Assembly: GCA_019309045.1 (NCBI GenBank)
Contig: JAFDGZ010000016.1
Coordinates: 1-44,875 of the forward strand
Direction: 5' to 3'
From: Deltaproteobacteria bacterium
GTDB lineage: Bacteria > Desulfobacterota > Syntrophobacteria > BM002
Length of the DNA stretch: 44,875 nt
In this document: in pieces, positions 1-44,875 of the stretch
Position numbering within the stretch: position 1 is the first letter of the stretch
Layout of the letters: each line of letters opens with the position of its first letter
The notes under the pieces: model-generated
Told to the model about the DNA's origin: nothing
Databases searched by the model: none
Seen by the model: only the letters and a program-made list of their open reading frames with translations
Program-made: the position numbers and the translations under genes

Positions 1-315
1 TCAAATTAAACTTGGCATTAAGCAACTTCTTTTCATCATAACCTAGTTCTAATTCTAGCGGATTCTAGGCTAATTAACAGCTTGCATGGAATATTGTTAC
101 GATAACTAGTTTATTTTACGACTAAAATGAATGGTTTTGTGAACAAAAATATCACAACTTCAGTGTCATACTTTTCAGTCTACGGGGATCAAGTCATCCC
201 TATTTGACTCACCCATTAAAGTGAGTTATCAGAAGAGATGAAAATGTATGAATGCCGAAGTCCATTCCATTGTTTCCTCTCCTTTGCCAATAAAATTCTT
301 TGAAGGTCAAAAAAA
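1..315. other. AT-rich leader region before the histidine kinase gene
   Basis: No gene is supported here; all frames are broken by frequent stops. It contains a short inverted repeat, ACTCAC at 207-212 and GTGAGT at 221-226, with an 8-nt loop and no T-run, so it could be a weak operator or an upstream gene's hairpin. The kinase start at 316 has only a modest ribosome binding site (GAAGGTC about 8 bases upstream). No confident promoter was found. Confidence 0.4.
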
Positions 316-1932
316 ATGAGAAAAATGCAATTCTCACTGCAGTGGAAATTCCTCATGAGCATAGCCTTGATCATTTTTCCGATCCTAGGCATTATCTTCC
401 TCTGGATAAGTGTGCAGCATGAACAGCAGTCTCTGGATCAAATAAGGACCCAGGCCAGAGCCCTGGCAAGACAGATAGTGTTGACCAGACAGTGGATCTC
501 CGATTGCGGGGGGGTTATGGTCCTGCGGCGGAGCAGGGGGGCTCAAAACACTGTTTGTTATTATGACGACAGGCTGGAAACTTCCAGAGGAACTTACCAG
601 AGATTCACACCTGCAATGGTGACCAAGAAGCTTTCTCAATATTCCCAACGGCAGGATATGTACCAATTCCACCTTGCAAGCCTTAATCCACTCAATCCGG
701 ACAATCGTCCTGACGACTTTGAAAAAAGAGCTCTCGAGATGTTTCAACGTGAAGGCTTGACCGAGGTGTCAGCCTTTAAAGGCCAGGGTCAAGAACAACG
801 GTTTTTTTACATGGTTCCGTTGCGTATGGATGACACCTGTCTCGAATGTCACCAGCAACAGGGCTTTACTAGAGGTGCTGTCGGGGGAGGCTTGAGCGTG
901 ATCTTGCCAATCGGAAAAATGAGAGCGGCCGTTGGCAGGGACCAACTGAAGCTCGCTGTCGCCGGCGTCGGTCTCAGCATATTGACTATCTTCACTCTAT
1001 TTGTCCTGCTCCGGCGCATGGTAATCAGGCCCTTGCAAGAGCTTGAAGGAGTGACGGCCGAGATAAGTGCTGGAAACTTGGCGGCCCGGGTGAATATCTC
1101 AACGGGAGATGAATTCGAAAAGCTTGGCCAGGCTTTCAATTCAATGGCGAGGAGCCTTGCCGACAGCCGTGAATCGCTGGAAGAAAAGATCAGACAGGCC
1201 ACCCGTGAACTTTCCGAAGCAAACAGTGAACTTCAAAGTCTGGACAAACTAAAATCAGACTTTCTGGCAAACATGTCTCATGAACTTCGTTCTCCTCTGA
1301 CTGTGATTCGCGGTGGCGTGGACTATCTCAACCGCACTATTCAGGGCGTGGAAAACAGACGCTACCTAGCTGTCATTGACAAGAATCTGGCCCGCCTGAT
1401 TCACCTAGTTTCTGATCTATTCGATTTCACCCGCATTGAGGCAGACAAGGCAGACTGGTGTTTCGAGAAAGAGAATGTCTCCTCCTTGGTGCAAGAGGTT
1501 GTAGAGATAATAGGTCCGTTGGCCAAGGAAAAAGATATAGCCATCACTTACAAATATCCCACTGCAATTTATGCATATATCGATCTCGAACGAATAGAGC
1601 AGGTGCTGGTTAATCTGATTGAAAACGCCATCAAATTTTCTGAACAAGGCACAACTATCAATATCGTTGTCAAGGAGCACGAAGACGAGGTGCAGCTCGC
1701 TGTAAGCGATCAGGGTGTGGGCATTTCCGAAGAAAATCTTGAAGTGATTTTCGAGAAGTTCCACACCCTGCCTTCATCAGGGAGCAGAGGAAGGCACGAA
1801 GGAACCGGCCTCGGCCTGGCTATTTGCAAAGGAATCATCGAGGCTCATGGAGGAGAGATCTGGGCAAAAAGCGTGGCAGGCGAGGGAAGTGTCTTTTATT
1901 TTACCCTACCAACAAAGAAACAGAATGACTGA
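316..1932 (+). CDS. Membrane sensor histidine kinase with CXXCH haem-type periplasmic domain
   Basis: Sensor kinase of 538 residues. A first membrane segment lies at about residues 9-30. A periplasmic DUF3365/Tll0287-like domain follows to about residue 205 and contains CLECH at 175-179, the covalent haem c attachment motif. A second membrane segment is at about 212-233. Then come HAMP (about 236-288), a dimerisation domain with H-box SHELRSPL (His322 is the predicted phosphorylation site), and a HATPase domain with N box (NLIENAIKF) and G boxes (DQGVGIS, GTGLGLAI). Family knowledge suggests redox, NO or small-ligand sensing through haem; the ligand is not known. No response regulator is encoded in the window, so its partner is elsewhere. 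It converges on the tail of the nitrate reductase operon, which makes a link to nitrogen-oxide respiration plausible but unproven. Confidence 0.9.
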   Translation: MRKMQFSLQWKFLMSIALIIFPILGIIFLWISVQHEQQSLDQIRTQARALARQIVLTRQWISDCGGVMVLRRSRGAQNTVCYYDDRLETSRGTYQRFTPAMVTKKLSQYSQRQDMYQFHLASLNPLNPDNRPDDFEKRALEMFQREGLTEVSAFKGQGQEQRFFYMVPLRMDDTCLECHQQQGFTRGAVGGGLSVILPIGKMRAAVGRDQLKLAVAGVGLSILTIFTLFVLLRRMVIRPLQELEGVTAEISAGNLAARVNISTGDEFEKLGQAFNSMARSLADSRESLEEKIRQATRELSEANSELQSLDKLKSDFLANMSHELRSPLTVIRGGVDYLNRTIQGVENRRYLAVIDKNLARLIHLVSDLFDFTRIEADKADWCFEKENVSSLVQEVVEIIGPLAKEKDIAITYKYPTAIYAYIDLERIEQVLVNLIENAIKFSEQGTTINIVVKEHEDEVQLAVSDQGVGISEENLEVIFEKFHTLPSSGSRGRHEGTGLGLAICKGIIEAHGGEIWAKSVAGEGSVFYFTLPTKKQND

Positions 1933-2132
1933 GCTCGGATAAATTACTAATAAAACTGAGACAATATTAGCCCTGAGACACTTCAGTGGATTCTGGCCAT
2001 GTGAGCCCGAAAGATTGCCGCCTTCTCATGACCTTTCCCTGTTATTCCTACTTTGTTTGCCCAACCACTGGGAAAAAGTTGGAAAAGGGGCTGGTATAGC
2101 ACCCGCAAGGCAAGGTACGAGGTCGCTGCCTG

Positions 2133-2149
2133 CCAGAATATCATTCTGG
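2133..2149 (-). other. Small hairpin downstream of the MetE/UroD-like gene
   Basis: CCAGAAT and ATTCTGG form a perfect 7-bp stem with a 3-nt loop, 10 bases beyond the stop codon of the minus-strand gene ending at 2159. There is no T-run, so it may be a transcript 3' end stabiliser or a factor-dependent terminator rather than an intrinsic one. Confidence 0.3.
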
Positions 2150-2158
2150 GATATGATG

Positions 2159-3184
2159 TCAGGAAAGGTTGAATTCCTTGCGAAGTCTGGCGGAGAGCTC
2201 CCTGATGACTGCGAAGGCCTTCTCCACCGTCTTTTCACCGTCAGGATTCACCAGGCAGCACGTTGCCGGCGAGAGCATACTGCGGCTGAAAAGAAAATCT
2301 CGATCGATGCCCTTGCCCTCCAGGGAGGACCAGATATCTGTCATTCGCCTGTCCAGAGAGTCGAGATCTTCGCTGGCAAAGGGTTCGAAATTGGTTGGTA
2401 CGATGCCCCAGACCAGCCTGCCGCCTCTGTCCAGGAATCTGCGAATGGATGGGGCATACTGGGCGAACACTTCTCCGTTGCTGTAGACGTCTAAAGAGAG
2501 TACGTCCATGTCCAGACCCAGGAGAAAATCCCAGTCAGGATTGCCGCAGAGGTGAATGCCGCGGGGTCTGTCGATCATGGCAAAAAACATCTCCATGTCT
2601 TCTCGGGCCTTCATGTCACTGTAGCCAGACAGAGCGCTGAAGAGAAACTGTAGGCCTGGTTCGTCTACGAACATAAATGCATTGGCATTGAGCTTCTTCA
2701 GCCGCTGCAGCTGGACATTGACCCGGCGGGCCATGAATTCCATGAGAAACGGCCTCACTGTATCGTCGAAGAGAATCGGCCGGTCGTTCTGGTCCAGAAC
2801 GTTAAAGCCGAAACTGATCGGTCCTTCAATCTGCCCACGAATAGCTGGTCTTGCTGAAAAATCCAGCTCCAGGAAGCGGTGGTAGACCACCGAATATTGC
2901 TCACTGATATCAAAGTAGGCGGGATTATCGAAGTGGGCCATGGTCTCCTCGAATTCGGCCACAAACTTATCCATGGAGAATCGCAGAGTGCGATTGTCCA
3001 GATCCAGGAGGATTCCTGGGAAATGTTCTGATGCCTGGACGTACATGTCCTCATAATAGCTCACATGCGGCAGCTGCGGCCAGTAAGGTACATCCAGCGA
3101 CAGGGCCATTTCCAGGGCCCGGTCCACATCCTTATGCGGCATGACTGCCATGGCAGTGGTCAGCAGGTTTCCCGGTATTGGCAT
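2159..3184 (-). CDS. MetE/UroD-like zinc methyltransferase family protein
   Basis: Protein of 341 residues resembling the UroD/MetE C-terminal barrel superfamily, which includes uroporphyrinogen decarboxylase and zinc-dependent methyltransferases acting on thiols. A HLCGNPDW segment and a later SPATCCL segment look like the His-X-Cys and distal Cys zinc ligands of MetE-type and corrinoid methyltransferases, which favours a methyltransferase over true haem-pathway UroD. Full-length MetE is about twice this size, so this is a stand-alone catalytic half. It is the last gene of the nar-narK-PAS run, 79 bases after the PAS gene, with AGGAACT before the ATG. Its role in a nitrate operon is not obvious. 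Substrate unknown. Confidence 0.7.
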   Translation of the reverse strand: MPIPGNLLTTAMAVMPHKDVDRALEMALSLDVPYWPQLPHVSYYEDMYVQASEHFPGILLDLDNRTLRFSMDKFVAEFEETMAHFDNPAYFDISEQYSVVYHRFLELDFSARPAIRGQIEGPISFGFNVLDQNDRPILFDDTVRPFLMEFMARRVNVQLQRLKKLNANAFMFVDEPGLQFLFSALSGYSDMKAREDMEMFFAMIDRPRGIHLCGNPDWDFLLGLDMDVLSLDVYSNGEVFAQYAPSIRRFLDRGGRLVWGIVPTNFEPFASEDLDSLDRRMTDIWSSLEGKGIDRDFLFSRSMLSPATCCLVNPDGEKTVEKAFAVIRELSARLRKEFNLS

Positions 3185-3263
3185 GAGTAGTTCCTCAGAG
3201 CAGCTCTAATTCTTCAAGGTTGATTGGTCGGTTTTGCAACTGGATATGGCTGGCTGCACCATC

Positions 3264-3725
3264 TCAATAGCGCTTTGTGTCTCTCATTCTTGACAATTTC
3301 CCCTCCAATTCGGCCAGGCGGCTTAGCAACTCTTTTTCCTTTTGCCAGCGTGCCGTTACATCGCGGATCAGAGCGGCAGTGCCTATGGGTTTCCCAGCCT
3401 CGTCGGCAAGCAGGGCTATGGTGAATTCTATGGAAATACGGCTGCCATCACTTCTGACGGCAGGTACTGCCAGTAAATCTTTCCCGTATGTACTCTGGCC
3501 TGAAGCCATGGCCTGGCGGTAGCCTTGCCAGTGCCTTTGCCTCAATTTTTCGGGAATAATGAGATCCAGGCTGTTTCCCAGTGCCTTTTTTGCTGAATAG
3601 CCAAAAATCGATTCGGCGGCAGAGTTCCACAGCTCAATTATTCCTGTCTTATCAGCAAATATGATGGCATCTGCGGCCTCAACCACGATTTGCTGGTACA
3701 GGCGTGCTGGCGTCAGCGTCAACAT
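3264..3725 (-). CDS. Single PAS-domain protein in the nitrate reductase operon
   Basis: Soluble protein of 153 residues: one PAS domain (about 8-125) followed by a short coiled coil (about 128-150, KEKELLSRLAELEGKLSRM). It has no kinase, cyclase or DNA-binding output domain, so it would have to act by protein contact. His65 in PEKLRQRHWQGY aligns by eye with the segment that carries the proximal haem histidine of FixL, but this histidine is frequent in PAS domains that do not bind haem. The gene has a good ribosome site (AGGAGGA) and lies 49 bases downstream of narK. It could modulate the reductase or a kinase, perhaps the CXXCH kinase nearby; this is inference. Confidence 0.75.
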   Translation of the reverse strand: MLTLTPARLYQQIVVEAADAIIFADKTGIIELWNSAAESIFGYSAKKALGNSLDLIIPEKLRQRHWQGYRQAMASGQSTYGKDLLAVPAVRSDGSRISIEFTIALLADEAGKPIGTAALIRDVTARWQKEKELLSRLAELEGKLSRMRDTKRY

Positions 3726-3774
3726 AAAACAAATTCCTCCTGAAACTCAACAGGCAGAGAGGCGTTTTAACTTT

Positions 3775-5082
3775 TCAGGCGGGAGCTTCGGCAGCCTGTT
3801 CAGGAGCATAGCGGTTCAAAATGGCAAAGAGTACCAGTGAGAGCAGGGCCAGGCCAAAGAAGACGGCAAACCCCAGAGCATAACCTCTAGTGCCAGACAT
3901 CTTGACAAAAAGTCCCATGACAGGCGGTATGACAAAGCCACCAAAGGCCCCCAGGCCGCCAACAATACCCGCAGCGCCGCCAACTGTCTCGGGTGTATAC
4001 TTGGGTACCAACTTGAACACTGCTGCATTGGCAAAGCCCATGCCCAGGGCTAGCAGAAGCTCCCCTGCTATGGCAACCGCCATGGATTCTCCTGCTGACA
4101 TCATAATCAGGCCACCCAGGGCCACCACCATAAAAGAAAGAAATACGGTCTTCTCGCCGCCAAGCCGATCTGCCGTCAATCCTCCAAACACCCTGAGAAT
4201 TGAGGCGGACAGGGAATAGAGTGCGGTAAGGAGTCCTGCCATTACCAGACTGGTCCCAAAATATTCCCGCCAGTAAGTCGGAAACCAGACAGTTAGAGCA
4301 ATGAAACCACCAAAGGTGACAAAATAGAAGACTGTCAGAATCCAGGTCCGCCAGTTGGAGCCGGCCTTCTTGAGAGACTCCATTATGTTGCCCGAAGGGA
4401 TCAGCTCTTCACCACAGGCAATTAACAGGGCATCTTCGTCGATTTCAATGCCCATTTCCTTATATTGAAAGTAGGGTGCATCCTTCATGTACAGGAAGAA
4501 GACGATCAGCAGGGCGATGAGCATGCCGAGCCACAGCACGTAGGAAAATGCGAAGCCCAGAGAGACTACCAGGAAAGGCAGGGCCACGGCGAACATTCCC
4601 GGAGCCATGTTGCCCAGACCTGCATAAACGGCCAGGGCTGTACCCTGCTTTTTCTGAGGATACCAGTAGGACACGGTGGGTATGCCGACAGAAAATACTG
4701 CAATGCCGCAGCCGCACAGGATGCCGGCGAGCAGAAACAACGGATAGTGAGCAGGACGGGGTGGGGTAAGGATAGTAAACAACAAAGTGATGGCGCCAAT
4801 GCCGGCAACGGCGAGTCCAAGAAGGACCAGAATAGGCTTTTTGCCACCCAGACGGTCTACCATGGCTCCGAAGGGGATGCGCAGCAAGGAACCGGTCAGG
4901 GCTGGGCTGGCAGCAAGAAGTCCCATGAGCATGGGATTCAAAGCCATGGCCTGTTTAAGCTTGGTAACAATGGGACCAAAAGCTGACACTCCAGCAAAGC
5001 CGGCAAAAAACGCCAGGGTGGTCCAGGTCAGGGCGGCCCCCCTGCTCGATTGTGCATAACAGACAGCCTCATCATTATTCAT
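3775..5082 (-). CDS. narK: NarK-type nitrate/nitrite transporter (MFS)
   Basis: Inner-membrane transporter of 435 residues with about 12 hydrophobic segments. It belongs to the nitrate/nitrite porter family and would import nitrate or exchange it for nitrite for the adjacent NarGHI. Two conserved arginines expected in NarK nitrate binding are visible in the contexts LLRIPFG (TM2) and ILRVFGG (TM8). A longer reading starts at 5106, but the ATG at 5082 follows AAAGGAG at a 10-base spacing, so the shorter form is chosen. The gene lies 89 bases downstream of narI and 49 upstream of the PAS gene, in the same orientation. Type 1 versus type 2 cannot be settled by eye. Confidence 0.93.
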   Translation of the reverse strand: MNNDEAVCYAQSSRGAALTWTTLAFFAGFAGVSAFGPIVTKLKQAMALNPMLMGLLAASPALTGSLLRIPFGAMVDRLGGKKPILVLLGLAVAGIGAITLLFTILTPPRPAHYPLFLLAGILCGCGIAVFSVGIPTVSYWYPQKKQGTALAVYAGLGNMAPGMFAVALPFLVVSLGFAFSYVLWLGMLIALLIVFFLYMKDAPYFQYKEMGIEIDEDALLIACGEELIPSGNIMESLKKAGSNWRTWILTVFYFVTFGGFIALTVWFPTYWREYFGTSLVMAGLLTALYSLSASILRVFGGLTADRLGGEKTVFLSFMVVALGGLIMMSAGESMAVAIAGELLLALGMGFANAAVFKLVPKYTPETVGGAAGIVGGLGAFGGFVIPPVMGLFVKMSGTRGYALGFAVFFGLALLSLVLFAILNRYAPEQAAEAPA

Positions 5083-5171
5083 GAGCTTTCGGCTCCTTTC
5101 AATCATTTGTCTAACTTTACAGCCTGACTACATAAATATACTATCCGAGATATTGCCATCTCTTCTATCGT

Positions 5172-5846
5172 CTATGAATGTAGATGCCTCCGCCTGTAGA
5201 GAATTTGTCTGCGGAAGGCATAGCTGACTGGTGCACTCCAGATGTGAATCAAGCGACTAAAGGGTGAGAAAGCGAGCAAAACAAAGGCGCTCAGGATATG
5301 AATCTTGTAGCTCACGGGCACCGGCAGCATCAGGGCCGGCTCTGGTCTGAATGTCAAAATCCCTCTTATCCATGGAGCAATGCTGTCGAGAACATAGAAG
5401 TGACCGAAGATCACGTTGAAAAGACCCATGCCAGTGACAAAAACAAGCAGGGCCAAGGTGCACCAATCATTGACACTGCTGGTTACTTTGATTCGTTGGT
5501 TTGTTCGCCGGCGCCAGGTGAGCATGAGGCTGCCGCCAAAGGCGGCAGCGCCTACCAGCAGGCCGCTGTAGTAGGCAATCGTGGTATGCGTTTGGCCATC
5601 TAACCCAATGGCATCGTAAAGGCTCTGGGGGACGAGCAGTCCTCCAGTGTGGCCTGCCAGCGTCAACAAGATTCCCCAGTGAAAAATGGTAATGCCGTAT
5701 TTGAGCCCTTTCTTGTCGAGAAGTTCACTGGAGTGCGCATTCCAGGCAAAGGGATCGGTCAGATAGCGATAGAGATGACCTACCACAAAGACGGTAAGCG
5801 CCAGATAGGGAAATACCAGAAAGGCCAGGGTGTTGGTCAGATTCAT
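5172..5846 (-). CDS. narI: Respiratory nitrate reductase gamma subunit (cytochrome b)
   Basis: Membrane anchor of NarGHI, 224 residues from the ATG at 5846, with five transmembrane segments. It oxidises quinol and passes electrons through two b haems to NarH. Histidines at 56 (FHWGIL), 66 (GHTGGL), 183 (KIHIL) and 201 (LIHIWS) match the four haem ligands of the E. coli subunit. A longer reading from 5912 would overlap narJ heavily and is rejected: AAGGGG lies just before the 5846 start. The narJ stop codon ends 4 bases upstream of this ATG, so translation is probably coupled. Confidence 0.95.
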   Translation of the reverse strand: MNLTNTLAFLVFPYLALTVFVVGHLYRYLTDPFAWNAHSSELLDKKGLKYGITIFHWGILLTLAGHTGGLLVPQSLYDAIGLDGQTHTTIAYYSGLLVGAAAFGGSLMLTWRRRTNQRIKVTSSVNDWCTLALLVFVTGMGLFNVIFGHFYVLDSIAPWIRGILTFRPEPALMLPVPVSYKIHILSAFVLLAFSPFSRLIHIWSAPVSYAFRRQILYRRRHLHS

Positions 5847-5850
5847 CTTT

Positions 5851-6390
5851 CTATTCCCCTTTGTCTTCCAGGTCAGCAAAAATTGCCGCGACAATGCGGA
5901 GAAGCCCCGCATAAGGGCTTGCCAGTTGTCGCAGGCAGGAGCCTATTTCTTTCAGCTGCAGATGGTATGCTTCTGGCTGCCAATGATACTGGTCTTCCGG
6001 ACAGATTGAGAGAAACTCCAGTATGATAGGCAAGTAGTCGGCTAGTTCACCACTAGACTTCTCGTAGCCGCTTCTCTCATAAAGCTCAAGAAATTCAATG
6101 AGGGCCCGCCCTCGTTCTCTGTCGTCGCCCCACTTGTGGTAGGTGAGGTTGAGGCAGGTGGCAGGGTTCAGGTCAAAGGTGGCAGTGTATTCCTCCTGCA
6201 AGCGAAGAAGGGCAGTATTACTTACATACACCAGGAAGCGAAGGCATTCTTCGCGTACAGCCGAATCTGCTATTTCCCCCACCGCTTTTTCCAGTTCTGG
6301 CAGTCCGCAGAGCAATTGATCATCCGGGTAGGAAAGCAGAATAGAGAGAATCTTTAGAAGAAGGCGCCTTTCTGTAGTCATTTGTGCCAT
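5851..6390 (-). CDS. narJ: Nitrate reductase assembly chaperone NarJ
   Basis: Cytoplasmic chaperone of 179 residues in the NarJ/TorD/DmsD family. It helps insert the molybdenum cofactor and Fe-S centre into NarG before membrane docking and is not part of the mature enzyme. The typical acidic, all-helical character and the early segment ILLSYPDDQL, common in NarJ, are visible. It sits 15 bases after narH and 4 bases before narI, the usual G-H-J-I order. Shine-Dalgarno complementarity is poor, consistent with coupling to narH translation. An alternative start is the Met at position 4 (6381). Confidence 0.9.
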   Translation of the reverse strand: MAQMTTERRLLLKILSILLSYPDDQLLCGLPELEKAVGEIADSAVREECLRFLVYVSNTALLRLQEEYTATFDLNPATCLNLTYHKWGDDRERGRALIEFLELYERSGYEKSSGELADYLPIILEFLSICPEDQYHWQPEAYHLQLKEIGSCLRQLASPYAGLLRIVAAIFADLEDKGE

Positions 6391-6405
6391 CCAGCTCTGA
6401 GGTTG

Positions 6406-7830
6406 CTATACATCCACAAATCCCAAACTCCCTTGAGCCTGGTAAAGATCTTCCTTTGCTTCACGCTTTACAGTGGGAAGCACAAAACGATCTCCATATT
6501 TTGCCAGGGCTAGCAGCTGGTACATTTCCCTGGCCATCTCTTCTGTCATGCCGACTTTTTCCAGGGCAGCCAGGTTCGTTTCCTCCTCGAGCCGCTGAGA
6601 GCGCATGTAGGTGCGCAGGGCCATGAGCTTCTGCAGAGCCAGTCGCACAGGCGCCTCGTCTCCGGCGGTCAAGAGGTTGGCCAGGTATGTGAGGGGAATT
6701 CGCATATTGTCGGCATCATTTCTGTCCTCACCCTCACTCTCGAGGAATTGTATGAGGGGACTCAGTGGGGGCACGTACCAGACCATGGGCAGGGTGCGAA
6801 ATTCCGGGTGGAGGGGAAAGGCCAGCCCCCACTCCACCGCCAGTTTATAAACGGGAGAAGACGCAGCAGCATTCAGATAACTTTCGGGAATTCCCTGGGA
6901 GATGGCAGCGGATCTCACTTCGCTGTCAGCTGGGTCGAGAAACATGGAAGTCTGGTTGGCATAGAGCTGCTGTTCGTCCCGGGTGGCGGCAACCTCTGGC
7001 ACTCTGTCCGCATCATAAAGAATGACTCCCACATAGCGGATCCGTCCCACACAGGTCTCGGCACAAAGGCTTGTCATGCCTGCTTCAATTCTCGGATAGC
7101 AAAAGATGCATTTCTCGGACCTTCCTGTATGCCAATTGAAGTAGACTTTCTTGTAGGGACAGCCGGATACGCAATAGCGCCAGCCGCGGCAGCGCTCCTG
7201 GTCTACCAGGACTATGCCATCTTCTTCTCGCTTGTAAAGCGCTCCTGATGGACACGAAGCCACACAGGCCGGATTCAGACAGTGTTCGCAGAGACGAGGC
7301 AGGTGAAGCATGAATACCTTTGCAAATTGGAGATAGATCTGGCGTTCCAGGTTCTTGAAGTTGGGATCTCCGTCTCCTGTGGTTGAGACTCCGGCGAGAT
7401 CGTCCTCCCAGTTAGGTCCCCAGGTCACCGGCATGGGCTTCCCGGTAATCTGCGATTTGGGTCTTGTGGCCGGCTGATGCTTCCTGGTTGGACTGGCAAT
7501 CAGCTTGGCGTAATTGTACGTCCAGGGTTCATAGTAGTCATCTATGGCAGGCAGGTCTGCATTATGGAAGATTTTGAGCAGCCTGGAGGTACGGCTTCCT
7601 GCCCGCAGCGATAGACTGCTGCCTTTGAGATGCCAGCCTCCTTTATGGATATCCTGGTTTTCCCATTTTTTCGGATAGCCTATTCCAGGCTTGGTCTCCA
7701 CGTTATTGAACCAGATGTATTCAGCACCGCGCCGGTTAGTCCAGACGTTCTTGCAGGGAATGCTGCAGGTGTGGCAGCCCAGACACTTGTCCAGGTTCAA
7801 GACCATGCTGATCTGTGCTTTAATATTCAT
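6406..7830 (-). CDS. narH: Respiratory nitrate reductase beta subunit (Fe-S)
   Basis: Electron-transfer subunit of 474 residues carrying four Fe-S clusters between NarI and NarG. The first cysteine group is C16, C19, C22 and C26 (CLGCHTCSIPC), as in E. coli. Further groups are CEHCLNPACVASC, CRGWRYCVSGC and CIFCYP...CAETC. Trp217 replaces a cysteine in CRGWRYC, the known feature that gives one [3Fe-4S] cluster instead of [4Fe-4S]. The start codon overlaps the end of narG by 11 bases, indicating coupled translation. Confidence 0.97.
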   Translation of the reverse strand: MNIKAQISMVLNLDKCLGCHTCSIPCKNVWTNRRGAEYIWFNNVETKPGIGYPKKWENQDIHKGGWHLKGSSLSLRAGSRTSRLLKIFHNADLPAIDDYYEPWTYNYAKLIASPTRKHQPATRPKSQITGKPMPVTWGPNWEDDLAGVSTTGDGDPNFKNLERQIYLQFAKVFMLHLPRLCEHCLNPACVASCPSGALYKREEDGIVLVDQERCRGWRYCVSGCPYKKVYFNWHTGRSEKCIFCYPRIEAGMTSLCAETCVGRIRYVGVILYDADRVPEVAATRDEQQLYANQTSMFLDPADSEVRSAAISQGIPESYLNAAASSPVYKLAVEWGLAFPLHPEFRTLPMVWYVPPLSPLIQFLESEGEDRNDADNMRIPLTYLANLLTAGDEAPVRLALQKLMALRTYMRSQRLEEETNLAALEKVGMTEEMAREMYQLLALAKYGDRFVLPTVKREAKEDLYQAQGSLGFVDV

Positions 7831-10800
7831 ACCAGTTTACCTCCTGCGCCTTGCGGACGACTATGACCTCGTCGCGCTGGGCGCCGGTGGGTCCGTAATA
7901 ATTGAAACCATAGCTCAATTGCGCATAACCGCCGATCATCTGCGTCGGTTTGACCATAATGCGGGTGACGCTGTTATGGGTGCCTCCTCTCTTGCCGGAG
8001 AGTTTGGAGCCCGGAGTATTGATCATCCTCTCCTGGGCGTGGTACATGAAGGCTTTGCCTCGAGGAATGCGATGGCTCACCACCGCCTTGGCCATGATGA
8101 CACCGTTCACATTGAAGCACTCGAGCCAGTCGTTGTCCTTGACCCCTATGGCAGCGGCATCCTCGTCATTTATCCAGATGGCCTCCCCACCGCGAAACAG
8201 TGTGAGCATAATGAGAGTGTCCGAGTAGGTGCTGTGTATAGACCATTTGGAATGCGGCGTCAGATAGTTGAGGATGATTTCTTTCGACTCCCGCCGTTTA
8301 ACAGCAGTGGAGCCAAGCGCCTGCATGTCCAGAGGCGGCCGGAACAGAGGCAGGCCTTCCCCGAATGCCAGCATCCACTCGTGATCCTGATAGAATTGAG
8401 CTCTGCCGGTCAGAGTCCTGAAAGGAATCTTTTCCTCGATATTGATGACAAAGGGAGAATACATACGGTTCTCGGACTCGATGCCACTCCATATGGGGCT
8501 GGTAATGATCTTCCGGGGTTGACCGTCCAGGTCAGCAAAGGAGAAGCTTTCCCCCTGGCGGTCCAGGCTCAGATGGGCAAGCTCCAGGCCGGTCTTTTTT
8601 TCCAGGCCTGCCCAGGCCTTTACCGCGGTCTTGCCGTGGGTCTCCGGCGCCAGCGCCAGAATTGCTTCCGCAACCTGCCTGCCAGTTTTGAGTTCAACCA
8701 TTCCCTCACTGATGCCCGGAGCAGCAACGATACCCTGCCTTTGTTTCAGCTCCTCATATTCTTCCGCCGCGTTCCAGGCCACACCCTTGGAGCCAATGCC
8801 AATTTTGGCAACCAGAGGTCCCAGGGCGGTCATCATTTTGTAGGTATTGGCAAAATCTCGCTGCACAACAGTCAGGCCCGGCATTGTCTTCCCCGGTACC
8901 GGCTCTGTTTCTCCCTTCTTCCAGTCTCTTACCGTGGGCTGAGCAATCTCGCCGGGTGAGTCGTGCAGCAATGGGGTTGCCACCAGATCTTTCCTGGTGC
9001 CCAGGTGGATGGCGGCGAGTTCAGAAAACTTCTCGGCGATCGCTTTGAACTGTTCCCAGTTGGTCCTGGTTTCCCAGGGCGGATCAATAGCTGGATTGAA
9101 GGGATGGATAAAGGAATGGAGGTCAGTGGTGCTGAGATCATGCATTTCATACCAGGAGGCCGCAGGCAGAGCCACATCAGCGTACATGGCACTGGTGGAC
9201 ATCCGCAGTTCGAGAGTAACAAGAAGATCAAGCTTACCTTCCGGGGCCGGCTCACGCCAGTTGATTTCCGTGGGCCTCTTGTTGCTGTCAGCATTGAACA
9301 CGGCATGGTCTGTTCCCAACAGATGTTTCAGGAAGTACTCGTGTCCCTTGCCGCTGGCTCCCAACAGATTTGCTCGCCAGAGAAAGAGCAGCCGGGGAAA
9401 GTTCTCTGGACTGTCAGGATCTTCCAGGGCAAACTTCAGGGTCCCCTTCTTGAGTCTGTCCACTACAAAAGAGATGATTTCCTCGTCCGTGCTGGCTCCA
9501 GCAGCAACAGCCTCATCGCACAGCTCCAGGGGATTGCTGTTGAACTGGGGATAGGAGGGCAGCCAGCCGAGCCTGGCAGCGATGACATTGTAGTCTGCCA
9601 GGTGTTTATTTGTGTATGCTTCAGCCAGCGGCGAGGCAAGATGCTGCCCGTCAAAGGTCTCATAGCGATACTGATCTGTAGCAAAGTAATAAAAAGAAGT
9701 ACCGTTCTGCTGCCGCGGCGGCCTCAGCCAGTCGAGGCCAAAAGCTATTGAGGCCCAGGCTGCTTGTGGCCTTATTTTTTCCTGGCCAACATAATGAGCC
9801 CAGCCGCCCCCGTTAACCCCCTGACAGCCGCACAGTGTAGTAAGATTGATGATAGTGCGGTAGGTCATGTCGTTGTGATACCAGTGGTTGGTACCGGCAC
9901 CCAGGAAGATCATGGACTTGCCCCTGGTTTTTTCGGCATTGTCGGCAAATTGACGCGCTACCCTGATAACATCCTCACGCGGCACCCCGGTAATGCTTTC
10001 CTGCCAGGCGGGAGTATAGGGTTGGGGATCGTCATAATCTTTTGCCACCTCACCACCATGACCTCTATCGACGCCAAGGTTGGCAGCCATAAGATCAAAG
10101 ACCGTGGTGAGGAGAATGTCCTCGCCATTGATTCGAAGCTTTTTGACCGGTACGGCGCCCTTTTTCACCCTGGCCCCCTGAAATTCGAAAAGCGGCAGGG
10201 AGACCATCGACCAGCCGTCGTTGTCTTCAGCAAAGCTCAGGAGTGGATCCACTTCAGCGCCGGTCTGCGAATCCACTTTGTGCAGGTTCCAGCGTCCTTC
10301 TTCGTTCCAGCGGAAGCCAATGCTGCCGTTAGGCACCACAAAGCGGCCGCTGCTGCTATCGAAGTAAACGGTCTTCCATTCGCTGTTGTTTTCGTCCAGA
10401 CCTAGGTCAGCGGCGCGCAAGAACCTGTCGGCCAGGTAATCCTCTCCTCCAGCTTTGAGCACCACTGCGAATGGCAGGTCAGTAAAGCTCTTGGCATATG
10501 AAGCAAAATAGTCACACTGCCGGTCGAGATAGAACTCCTTGAAGATGACAAAGGTCATGGCCATGGCCAGAGCAGAGTCGGTGCCAGCCTTTGCCGGCAG
10601 CCAGGTGTCGGCAAATTTTACGTATTCGGCATAATCCGGTGCCACAGCTGCTACTCTGGCGCCGCGATAACGGACTTCTGTAAAAAAGTGAGCATCCGGA
10701 GTGCGAGTCATGGGCAGGTTTGTGCCCCAAACTATCATGTAAGTCGACTCAAACCAGTCAGCGCTTTCTGGGACATCAGTCTGTTCTCCCCAGATCTGCG

Positions 10801-11503
10801 GGGAGGCGGGGGGCAGATCGCAGTACCAGTCGTAGAAGCTTATCATGGAGCCGCCTATGAGGGAAAGAAAGCGTGCCCCAGAAGCATAACAGACCATGGA
10901 CATGGCTGGAATCGGGGTAAAGCCGAACACTCGGTCAGGGCCATACTTCTTGATGGTGTGGATGAGGGAGGCGGCAACGAGTGTGGCAGCCTCGTCCCAG
11001 GAAACCCTGACAAAGCCGCCTTTGCCGCGGGCGCGCTGATACTTTTTCCTCTTTGTTTCATCATCGACGATGCTCTGCCAGGCTGCTACTGGATCAGACT
11101 GCGTATGGAGAGCGCCTCGCCACATATCCAGCAGCACCGAACGGATATAAGGATACTTCAAACGGACCGGGCTGTAGGTGTACCAGGAAAAGGTAGCCCC
11201 GCGTGGGCAGCCACGAGGTTCATGGTCCGGAAGATTGGCTCCACAACCGGGATAATCACCCCTCTGGGTTTCCCAGACAATTACCCCGTTTTTCACATAC
11301 ACATCCCAGGAGCAAGAACCTGTACAATTTACGCCGTGGGTGGAACGCACTTTCTTGTCGTACTGCCATCTGTTGCGATAAAACTTCTCCCATTCCCTCT
11401 GGCCACAGCGTATTTCACTCCAGCCACTGCTGAGGATCTCCGTGCTGCAACCGTCTCGCGGTCTCAGAAAGCGAAGAGACGACAAAAGATTCTTTTTGAC
11501 CAT
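7820..11503 (-). CDS. narG: Respiratory nitrate reductase alpha subunit (molybdopterin)
   Basis: Catalytic subunit of 1227 residues that reduces nitrate to nitrite at a bis-MGD molybdenum centre. The N-terminal Fe-S (FS0) ligands His56, Cys60, Cys64 and Cys99 are present in HGVNCTGSC and RGCPRGA; the histidine ligand marks NarG-type enzymes. Asp229 in YCDLPPASPQ corresponds to the aspartate molybdenum ligand of E. coli NarG. There is no twin-arginine signal at the N terminus, so the active site is predicted to face the cytoplasm, unlike NarG forms with a Tat signal. The ATG has AGGAG upstream. The gene heads the operon narGHJI-narK-PAS-metE-like. Confidence 0.98.
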   Translation of the reverse strand: MVKKNLLSSLRFLRPRDGCSTEILSSGWSEIRCGQREWEKFYRNRWQYDKKVRSTHGVNCTGSCSWDVYVKNGVIVWETQRGDYPGCGANLPDHEPRGCPRGATFSWYTYSPVRLKYPYIRSVLLDMWRGALHTQSDPVAAWQSIVDDETKRKKYQRARGKGGFVRVSWDEAATLVAASLIHTIKKYGPDRVFGFTPIPAMSMVCYASGARFLSLIGGSMISFYDWYCDLPPASPQIWGEQTDVPESADWFESTYMIVWGTNLPMTRTPDAHFFTEVRYRGARVAAVAPDYAEYVKFADTWLPAKAGTDSALAMAMTFVIFKEFYLDRQCDYFASYAKSFTDLPFAVVLKAGGEDYLADRFLRAADLGLDENNSEWKTVYFDSSSGRFVVPNGSIGFRWNEEGRWNLHKVDSQTGAEVDPLLSFAEDNDGWSMVSLPLFEFQGARVKKGAVPVKKLRINGEDILLTTVFDLMAANLGVDRGHGGEVAKDYDDPQPYTPAWQESITGVPREDVIRVARQFADNAEKTRGKSMIFLGAGTNHWYHNDMTYRTIINLTTLCGCQGVNGGGWAHYVGQEKIRPQAAWASIAFGLDWLRPPRQQNGTSFYYFATDQYRYETFDGQHLASPLAEAYTNKHLADYNVIAARLGWLPSYPQFNSNPLELCDEAVAAGASTDEEIISFVVDRLKKGTLKFALEDPDSPENFPRLLFLWRANLLGASGKGHEYFLKHLLGTDHAVFNADSNKRPTEINWREPAPEGKLDLLVTLELRMSTSAMYADVALPAASWYEMHDLSTTDLHSFIHPFNPAIDPPWETRTNWEQFKAIAEKFSELAAIHLGTRKDLVATPLLHDSPGEIAQPTVRDWKKGETEPVPGKTMPGLTVVQRDFANTYKMMTALGPLVAKIGIGSKGVAWNAAEEYEELKQRQGIVAAPGISEGMVELKTGRQVAEAILALAPETHGKTAVKAWAGLEKKTGLELAHLSLDRQGESFSFADLDGQPRKIITSPIWSGIESENRMYSPFVINIEEKIPFRTLTGRAQFYQDHEWMLAFGEGLPLFRPPLDMQALGSTAVKRRESKEIILNYLTPHSKWSIHSTYSDTLIMLTLFRGGEAIWINDEDAAAIGVKDNDWLECFNVNGVIMAKAVVSHRIPRGKAFMYHAQERMINTPGSKLSGKRGGTHNSVTRIMVKPTQMIGGYAQLSYGFNYYGPTGAQRDEVIVVRKAQEVNWYEY

Positions 11504-11581
11504 GGCCTTTTCTCCTGGTGAATTCTAATGGTCATTCTTTAAAGTTCAGCGACTTGCAGTTCCTAGAGCCACACGTGCATA

Positions 11582-11611
11582 ATATTAACCTCGAAATCTT
11601 TAGGAAAACAA
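11582..11611 (-). promoter_or_regulatory. Possible sigma-70-type promoter for the nar operon
   Basis: On the minus strand TTGTTT (11606-11611), an 18-base spacer and TAATAT (11582-11587) lie about 80 bases before the narG start and downstream of the terminator at 11628-11657. The match is modest. No TTGAC-N4-GTCAA or FNR-type dyad was found next to it, so the regulator of nar is not visible. Confidence 0.3.
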
Positions 11612-11627
11612 TAGGACTTAATCGGAC

Positions 11628-11657
11628 AAAAAAACTCTTTTTGGCTGTCAAGAGTTT
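11628..11657 (-). terminator. Intrinsic terminator after the hcp-cupin-ferredoxin unit
   Basis: Reading the minus strand, AAACTCTT (11657-11650) pairs perfectly with AAGAGTTT (11639-11632) across a 10-nt loop and runs into seven T residues (11634-11628). The stem is AT-rich, hence only moderately strong. It lies 110 bases beyond the ferredoxin stop and before narG, so it separates the two transcripts. Confidence 0.65.
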
Positions 11658-11766
11658 GAATGCCTAAAACTATGAGCTCCGGTGGGAATTAGCCCGATAA
11701 TTTCAGAATCTGCCCTGGTGCCATGACATCAACTAGATATGGGCAGTCCTTTCAGCGGTATCTGCC

Positions 11767-11964
11767 TCAATCTTCTTGCCAGCTAATAGCTTCCGCAGGA
11801 CAGGAATCAATGGCATCTTCGATGCAATCCTCGGGACCACCTTGCGCTTTGATCACTTCTGACTTCTCTTTTTCCTCGTTGAGTCGGAACACCTCGGGGC
11901 AGAGCGCCTCACAGGTGCCGCAGCCGATACATTCATTTTCATTCACAACAACCCTGCGAGACAT
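11767..11964 (-). CDS. Small [4Fe-4S] ferredoxin
   Basis: Ferredoxin of 65 residues, the single-cluster type common in sulfate reducers. Cysteines are C12, C15 and C18 (CIGCGTC), C22, C47 and C55 (SCPAEA). C12, C15, C18 and C55 are the expected cluster ligands, while C22 and C47 could form the disulfide seen in some Desulfovibrio ferredoxins I. The protein is acidic, as expected for an electron carrier. It lies downstream of hcp and the cupin on the same strand, with GGAGGT before the start, so it probably supplies electrons to hybrid cluster protein. Confidence 0.93.
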   Translation of the reverse strand: MSRRVVVNENECIGCGTCEALCPEVFRLNEEKEKSEVIKAQGGPEDCIEDAIDSCPAEAISWQED

Positions 11965-12061
11965 CTTGTACTACCTCCAAAAGAATGGCCGAACGTGTCG
12001 TCCGTGCCCTGTACTCACTGTCGGCAACCCAGAGAAGCAATAGGTGATGCGGCAGCTGTTG

Positions 12062-12379
12062 TTAGATGGGTGGAGCTATGGTCACCAGAACGCGCATATC
12101 AGTTTCTGCCCTGATGCCATGAGGCTCGGCGATGTCAGATATCAACACGTCTCCAGGTTCAGCCGGGAGGCGGACATCTCCTTCTCCCAAAAACTCGCCG
12201 CTTCCCTCCAGTACAGCAATGCTCAATTGACCTTCGATATCATGAGAGTGAATGGGAAGCTCTTGCCCTGCTCTGAAGTTGAAGTTGAGGACTTTGAAAT
12301 AAGGGGAATCGTGTACGAGCAGTCGGCTGAGCCCTTTGTCCTTGAAGTCGTTCTCCTTGAAAATATTGATTTTCTTCAT
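12062..12379 (-). CDS. Small cupin-domain protein
   Basis: Protein of 105 residues forming one cupin beta-barrel. The first motif is seen in ELPIHSHDIEGQLSIAVLEG (two His and a downstream acidic/Gln position) and the second in PGDVLISDIAEPHGI. These could bind a metal such as Fe, Mn or Ni. Stand-alone cupins of this size are often metal-binding or sensory and cannot be given a reaction. It sits between hcp and the ferredoxin on the same strand; a GC-rich hairpin lies just before its ribosome site (AGGAAA). Confidence 0.8.
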   Translation of the reverse strand: MKKINIFKENDFKDKGLSRLLVHDSPYFKVLNFNFRAGQELPIHSHDIEGQLSIAVLEGSGEFLGEGDVRLPAEPGDVLISDIAEPHGIRAETDMRVLVTIAPPI

Positions 12380-12393
12380 ATGGTTTTCCTGGG

Positions 12394-12415
12394 GGCGGGG
12401 ATGTCTCCCCGCCCA
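12394..12415 (-). other. GC-rich hairpin between hcp and the cupin gene
   Basis: GGGCGGGGA and TCCCCGCCC make a perfect 9-bp stem with a 4-nt loop, 12 bases beyond the hcp stop codon and about 15 bases before the cupin start. There is no T-run on the minus strand, so it is not an ordinary intrinsic terminator. It may lower read-through, protect the hcp message from decay, or hide the cupin ribosome site. Confidence 0.65.
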
Positions 12416-12426
12416 TATCTTGCTGG

Positions 12427-14055
12427 TTAGCCCAGAATAGCCTTGAGGTCTTCTTCGGGTGTGGTGATAGGTTTGATATCAAAGTTCTTCACCAGTACAT
12501 CCAGAACGTTTGCTGACACGAAGGCCGGCAGGGAGGGTCCCAGGCGAATCCCCTTGATGCCGAGGTGGAAGAGGGTCAGAAGAATCGCCACCGCCTTCTG
12601 CTCATACCATGAGAGGATCATGGAAAGAGGCAGATCATTGACCTCCACGTTGAAGGCCTTGGCCAGAGCCACGGCGATCTGGATGGCCGAGTAGGCATCA
12701 TTGCACTGGCCTATGTCCAGCAGCCTGGGAATGCCGCCGATGTCGCCGAGATCCTTGTCAAAGAATCTGAACTTACCGCAGGCCAGGGTGAGGACAATGC
12801 AATCCTCGGGGACCTGCTCCACAAACTGAGTGTAATAGTTGCGTCCGGGCTTGGCGCCGTCACATCCTGCCACCAGGAAAAAGTGGCGAATGGCCTTGCC
12901 TTTCACCGCCTCTATGACCTTGTCCGCCACCCCGAGTACCGCATTCCTGGCAAAACCCACCATGACTTCCTTGCCGTTGGAGTCTTCCTGAAAACCTGGC
13001 AGAGCCAGTGCTCTGTCTATCACTGGTTGAAAATTGCGGTCGGCTATGTGTGTCACACCTGGCCAGCCAACGAGACCACAGGTAAAAATGTTGTCCTTGT
13101 AAGTTTCTTTCGGCTTTTGGATGCAGTTGGTAGTCATCAAAATGGTACCAGGAAAGTTGGCAAACTCTTTAGCTTGATTCTGCCAGGCGGTGCCATAATG
13201 CCCATAGAAATGGGGATACTTCTTCAGCTCTGGATAGCCGTGGCAGGGAAGCATCTCTCCGTGGGTATAGACATAGATCCCCTTGCCCTGGCTCTGTTTG
13301 AGCACTTCCTCGAGGTCCTTGAGGTCGTGACCCGAAACCAGGATGGCCTTGCCTGCCTTGTGGCCCAGAGGCACTTTTGTGGGCACTGGATGGCCGTAAA
13401 CGCCGGTGTTTCCCGCATCGAGCAGTTCCATGGCTTTGAGGTTGATCTCGCCGCACTTGAGAACCAACCCTACCCAGTCATCCAGACTGAGGTCATTCCG
13501 AAACAGAGCTGCCAGACCTTCATGGACGAACGCATAGGCCGTATCATCTTCCTGACCCAGGATCTGCGCGTGGTCAAGATAGGCACACACGCCTCTGAGG
13601 CCGAACAGCAGGGTATGTTTCAGTGACAGAATGTCAGGGCTGGTGCTCGGATAGGTCTTGATGCCCACTGCTTCTCCCTGTCGAACCAGTCCTTCGAAAG
13701 TAGACTCGGGTTTGAAGGTGGCAGGGCCTTCAGGCAGATCAACTTTGCCGCCTGCAGCACGGACTTTGTCCTTGAGCTGCTCTCGCTTCTCCACAGCTTC
13801 ATTGATCCATTTTACGAAACGCTCCGGGTCAAAATCCACGTTGGTCAGAGTAGCGAAGGTTGTTTCGCAGGCGAAGACGTTGACGTCCCGGTCATTGACG
13901 CCCACCTTGCGCCCCTCCACTGCATACTGCGACAAGCCTATGACAGCATAGGTGAGAAGATCCTGCAGAGCGGCAACCTCGGGCTGCTTGCCGCACACTC
14001 CTATCTTGGTGCAACCTTCCCCTTTTGCAGTCTGTTCACACTGATAGCAAAACAT
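12427..14055 (-). CDS. hcp: Hybrid cluster protein (hydroxylamine reductase / NO-handling)
   Basis: Protein of 542 residues with the N-terminal cysteine pattern C3, C6, C15 and C21 (FCYQCEQTAKGEGC...GVCGK) of the Desulfovibrio-type (class I) Hcp, which holds a [4Fe-4S] cluster. Downstream regions carry the hybrid Fe-S-O cluster ligands. Hcp reduces hydroxylamine in vitro and is implicated in NO reduction and nitrosative stress defence. A reading from 14103 is possible, but ATG 14055 follows AAAGGAGGGAG and matches the family N terminus. A HcpR-like palindrome lies 115 bases upstream. Next to Nar it would deal with reactive by-products of nitrate and nitrite reduction. Confidence 0.97.
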   Translation of the reverse strand: MFCYQCEQTAKGEGCTKIGVCGKQPEVAALQDLLTYAVIGLSQYAVEGRKVGVNDRDVNVFACETTFATLTNVDFDPERFVKWINEAVEKREQLKDKVRAAGGKVDLPEGPATFKPESTFEGLVRQGEAVGIKTYPSTSPDILSLKHTLLFGLRGVCAYLDHAQILGQEDDTAYAFVHEGLAALFRNDLSLDDWVGLVLKCGEINLKAMELLDAGNTGVYGHPVPTKVPLGHKAGKAILVSGHDLKDLEEVLKQSQGKGIYVYTHGEMLPCHGYPELKKYPHFYGHYGTAWQNQAKEFANFPGTILMTTNCIQKPKETYKDNIFTCGLVGWPGVTHIADRNFQPVIDRALALPGFQEDSNGKEVMVGFARNAVLGVADKVIEAVKGKAIRHFFLVAGCDGAKPGRNYYTQFVEQVPEDCIVLTLACGKFRFFDKDLGDIGGIPRLLDIGQCNDAYSAIQIAVALAKAFNVEVNDLPLSMILSWYEQKAVAILLTLFHLGIKGIRLGPSLPAFVSANVLDVLVKNFDIKPITTPEEDLKAILG

Positions 14056-14378
14056 AACTCCCTCCTTTGCTACTGGGTTTGTTGTTGAATCATGTGGCCA
14101 CAACAGCCGCTGCTGTTTTTAGGTATGGCATATTTTCTGTAACTTTATCGACGGCAAGATAAGTGAGCATTGACTTAAGTCAAGAAAAGAAAAAAGTTGA
14201 CTCCAGAGCTGAATATTTCGTGTACTGGTGCAGCTAGGTCATCCGACTGTCAATAGGTAGATTGATGTATTCTAACCGCCATTGGCCTGGAACTCAACGA
14301 GAAGTTTCCTGTTATCTCAGAAGGGCTCTCCTGGGCAGAAAAGAAAAGTCAAGAACTGACCGGGTTGCAGCCCTACCT
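14056..14378. other. Intergenic region between hcp and the SLC13-type gene
   Basis: No gene is supported. It holds the hcp control region (palindrome at 14170-14183). From 14184 to 14378, the space downstream of the transporter gene, no convincing intrinsic terminator was seen, so read-through from the transporter into hcp cannot be excluded. Confidence 0.4.
14170..14183 (-). promoter_or_regulatory. HcpR/FNR-family operator upstream of hcp
   Basis: TTGACTTAAGTCAA is a perfect 14-bp palindrome, with 5-4-5 architecture as in Crp/Fnr-family sites. From memory, the predicted HcpR motif of Desulfovibrio contains TTGAC-N4-GTCAA, which this fits. A possible -10 hexamer TAAAGT (14147-14142, minus strand) lies at a spacing that would centre the operator near -41.5, the class II activator position. 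The regulator gene is not in the window. Confidence 0.7.
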
Positions 14379-16154
14379 CTAAAAAGACCACAGTAGAGGA
14401 ATAAAGAACGAACCCACGATCAACACCAGAAGATTTAGAGGGATCCCGAGTTTCAAATAGTCGCTGAAGCGATATCCTCCAGGACCATATACCAGCAGAT
14501 TAGTCTGATAGCCTATAGGAGTGGCATAGCAAGCACTGGCTCCAAAGCAGACCGCAATGATAAAGGGCCTTGGACTTACTCCCAGGGCGAGCGCTGTGGA
14601 TATGGCAATGGGAATAAGGAGAACTGCGGTGGCATTGTTGCTCAAGGCCTGCGTACTTATGCTGGCGAGGAGGATTATGCCTGCCAGAATGACTCTCGGA
14701 TCTGCACCGTGAAACAGAGAAAGATAGGTTTCAGCGTACAATCTGGCAGCACCGGTCTTTTCCATTGCCGTACCCAGGGCTATCGTTCCGGCAATGAGTA
14801 CCAGTATATTGCCTTGCAAGGCCCGATATGAGTCTCGCAATTGCAGACAGCCTGTGAGCACCATGAGAAAGACGCCTGCCAGAGCACAGACCATGATATC
14901 TGCTATGCCTGAGGTTGCTGCCATTACAACAGCCAGGAAGATGAGCATGGCCCAGCGGGCTTTCCCCTTGTGGACGATTTCATGGTGAACATCTTCCACA
15001 ACGATAAAGTCAGGATCCGACCTCAGATGTGCAAGCCTGTTTTCCTGGCACTGCAACAAAAGGATATCACCCAGCCTTAGTCTGACGTCATGAATTTTCT
15101 GGGCGGCATAATGATGCCCCCTGCTGCGCACCGCTATGATGCGGATTCCAGGATCGCCTCTAAGCTTGGTCTGTACAAGCTTCTCGCCGAGGAGGGTAGA
15201 TTGAGGCGTGATGATGAGCTCTACGATCACCGCGTCTTTAAAATCTGTGCTGCTGGCCAGATCGTAATGTGAAGGGGGCAACTGCACAACTTTGTGGTCT
15301 AGTGCAGTAATGAGATCGTTTGCCGATGCTTTCACCAGCAGGAGGTCATTGGCGGCAATTGTTACCTCCTGGCGGCCTGCATGGAAGATCTGCGACTTCC
15401 GTATGCACTCGAAGACCTCAAATGATGGATATTTTTCTGAAAAAGCGCGACTCGGGTCCCGGCCAATGAGGGGGCTGTTCACAGGCACTGTCAATTCGGC
15501 CAGATAACGCCTCTGTTCGCTGTCGTGGAGTTCACAGGTGGGTATTGCCTGGGCTGGCATGAGGCGCGGCGCAGCAAAATACAGGAAGGCAATGCCCAGG
15601 AGAGCTATGGGTACTCCGAGGGAGGAGAGTTCAAACATGCTGAGCTCTCCATAGCCATACATGGCACTCAGGTCACTGACAATGATATTGGTGGAGGTGC
15701 CGATGAGAGTGCAGGTGCCGGCCAGAATGGAGGCATAAGATACAGGTATCAAGAACTTCGAAGGACTCAACTGGTATTCACAGCTCAGGCTGGTTACAAT
15801 TGGAATGAAAAGGACCACAACCGGAGTATTGTTTATGAAGGCCGAGGCCAGGGCCACAATGACCAGGGTCATGAGCATGGCCAGCCGCTGATTTCCCCTG
15901 GAGAACTGGATTACCTTTTCACCAACGAACCCCACGGCTCCTGTCCGTATCATGGCTCTGCTTATGAGGAACATGGCGGCCACGGTAATCACTGCCGGGT
16001 TGGCAAAACCGGCCACTGCTTGCCTGGGGGGCAAAATGCCAAAAACCATCAAGGCGACCATTATTCCCATGGCCGTGAGGTCGACAGGGATTTTTTCAGT
16101 GACCAGAAGAAACAATGCGGTCAGGATGATGACCGTTACAATCCAGAGAGACAT
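14379..16154 (-). CDS. SLC13/DASS-family anion transporter with two TrkA-C domains
   Basis: Membrane protein of 591 residues from ATG 16154. N-terminal membrane segments (about 1-185) and C-terminal ones (about 400-590) flank a soluble region (about 200-375) with two RCK-C/TrkA-C-like domains, the usual layout of SLC13-type permeases annotated as sulfate or dicarboxylate carriers. The SNNATAVLL and NNTPVVVLF segments resemble the duplicated substrate and sodium binding loops of the family. Substrate cannot be told from sequence: sulfate, a dicarboxylate or another anion are possible. A longer TTG start at 16199 exists but lacks support, while GGGAG precedes the ATG. Confidence 0.85.
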   Translation of the reverse strand: MSLWIVTVIILTALFLLVTEKIPVDLTAMGIMVALMVFGILPPRQAVAGFANPAVITVAAMFLISRAMIRTGAVGFVGEKVIQFSRGNQRLAMLMTLVIVALASAFINNTPVVVLFIPIVTSLSCEYQLSPSKFLIPVSYASILAGTCTLIGTSTNIIVSDLSAMYGYGELSMFELSSLGVPIALLGIAFLYFAAPRLMPAQAIPTCELHDSEQRRYLAELTVPVNSPLIGRDPSRAFSEKYPSFEVFECIRKSQIFHAGRQEVTIAANDLLLVKASANDLITALDHKVVQLPPSHYDLASSTDFKDAVIVELIITPQSTLLGEKLVQTKLRGDPGIRIIAVRSRGHHYAAQKIHDVRLRLGDILLLQCQENRLAHLRSDPDFIVVEDVHHEIVHKGKARWAMLIFLAVVMAATSGIADIMVCALAGVFLMVLTGCLQLRDSYRALQGNILVLIAGTIALGTAMEKTGAARLYAETYLSLFHGADPRVILAGIILLASISTQALSNNATAVLLIPIAISTALALGVSPRPFIIAVCFGASACYATPIGYQTNLLVYGPGGYRFSDYLKLGIPLNLLVLIVGSFFIPLLWSF

Positions 16155-16293
16155 AACATTGGCTCCCGTTCCAGAGGAAATTATCTGATTATAATTCAAA
16201 GCTGGGGGCAGAGGAGAAGAATCTTGGATATTTCTTCAACAGATCTCGTGAAGAGAAGTGATTGCGCTCAGGCTAAGCGGCAGCGCAATGCGC

Positions 16294-16340
16294 CATATTG
16301 CCATTGAAGCCTCCGACTACTATAATCCAGCGGCAATATG
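16294..16340. repeat. Inverted repeat framing the zinc-ribbon gene promoter
   Basis: CATATTGCC (16294-16302) and GGCAATATG (16332-16340) are a perfect 9-bp inverted repeat separated by 29 bases. The first arm overlaps the -35 box and the second lies at the predicted transcription start. An upstream 8-bp inverted repeat, ATTGCGCT (16261-16268) and AGCGCAAT (16282-16289), adjoins it. Placement suggests operator half-sites, for instance for a looping or dimeric repressor. Confidence 0.55.
16298..16326 (+). promoter_or_regulatory. Near-consensus sigma-70 promoter
   Basis: TTGCCA (16298-16303), a spacer of exactly 17 bases, and TATAAT (16321-16326). Five of six and six of six bases match consensus, making this the best vegetative promoter I found in the window. 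Predicted start near 16333, giving a leader of about 40 bases before the zinc-ribbon gene at 16372. Confidence 0.75.
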
Positions 16341-16371
16341 ACAACCTTTCAACAGCATAAGGAGATAGCAC

Positions 16372-16566
16372 ATGGGCAAGCAAACACAAAGGGTTGAAGT
16401 GTGCAAGTGTGAGCATTGCGGCAATGAGGCAGAGATGGTGGTGACCTGTGAATTCATCGAAGTAGAAGTTGAGGAGAAGCAAGCAGCGGGTGTGCGCAAA
16501 CAGGAGAAAAGACATTTTACTTGTACCAAATGCGGCAGTGAAGCTGACATGATCATAGACCTGTAA
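16372..16566 (+). CDS. Small double-CXXC zinc-ribbon protein
   Basis: Protein of 64 residues with CKCEHCGNEAEM near the start and CTKCGSEADM near the end, two similar CXXC knuckles expected to bind one zinc ion. The repeats look internally duplicated (C-X2-C-G-[NS]-EA-[ED]-M). No known enzyme domain. It has AAGGAG 8 bases before the ATG and a near-consensus promoter, so it is likely well expressed. Possible roles are nucleic-acid or protein binding; function not recognised. Confidence 0.8.
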   Translation: MGKQTQRVEVCKCEHCGNEAEMVVTCEFIEVEVEEKQAAGVRKQEKRHFTCTKCGSEADMIIDL

Positions 16567-16716
16567 ACGGTCGTTGTTGTTGATTTCAAGTGGCTCGGGG
16601 ATGCTCTGCTGAAGCACAGAGTGTTGCCGCTTTGGGGCAATAGCAGTACATCTATAAACGGCCTCAATCGGTGGCAGAAATCTGAACGTTCCGGCCCCAC
16701 ACCGTAATATATCACT

Positions 16717-17238
16717 ATGGAATATCATTTTTGTCCCCAATGCAGCACCCGGTTGGAGCTGAAGCCTGCTGGCAGGCTTCAACGGAAGTACTGCCCGCTG
16801 TGCGGCTTTGTACTCTACAGAAACCCCACAGCAGGAGTGGCAGTGATCATACTGAAAGGCGAAGAAATCCTTCTTGTGAAGCGACGAGGCTCCTACAATG
16901 GCGCCTGGTGCATTCCCTGTGGTCACGTGGAATGGGACGAAGACATTCGTGCCTGTGCCCGGCGAGAAGTGCGGGAAGAAACCGGTTTGCAGGTAGAACT
17001 GGGTCCTGTCTTTGATGTGCAGTCGAATTTCCATGATCCGGAGCAGCACACTGTGGGGGTCTGGTTTGTGGGCAGAATTGTGGGCGGCAGACTGCAGGCA
17101 GGGTCTGATGCCGCCGAGGTGCGGTTTTTCCCCCTGGAGCAATTGCCAGTAAATATGGCATTTCCTACGGACCTTGTTGTTTGTGAAAAGCTCAAAGAAA
17201 AGATGGCTACCAGAGGGTGGCAAACGTGGAGCGAATGA
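16717..17238 (+). CDS. Nudix hydrolase with N-terminal zinc ribbon
   Basis: Protein of 173 residues. An N-terminal zinc ribbon has CPQC and CPLC (residues 6-9 and 28-31). The Nudix box GHVEWDEDIRACARREVREETGL shows the G-X5-E-X7-REVREETG signature that binds the catalytic metal. Zinc ribbon plus Nudix resembles the NudC (NADH pyrophosphatase) layout, but the NudC-specific segment after the box was not identified, so the substrate could be another nucleoside diphosphate derivative. No clear ribosome site precedes the ATG, so the start is less certain. It lies 150 bases after the zinc-ribbon gene on the same strand. Confidence 0.88.
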   Translation: MEYHFCPQCSTRLELKPAGRLQRKYCPLCGFVLYRNPTAGVAVIILKGEEILLVKRRGSYNGAWCIPCGHVEWDEDIRACARREVREETGLQVELGPVFDVQSNFHDPEQHTVGVWFVGRIVGGRLQAGSDAAEVRFFPLEQLPVNMAFPTDLVVCEKLKEKMATRGWQTWSE

Positions 17239-17390
17239 AATAGAGAGCAGTTTTCGAGACGTTCTTATTGGCTTTTGACCAGTGGCCACACCACAAGGAT
17301 TGCTGGCAACGAGGCAGGCATGACCAGGCTTGAGCATGAGGCCAATTCGGAGTCCTGAGGTGCAGACCAGGGGAGGTGAGACCTGGCAAC

Positions 17391-18893
17391 TCAAGCCCTG
17401 CCATAGATATGGGTCATTTCTGCAAGCTGGTCGTTCACCTCCTCGGACAACAGTTCGGCTGTCAGGCGCCATTCCCAGTTGCCCTCCAGGGTGGCGGGTT
17501 TATTCATGCGCGCCTCTACACCGAGCCCCAGCACATCCTGTAGAGGTAGCACCACAAGGTTTGCCGTTGACATCATGGCCAACCGTATAAATGCCAGATG
17601 TATCGACTCCAGGGACTCCTGCCGTCCGAGATAGCGGTAGAGATTTCTTTTTTCCTCCTGGGTGGCCTCATGCTCGAACCAGCCTCTGACAGTATTATTG
17701 TCATGGGTGCCAGTGTATACTACGCTGTTGGCCACGTGGTTGTGTGGGATATAGGGATTGTTAGCCACATCGCCGCCAAAGGCAAAAAGAAGCACCTTCA
17801 TGCCCGGCAAATCGTAATGTCTGAGAACTTCTCTGACATCAGGGGTGATGTATCCCAGGTCCTCAGCTATGATGGGCAACAGGGGAAACCTTCTGAGTAA
17901 AGTGTCGAAGAACTTTTTAGTGGGCACCTTAACCCAGCAGCCATTTATTGCGGTAGCCTCTGTTGCCGGGACTTCCCAATAGGCTACCAGACCCCGGAAG
18001 TGGTCCAAGCGGACGAGGTCAAATAGAGAGAGATTGAGTTCCATTCGCCGAATCCACCAGGCGAAGCCGCTTTTCTGCAAGGCTTCCCAGTCGTAGACGG
18101 GATTCCCCCATAGCTGGCCGGTACTGCTGAAATAGTCAGGGGGAACCCCAGCCACCACATAAGGCCTGGATGAGTCGTCGAGTTTGAACAGATGACGGTG
18201 CGTCCACACATCAGCACTATCGTGGTGCACATATATTGGTATGTCGCCTATGAGGTGAATTCCGTGTTCATTGCAGTAGCGTTTCAACTCATGCCATTGA
18301 CTGTAAAAGAGATACTGGCAGTAGGTTTGAAATTCAATCTCTTCCTGAAGCATGTCGCGAAATGCCTGCAGCGCCTGTGGTTCTCTGTGCCTTATTTCCT
18401 GAGGCCACTCAGTCCATATCTTACCCTGAAAATGAGTCTTGAGGCAGACAAACAGAGTAAAATCCTCCAACCAGTATGAGTGGCGCTGACGGAAGTGCTC
18501 GTACGGAGCACAATGACCCATGCTACGAAACCTTTGAAATGATGAACGCAACAGGCCTGTCTTGTAGGCATAGAGGCGTTGGTAGTCAACCCTCTTCAAA
18601 GAAAAGTCCTTCGGTGGAGCGGCCTCGGCGTCTGACAGCAAACCATGGCGCCATAAGAGTTCAGGGCTTATGAGCAAAGGATTGCCAGCAAAGGCGGAGA
18701 CACTCTGATAAGGGGAGTTTAGATATATGGAATCGGTTGGATTCAGAGGAAGAATCTGCCAGTAGCTCTGGCCAGTCCTGTCCAGGAAGTCAACAAACTC
18801 GTAGGCAGCTGGTCCAAAGTCTCCCACACCATACCGGGATGGCAGGGAAGTAATATGGAGTAGAATCCCGCTTGCTCGTCTAAGCATCAGCAT
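17391..18893 (-). CDS. malQ: 4-alpha-glucanotransferase (amylomaltase, GH77)
   Basis: Cytoplasmic enzyme of 500 residues that transfers maltodextrin segments between alpha-1,4-glucans. GH77 motifs are evident: N-terminal RRASGILLHITSLPS, catalytic nucleophile Asp in VRLDHFRGL, acid/base Glu in IIAEDLGYI, and transition-state Asp in GTHDNNTV. Length is normal for bacterial MalQ. It is the third gene of a minus-strand glycogen group (glgB, GH57, malQ), 143 bases after the GH57 gene. It would remodel the outer chains or recycle dextrins of stored glycogen. Confidence 0.96.
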   Translation of the reverse strand: MLMLRRASGILLHITSLPSRYGVGDFGPAAYEFVDFLDRTGQSYWQILPLNPTDSIYLNSPYQSVSAFAGNPLLISPELLWRHGLLSDAEAAPPKDFSLKRVDYQRLYAYKTGLLRSSFQRFRSMGHCAPYEHFRQRHSYWLEDFTLFVCLKTHFQGKIWTEWPQEIRHREPQALQAFRDMLQEEIEFQTYCQYLFYSQWHELKRYCNEHGIHLIGDIPIYVHHDSADVWTHRHLFKLDDSSRPYVVAGVPPDYFSSTGQLWGNPVYDWEALQKSGFAWWIRRMELNLSLFDLVRLDHFRGLVAYWEVPATEATAINGCWVKVPTKKFFDTLLRRFPLLPIIAEDLGYITPDVREVLRHYDLPGMKVLLFAFGGDVANNPYIPHNHVANSVVYTGTHDNNTVRGWFEHEATQEEKRNLYRYLGRQESLESIHLAFIRLAMMSTANLVVLPLQDVLGLGVEARMNKPATLEGNWEWRLTAELLSEEVNDQLAEMTHIYGRA

Positions 18894-19036
18894 AATTCCT
18901 TGATAGAAAAGATTCCCTTAGGTTCCGCCTTTGCTGTCAAATTAGAACAGTCGCCCAGCTGGAGCAACAGATGGCCTCCTTTTGGCTGAGCTGAAGCTGA
19001 CAGTCCATGGCCCATATCTAGACTTTGCAAGGATTT

Positions 19037-21466
19037 TCATTCAGGCACCAGAATAGAGAGTCTGTCGCAGATTGATGCAAACTGTTGCACCCACCGAGCA
19101 GCATCAGCATCGCCCTGTGCGGCTCTGTGCTGCAGCGCTGGATAATCTCTGTGGAGGATGTGGTAGCAATAATTTTGGACCTGGCGGAGATTGACCGCAA
19201 AGGGAAGAGATTCCATTATATGCAGGGCGCTATCGAGTGCGTGCAGAAGTTCCTCCTGTGAGGAATCAGTGAGAAGCTCCTTCGCCAGGTGTTCAAGCTT
19301 CTTTCTAAAGGTGAGTTCCAGGACTGTGGTGTTCAGAGAAACTCCTGACATGTACGCTTCTTTCAGAAGCTTTTCAATATGTATGGCCTCGAGTTGCTCT
19401 TCCTGGAACGCTTGCTGCAGACTCAAATTGAGAACTACTTCAGCAGCGACTGACAGCGGCAGGGGCAGGGGACTACCTAGATCGTGCAGGAACCGGAAGA
19501 GCGGTGCATTGTACTCGTAGACCTGACGATACATGGCCTCTACATCTACAAGTGTGGCGGCTAACACTGTATCCAGTATTTTCCTTTGTTCATCGCGAAA
19601 GAGATCTTTCAGGGTGTACATTGGCTGGCCGAAGTGGCTTTCCAGAAGCTGAATGGTGCCTGGAAAGTCTGCGCTGGAGAACACTTTCATGAGTTCCTCG
19701 ACTGAGCCTGCAAATATTTCTGGCGGTTGGCATTGCCGCACTCCGCAAAGCAGATTGTGATCCCCCCAGTGGAAAACCCCGAAGCAAAAGCAGTTCGACT
19801 CTCTGGTGATGGTGGAGGAAAGAGTGATACGTCCTAGCGCCACTTTTGCCCTTCCGGCCTCTGCAGTGCGATAATCCTCCTGCCGCGCCTGGAAGCAGTA
19901 AATCCTGGCCTCTTGCTCATAGGCCTGGAAAAGAGAGCTCATGCCATAATGGGCGGCAACCCTTTCAAGATCCAGCACCGCAGGCGCTACATTTTGTTCG
20001 TAGATGTGCCGGCCGTTCCCCTCTGTAGACTTGTTGCTCTCGGCCTGCTCGAGAATGGCCAGGAAGGGCGACTCATCAAACCGAGGAAAAAGCTCTTTTG
20101 CTAGTTGCAGTACTCGGCCAGCGTACTGCAGAATCTGAATTGTTTCAATTCCTGAAAGCTCATCAAAATACCAGCCGCAACTGGTGTACATGAGCATGGC
20201 ATATCGCTGCAGTTCCAGGAGCTTGCACAGGGTAACGGTATTGTCGCTGTTGAGTTCATTTCTGGCTTGCTGTTGCAGGAAGCGCTCCAGGCTTGCATCT
20301 GAGCGATCAAGGACCACCTGGATGTAGTCGTTTCTTGCCTTCCATGGGTCGTAGACAAAGTTGCTGCAGTAATCTTCATAAACAGGAGCTAGATTGTCTC
20401 GCAGCCAGTCCATGGCCTGTCGCAAGGGAGCGCGCCATGTCTGATTCCAGTCCGGGTGAGCGCCCAGGTGACAGCCACAATCAGACCTCCATCTTTCCAC
20501 TCCATGAATGCAGCTCCACGAGGTGTTCTCAAATATCTCCACTTCGTGCCTTGGTGGATGTCTTTCCAGGTACTCGCCGTAGTTGGTCAGGCGAGCTAGA
20601 GAATTGCTCTCAATATAGTGGACAGCATAGGCGAGAGCCATATCCCCAAAAGGGTGGTGATGGCCGTATGTTTCGCCATCGGTGGCAATGTGGACCATTT
20701 GAGGATAGTCTTGCTTTGCTGTAAAGCCCCCCACAAGACGTTGGGCAAAGGTTTCTCCTCTGTTCAGCAGGCCCTCAAAAGCAACAGCCCGGGCAATGGG
20801 TCCATTGTAGAAAAAGAGAGCCAGATTCTTTCCCGAGGGCAGTTTCAAAGTATATGCCCTGCTGGGATCAATCTTGCCTCCGCTCACATCGAGCCACTCT
20901 TTGCTTCCCAGAGGTCTGATGCGATGGGCCTGCCTGGGAGCAAGAATGGTGAAATGTATGTCATGGGCAGCCAGAATTTCCAGGCTCTCCAGATCCACTG
21001 CCGTCTCGGGCAGCCACATGCCTTCCGGTCTTCGACCGAAGCGCTGCTCGAAATCTCGTATGCCCCAGACAACCTGAGTATATTTGTCTCTGCTATTTGC
21101 CAGCGGCATAATCATGTGGTTGTAAGCTTGTGCCAGGGCTGAGCCGTGGCCGGCAAAGGCCAGCTGGCTCTCCTGGTCCGCCTGGAGAATGGCGGCGTAC
21201 ACCTCTGGGGCATGATTTTCGAGCCAGGAAAGAAGAGTCGGCCCAAAATCAAAACTTATCTTCTGGTAGTTGTTGACCAGATGAACGATGCGATTTCTGT
21301 CATCGAGAATGCGGGAGGTGGCGTTGGGGGCATAGCATTCCGCCGTTATCTTTTCGTTCCAATCATGGTAGGGATGTGCCGAATCCTGCAGTTCGATCGC
21401 TTCCAACCAGGGATTTTCTCGAGGCGGCTGATAGAAATGGCCATGAATACATATGTACCTTTCCAT
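19037..21466 (-). CDS. Glycoside hydrolase family 57 protein with DUF3536
   Basis: Large GH57 protein of 809 residues. It begins with IHGHFYQPPRENPW, the first conserved GH57 region, followed by MWLPETAVD and ATDGETYGHHHPFGDMA, which match further conserved regions of the family. The long C-terminal half corresponds to DUF3536. GH57 enzymes act on alpha-glucans by a retaining mechanism; this subgroup is usually annotated alpha-amylase-like without proven specificity. No signal peptide is seen, so action on intracellular glycogen is likely. It lies 38 bases after glgB and before malQ. Confidence 0.9.
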   Translation of the reverse strand: MERYICIHGHFYQPPRENPWLEAIELQDSAHPYHDWNEKITAECYAPNATSRILDDRNRIVHLVNNYQKISFDFGPTLLSWLENHAPEVYAAILQADQESQLAFAGHGSALAQAYNHMIMPLANSRDKYTQVVWGIRDFEQRFGRRPEGMWLPETAVDLESLEILAAHDIHFTILAPRQAHRIRPLGSKEWLDVSGGKIDPSRAYTLKLPSGKNLALFFYNGPIARAVAFEGLLNRGETFAQRLVGGFTAKQDYPQMVHIATDGETYGHHHPFGDMALAYAVHYIESNSLARLTNYGEYLERHPPRHEVEIFENTSWSCIHGVERWRSDCGCHLGAHPDWNQTWRAPLRQAMDWLRDNLAPVYEDYCSNFVYDPWKARNDYIQVVLDRSDASLERFLQQQARNELNSDNTVTLCKLLELQRYAMLMYTSCGWYFDELSGIETIQILQYAGRVLQLAKELFPRFDESPFLAILEQAESNKSTEGNGRHIYEQNVAPAVLDLERVAAHYGMSSLFQAYEQEARIYCFQARQEDYRTAEAGRAKVALGRITLSSTITRESNCFCFGVFHWGDHNLLCGVRQCQPPEIFAGSVEELMKVFSSADFPGTIQLLESHFGQPMYTLKDLFRDEQRKILDTVLAATLVDVEAMYRQVYEYNAPLFRFLHDLGSPLPLPLSVAAEVVLNLSLQQAFQEEQLEAIHIEKLLKEAYMSGVSLNTTVLELTFRKKLEHLAKELLTDSSQEELLHALDSALHIMESLPFAVNLRQVQNYCYHILHRDYPALQHRAAQGDADAARWVQQFASICDRLSILVPE

Positions 21467-21504
21467 TAGCTGCTAATCTCCCCTGAAGTCATAGAACCTC
21501 CTGA

Positions 21505-23427
21505 TCAATCCTTGCTCTTTAAGAGTACTACTGCCAGAGGGGGGATGGTGAGGTTGACAGAGTGAGAACGGCCGTGGAAAGGAATGGCTTCAGCCTGCAC
21601 ACCTCCCATGTTTCCCAGGCCTGAGCCGCCATAGTGATGAGCGTCGCTGTTGGCAATTTCCTTCCAGTAGCCGCTGCGAGATACGCCTATCCTGTAACCG
21701 AGGCGAGGAACAGGAGTAAAATTGCACACTACCACAATATGCTCCTCATCGTTTCTTGATTTCCTGACAAAACTGAGGATGCTATGCTGTGAATCGTGGC
21801 AGTCGATCCACTCAAAGCCTGCAGGCTCGAAATCGAGATCGTGCAGGGCCCCTTCCTGACGGTAGAGAAGATTCAGGTCTGTTACCCATTTCTTTAGACA
21901 GCCGTGTTCAGCATAGTCCAGCAAATGCCAATCCAGGCTTTCCTCGTGGTTCCATTCCTTCCATTGGCCGAACTCGCCGCCCATAAAGAGCAGTTTCTTG
22001 CCAGGTTGGGTATACATGTAGCCGTAGATGAGCCGGAGATTGGCAAACTTCTGCCAATTGTCACCTGGCATCTTGCCGAGCAGGGATCCTTTGCCATGGA
22101 CAACCTCGTCATGAGACAGCGGCAGAACGAAGTTCTCGTGAAAAGCATAAAGGAGACGGAAGGTCAGAAGATCATGATGATAATTTCTGTGTATGGGATC
22201 CTTGGACATGTAGGACAGGGTGTCATGCATCCATCCCATGTCCCACTTCATGCCGAATCCCAGGCCGCCAACGTATGTGGGCCGCGAAACCATGGGCCAG
22301 GAGGTAGATTCTTCGGCTATGGTTTGCACTCCAGGATGCCGGGCGTAGACTTCCTCATTGAAGCGGCGCAATAAGGCAATGGCTTCGAGATTCTCTCTGC
22401 CGCCATAAGGGTTCGGAATCCAGTCGCCGTTATCGCGGGAGTAATCGAGATACAGCATGGAAGCGACTGCATCCACCCGCAAGCCATCCACATGGTAGCG
22501 CTCGAGCCAAAAGTTGGCGTTGCTCAGCAGGAAGCTCTGCACTTCCTTGCGGCCGTAATTGAAGATGAGACTGTCCCAGTCCGGGTGGATTCTCTGCCGT
22601 ACGTCGGCATGTTCGTAAAGGTAGGTTCCATCGAAATAGCCCAGCCCATGCTCATCACTGGGAAAGTGAGAGGGCACCCAGTCCAAGATAACGCCAATGC
22701 CGTGCTGGTGGAGATAGTCGATCAGATACATCAAATCTTGTGGAGAACCATAGCGAGAGGTGGGGGCAAAAAAGCCGCTTATCTGATAACCCCATGATCC
22801 ATAAAAGGGATGCTCCATAATGGGCAAGAATTCCACATGGGTAAATCCCAGAGCTCCCACGTAGTCAGCAAGCTTTGGCGCCAGTTCGCGGTAGCTCAGA
22901 AAACGATTATTTTCCCCGGAGGCTTTCATCCAGGAGCCAAGGTGAACCTCATAGATGGACATGGCAGTGTGCGTTGGCTTCCATTCACGCCTGCTCTCCA
23001 GCCACTGCTGATCCTGCCATTCATAGGCAAGATCCCAGACGATTGAGGCTGTCTTGGGCGGCGTCTCACAATAAAATGCCAGAGGATCGCTCTTGTCGAC
23101 CTGGTAATTATGATAGCGTGAAAGGATGTGGTACTTGTATGCAGCACCTTTATCTACTCCGGGTATGAAGCCCTGCCAGATTCCAGAGTCGCCAACGGGG
23201 CGCAGAGGATGGCTGTCTCTGTGCCAGTCATTGAAGTCACCCATCACAGAAACTCTGGCCGCATTTGGAGCCCACACAGCAAAATGCGTTCCCGACAGAC
23301 CATCTAATGTGGCCACCTGGGCGCCCAATTTCTCAAAAAGACGAAAGTGGCTTCCTTCATTAAAAAGGTAAAGATCGTCATCGGTGAGCAAAGAGCGATC
23401 ATATACCACTGCTTCAGTAGAGTGCAT
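21505..23427 (-). CDS. glgB: 1,4-alpha-glucan branching enzyme (GH13)
   Basis: Enzyme of 640 residues that makes alpha-1,6 branches in glycogen. An N-terminal CBM48 domain shows [22 protein letters not shown] in part. The GH13 barrel has catalytic residues in [13 protein letters not shown] (nucleophile Asp), [10 protein letters not shown] (acid/base Glu) and [11 protein letters not shown] (transition-state Asp). The start at 23427 follows GAGAAG and is preferred over an upstream in-frame start at 23475. It heads the minus-strand group glgB-GH57-malQ. No glgA or glgC is present in the window. Confidence 0.97.
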
Positions 23428-23776
23428 TTTCTTCTCAGCAGTCAAATGGGACCAGAGCAGGCAGCCCGCAGGCAAGCGACCTGCTAACCGAGGAGCCTGG
23501 CCATGAAATTTGTTGCAGAGTTACCATACACGTCCTTGAATTGCTTATCAAGAGCACAATCTGTGGCTGTCTTCAAAAGGGCAGATATGCTTTTTAGATT
23601 AACTGGCATGAGAATCTCGGGTATACTCGAGCTGCAGCGCAGGTGATTTGCAGGAAGCTGAAGGGAAGATTGCGGCGGCATGGCGAAGTCATCTGCCTGG
23701 AGCAGCCGTGTTTCTCCCGGGGTAAATGCCGACTTTTTTGTGATGAGCAATGGTGCAACAGCAAAGGGAGGTGGGC
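23428..23776. other. Divergent intergenic region glgB / thiamine-binding gene
   Basis: 349 bases without a supported gene. It contains a plus-strand promoter candidate (23599-23627) for the thiamine-binding gene. A minus-strand reading frame overlaps it but has no recognisable protein character and runs into the start of the plus-strand gene. No thiamine (TPP) riboswitch pattern was recognised. Confidence 0.4.
23599..23627 (+). promoter_or_regulatory. Promoter candidate for the thiamine-binding gene
   Basis: TTAACT (23599-23604), 17-base spacer, TATACT (23622-23627): four of six and five of six consensus matches. The leader to the start codon at 23777 would be about 145 bases. Confidence 0.45.
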
Positions 23777-24073
23777 ATGAGTGTGCTTGTTGATTTTTCT
23801 GTTTTCCCATTAGACAAAGGGGAAAGTGTGAGTTCCTACGTGGCCGAGGCCGTGCGTATTATCAAAGAAAGCGGTCTACCTTACAAGCTGGGTCCAATGG
23901 GGACGTGCCTTGAGGGCGACTATGAACAGGTGATGGCTGTGGTGCACCGCAGCTTCAAGGAAATGCAGAAGGAGTGTCGCCGAATCTATATGGCACTCAA
24001 AGTGGACTATCGGCAAGACGTTTCCGATAGACTGGAAGGAAAAGTGGCCTCTGTGATGAAGAAGATTGATTAA
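23777..24073 (+). CDS. Thiamine-binding protein, MTH1187/UPF0045 family
   Basis: Protein of 98 residues of the DUF77/UPF0045 (thiamine_BP) family, which forms ferredoxin-like-fold tetramers and has been found to bind thiamine or a related compound. Family hallmarks visible are the opening VLVDFSVFPLDKGES, the segment YKLGPMGTCLEGD, and helix VMAVVHRSFKEM. The start at 23777 follows GGGAGGTG and is preferred to an upstream in-frame start at 23750. No thiamine biosynthesis or transport gene is adjacent, so its physiological role here is open. Confidence 0.88.
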   Translation: MSVLVDFSVFPLDKGESVSSYVAEAVRIIKESGLPYKLGPMGTCLEGDYEQVMAVVHRSFKEMQKECRRIYMALKVDYRQDVSDRLEGKVASVMKKID

Positions 24074-24310
24074 TTAATACGTGAAAGTCGTCTATCCACA
24101 GGACCGGTCTTGTCGATGTACGCGGCAGCTGGAAGGGGATGGGTCATACGATGATTATTATGGCGGGCAGGGAGAGCCGACCAACGCGGTTCTTTTCGAG
24201 TCAGCCGTAGGTACATACATTTGTCTCGGCAAACTTTGTGACAGCTAGACAGCAACCTGAATATCGGCATTCAAGACCCTTTCAGTAGTGCTTATTGACT
24301 TCAAAAGAAC

Positions 24311-24772
24311 ATGTACCGAACACAGGATACTTACAGAATCAGCTTGTCTCATCCGGTGAGGGCATATATGTTAGAGCATTTGCGCCAGTCTCTCGAAGAA
24401 CATAACCTCTTGCATGATTTTGGCAATTGCTTTGCCAGCATTGACAGACGGTCCATGGTCTTTACCACCAGCTGCAGCTACAAGAGGTACAAGAAGTTTT
24501 TTGCCTTGCTTTACGAGACCCTGGGCCCTTTTGCAGCAGAGGTCTCTTTTGACGAGGACTATGCCCCGGAAGACCGCGCCTATAACACCACTGTCTTTTT
24601 CCAGGTGGATGACCAGGGCTGTTATGAATTCAGTCTCTTCAATGTACTCTCACTGAGAAAAGAGTCATCTGAGCAACTCTGGGGAGAGAATAGACAGCCA
24701 ACAGGACCCTTTGAAGACAGCTGTTGGGAAACTGGAACTATGTCTCAGTGGAAGGAGAGGGAATGCTGGTAA
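24311..24772 (+). CDS. Hypothetical protein
   Basis: Protein of 153 residues, not recognised. It is soluble, aromatic-rich and mixed alpha/beta in appearance (RYKKFFALLYETLGPF, YNTTVFFQVDDQG). It has a few cysteines but no metal motif. Support for coding: a clean frame on the plus strand with neighbours in the same direction, and its 3' end overlaps the start of the lytic transglycosylase gene by 10 bases, a pattern of coupled genes. The ribosome site is weak. A preceding 237-base gap (24074-24310) holds nothing I can name. Confidence 0.6.
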   Translation: MYRTQDTYRISLSHPVRAYMLEHLRQSLEEHNLLHDFGNCFASIDRRSMVFTTSCSYKRYKKFFALLYETLGPFAAEVSFDEDYAPEDRAYNTTVFFQVDDQGCYEFSLFNVLSLRKESSEQLWGENRQPTGPFEDSCWETGTMSQWKERECW

Positions 24773-25941
24773 GAAAGGTAAGTAATATGGGCTGCGTGTT
24801 GGTTGGAGTCCTTCTGCTCCTCCTGGATGTCTCCATGCCGGCCAGCATCAGTGGAGTACGACCTACTGCGATTTCTTTTCCCTCTCTTTTGTCCTCCGTG
24901 CATATCGAGGGCACTGTGGAATTTTGTGGTGAAACCGTACCCCTGGAAAGACAAGAGGTAAAAGAAAGATTCGAGAAAGAGCTGCTCCTGTCGCTCTGGG
25001 ACCGGCCGCAAGTAATTCTCTGGTTGAAGCGTTCTAGCAGATACCTGCCGCATGTGGAGAAAATGCTGCGCGAGGCCAACATGCCTGACGATCTCAAGTA
25101 TATTGCCATTGCAGAGAGTGCCCTGCGCCCTCACGTTCGTTCTCGAAAAGGGGCCACGGGCTTCTGGCAGTTTATGAAGTCCACAGGCCGCAAGTACGGT
25201 TTGACAATCAGCAGTCGCGTTGACCAGCGCCGCAATATCTTTGATTCTACCTCTGCAGCCATCAAGTACTTCAGAGATCTCCGTCAGCTTCTCGGCTCCT
25301 GGACTCTGGCAGCAGCAGCTTATAACATGGGAGAAGAAGGGCTGCTTGCTGAAATCCTGGAGCAAGGTACAAACGACTACTACAGCCTGTATTTGCCGCT
25401 GCAGACTCAGCGTTATGTTTTCCGTGTGGTCGCAGCCAAATTGATTTTGACCCAGCCCAATAGATTTGGATTTCATCTCGCCGAAACAGACTACTATCCA
25501 CAGCTCACCTTTGACAAGGTTGTTGTACACTGCTCTCGAGATGTTCCCTTACGAATAGTTGGGCAGGCTGCCGAAACATCATTCAAAGTGGTGAAGGATT
25601 TGAATCCAGAAATTCGCGGCCACTATCTCCCTCCAGGAGATTTCACCCTGCGACTTCCCGAGGGCTCAGCCAAAAAGTTCCAACAAAGATATGCCGCGCT
25701 GGTGAAAAAGTGGTTGGCAGAAAGAGATGAATTGGTGTACCTGGTTCAGAAAGGCGACAACTTGTCCACTATCGCAGAGAAATTTGAGGTTCCTCTGGCT
25801 GCCCTGCTTATCTGGAATCGACTGAACTTGAAGGAGCCAATCCATCCGGGGGACGAACTCATAGTAAGGCGAAAGGAGAGCGTAGATATTGCAGCAGACC
25901 AGCAAAATGATTTCACTGATAAATCCTTGCCGCAAGAGTAA
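24763..25941 (+). CDS. Membrane-bound lytic transglycosylase with LysM (MltD-like)
   Basis: Cell-wall enzyme of 392 residues. An N-terminal signal or anchor segment (about 8-24) is followed by an SLT domain. The catalytic Glu lies in AIAESALRPHVRSRKGATGFWQF in part, with the usual GATGFWQFM and AAAYNMGE motifs. A C-terminal LysM domain (VQKGDNLSTIAEKFEVP...HPGDELIV) binds peptidoglycan. The enzyme cleaves the MurNAc-GlcNAc bond to give 1,6-anhydro products in the periplasm. The start at 24763 is backed by GGAGAGGG. MltD of E. coli has more LysM repeats, so this is a shorter relative. Confidence 0.92.
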   Translation: MLVRKVSNMGCVLVGVLLLLLDVSMPASISGVRPTAISFPSLLSSVHIEGTVEFCGETVPLERQEVKERFEKELLLSLWDRPQVILWLKRSSRYLPHVEKMLREANMPDDLKYIAIAESALRPHVRSRKGATGFWQFMKSTGRKYGLTISSRVDQRRNIFDSTSAAIKYFRDLRQLLGSWTLAAAAYNMGEEGLLAEILEQGTNDYYSLYLPLQTQRYVFRVVAAKLILTQPNRFGFHLAETDYYPQLTFDKVVVHCSRDVPLRIVGQAAETSFKVVKDLNPEIRGHYLPPGDFTLRLPEGSAKKFQQRYAALVKKWLAERDELVYLVQKGDNLSTIAEKFEVPLAALLIWNRLNLKEPIHPGDELIVRRKESVDIAADQQNDFTDKSLPQE

Positions 25942-26012
25942 TAGTCGGATAATAGAATGAGTACACTGTGCTCTAGGTTGGCAAACCACCAAACGATTAC
26001 GGAGTCTGCCGA

Positions 26013-27410
26013 ATGGATACTATGAAAATCAGCTTTTTTGGTGCCACTGGTACGGTGACAGGATCACGCCATCTCCTGGAAATCGAGGGTAAGAAACTCC
26101 TCATTGACTGCGGTCTGTTCCAAGGACCAAAAAAACACCGGCTGATGAATTGGGACACTTTTCCTTTTCCGCCTGCAAAGATCGACCGGGTACTTCTCAC
26201 CCATGCCCATATTGACCACACCGGGTATCTGCCGCGATTCCGAGCCGGCAAGTTTTCCGGCCAGATTCACTGTACTCACGCTACCAGAGATCTTTGTGAA
26301 ATTATGCTGCGCGACAGCGCGCATCTCCAGGAGGAAGACGCTTATTGGGCCAATAAGAAAGGATATTCGAAGCACCGTCCGGCCCTGCCGCTTTACACTG
26401 TTGAAGATGCCGAAAAAGCCTTGGAGCTTTTCCAGCCATTACATTATGGCGAGGATCTTTTTCTCAGCAACAGCCTGCGAATCAAGTTCAAAGATGCAGG
26501 CCACATACTTGGTTCTTCGTTTGTGGACATCAAGACCACCAAAGGTGGACAGAGAAGAAAGATTGTCTTCAGTGGCGATCTCGGCAGGCCTGGCAGACCC
26601 ATACTGCGTGATCCAGTGCAAATGTTTGAGGTGGATTACCTCATTCTGGAATCCACTTATGGCGATCGCCTGCACGGGGAGCAGTCCCCGGAAGCTGAAG
26701 TGGAACGGGTGATCAATGAAACTGCCAAAAGGCGAGGAGTTCTCGTGGTGCCGGCCTTTGCTGTAGGGCGTACCCAGGAGCTGCTTTTTACCATTCGCCA
26801 ACTGGAAGAGCAGGGTAAGATTCCTTCGCTACCTGTGCATGTAGATTCGCCCATGGCAATCAATGTCACGGAAATCTTCGCAAAGCACAAGGCCAATTAC
26901 GATTTGCAGGCTAAGGTACTTGAATTGAACGGCATCAGCATTCTGCAGCCGAAAGAGATTCACTTCAGCCGCAGCCGCCAACAATCGAAAGCTCTGAATG
27001 AAATAGACGGAGAGGCAATTATCATATCAGCAAGCGGCATGGCAACAGGCGGCCGCGTCCTCCATCACCTGAAGTATCGTCTGCCCAGAAAAAGAGACAC
27101 GGTGCTTTTCATCGGCTATCAGGCCTATGGGACCAGGGGTAGATCAATCCTGGAAGGCAAGGATACGGTAAAGATTCATGGAGAGCATGTTCCTGTCAGG
27201 GCACATATTGAACAGCTAAGCGGCTTTTCGGCACACGCAGACTACAATGAAATTCTGGCCTGGCTCCTTGGCTTCAATCGCCCCCCGAGAAAAACTTTTA
27301 TTGTGCATGGAGAGCCCAAGGCTTGCAGCTCCCTGGCCCGGAAAATTGAAGACAAACTGGGATGGGATGTGGTAATCCCCAAGTTTAAAGAGCATTTCGA
27401 CTTGGACTAG
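26013..27410 (+). CDS. Beta-CASP metallo-beta-lactamase RNase-like protein
   Basis: Protein of 465 residues of the CPSF-73/YSH1-like beta-CASP family of MBL nucleases. The metal motif HAHIDHTGYLPR (HXHXDH) is present, as are FSGDLG, ESTYGDR, the beta-CASP motifs VPAFAVGRTQELL and ISASGMATGGR, and the late His in GFSAHADYNE. Bacterial members are thought to be RNA endo- or exonucleases, though most are unproven. The start at 26013 has CGGAG upstream; the ATG three codons on is an alternative. It faces the minus-strand enolase-superfamily gene, and the 119-base gap between them shows only a weak 5-bp hairpin (GCCAC/GTGGC near 27449-27463). Confidence 0.92.
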   Translation: MDTMKISFFGATGTVTGSRHLLEIEGKKLLIDCGLFQGPKKHRLMNWDTFPFPPAKIDRVLLTHAHIDHTGYLPRFRAGKFSGQIHCTHATRDLCEIMLRDSAHLQEEDAYWANKKGYSKHRPALPLYTVEDAEKALELFQPLHYGEDLFLSNSLRIKFKDAGHILGSSFVDIKTTKGGQRRKIVFSGDLGRPGRPILRDPVQMFEVDYLILESTYGDRLHGEQSPEAEVERVINETAKRRGVLVVPAFAVGRTQELLFTIRQLEEQGKIPSLPVHVDSPMAINVTEIFAKHKANYDLQAKVLELNGISILQPKEIHFSRSRQQSKALNEIDGEAIIISASGMATGGRVLHHLKYRLPRKRDTVLFIGYQAYGTRGRSILEGKDTVKIHGEHVPVRAHIEQLSGFSAHADYNEILAWLLGFNRPPRKTFIVHGEPKACSSLARKIEDKLGWDVVIPKFKEHFDLD

Positions 27411-27529
27411 AAAGTGTCCATGGGGACGGCGACTTTGCGCCACGACTTGTGGCTCCAGGAAGAGGCATAGATCTATCTATAGTTGTGAATCATTCTGAAC
27501 CACTCTATGGAAGGTAAACATGGTGGGAC

Positions 27530-28690
27530 TCAGCTGTGTCCTATTCTGGCACTCTGGCTGCACCAAGGAGCCAGGGCTTCTGGGTTGAGCTGAATGCCCA
27601 GACCATCATCTTGGGGCAGCTCAGGCGGGCAGCCAGCGTAGCCGAATTGTACTAGCGGCCGCACGGGGTCGCACTGCAACAGGTGGAGGCCGAAGCACCC
27701 CTCACAGTATTTTACCTGCTTCAATGCTGAGAGCAAGATTAATTGGGCTGCGGAAAGAAGGGAAGACTCTCCCACCTGACAGCCCAGATGAACATCCAGA
27801 CCTGCCTGCAGGGCTTCGCGACATCGATTGTATGAGGCAATCAGACCGCCGCATTTAGATATGCGGACATTCACCCCGGTGCAGCCGTTTCGGGCAATCA
27901 GCATCCGGAGGGATTTCCTGTCATGTATACTTTCATCTGCAATGATTTCAAAGTCAGTCCTTGCCACCAAGTTTGCAAGTGTCTCGACGTCATCCGCCCT
28001 GGTGGGCTGTTCCACACAGCGGATTCCCTTGCGAGCCAGAAATGCCATGGCCTCCAGAGTCTGTTGAAAGTTCCAGGCCATGTTTGCATCAACGATAATA
28101 CGGGCAGAGGCACCCAACACCTGGCGGGCAGTACGAACGATTCGCCTGTCCAGATTCTGCCCCACTTTGAGCTTGAGCTGGCGGAGGCCATACAGTCGGA
28201 TTCTTGCCAGTTGCAGGAGGGCCCTGAGTGGACTTTGTGCTGACAGCACTGCGCTGAAACGGACATTGGCCTCGAGCGCTGCAGCAGTATTGATTCGGAC
28301 AGCCCGGCCAAAGGCGCGGCCGAAAGCGTCGAGCAATGCCAGGTCAACTGCTGCCCAGGCAGCATTTTGTGGACGATGGTGAGATGCCCATTGCGAGGGG
28401 GCCTTGCCGTCGCATTCATGCAGAAAGGAAAGAACCTGAGCCAGCGAGTGAAATTCCATGCCGAGCAGCCTGGGCAAGATATCTTCTTGCAATAAAGAAA
28501 AGGCGCCTTTTCTTGTCTCTCCAGTGACGTAAGCCCGCGGCAGGGATTCTCCGAAGCCCACATGGCCGTCATCTGTGAGGCATTTTAGGAAAATGCTTTC
28601 AGATGTCCTTCTAACTGCTGCCGCATGTCTGAATGAGCGGCGGAATGGCAGGTCTACAGCATAGAGTTCAAAAGCTTTTATGCGGGCCAT
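27530..28690 (-). CDS. Enolase-superfamily enzyme (MLE subgroup; dipeptide epimerase or OSBS-like)
   Basis: Protein of 386 residues with an N-terminal capping domain and a TIM barrel. The MLE subgroup catalytic set is visible: KXK in QLKLKVGQ, metal ligands Asp in IVDANMAW, Glu in RCVEQP and Asp in IIADESIHD, and the second catalytic Lys in RISKCGG. These enzymes abstract the proton next to a carboxylate. Candidates are L-Ala-D/L-Glu epimerase, o-succinylbenzoate synthase or muconate cycloisomerase. There are no menaquinone or aromatic degradation genes beside it. The lytic transglycosylase about 1.6 kb away fits a peptidoglycan dipeptide role, but only as a hint. It lies 183 bases after the M1 fusion gene. 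Confidence 0.85.
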   Translation of the reverse strand: MARIKAFELYAVDLPFRRSFRHAAAVRRTSESIFLKCLTDDGHVGFGESLPRAYVTGETRKGAFSLLQEDILPRLLGMEFHSLAQVLSFLHECDGKAPSQWASHHRPQNAAWAAVDLALLDAFGRAFGRAVRINTAAALEANVRFSAVLSAQSPLRALLQLARIRLYGLRQLKLKVGQNLDRRIVRTARQVLGASARIIVDANMAWNFQQTLEAMAFLARKGIRCVEQPTRADDVETLANLVARTDFEIIADESIHDRKSLRMLIARNGCTGVNVRISKCGGLIASYNRCREALQAGLDVHLGCQVGESSLLSAAQLILLSALKQVKYCEGCFGLHLLQCDPVRPLVQFGYAGCPPELPQDDGLGIQLNPEALAPWCSQSARIGHS

Positions 28691-28873
28691 TCCAGATCCC
28701 GAGTCTCTCAGCCTCGCTCCATATGGTCTTGGGTCGAGGGCGTAGGAAAATCGTCTCTCGACAGCAATGGGTCCTCGAGCATAAAGTAAGTGCAGCTGCT
28801 CAGGGAGAGCGTGTTGAGAGCACTTCAGTCGACCATTAGAGCAGCCAGATTTTCTCCGTTAGCAGCTCAGCTG

Positions 28874-31867
28874 TCAACTCAATTCCACGGTCAACTTTAC
28901 AAGCTTGGAGCCGCGCCTGACTGTTACCCTCACCGTGTCACCCGGTCGTTTGTCGAAAAGAAGGATGCGGAGGTCTTCAAGGGTATGAACAGGATGCTCC
29001 TCAACCGCCGTGATGAAATCTCCTTTTTTCATGCCAGCTGCTTTGGCGCCACTGCTTGTGGAAAACCCTGTAACCTTGAGTGTGGCGGCATCTGCCTCGA
29101 GCAGGACCCCGAGCTTGGCTGCCTGTGGCGCTTCAACTTCTGTGGAGAACACCAGATAATCAGCAAGATCGGCAGCCGGCATGACGTTTTGAGCTGGCAA
29201 GATAACAGTATAGCTTGCTTGAAAGCGACGATACGCCCGCCTGGGTATCCCCGAGCCATACTCTAAATGACCATTGCCTGCGATCACCACCATATGGCAG
29301 CGTGGGTGTGCCTGGAGATATCTGGCAATGGTTTCCGCCATGGTCTCATCCCAGAGAATCTGTGCCTGAACAAAGTAATCGAAGTTTTCGGGAGCTGTAC
29401 CGCCTGGCAGTTCTATCTGGTGCATGTCGAACACCCTCTTCAAACGAGTGCGGTATGATTTATCGCTGAAATCCAGTTCTGTTGGAATGCTTTTCTTTTG
29501 TTCTTCGCTCAAATGAGCAAGTCCTTCTCTTGCCACCTTGGCAACCAGTTTATGGTCTAAATTGAGTGCTATCACAGGAATACTCTTTTTTCTGGCATAC
29601 TGCAGTATGTCTCTATAGAGGTAATAATTGAACCTCCATGTAGTAAAGTAATGTGATTCTTTGAGAAAAGTCTTTTCGTCGATGTCAGCGGCAATATAGC
29701 TGTCCAATGCCTCTTGATATGATTTCTGAAACATCTCCATGCCGATGACCAGCTCAGGATGCTTGCCATGGAGTGCTCGGATAAAGTCGAGCTGCATCAG
29801 ATGGTCGCCATAGCGATTGTGCTTTTCGCCCAGGTAGACAATTTGTTTATCGACTATTTGCGAAACAATTTCACCTACTCCCAGTACTCCTTTGAGAGAA
29901 AATCCCACCACAGGAGAAGTCACTTCGATTCTCAGTCCCCTTTGGCCTTTAGCGATTTCTTTGTCCATTATCCTGCCGTGTCTGAAAGCGAGTCGGCTGT
30001 ATTTGCCGTAATGTGGCAGCTTGTCGACTATGGCTTCGACCTCGGCACTGCTTGACGCTGTGGCTTGGGCCAGTACATGGTCAGTACTGAAAGGATTTTT
30101 TTTGACCACAATGGTGAAGCCTTCTTGATCTTTTGTGTGCTCCATAAAAGTTGGCAGGTTTTTCTGCGTTGTTCCCAGAAAGAGTACAGATTTGTGCGAC
30201 AAAGCCCCGTGGTCAGTTGCGCTGTCCTCCAAGATGTTGAAGCCCTGACCGCGTAGTTTCTCCACCAGAGCACCATATACGGGTTCATCTTTCCGCTGGA
30301 GCACGACAGTCCGGCCTGGGTCGCCCAGAAGTCGGCTCAATCTTGGTGTTTGCTCTTCAGGTTGCAGCCTGCGAAATAGGTCGTACTCTGGATCGACTGT
30401 GAGCCAGGTGGGCCTGGAGGCAAAGTCAAGCGTGTAGCTCTGCTCCAAAGCGGTCGCAATTATTACTCTACTCTCCGGACCAGCAGCTGTGTTTGCCACT
30501 AAAACAATAGGGAAGGGCAGAGAACCATTGCTGAGGTGCACCTGCAAATCAACCTGGAAGCTGCCACTGGCCTCACGAGCCCTGGCCCAGTCTAGAGAAA
30601 GGTCCAGAGCACCTTTGCTGTCCAACCAGAAGTCGAAAAACGGCCGGAGGTATTTTCCTGTAGACTTCTCAAAGATCCTCTCAATATCGTCCCAGGAAGT
30701 AATCTTGAACATGCGCTTCTGCACAAGTTGCTTCAATGAGTAGGCAAATGCCTCTTCGCCGATTTTCTTTTTGAGCATGTGGAACACCATGGCAGCCTTG
30801 CCATAACCCACGGCCCGCTGAGCACGGTCTTCTCCAGCACGAAAGCTGCGAACAGCTATTTCTTCACTGCCATGGACATAGCTCTCGTAGTTTTCAATGA
30901 TGTTTTTGCGATATTTCCAGCCTTCACCTTTCAGTTCAGCAAAATGATGGTCAGCTAGGTAAGAGGTCAGCCCTTCGCACCAATTGCCAGAAGCATAATC
31001 CACGTAGATGGAGTTGCCGAACCATGAATGAAGTACTTCATGGCCCAGCGAGGTCTCGGGTATGAAGGGTAATTTGAGCACCTGACGGCCGAGCAAGGTA
31101 AAGGTTGGCATACCGTAACCCGTGGGCAGTATATGCTCCACAATGGCAAACCTGGCGTATGGATATGGTCCGAGCATTTGCTCATACCTCTGCAGATATC
31201 TTTTTGTTTGCGACAGATAGCGCTCTGACAGGCTGTCGTCTCCTGAGAGAAAATAGGTGGCTATCTCGATCTGGTGATAGCGAGCTTTTCTGACCACATA
31301 AGGAGCAACCACAAGGTGGATTCCTGGCGTTGGTTCTGGAAAGTGAAAGTTATAGATAGTGCCATCTGAGCTTGATCTTTTCTCTATGGTGTTTGCTTCA
31401 GAGACGGCCGCAAATCCCTTTGGTGTTCGTACTTCCAGGGAAAATCTCGCCAGATCTGCCATGGCAGCAGGGTACCAGGCATCCAGCAGAAAGGCGCCTT
31501 GTGGCGAGATAACATTATCACGAATGCCAGGCTTTGCACGGAAATAGCCCTGATATTGCAGGCGAAGGATAGTGCCGTCCGCATGCTCCGGCAGTGAGAG
31601 AAAGCCATTATCTACCAGGGGAGCAATCTGACGGCCATTTATAGTAATCTTATCGATCTGTAGCGAGCTTCCCACGGCGAGTCGGTCAACTGCTCGAGGG
31701 ACGATAAGCTGCATGCTGCCGCTCAAGCGGTGATCTGACAGATCCAAAGATATGACCAGCTTGTACCTGGGTGTTGTCGAGATGCTTGCACTGGTAGTTG
31801 GGCAAAGAAAAAAAAGAACTATTAATGTCACAAAGAGGCCGGCCAATGTAGTTCGTGAGGCAGTCAT
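28874..31867 (-). CDS. Exported M1 peptidase - ChaN haem-binding - PDZ fusion protein
   Basis: Protein of 997 residues with a signal peptide (about 7-28). Residues about 35-470 resemble the M1 aminopeptidase family: zinc motif HEVLH near residues 275-279, with the third ligand Glu in WCEGLTSYLAD 18 residues on. The family's GXMEN motif is replaced by GYGMPTF. Residues about 672-900 match the ChaN/Tiki-like haem-binding family (VYLGEKHNRYGDH, GMEMFQ, GNGHLEYG). The last about 80 residues form a PDZ domain (GAKAAGMKKGDFITAVE). Predicted periplasmic or surface attached. Such a fusion could degrade haem proteins and hold haem, but that is inference. AAGGAG precedes the ATG. Confidence 0.85.
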   Translation of the reverse strand: MTASRTTLAGLFVTLIVLFFLCPTTSASISTTPRYKLVISLDLSDHRLSGSMQLIVPRAVDRLAVGSSLQIDKITINGRQIAPLVDNGFLSLPEHADGTILRLQYQGYFRAKPGIRDNVISPQGAFLLDAWYPAAMADLARFSLEVRTPKGFAAVSEANTIEKRSSSDGTIYNFHFPEPTPGIHLVVAPYVVRKARYHQIEIATYFLSGDDSLSERYLSQTKRYLQRYEQMLGPYPYARFAIVEHILPTGYGMPTFTLLGRQVLKLPFIPETSLGHEVLHSWFGNSIYVDYASGNWCEGLTSYLADHHFAELKGEGWKYRKNIIENYESYVHGSEEIAVRSFRAGEDRAQRAVGYGKAAMVFHMLKKKIGEEAFAYSLKQLVQKRMFKITSWDDIERIFEKSTGKYLRPFFDFWLDSKGALDLSLDWARAREASGSFQVDLQVHLSNGSLPFPIVLVANTAAGPESRVIIATALEQSYTLDFASRPTWLTVDPEYDLFRRLQPEEQTPRLSRLLGDPGRTVVLQRKDEPVYGALVEKLRGQGFNILEDSATDHGALSHKSVLFLGTTQKNLPTFMEHTKDQEGFTIVVKKNPFSTDHVLAQATASSSAEVEAIVDKLPHYGKYSRLAFRHGRIMDKEIAKGQRGLRIEVTSPVVGFSLKGVLGVGEIVSQIVDKQIVYLGEKHNRYGDHLMQLDFIRALHGKHPELVIGMEMFQKSYQEALDSYIAADIDEKTFLKESHYFTTWRFNYYLYRDILQYARKKSIPVIALNLDHKLVAKVAREGLAHLSEEQKKSIPTELDFSDKSYRTRLKRVFDMHQIELPGGTAPENFDYFVQAQILWDETMAETIARYLQAHPRCHMVVIAGNGHLEYGSGIPRRAYRRFQASYTVILPAQNVMPAADLADYLVFSTEVEAPQAAKLGVLLEADAATLKVTGFSTSSGAKAAGMKKGDFITAVEEHPVHTLEDLRILLFDKRPGDTVRVTVRRGSKLVKLTVELS

Positions 31868-32108
31868 TCTTGAGAAAAACTCCTTCTCTAGAGTCGTTTC
31901 CTTTGTTGGCAGAGCATTGTCTGTCTAAATTGAACAAGTGATTAATGGACAACACGAAGTATAACTCAAAGAACAGCTTTTTTCGCCATGAAACTGACTA
32001 CGATCAGAAGGCAATGCTCTCCGTTTACTTTCCATGGTAGCTGCCGGGACTGCCGAAATTAAAGGGAGCAACTTCTGTTGACAACGGTGAGATAAAAGGG
32101 GGTATTAC

Positions 32109-32125
32109 AGCGGCAGGATGCCGCT
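32109..32125. other. Compact GC hairpin
   Basis: AGCGGCA and TGCCGCT form a perfect 7-bp stem around a 3-nt loop. No adjoining T-run on either strand. It lies beside the three-element repeat and may belong to the same structured RNA or terminator region. Confidence 0.45.
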
Positions 32126-32149
32126 AGTCCAGCATACTGTGCAATGAGA

Positions 32150-32209
32150 AATTGGCAAGCTAGTCATCTTGCCAATTGTCCGTGTCATCTGATTTGAACA
32201 ATTGGCAAG
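32150..32209. repeat. Three-element inverted repeat with mutually exclusive pairing
   Basis: Element A AATTGGCAAG (32150-32159), element B CTTGCCAATTGT (32168-32179), element C ACAATTGGCAAG (32198-32209). A pairs with B over 10 bp (8-nt loop); B pairs with C over 12 bp (18-nt loop). Only one of the two stems can form at a time. It lies 13 bases beyond the stop of the rubrerythrin-like gene on the minus strand. Confidence 0.75.
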
Positions 32210-32222
32210 ACGTCGAAATCAG

Positions 32223-32699
32223 CTACATTTCAGGCATGTAGATGCTTTCGTATAATTCCTCCAGTTGAGCCAGATGTTTTCCCTCATCCTGTGCCAGTCT
32301 TTGATACATACCTGCCATGGGAGCGTCACCGCAAGCTTGTGCCATTTTGGTGTAAAAATCTACGCTCCGTTTTTCCTCATGAATTGCGTGGATCATCACA
32401 TCCTGAGCACTGGAGTCTTCATGCAGAGGCTTTTCCTCCAGGAGCAGCGTCAATTTCATGCTGGGCCCTTCTTCCATATGTGCTTCGTGCAAGGCGATCT
32501 CTTCTTCTAGAAAGGCCTTCTCAAGGGTGTATTTGTGCTCGAGCTCCTCAAGAGCAAGTTCCTTTACCAGTTTTTTGGCCCGGCGGTCCTCGACAACCTC
32601 ATAAGCTCTACGGTATACATCAAAACTATGTTGTTCCATCTCGATTGCTTTCTGGATAGCTCCTTCTCTCGTATAACAGACCTCTTCGAATTCTGCCAT
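32223..32699 (-). CDS. Rubrerythrin-like diiron (ferritin-fold) protein
   Basis: Protein of 158 residues forming a four-helix bundle. Diiron ligand motifs are visible as AIEMEQHS, ELALEELEHK, AIHEEKRSVD and AQDEGKHLAQL, each with the Glu and EXXH pattern of rubrerythrins. There is no C-terminal rubredoxin domain (no CXXC pair), so it is the domain-only type often annotated as ferritin-like. Likely role is peroxide detoxification or iron handling in an anaerobe. AGGAA precedes the ATG and a good promoter lies 55-83 bases upstream. Confidence 0.88.
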   Translation of the reverse strand: MAEFEEVCYTREGAIQKAIEMEQHSFDVYRRAYEVVEDRRAKKLVKELALEELEHKYTLEKAFLEEEIALHEAHMEEGPSMKLTLLLEEKPLHEDSSAQDVMIHAIHEEKRSVDFYTKMAQACGDAPMAGMYQRLAQDEGKHLAQLEELYESIYMPEM

Positions 32700-33048
32700 A
32701 GCATTCCTCCATCTCTAGATGATGTAAACGGGGAGAACGACGTTCGACACGCTATCATACGTGATCGTGCTCCAGGATTCAAGAATGATTTTGCAAGAGT
32801 TTCGCCTAATTTCAAAGTAACTGGTAAAATGGCAACTGGAAAGATTTAGCAAATCGGTAAACCATTCACCCGGAAAGTGAACTATTGTCCTGATCTCGTG
32901 ACTTGCACTCCTTGGAGAAGCTCAAATACGAGGAGACCTTTGCAAACACTGCAAGAGGTCAGCGCAGCAACCAAGACCTCTTTGCTGGCGTGCAACCACA
33001 TGGCAGGTCGTCCAGAAGTTGTGGGGCTACGTGGCTGAAGCTGGGGTG
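32700..33048. other. Intergenic region upstream of the rubrerythrin-like gene
   Basis: 349 bases with no supported gene. It holds the rubrerythrin-like promoter (32754-32782). A hairpin arm pair GAGGTC (32955-32960) and GACCTC (32975-32980), extended by flanking bases with one bulge, may mark the 3' end of the long minus-strand cluster that finishes at 33049; it lacks a T-run. Confidence 0.4.
32754..32782 (-). promoter_or_regulatory. Sigma-70-type promoter of the rubrerythrin-like gene
   Basis: Minus strand TTGAAT (32782-32777), 17-base spacer, TATGAT (32759-32754). Four of six and five of six consensus bases with ideal spacing. The leader to the start at 32699 would be roughly 50 bases. Confidence 0.55.
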
Positions 33049-33303
33049 TCAGCGAAAATCACGCCGACAGCTCCCTCCTGTGGAGCAGGGTGGGGTGTCG
33101 CACCGCTCCTCGCGGCCACAGCAGGTGTGGCCGGCGCTGCTGCCGCTCGTTTTAACGGCATAGGAAGCCGCAGAAAGGATCTTTTCAAGTCTGCTACTGC
33201 CGCAGTTGCTGCATTCGAGACGCTGTTCAGGCTGATGACTCGAGATCAGCAGTATTTCACAAACTTCGCCGCACTCCTGACACTGGTACTCATAGATAGG
33301 CAT
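33049..33303 (-). CDS. FmdB-family zinc-ribbon protein with Cys-rich tail
   Basis: Small protein of 84 residues beginning MPIYEYQCQECG, the FmdB hallmark, with zinc ligands CXXC in CQEC and CSNC. FmdB proteins are putative regulatory or RNA/ribosome-associated zinc ribbons. The tail is cysteine-rich (HTCCGREERC...PPCSTGGSC), which is unusual and might bind additional metal. The ATG at 33303 follows GGAGGG at 7 bases; an in-frame GTG at 33309 is less likely. Last gene of the ORP-like cluster, 38 bases beyond the DUF59 gene. Confidence 0.85.
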   Translation of the reverse strand: MPIYEYQCQECGEVCEILLISSHQPEQRLECSNCGSSRLEKILSAASYAVKTSGSSAGHTCCGREERCDTPPCSTGGSCRRDFR

Positions 33304-33341
33304 TGGCACTCCCTCCCATCTGGCACATTGTTGCTATACTG

Positions 33342-33629
33342 CTAGTTGAGATCAGCGAGAATCTTTTTGAGTTGTGCAGCATGCACAAAGCCATCAACGT
33401 TTACCTGCACTCGCTTGACTCCTGCCACACTCTTCACAGCCTGCTGAATATTTATGGCCAGCTGAAATCCCAGAGGACAAACCACTGAAGAGGGACGAAA
33501 TGTCAAGCTGACATTGCCGTCATCATCCACCTCGAGGTCCCGCACCAATTTCATCCTGATCACATCCATCCCAGTTTCTGGATCGATCACAGCGCCAAGG
33601 CTTCTTTCCACTTGTTTTTTCAGGTCCAT
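33342..33629 (-). CDS. DUF59/MIP18-family Fe-S assembly factor
   Basis: Protein of 95 residues of the DUF59 family (SufT, PaaD, MIP18, and the N-terminal domain of some Mrp proteins). Signature regions are the early VIDPETGMDVIRMKLV and the conserved Cys51 in SSVVCPLG. Family members help load Fe-S clusters on target proteins, often together with Mrp-type ATPases, which are encoded in the same cluster. It lies 17 bases after the second MinD-ferredoxin gene and before fmdB, with GAGGAGA as ribosome site. Confidence 0.9.
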   Translation of the reverse strand: MDLKKQVERSLGAVIDPETGMDVIRMKLVRDLEVDDDGNVSLTFRPSSVVCPLGFQLAINIQQAVKSVAGVKRVQVNVDGFVHAAQLKKILADLN

Positions 33630-33646
33630 GATTGCTGATGTTCTCC

Positions 33647-34516
33647 TCAGACGCCGACCTCAAGAATTGTGGCAAGCCCCTGCCAGATCTTCTTTATCTC
33701 GTCGGCAACTCTGCCGTTGCTGTATTCCACTACAATTTTTTTCTGTACCAGGGCCCTGGTAACCACGGGATCGTACGGGATGAGCCCGAGGAGCTGGATG
33801 TTGTGCTCGTCGCAGTATGAGCGTATGGCTGCGGTCATGTCCTGATTGAGGTCATATTTGTTTACACATGCGGCAACAGGAATCTGGAAATGACCAGCCA
33901 GTTCAGCTACTCGTTTCATGTCATGCAGTCCCGAGAGGGTAGGCTCAGTTACAATGAGCACAAGACTTGTACCAGTCATGGCTGAAATTACCGGACAACC
34001 AATGCCAGGAGGGCCATCCACGATAATAAGCTTGTGGCCCTGCTCCTCGGCTAGAAGTTTGGCATTGTGTCGAACGATGGTCACTAACATGCCTGAATTC
34101 TCTTCAGCAATTCCCAACCTGGCATGGACGAATAGTCCGTAGTTGGTCTCAGAGATGAACCATTCACCGCAGATATTTTCCTGCATCTCGATTGCTGCAA
34201 CCGGACAAAAGTGAGCGCAAACCCCACAGCCTTCACAATCAATCTTGTCCACAATGTAATCATCACTTATGGCGTCGAACCTGCAAAGCTCCAGACATTC
34301 TCCGCATGCCGTACATACTGCAGCATCGATGTGGGCGGTATGTCCACCACGAAACAGCTCCTTTTTCTGAATAGTGGGCTCGAGGAGAATAAATAGGTCA
34401 GCAGCGTCTACATCAGCATCTGCCAACACTTTATCTTTGGCGAGCGCTGCAAAGGAGCCGGCAATTGAGGTCTTGCCTGTGCCGCCTTTGCCACTCAAGA
34501 TAACGAGTTCTTTCAC
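33647..34516 (-). CDS. MinD-family ATPase with inserted two-cluster ferredoxin domain (B)
   Basis: P-loop ATPase of 289 residues. Deviant Walker A LSGKGGTGKTS near the N terminus and GPPGIGCPVI in the Walker B region. Inserted at about residues 55-120 is a 2x[4Fe-4S] ferredoxin domain (CTACGECLELC and CEGCGVCAHFC). Related to the ORP-system ATPases of Desulfovibrio. GTG 34516 is chosen because GGAAGG precedes it and the upstream gene ends 4 bases earlier; a TTG at 34543 would overlap that gene. Tandem paralogue of the next gene. Probably couples ATP hydrolysis to Fe-S or mixed metal cluster handling. Confidence 0.9.
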   Translation of the reverse strand: MKELVILSGKGGTGKTSIAGSFAALAKDKVLADADVDAADLFILLEPTIQKKELFRGGHTAHIDAAVCTACGECLELCRFDAISDDYIVDKIDCEGCGVCAHFCPVAAIEMQENICGEWFISETNYGLFVHARLGIAEENSGMLVTIVRHNAKLLAEEQGHKLIIVDGPPGIGCPVISAMTGTSLVLIVTEPTLSGLHDMKRVAELAGHFQIPVAACVNKYDLNQDMTAAIRSYCDEHNIQLLGLIPYDPVVTRALVQKKIVVEYSNGRVADEIKKIWQGLATILEVGV

Positions 34517-34520
34517 TTGG

Positions 34521-35369
34521 CTACCTTCCGTTTCCACCGACAATTTTTTTTATGTGGCGATAGAGCTCCTGGAACTGCTCCTTATAGCTCGGCAGCACCT
34601 CAATAAGCATCCGGCCATAGGAATAGGCTTCTGCAATGCGTCGATCCTCTGGAATCGTCATGAGTACGGGTATCTTTTTGCTGCGGCAGAAATCAACAGT
34701 CTCCTGGTCGCTGCTGCCCGAGCGGTTTATCAATACGCCGGCAGGAATTTTTAGTTCAGCTACTACTTCAGCTGCCAGCTGCAGATCATTGAGGCCAAAC
34801 GGTGTGGGCTCGGTTACCAGAAGGCAGAAGTCGCTACCTTTTACAGCAGCAATAACAGGGCAAGACGTGCCTGGGGGCGCATCGACTATCACCACGTCGT
34901 GGTCCCCGGCAAGGTTGCGCGCCGCCTTGATTAGAGGAGGAGACATGGCTTCGCCCACACTTAGTCGGCCATGTACGAACTCAAGAGATTGACACTTGCC
35001 ATGTTCTAGGAGGCCGATGGGATGAGATTTTTCTGTGATGGCATCTTCTGGACATACCTTGGTGCAACCTCCACAGCCATGGCACAGTTCTGGAAAAGTG
35101 AGCACATTGTTATTAACCACAACAATGGCGCTGAAACGACAGATCCTGGCACACTCACCGCAAAAAGTACACTTCTCGAGGTCTATCAACGGCTTGGGTA
35201 CCTGGACTTCAACGGATTCGTGGATCTGTGGCTTCAAGAAAATATGGCTGTTGGGCTCCTCTACATCGCAGTCGATCAGCTGCACCTTAACTGTCAGGGA
35301 CATGGCCAGATTGGTAGCTACAGTAGTCTTTCCCGTGCCACCCTTACCGCTTGCCACAGCTATAATCAT
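34521..35369 (-). CDS. MinD-family ATPase with inserted two-cluster ferredoxin domain (A)
   Basis: P-loop ATPase of 282 residues, paralogous to the gene 4 bases downstream. Walker A ASGKGGTGKTT, DCDVEEPN switch region, ferredoxin insert with CTFCGECARIC and CHGCGGCTKVC (about residues 65-115), and DAPPGTSCPVI. Two such ATPases in tandem, with four-base spacing, point to a heterodimer and stoichiometric synthesis. In Desulfovibrio vulgaris a similar pair belongs to the ORP complex. The substrate, such as a metal cluster on a NifX-type carrier, is inferred. Confidence 0.92.
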   Translation of the reverse strand: MIIAVASGKGGTGKTTVATNLAMSLTVKVQLIDCDVEEPNSHIFLKPQIHESVEVQVPKPLIDLEKCTFCGECARICRFSAIVVVNNNVLTFPELCHGCGGCTKVCPEDAITEKSHPIGLLEHGKCQSLEFVHGRLSVGEAMSPPLIKAARNLAGDHDVVIVDAPPGTSCPVIAAVKGSDFCLLVTEPTPFGLNDLQLAAEVVAELKIPAGVLINRSGSSDQETVDFCRSKKIPVLMTIPEDRRIAEAYSYGRMLIEVLPSYKEQFQELYRHIKKIVGGNGR

Positions 35370-35426
35370 AATGGTTCTCTCCCGCCATCATTCGAGGGAA
35401 GCTGCTTTGCCAGTTTCTGCTACCGC

Positions 35427-36062
35427 CTAACGCCGCTCCTTTTCCAGTTGGCGTATTCTCTCATCGATTCTCTTCAACTGATCGCGAAGTTGGTCTTTTT
35501 GCCGTTTGAGTTCGTGCAGATCGATGCCGTAATCGGCTTGTCTCTCCTCCGAGGTGACGCCTCTGCCTTGCCTACGGCCCATGCCCATGCCACGACCCAT
35601 GCCCATGCCACGACCCATGCCACGACCCATGCCCATGCCACGACCCATGCCGCCACCCGCAGCGGGGCCGCTTCCTCGGCTAGTAGCAGAAGCTCCGCCC
35701 TCAGTGCCAAAATGGGCCTGCACCGATGGACCGGAAGCTTCCTGCAACTGCCCGCTTCTATACTGGTTCAGTGCTTCAGCAGCAGTACCGCTGGCCCCTA
35801 TGTATACCTTGAGCCCTGCAGCTGCCAGAGTATCCGCAGCATTTGGACCCACGTGTCCGGTAATCACTGCTTCAGCACCTGAATTTGCCACTAGTTGGGC
35901 GGCCTGGATGCCGGCCCCACCACTCAGCATAGCTGCCTTGTTTTCTATGATTTCGAATTCCCCAGTTGCCGAGTCTACAATCAGGAAACATGAACAGCGG
36001 CCAAAACGTTCGTCAAGTTGAGCATCCAAGCTTGGTCCGGTTGACGAAATTGCAATCTTCAT
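35427..36062 (-). CDS. NifX-type domain fused to Gly/Met/Arg repeat and coiled coil
   Basis: Protein of 211 residues. Residues 1-110 are a dinitrogenase Fe-Mo-cofactor biosynthesis (NifX/NafY) family domain (MKIAISSTGPSLDAQLDERFGRC, GAGIQAAQL, GHVGPNA). Residues about 130-165 are a low-complexity stretch made of GMGRG and GMGMGRG units. The C terminus (about 178-211) is a charged coiled coil. The tail layout imitates the DUF5320 protein in the same operon, as though the two had fused. Domain partners of this type bind labile metal clusters. Ribosome site AAGGAG. Confidence 0.88.
   Translation of the reverse strand: MKIAISSTGPSLDAQLDERFGRCSCFLIVDSATGEFEIIENKAAMLSGGAGIQAAQLVANSGAEAVITGHVGPNAADTLAAAGLKVYIGASGTAAEALNQYRSGQLQEASGPSVQAHFGTEGGASATSRGSGPAAGGGMGRGMGMGRGMGRGMGMGRGMGMGRRQGRGVTSEERQADYGIDLHELKRQKDQLRDQLKRIDERIRQLEKERR
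35578..35652 (-). repeat. Tandem 18-bp coding repeat in the NifX fusion gene
   Basis: Plus-strand unit CCCATGCCCATGCCACGA at 35578-35595, 35596-35613 and 35626-35643, with a 12-base shortened unit at 35614-35625 and a partial unit to 35652. The protein reads as GMGRGM repeats. Units are in multiples of three, so length change keeps the frame. Slippage may vary copy number between strains. Confidence 0.9.
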
Positions 36063-36130
36063 CTCCTCTCCTTTTTCGCGGGAGCGGCTAGTTCTGCCAA
36101 TAGTGGATCAGCACTTTTTCCTGTATTTCG

Positions 36131-36463
36131 TTAATGATCGCAAATATTCTGTCCAGTAATTAGACTGCCTTTCAGATACTGAGCAACCACTTCCTCTGGC
36201 GGTGCGCTGGGTGCGCCAATTTCTACTCTGATGCCCTTTTGAGCAAATAAATCGAGGGCCCTGCGGCCCATGCCCCCAGCAATGATCACTTCGACTCCCA
36301 AGTCGCTCAACCAACGAGGAAGAACTCCAGGTTCATGAGGAGGAGGAATGAGCAGTTCCTTGTTCTTTATCTGGCCATCATCCGCCTCTATAATGGCAAA
36401 CTGTTCACAATGTCCAAAATGGGGACAAAGTACACCTTGTGCGACTGGTACTGCAAATTTCAT
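36131..36463 (-). CDS. NifX/NafY-family protein
   Basis: Protein of 110 residues, one dinitrogenase Fe-Mo-cofactor biosynthesis family domain: MKFAVPVAQGVLCPHFGHCEQF, the segment VIIAGGMGRRALDLF, and IRVEIGA. CPHFGHC carries two Cys and two His that could bind a metal cluster. It resembles stand-alone ORP-like or NifX-like proteins of anaerobes. Second of three NifX-type genes in a row on the minus strand (36889 down to 35427), preceded by AAGGAGTG. No nif structural genes are present, so a role in nitrogenase is not supported. Confidence 0.88.
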   Translation of the reverse strand: MKFAVPVAQGVLCPHFGHCEQFAIIEADDGQIKNKELLIPPPHEPGVLPRWLSDLGVEVIIAGGMGRRALDLFAQKGIRVEIGAPSAPPEEVVAQYLKGSLITGQNICDH

Positions 36464-36526
36464 CGTCTACACTCCTTTCCTTTTTTATGTCCACTTCACA
36501 GAAATGCTGCCTGGTTTCAAGTAGCA

Positions 36527-36889
36527 TTAAGTCCAGTGTCCCTCGACATTGGGTTGGGAAGCTACCTGATACTTCCCATCGAGGTAGGCCTGCACTGCCT
36601 CTGAGATGCGACCACTAACCCCTGTTACCACCTTGATTCCTGTTGCCTGTAATGTCCTGAAGGCTTTGGGCCCACAATTGCCAGTGAGAACCACATCCGG
36701 CTTGGCACCAGCCAAGTTCTGGGCTGCCTGGATACCGGCTCCTTGAGGTAGATTCAGGTTCTGTCGATTTTCCACCAACTGCAACTCATTGGTGTCCGTG
36801 TCTATCACCAGAAAGTATTTAGCTCTGCCAAAACGCGGGTCCACTTCACCTTCCGGGTCCCTTTCCTGAGTGGTCACTGCTATGCGCAT
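36527..36889 (-). CDS. NifX/NafY-family protein
   Basis: Protein of 120 residues, one NifX-type domain: MRIAVTTQERDPEGEVDPRFGRAKYF, GAGIQAAQNL, LTGNCGPKAF and the VVTGVSG strand. The N terminus at 36889 follows GAGGAGGAGCT and is preferred over an upstream in-frame start at 37000, which would reach the Mrp gene. It resembles the NifX half of the fusion protein (NRQNLNLPQGAGIQAAQ versus NKAAMLSGGAGIQAAQ). Third NifX-type gene of the cluster, between the mrp gene and the CPHFGHC protein. Confidence 0.9.
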   Translation of the reverse strand: MRIAVTTQERDPEGEVDPRFGRAKYFLVIDTDTNELQLVENRQNLNLPQGAGIQAAQNLAGAKPDVVLTGNCGPKAFRTLQATGIKVVTGVSGRISEAVQAYLDGKYQVASQPNVEGHWT

Positions 36890-37006
36890 AGCTCCTCCTC
36901 TCTGAAGTGCTTCCCATCTGTTTGTTGCCTGACCTTTCCTAGCCAGCCCTCCTGAAAAGAGATGTGGGCAGGAGAAGATCCTTTGCCGCTTATCCAGCAA
37001 TGCCTC

Positions 37007-37915
37007 TCAATGCACTGCCGAAGATTTTTTCTGACCTGCAGATTCCATGGCCTCGATTACCTCTTGGGTGAGCTTTTCATATGCCTTTTTTGCCTCAGAA
37101 TCATGGTTTGCAGCCACAAAAGGTTCTCCACAGTCGCACTTCTCCACCACCTCAGGATCAATCGGTATGCGTCCCAGGAAAGGAACCCCCAGTTGTCTAG
37201 CGGCCTGCTCTCCACCGCCAATTTTGAAGAGATTGATTTTTTCGCCACAATGGGGGCAGATCAGACCGCTCATGTTTTCCACTATTCCCAGCACTGGGAT
37301 GTTCAACAGCCGGCTGAAATTGACAGCCTTTCGCGAATCCAGGAGAGCAACGTCCTGGGGAGTAGTGACGATTATTGAACCGTCTACATTCTTGATGAGA
37401 TTAGCAACACTGAGCGGTTCATCACCTGTGCCTGGTGGAAGGTCAATAAAGAGGAAGTCCAGATCGCCCCAACTGACATCTGCCAGGAACTGCTTGATTG
37501 CCGAGTGTTTCAGGGGCCCTCGCCAGACAATGGCTCGATCAGGATCGTGAGCAAGCAACCCCATCGATACCACGTGAAAGTTCTTGAAGACTTCTACAGG
37601 ATCTACGCCATCATCGTGTCCCACGAGTTGTCTCTCCTCGACACCCAGCATTTTGGGAACGTTAGGGCCGTGAATGTCAGCATCCAGTATTCCCACTCGA
37701 TAGTCGCGAAAAGCAAGAGAGGCAGCCAGGTTAGTAGCTACGGTACTCTTGCCAACGCCGCCTTTGCCGCTCATCACCATAATCTTATGGCGGATGTGAT
37801 AGAGCCTTTGCTCCAGCCTTTTTTGCTCGTGCGCTTCTTTTTCCTTGGCCGAACAACTACTGCCGCTCTCGCAACTGTCACAAGGTTTCTGTTCGTCACA
37901 CGCTTCTTTTTTCAT
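37007..37915 (-). CDS. Mrp/NBP35-type Fe-S carrier ATPase
   Basis: P-loop ATPase of 302 residues of the Mrp/NBP35 family, scaffold and carrier proteins for Fe-S clusters. An N-terminal Cys motif (CDEQKPCDSCESGSSC), deviant Walker A (SGKGGVGKST), Walker B region DLPPGTGDEPL, and the dimer-bridging CXXC in LICPHCGEK are all visible. The N-terminal cysteines are shared with Nbp35. A longer reading from 38014 is possible; ATG 37915 is chosen because AAGGAAGAG precedes it. In the ORP cluster of Desulfovibrio an Mrp protein is also present. Confidence 0.94.
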   Translation of the reverse strand: MKKEACDEQKPCDSCESGSSCSAKEKEAHEQKRLEQRLYHIRHKIMVMSGKGGVGKSTVATNLAASLAFRDYRVGILDADIHGPNVPKMLGVEERQLVGHDDGVDPVEVFKNFHVVSMGLLAHDPDRAIVWRGPLKHSAIKQFLADVSWGDLDFLFIDLPPGTGDEPLSVANLIKNVDGSIIVTTPQDVALLDSRKAVNFSRLLNIPVLGIVENMSGLICPHCGEKINLFKIGGGEQAARQLGVPFLGRIPIDPEVVEKCDCGEPFVAANHDSEAKKAYEKLTQEVIEAMESAGQKKSSAVH

Positions 37916-38040
37916 TTTTCTCTTCCTTGCCTTCTCAGTTGTTGATAAGAATCTGCCACTCGATATTCCATTCACAAATATGAGAACGACTAGTGAATCT
38001 GTCAAGGCAGCCAAAAGGTGTCGGCAGGGAGACAGGGAGT

Positions 38041-38067
38041 GGAGGGGTGAGATTCATTCACCCCTCC
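38041..38067 (-). other. Strong hairpin between the DUF5320 and mrp genes
   Basis: GGAGGGGTGA and TCACCCCTCC form a perfect 10-bp stem with a 7-nt loop, just beyond the stop codon of the DUF5320 gene (38077). No T-run follows on the minus strand. It may act as an mRNA-processing or stability element that sets different levels of the first two genes and the rest of the operon. Confidence 0.7.
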
Positions 38068-38076
38068 TGCTCAGCT

Positions 38077-38454
38077 TCACGAGCTTTGCTCAGTTTCTAA
38101 GCTCCCCAGTCTTTCTTCGATGGCGTCGAGCTCCTCTTTTAAAGCTGCCGCCTGCTCTTTGAGCATCACCATCTCGTCTTCCCTGGAATAAGGGGCTTGA
38201 TAGGCTCCCCAGGGTGCTATGGGACCCCGGTCCCACCAAGGGAAAAAGCCCCTAGCCCAGTAGCCGTAGCCCCAGCCCCGGCCCCTGCCTCGACCGAGAC
38301 CCAGGCCCCGACCCATACCCCAACCTCGACCGAGTCCACGACCCCGGCCCGGGCCGCCAAAGAAACGATAGGCTCCTCTCGGATTGCAAAGACCTCGGCC
38401 CCATCCGGTCATGGGTCCCATTCCAGCAGGTCCTGTTCTGTCAAGTCCTGGCAT
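38077..38454 (-). CDS. DUF5320-type Gly/Arg-rich protein with C-terminal coiled coil
   Basis: Protein of 125 residues beginning MPGLDRTGPAGMGPMTGWGRG, the recurrent N-terminal motif of DUF5320, followed by a Gly/Arg/Trp-rich stretch (residues about 34-75) and a coiled coil (about 90-125, LKEQAAALKEELDAIEERL). DUF5320 genes are common beside NifX-type genes in anaerobes; the function is unknown. AAAGGAGG gives a strong ribosome site. It lies 26 bases after the first NifX-type gene. The tail layout recurs in the NifX fusion protein at 35427-36062. Confidence 0.85.
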   Translation of the reverse strand: MPGLDRTGPAGMGPMTGWGRGLCNPRGAYRFFGGPGRGRGLGRGWGMGRGLGLGRGRGRGWGYGYWARGFFPWWDRGPIAPWGAYQAPYSREDEMVMLKEQAAALKEELDAIEERLGSLETEQSS

Positions 38455-38480
38455 ATGTCATCCCTCCTTTCTCGTGGTCG

Positions 38481-38843
38481 CTAATGCCTGCCACGAAAGC
38501 GTCTTCTCCGGTGTCTGCGTGGGCAGCACCCCATTCCCGGGGTCAGCTGTCCTGAGACGTAAGCTGCAAGGACTTCGTCAACTTCTCCAATAATGCCCCA
38601 TATCAGCTCTATGCCACGGCTGCGAAAAAGGTTTTGTAAAAAATGGTTCATGCCTCCAGTGATTACCAGCTCTACCCCCTGCCGGCGTAAAATGTCAGGC
38701 ACCTCATGAGGATACCGTCGGTTCATACTTAGAGTGTGACGACCAATTACTCGCCCCTCGTCGAGCTCCACAACCAATATCTCCTGGGTATATCCGAACC
38801 TGGGCGAAACCCTCGAGTCGTAAAGTGGGATGGCTATTTTCAT
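38481..38843 (-). CDS. NifX/NafY-family protein heading the sigma-54 operon
   Basis: Protein of 120 residues, one NifX-type domain: MKIAIPLYDSRVSPRFGYTQE, LVITGGMNHFLQNLF and LIWGIIGEVDEVL. The tail (CCPRRHRRRRFRGRH) is basic with a Cys pair. It is the first gene after the sigma-54 promoter (38904-38918), so it is the lead gene of the cluster. The ribosome site is weak (GAGGCG). Family members carry Fe-Mo, Fe-S or, in ORP, Mo-Cu-S clusters; the cargo here cannot be told. Confidence 0.88.
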   Translation of the reverse strand: MKIAIPLYDSRVSPRFGYTQEILVVELDEGRVIGRHTLSMNRRYPHEVPDILRRQGVELVITGGMNHFLQNLFRSRGIELIWGIIGEVDEVLAAYVSGQLTPGMGCCPRRHRRRRFRGRH

Positions 38844-38903
38844 TTGACGCCTCGCCGCCTCATGGCATCACCTCGCACTTCTTTTGAGTCACCAGCTTGA
38901 GAG

Positions 38904-38918
38904 GCAACGATTGTGCCA
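38904..38918 (-). promoter_or_regulatory. Sigma-54 (RpoN) promoter
   Basis: On the minus strand TGGCACAATCGTTGC, an exact TGGCAC-N5-TTGC core with correct GG-to-GC spacing of 10. Transcription should start near 38892, about 50 bases before the first NifX-type start codon (38843). Sigma-54 promoters need an ATP-dependent enhancer-binding activator; matching upstream sites are at 39007-39022 and 39064-39079. Confidence 0.85.
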
Positions 38919-38999
38919 GCCGAGGAAGTTTTGTATAACCTGCTAATATTATAGCCAATTATCAATTAAAGGGAAGAGGGTTGAATTACTGGCAGCGGT

Positions 39000-39022
39000 C
39001 TCCTTTGTTGCATAATTGCAAC
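39000..39022. promoter_or_regulatory. Left arm of mirror pair; palindrome GTTGCA-N4-TGCAAC (activator site)
   Basis: The arm contains GTTGCATAATTGCAAC (39007-39022), a dyad with 6-bp half-sites. Its centre is about 122 bases upstream of the predicted sigma-54 start. The whole 23-base arm recurs in reverse complement at 39064-39086 with one mismatch. Position and symmetry suit an enhancer-binding protein. Confidence 0.7.
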
Positions 39023-39063
39023 CTAAAATTAGAAATATCAGTTATTATGACTAATTAACATGC

Positions 39064-39086
39064 GTTGCAATAATGCAACAAAGGAG
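39064..39086. promoter_or_regulatory. Right arm of mirror pair; palindrome GTTGCA-N4-TGCAAC (activator site)
   Basis: The arm contains GTTGCAATAATGCAAC (39064-39079), the second copy of the dyad, about 179 bases upstream of the sigma-54 start and 57 bases centre-to-centre from the first. The flank CAAAGGAG mirrors CTCCTTTG of the left arm. Confidence 0.7.
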
Positions 39087-39189
39087 TGCGTCGCTTCCTG
39101 CCCGCCCTCTTGCCGAGGGAAATCGGAACAGGACCCTGTGCAAGCCAACGAAACTACACCTCCCGTCTGAGGAACAGGTCAGTTTTTTC

Positions 39190-39218
39190 TTTACTTGTCC
39201 TTCTTTTTTCGCTATACA
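39190..39218 (+). promoter_or_regulatory. Weak promoter candidate for the small membrane protein
   Basis: TTTACT (39190-39195), 17-base spacer, TATACA (39213-39218); four of six matches in each box. The leader to the ATG at 39262 would be about 35 bases. Confidence 0.3.
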
Positions 39219-39261
39219 AACTTGACATTGTGCCTTTGATAACTAACGGAGGAACACAAGA

Positions 39262-39456
39262 ATGACGCTCGAAAGAAAAGCTGGAATTGCCGTAGTATTT
39301 GGAGTACCAGCCATTGTTGGTTCGGGTCTGATGTGGCAGTTGGCCGGCAGTTGGCAGGTGGTTTTTGGCTACCTGGCCCTATTGGGATTTATCCTGGGTG
39401 CCTTTCTGGCCAATCCAGAACAGGAAATCTCAGCAAAAAAGCAAGAACAGCACTGA
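39262..39456 (+). CDS. Small two-helix membrane protein
   Basis: Protein of 64 residues with two predicted membrane helices (about 8-26 and 32-50: IAVVFGVPAIVGSGLMWQL and VVFGYLALLGFILGAFLA) and a charged tail EQEISAKKQEQH. No family recognised. The start is supported by CGGAGGA 8 bases before ATG. It is divergent from the ORP-like operon and shares its upstream region, so coregulation is possible. Confidence 0.65.
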   Translation: MTLERKAGIAVVFGVPAIVGSGLMWQLAGSWQVVFGYLALLGFILGAFLANPEQEISAKKQEQH

Positions 39457-39867
39457 GAGCAACTCACGTTTTGCCCAGCTTCTTCTCAGGACTTCTACAG
39501 AGGGGAAAGATTGGCTGAAGCGAGAGAATTGCGCCTTTTTCCTTCCCAGCAGGCAGTGAGTAGCTGTCCACCATATTATATTGTGGTTGGGTACCGCCCT
39601 GAGCTTGCTTCCCTTGTTCCCTACAGGCTCTTGCCTTTTTCCAGATCACCTTTCCATAGCCCCCAGCCAACAGCTGCAAGTTAGCCAAGAAATCTCTATT
39701 TATGATTCCCTGAGGACAAATTCAGCAAATGGCTGGTGCTACTTTACAACTCTTTACATCCCGGTCTTGTCTCAATTCGGACGCTTTACTTCCACTGCTG
39801 TTGTTAATATCATTCGAGATAATTGACTGCTTATCGAGTCCATTTAGTGGCTTTGAGAGGAAAAGCT
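39457..39867. other. Intergenic region with an imperfect dyad
   Basis: 411 bases in which I see no convincing gene; short frames exist on both strands but lack ribosome sites and protein character. A 19-base imperfect palindrome CCACCATATTATATTGTGG lies at 39568-39586. No terminator with a T-run was recognised. Confidence 0.4.
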
Positions 39868-40230
39868 ATGGCACGGTACCTCGAATTCATGCTGGCAAAG
39901 GCCTTCGAAACCATCCCGGGGGAACTCTACAATCAGTACCGAAGTGATGTGGCTGCAGAGATCAAGGAGCAATATCTCTTTTACGAAATCTCCTTGATGG
40001 AGGAAAAATCCTGGGAATATCTCCGCGATTGGGTATATCCAAACTTCACACGCTATATCAAGGCTAAACAGAGAAACCCAACCATGGCTGAGAGAGTAGT
40101 AGTTGCCATCTTTCACGGCAACAGTTGTTATCTCTTACAGGGGAAAGACTTTCTCGGTGCCTTTCAACAGTTGGAGGGGCTGGACGCCATGGCCTTTGCC
40201 GCCCAAGTGCGCCAGTGGCTCGACATCTGA
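39868..40230 (+). CDS. Hypothetical protein
   Basis: Protein of 120 residues from ATG 39868, which is preceded by GAGAGGAAA. Not recognised. Mostly helical and soluble, with many aromatics (KEQYLFYEISLMEEKSWEYLRDW) and a C-terminal hydrophobic strand and helix (RVVVAIFHGNSCYLL). No metal or nucleotide motif. An in-frame start at 39823 exists but is not backed by a ribosome site. It precedes the nitroreductase on the same strand with a 224-base gap. Confidence 0.6.
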   Translation: MARYLEFMLAKAFETIPGELYNQYRSDVAAEIKEQYLFYEISLMEEKSWEYLRDWVYPNFTRYIKAKQRNPTMAERVVVAIFHGNSCYLLQGKDFLGAFQQLEGLDAMAFAAQVRQWLDI

Positions 40231-40400
40231 TGAAACCATCTTGGTTTTGCAATTCGCCCCTGTTGAATGCACTTTCCTGGAACTTCCATCCCGAAACTTT
40301 CTAGAATCAGGGGAAGTTCCCCGTGTGGGAACTCTTTTGGTTCCTCTGCTTGAGACTGGTGTAGAAGGACAACTTCCGTTTTCTTTTTGGCAATGTTAGG

Positions 40401-40409
40401 TGGTATACT
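40401..40409 (+). promoter_or_regulatory. Extended -10 promoter candidate for the nitroreductase gene
   Basis: TGGTATACT is an extended -10 element (TG-N-TATACT), with five of six matches to TATAAT. A recognisable -35 box is lacking, as is common with extended -10 promoters. The start codon is at 40455. Confidence 0.4.
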
Positions 40410-40454
40410 GCACTGATTTTTGGGTGCTGCCCTTGAAAAGAGAGGAGGGAGAAG

Positions 40455-41024
40455 ATGCTCCGGGACCTAGTAATCAAGAACAGAAGCTATAGGCGGTTTC
40501 ACGAGGATGTGAAGATAGAGATAGAAACCTTGAGAGAACTCGTGGATCTGGCAAGATGCACTGCTTCTGCGGCAAATCTACAACCCCTGAAATACATCCT
40601 TGCCAACGATCCCCAGAGCAATGAAAAGATTTTTCCTTGTCTTGCCTGGGCTGGATATCTGAAAGACTGGCCAGGACCGGCAGAAGGTGAACGGCCATCC
40701 GCCTACATTATTGTTCTGTGCGACACCCGGATTGCCAAATCTGCAGGCTGCGATCATGGCATCGCCTGTCAGACTATTCTTCTAGGTGCAGTAGAAAAAG
40801 GTTTGGCTGGTTGCATGATCGGCTCCATACAAAGAAAAAAGCTTCGACAATTACTGGATATTCAGGAGCATCTCGAGATACTTCTGACAGTGGCCCTCGG
40901 GAAACCTAAAGAGACGGTTGTGCTAGAAGAAATAGGCCCGCAAGGTGATGTCAAGTACTGGCGGGACGAGAAAGGCATCCATCACGTCCCCAAGCGCAGT
41001 CTGGATGAGATTATTATCGGTTGA
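40455..41024 (+). CDS. Nitroreductase-family flavoprotein
   Basis: Protein of 189 residues of the NAD(P)H/FMN nitroreductase family. The N-terminal KNRSYRRF is the characteristic FMN-phosphate binding motif; ASAANLQPLKYI and the GIACQTILLGAVEKGLAGCMIGS helix and loop also fit. These enzymes reduce nitro compounds, quinones or other acceptors, so its substrate cannot be named. GGAGGGAG is a strong ribosome site. The following 75 bases include a hairpin-prone stretch before the EmrA-like gene. Confidence 0.88.
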   Translation: MLRDLVIKNRSYRRFHEDVKIEIETLRELVDLARCTASAANLQPLKYILANDPQSNEKIFPCLAWAGYLKDWPGPAEGERPSAYIIVLCDTRIAKSAGCDHGIACQTILLGAVEKGLAGCMIGSIQRKKLRQLLDIQEHLEILLTVALGKPKETVVLEEIGPQGDVKYWRDEKGIHHVPKRSLDEIIIG

Positions 41025-41099
41025 GACGGAGGCAGAAGAAGGCCATGCCGTGGATGGCTTCTAGATGGGCTGGCGCCAATGATGAAGAGATGATAGCGG

Positions 41100-42362
41100 A
41101 TGGTAATCATGGTAACAAAAAATGATGAGCCTGGAAATGAGAAGCGAAACAAGAAATTGCCAATCTTTCTGCTGGCGATATTCATTCTGATTGCAGGAGG
41201 CACTGTCTACTGGTGGTTTTTCAAACGGAATCGAGTGAGTACAGACAATGCCTATGTGGTGGCTGATATTGCCCGCATCAGTAGCCGCATTCCTGGCACA
41301 GTGACGAGAGTGCTAGTAGATAATGATGTGCCAGTGAGAATAGGGCAGGTGCTCGTGCAGCTGGATCCGCGTGATTACCAGGTCGCTCTCGAGCAGGCCC
41401 AGGGTGTTCTCGAAAGGATAGCAGCTGAACTGAAAGCCACTGAAATTGCAATTTCCCTTACTGACGCTCAAACCAGGGCCAAGGTCGACGGAGCAGAGGC
41501 GGTACTCAGAGGAGCGCAAGAGAAAAAGAAGGAGCGCGTCCACAAGATGGCAGAGCTGCAGAAAAAGCGAGTTGCAGTGCAAGCCGACCTGGGCAAGGCC
41601 AAACGTGATTTAGAAAGATTTCAAAAACTTTATAAAAGTGAGGTTGTTGCCGAGGAGCAGCTTGACAGGACCAGAACCGCATTCATCAAAGCAAAAGCAG
41701 AGCTCGATGCCATTGACGCTGAACTGCAGGCAGTGCAGGCTGATCTCGAAGGCACGGATCAGGAGATAGCCCGGGCAGCAGCCCAGCTGCGCTCTGCCAA
41801 GAGTGAATTGCAGCAGGTGGCAATCCAACGGCAGAATCTAGCGGCACTCAAAGGGCAGCAAAAAGAGGCAGAGGCCAGGGTGGCTGCCGCCAGACTCAAA
41901 GTTGAATATTGTACCATCAGAGCTCCCATAACAGGGTATGTGGCTCAGAAGAATGTTCAGGTAGGTGATCGCATTTTACCGGCGCAGCCATTGATGGCCA
42001 TAGTGCCGCTTCAGGAAGTGTACGTGGAAGCGAATTTCAAAGAAATACAACTGGAGCATGTTCGCATTGGCCAACCCGTAACCATCCATGCCGATGTCTA
42101 TCCTAGCTATACATATCACGGCAAAGTAACAGGGATTCGAGCCGGCACCGGGGCAGCTTTTTCGCTGCTGCCTCCAGAGAATGCCACAGGAAACTGGATC
42201 AAGGTTGTCCAACGAGTGCCGGTCAAGATTGTCTTCGATGAACCTCTTCCTCCTGAATACCCGCTCCGAGTGGGATTTTCGCTGGAGGTCACCATTGATA
42301 CGGCAGACCAGAGCGGCGACCTCCTGCTACCCTTCGCTCCAGCAGGACATACAAACGGCTAA
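41100..42362 (+). CDS. EmrA/HlyD-family membrane fusion protein
   Basis: Periplasmic adaptor of 420 residues. A single membrane anchor is at about 20-42 (LPIFLLAIFILIAGGTVYWWFF), then a barrel-sandwich (lipoyl-like) half, a long coiled-coil hairpin (about 100-265, rich in Ala, Gln, Glu and Lys), the second lipoyl half (IRAPITGYVAQKNVQVG) and a beta-barrel. This is the EmrA layout that links a DHA2 pump to the outer membrane. ATG 41100 and 41109 are both possible, and the ribosome site does not decide. The broken EmrB-like gene begins 5 bases downstream, so the pair was an EmrAB-type drug exporter. No TolC-like gene is in the window. Confidence 0.92.
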   Translation: MVIMVTKNDEPGNEKRNKKLPIFLLAIFILIAGGTVYWWFFKRNRVSTDNAYVVADIARISSRIPGTVTRVLVDNDVPVRIGQVLVQLDPRDYQVALEQAQGVLERIAAELKATEIAISLTDAQTRAKVDGAEAVLRGAQEKKKERVHKMAELQKKRVAVQADLGKAKRDLERFQKLYKSEVVAEEQLDRTRTAFIKAKAELDAIDAELQAVQADLEGTDQEIARAAAQLRSAKSELQQVAIQRQNLAALKGQQKEAEARVAAARLKVEYCTIRAPITGYVAQKNVQVGDRILPAQPLMAIVPLQEVYVEANFKEIQLEHVRIGQPVTIHADVYPSYTYHGKVTGIRAGTGAAFSLLPPENATGNWIKVVQRVPVKIVFDEPLPPEYPLRVGFSLEVTIDTADQSGDLLLPFAPAGHTNG

Positions 42363-42367
42363 GCAAA

Positions 42368-43960
42368 ATGGCAGACGACCACGGCAATCCCGGTGTGAAC
42401 AAGTGGGTGGTAGCCCTCACTGTAATGGTGCCCACTTTCATCGAGGTCATGGATATGAGCGTGGTCAATGTTTCTCTGCCGCATATCCAGGGAAGCCTCA
42501 ACGCAGGCCTGGACGAAGTTACCTGGGTGCTCACCTCCTATCTTGTCTCCAATGCCATTATTATTCCAATCACTGGCTGGCTCGCCAGTGTGTTCGGCAG
42601 AAAACGGTATCTTCTTTTCTCCATCACACTCTTCACCCTTAGCTCTCTTGCCTGCGGTGCGGCACCCTCTTTGAAAATCCTCATCCTGGCCAGGATCTTT
42701 CAAGGACTGGGCGGCGGGGGTTTGCAGCCACTTTCCCAGGCTATCCTTTTTGAAACCTTTCCAGTGGCTGAACATGGACTGGCAATGGCAGTCTTCGGCA
42801 TGGGGGTGGTAATGGCCCCTATTATTGGACCTGTTCTGGGCGGCTGGATCACGGACAACTGGAGCTGGCGCTGGGTATTCTATATCAATCTGCCGGTCGG
42901 CGCCCTGGCAGTATTCCTGGCCGTCCTTTTCATTCAGGACCCCGCATACATTCGTCGCAAGATAATCAAGATAGATAGCTGGGGTTTGTTTTTATTGAGC
43001 GTGGGATTGGGCTCCCTGCAGATTGTCCTGGACAAAGGTGAGCGTGAGGACTGGTTCAACTCTCACTTTATCATCTACCTTTCCATTATTGCGGCGGTAT
43101 CTCTAGCTCTATTCGTTGGTTGAATTGCGCGCCGAGCATCCGGTCGTCAACCTGCGAGCCTTCAAGATCCCAAGCTTTTCTGCCGGAAATCTCATCATGT
43201 TCACCGGCTTCGGCTGCCTCTTCGGCAGTTTTGTGCTCTTGCCACTCTATCTGCAGAAATTGATGAATTACACTGCTTTGTGGGCAGGATTGGTTCTGGG
43301 TCCTGGCGGCATTGCCAGCTTCTTGATCATGCCTGTGGCCGGTATACTGATGAAGAAAGGTGTGAATCCCCGTTATCTACTGGGGGCGGGGCTGAGCATC
43401 ATGCCCGTTATCTACTGGGGGCGGGGCTGAGCATCATGGCCTATGCCATATGGTTGATGTCTGGCTTCAATCTGCAGGCTGGTTTTTTTGAGATTGCCTG
43501 GCCTCGTGTTATTCAGGGATTTGGCATGGGGCTTTTTTTTGTACCTCTGGCCACCGCCACATTTCAGGACATTCCAAAGGAAGAAACGGGCAATGCCTCC
43601 GGCATCTTCAATTTGTTGCGAAATCTGGGCGGGAGCTTCGGCGTTGCCTTCAGCACTACCATGCTGGCCCAACGAGCCCAGTTCCACCAGAACTTTCTGG
43701 TGGAACACATAACGCCGTTCAATCCTGCCTGGCAAATTCGCTCCCAGCAAATACTAAAATGGCTGCAATCTCACCACGGCGACCTTGCCAATCCTGCCAT
43801 TGTCCTGAAGCTTATTTACATAGAGGTGATGCGGCAGGCGAGCATCCTGGCTTTTAATGATGCCTTCTGGATACTTGCCTGGCTCACCGCAGTGCTCATT
43901 CCTTTGACTTTACTCTTCAAGAAGGCTTCTGAGTCCGGTCCTCCCGCCGGAATCCATTAG
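42368..43960 (+). pseudogene. EmrB-like DHA2 family multidrug pump, interrupted by two frameshifts
   Basis: Remains of a 14-helix MFS transporter of about 525 residues. Segment 1 (42368-43123) holds the N-terminal half (NVSLPHIQGS, GRKRYLLFS, GGGGLQPLSQAI). The frame breaks near 43115-43121. Segment 2 (from about 43119) restores ELRAEHPVVNLRAF, expected in the family, and runs to a stop at 43428-43430. Segment 3 continues from about 43439 to 43960 (SIMAYAIWLMSGF, GFGMGLFFVPL). The second break is caused by a 35-bp tandem duplication; the first fits a loss of two bases or a gain of one. True mutation or an assembly error are both possible. If real, the EmrA partner is probably left without a working pump. 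Confidence 0.85.
43369..43438 (+). repeat. Perfect 35-bp tandem duplication causing a frameshift
   Basis: Bases 43369-43403 are repeated exactly at 43404-43438 (unit starts CCCGTTATCTACTGG and ends GCATCATG). Since 35 is not a multiple of three, the second copy shifts the frame and gives a stop. Removing one copy rejoins VNPRYLLGAGLSIMAYAIW in one frame. Confidence 0.95.
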
Positions 43961-44007
43961 ATGCCACTGAGAGAACCGGTTCTCCAGTTTCAGCTGCAGC
44001 CGTTGTT

Positions 44008-44031
44008 GACGGCAAGGTGCCGTCTCTTTTT
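44008..44031 (+). terminator. Intrinsic terminator after the EmrB-like gene
   Basis: GACGGCA (44008-44014) and TGCCGTC (44018-44024) form a perfect 7-bp GC-rich stem with a 3-nt loop, followed by TCTTTTT. It lies 48 bases beyond the pump gene and points to the end of the emrAB-like transcript. Confidence 0.85.
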
Positions 44032-44068
44032 CGGCAATCGGAATTGCTGCTTGCTGTGCCAGATAGGC

Positions 44069-44728
44069 CTAGGCATCCTGGCGTAGGCTCCGCCGGCCAT
44101 AGGCAGCCAGACCAAGCAAGCCTGCACCCAGGAGCATCATTGTTCCCGGCTCCGGCACCGGCTCGAGGCCAGTTCCTGGGGTAGGGAATTCCGTGGCCTG
44201 GAAGTCGGCAAAATTGTCACCGCTGTCGAAAGCGAAAGGAAACCTGGCTAGACTCCAGCCCGCACTGACGTCAACCGCCGGTGTACCCTCGCCCGCGTTA
44301 TTGTTTTTAGCGTCGCCGTACTGCAGGGCATCTATTACCTCGCCCGCTGGATTCAGGAGCTGCACTGCATCTGGGCCATTCTGCCAGTCCACATTTGCCA
44401 CAAAGTCCCTGTTGGCAAGGACCTCGCCCACAGCATCAGCAGTAGCGATCAACAGGATGCCGTCTGCTGGAATTAACGCACCGCTGAGGTCTATAGTGCG
44501 ATAGATTTCGCCAGTCCCACCGTTTATACCCACCAGGTGCCAGCCATCGAAAAGCATCCCCGCAGTACCGAAGATTTCGGTGAACACCTCATCACTGTCA
44601 GCTCCAACGCCATCATAGAGAAGTTCCTGGATTACAGGCAGGGCAAGTGCGTGTGCAGGTAGGATAATCAGGGTGAAAACTAAATATACTGCTGCTAGAA
44701 TTGCCAATAAAGTCCTGGTGCCCCTCAT
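44069..44728 (-). CDS. Exported PEP-CTERM protein with lamin-tail-like domain
   Basis: Protein of 219 residues. An N-terminal signal peptide (about 8-29) precedes a beta-rich region (about 30-185) resembling the lamin-tail domain family (LTD: EVFTEIFG, GWHLVGINGG, DGILLIATADA, DAVQLLNPAGEVIDALQYG). The C terminus is a PEP-CTERM sorting signal: VPEPGTMMLLGAGLLGLAAYGRRSLRQ in part, with PEP motif, hydrophobic helix and basic tail. Such proteins are processed by exosortase and sent to the cell surface or exopolysaccharide matrix. Strong ribosome site AAAGGAGGG. No exosortase gene is in the window. Confidence 0.9.
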   Translation of the reverse strand: MRGTRTLLAILAAVYLVFTLIILPAHALALPVIQELLYDGVGADSDEVFTEIFGTAGMLFDGWHLVGINGGTGEIYRTIDLSGALIPADGILLIATADAVGEVLANRDFVANVDWQNGPDAVQLLNPAGEVIDALQYGDAKNNNAGEGTPAVDVSAGWSLARFPFAFDSGDNFADFQATEFPTPGTGLEPVPEPGTMMLLGAGLLGLAAYGRRSLRQDA

Positions 44729-44875
44729 GTGTCCCTCCTTTGTTACAGATGATCAGTTTTCAGCAAGAAGCACAAATATTGTTCCCTCCTTTCTCCACCT
44801 GGGGTGGCAAATGGATGAAAAGCTAGAATACTTGCCTGCTTGAAACCTATGAAATTAGCTCATTGCAGTATGCTA

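Follow-up and report, generated by a model that had tools for sequence, protein, structure and literature searches.

Two palindromes of the form GTTGCA-N4-TGCAAC, located in the window (the whole analysed stretch of 44,875 bases), very likely act as a twin enhancer of an ORP/MinD/Mrp operon, where they would be bound by the orthologue, encoded on contig C135, of activators of the DVU2106 type, which we take to be those named OrpR, with a candidate IHF-like bend site at -56. The original prediction had regarded the palindromes as enhancer sites of a sigma-54 activator, and this is supported by the single-copy nature of the 87-base unit containing them and by the retention of the motif in orthologous control regions. 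The features of the control region and the operon are listed in Table 1.

Table 1. Features of the predicted enhancer, the promoter and the surrounding genes, with positions in the window
Feature	Position	Strand	Remarks
Divergent 64-aa ORF, membrane-like	39262..39456	+	Good ribosome-binding site
AAAGGAG, outer flank of distal palindrome	39080..39086	.	Mirror of 39000-39006; lacking in relatives
Promoter-distal palindrome GTTGCAATAATGCAAC	39064..39079	.	Centre ~-179; predicted second activator dimer site, 57 bp from proximal
Promoter-proximal palindrome GTTGCATAATTGCAAC	39007..39022	.	Centre ~-122; predicted activator dimer site; kept in L078, L080 and L081
CTCCTTT, outer flank of proximal palindrome	39000..39006	.	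Mirrored at 39080-39086; lacking in relatives
IHF-like site TATTAGCAGGTTA	38936..38948	-	~-56; one base off WATCAR-N4-TTR
Sigma-54 promoter (-24/-12) TGGCACAATCGTTGC	38904..38918	-	Plus-strand reading GCAACGATTGTGCCA; TGGCAC-N5-TTGC
First operon gene, Nitro_FeMo-Co (orange-protein-like) domain protein, 120 aa	38481..38843	-	Pfam PF02579
DUF5320 protein, 125 aa	38077..38454	-	Pfam PF17253
Mrp/NBP35-type (NUBPL) iron-sulfur carrier ATPase, 335 aa	37007..38014	-	Pfam PF10609
Nitro_FeMo-Co domain protein	36527..37000	-	Pfam
Nitro_FeMo-Co domain protein	36131..36463	-	Pfam
Nitro_FeMo-Co plus DUF5320 protein	35427..36062	-	Pfam
MinD-like ATPase with inserted 4Fe-4S ferredoxin domain	34521..35369	-	Pfam
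Second MinD-like ATPase with ferredoxin domain	33647..34543	-	Pfam

From the position of the sigma-54 element, transcription is predicted to start near 38892; the palindrome centres then lie at distances of about 122 and 179 bases on the upstream side, as originally claimed. Behind the promoter, eight consecutive genes (33647-38843) were assigned ORP/MinD/Mrp content from their Pfam matches. No sigma-54 element was found on the side of the divergent 64-aa ORF, which sits where relatives have the regulator gene. Further along the same contig (6406-11503), genes for a respiratory nitrate reductase-like beta subunit and a molybdopterin alpha subunit (narHG-like) were observed.

Both palindromes named in the original prediction were located (at 39007-39022 and 39064-39079), with 57 bases from start to start. 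Shuffling the window 200 times with a first-order Markov model did not yield the motif once, compared to the two observed copies. Across the 3.9 Mb assembly the perfect 12-base motif was detected only at the two window sites, and the whole genome contains a single case in which relaxed forms of the palindrome and of the sigma-54 element lie 70-100 bases apart. The other seven genomic TTGCA-N4-TGCAA matches had no sigma-54 element placed downstream, and a single target is therefore likely in this genome.

For comparative analysis, a search for the MinD-type protein covered sixty relatives, and the surrounding loci were then extracted. Three genomes of the same family, but of a genus other than that of the window (L080, L081 and L078), carried the operon with the same gene order, preceded by the palindrome pair with a spacing of 57, 57 and 58 bases and with centres at -120.5/-177.5, -121.5/-178.5 and -121.5/-179.5, respectively. 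The motif, whose presence in orthologous control regions had been proposed as a check, is thus found at the same position and spacing in these three relatives. In a four-way alignment with the window, both palindromes and the TGGCAC-N5-TTGC element of the promoter formed invariant column runs, and the intervening and flanking sequence had diverged. The gene divergent from the operon in L080, L081 and L078 encodes a sigma-54 enhancer-binding protein 74-75% identical to the C135 protein.

On the far side of this regulator gene, a single TTGCA-N4-TGCAA together with a sigma-54 promoter was observed at L080:13606-13780 and L078:1159-1321. The L080 stretch also contains a consensus IHF site at -56 and lies ahead of a gene for a response regulator-PAS-Ser/Thr kinase, which may be a second target there. 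The orthologue of this kinase gene in the genome of the window (contig C68) has neither the site nor the promoter.

The block at -56 reads TATTAG-N4-TTA in the window and a perfect-consensus TATCAA-N4-TTA in L080 and L078 at the same offset. An IHF-like site between enhancer and promoter was accordingly present in three of the four genomes (with one mismatch in that of the window) and absent from the fourth; a strict match to the IHF consensus would be expected by chance in 1-2% of such stretches. The genome of the window also has genes for RpoN and for five members of the IHF/HU family.

That the activator gene lies outside the window had been stated in the original prediction, and the OrpR-like orthologue was located on contig C135 (L116, G000:C135:2553-3914), unlinked from the operon, where its neighbours, as read from their translations, are an EamA-like transporter gene and a rubrerythrin-like gene. 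The C135 protein consists of a PAS domain, an AAA+ domain with an unusual GAFTDA loop and a Fis-type helix-turn-helix. The PAS cysteines (CX8CX3C) are invariant in 11 aligned ORP-linked activators, and OrpR is known for iron-sulfur sensing. A tree was built from 67 activator proteins, including 26 other activators tested from the genome of the window. The ORP-linked activators, among them the C135 protein, were split from these 26 with a support of 98/94, and the C135 protein grouped with its family relatives (100/100). By its place in this tree of 67 proteins the C135 protein is orthologous to the ORP-linked activator group; in a scan of the named genomes with the regulator alignment, D. vulgaris was absent among the matches listed. 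Two observations count against the C135 protein as the regulator of the operon: its gene is not adjacent to the operon in the genome of the window, as it is in the three relatives, and no GTTGCA-N4-TGCAAC-type palindrome was found near the gene on its short contig.

To relate the site to the regulator, loci were grouped by the recognition helix of the regulator, either TLWRK (n=12) or only other helices (n=21). GTTGC-N6-GCAAC was the commonest gapped palindrome in the control regions of the TLWRK loci in an unbiased search, with 12 sites at no more than one mismatch compared to 0.45 expected, distributed over 8 of the 12 loci. The site was found in none of the 21 loci with other helices only (Fisher p = 3.6e-5, with related loci treated as independent). 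Counting against the enhancer reading, the site was missing from the intergenic stretches tested in the remaining four TLWRK loci. Site-positive loci span several families of the phylum, and in a further locus (L094, family f3) the site precedes a sigma-54 element with no regulator of this kind linked to it. Pairs outside the family of the window are usually 31-33 bases apart (L094, L257, L264 and L273-L275), which is about three helical turns. The spacing of 57-58 bases was seen mainly in the family of the window, and a distance of 57 bp does not correspond to an integral number of helical turns, which also counts against the enhancer reading.

No TTGCA palindrome was detected in the tested operon control regions of the loci with DKNTLRRK-type regulators (L082, L084-L088, L093, L251-L256, L260-L262 and L287), and a search for the site that DKNTLRRK and TKDTLRRIL regulators recognise returned none. 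We lean towards the view, based on these sequence patterns, that the ORP-linked redox activators switched their DNA specificity and that in the genome of the window the regulator also left the operon and lost its own operator. The TLWRK set would then apparently read twin GTTGCA-N4-TGCAAC at a fixed spacing and the DKNTLRRK and TKDTLRRIL branches unrelated sites, while operon, promoter type and sensor apparently stayed unchanged. In Desulfovibrio-like genomes of family f45 (L274:11110-12585, L275:11429-12964 and also L273:11868-13090), a second GAFTDA activator with the TLWRK helix was observed at the end of the MinD operon; behind it, twin GTTGC-N6-GCAAC-like sites with a spacing of 31-32 bases precede a gene for a cysteine-rich iron-sulfur (HdrC-like) protein.

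The palindromes could also serve as the enhancer of another sigma-54 activator of this genome, of which L067 on contig C33 is an example. The genome has 38 PF00158 matches, the OrpR orthologue is unlinked here, and L067 carries a PRTTLWRKMKKYGL helix that resembles the C135 recognition helix; that L067 also ends in a TTLWRKMKKYGL helix counts against assigning the sites to the C135 protein. We nevertheless consider this unlikely, since a regulator of the C135 type adjoins the twin sites in all three same-family relatives and the site tracks this type of regulator across families. The same association of the site with the helix-turn-helix of the linked sigma-54 activator argues against a CRP/FNR-type regulator acting on the palindromes as a repressor or co-regulator of the promoter. 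FNR-type boxes consist of 5-base half-sites separated by 4 bases, a geometry that TTGCA-N4-TGCAA resembles. However, the sites lie at -122 and -179 upstream of a sigma-54 promoter and the genome has no further promoter-linked copies, which makes a CRP/FNR-type regulator quite improbable.

The palindromes are part of longer inverted arms of 23 nt with one mismatch (96% complementary) and 41 nt between, which were confirmed at 39000-39022 and 39064-39086 as the only inverted repeat of 23 nt with one mismatch and a loop of up to 60 in the window. A single strand of the 87-base unit folds strongly (z = -8.1) because of these arms. The outer CTCCTTT/AAAGGAG flanks, which add seven matching bases, would match a priori in about one of 16,000 cases (4^-7), and both this and the fold would be in line with the full mirror arms acting as a cruciform or hairpin structure, or as an extended site. 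The four-way alignment, however, revealed that the outer 7-base flanks differ in L078, L080 and L081. They are therefore a local feature of the window, and the mirror arms are at most a feature of the lineage; a functional role of the 23-base arms was rejected on these grounds and appears very improbable. Of the arms as a unit, only the pair of 16-base palindromes is thus conserved and the extra seven bases per arm are not, and judged by this conservation the functional unit is the palindrome pair without the 23-base extension. The mirrored flanks may have arisen because the two sites were recently homogenised. The original prediction named as its main alternative a non-autonomous mobile element (MITE), whose terminal inverted repeats the arms would be. 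The unit shares with MITE and IS ends the inverted arms around a short AT-rich middle (here 41 bases, with the fold noted above), but a mobile element was rejected and has next to no probability because the 87-base unit occurs once in the 3.9 Mb genome, has no match in phage or plasmid collections, and holds palindromes whose place and spacing are shared by three other species despite diverged surroundings.

The preferred reading, a twin enhancer read by the C135 orthologue, was compared to known systems. Tandem NtrC sites in glnA-type enhancers are two dyads, bound by a Fis-HTH activator, that lie over 100 bp upstream and nucleate oligomer assembly. Two dyad sites at such a distance upstream of the promoter, with a Fis-HTH protein as the predicted activator, are likewise seen here, whereas the sequence differs and the spacing is 57 bp, with pairs of the same motif 31-33 bp apart in other families. 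A closer counterpart in gene content is the D. vulgaris orp system, whose transcription, according to one study, needs sigma-54, the activator DVU2106 and IHF, with IHF sites between enhancer and promoter (PMC3897727). DVU2106, the activator of the D. vulgaris orp operons, is listed with GAFTDA in another (PMC4641369). The two systems share the ORP/MinD/Mrp gene content, sigma-54 promoters, a one-component activator with GAFTDA and, further upstream, palindromes as known or predicted activator sites (at -131 and -88 in D. vulgaris); the IHF sites that D. vulgaris has in the interval from enhancer to promoter may have a counterpart in the IHF-like block at -56. The open text of the two studies (PMC4641369, PMC3897727) gives no sequence for the D. 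vulgaris OrpR motif. The system described here differs in comprising one operon in one direction, a site pair at a fixed 57 bp and an unlinked regulator, and its recognition helix is HRSTLWRKMKK, compared to TKDTLRRIL in the regulators of D. vulgaris-like gene arrangements (L273-L275).

The sequence itself shows the sites, the promoter, the operon, an orthologous regulator, a conserved geometry and a link between site and recognition helix; binding, activation, looping or bending and redox sensing are inferred from the family to proceed as follows. Dimers of the OrpR-type activator would bind each GTTGCA-N4-TGCAAC via the Fis-type helix-turn-helix, and once both palindromes are filled the AAA+ domains would assemble. 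A DNA bend at about -56, probably introduced by an IHF/HU-family protein, would bring the activator to the sigma-54 polymerase at 38904-38918, where ATP hydrolysis by the activator would open the closed polymerase complex and allow transcription from 38843 to 33647. The PAS domain, with its three invariant cysteines, probably sets the activity by redox or iron-sulfur state.

Taken as predicted from sequence, this is very probably a known kind of sigma-54 orp control with a newly identified binding sequence and an activator gene that now lies in another part of the genome. It is distinguished by a spacing fixed at 57 bases, by a DNA specificity that apparently changed among the regulators of the family, and by a regulator gene no longer linked to its operon in this genome. 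A concrete DNA site can now be assigned, as a prediction, to a subgroup of OrpR-type activators, which provides a site-to-helix code that can be tested (TLWRK paired with GTTGCA-N4-TGCAAC) and would extend the orp control circuit beyond Desulfovibrio. Since the orp genes are poorly understood anaerobic iron-sulfur machinery, knowing their switch may help to find out when they are used.
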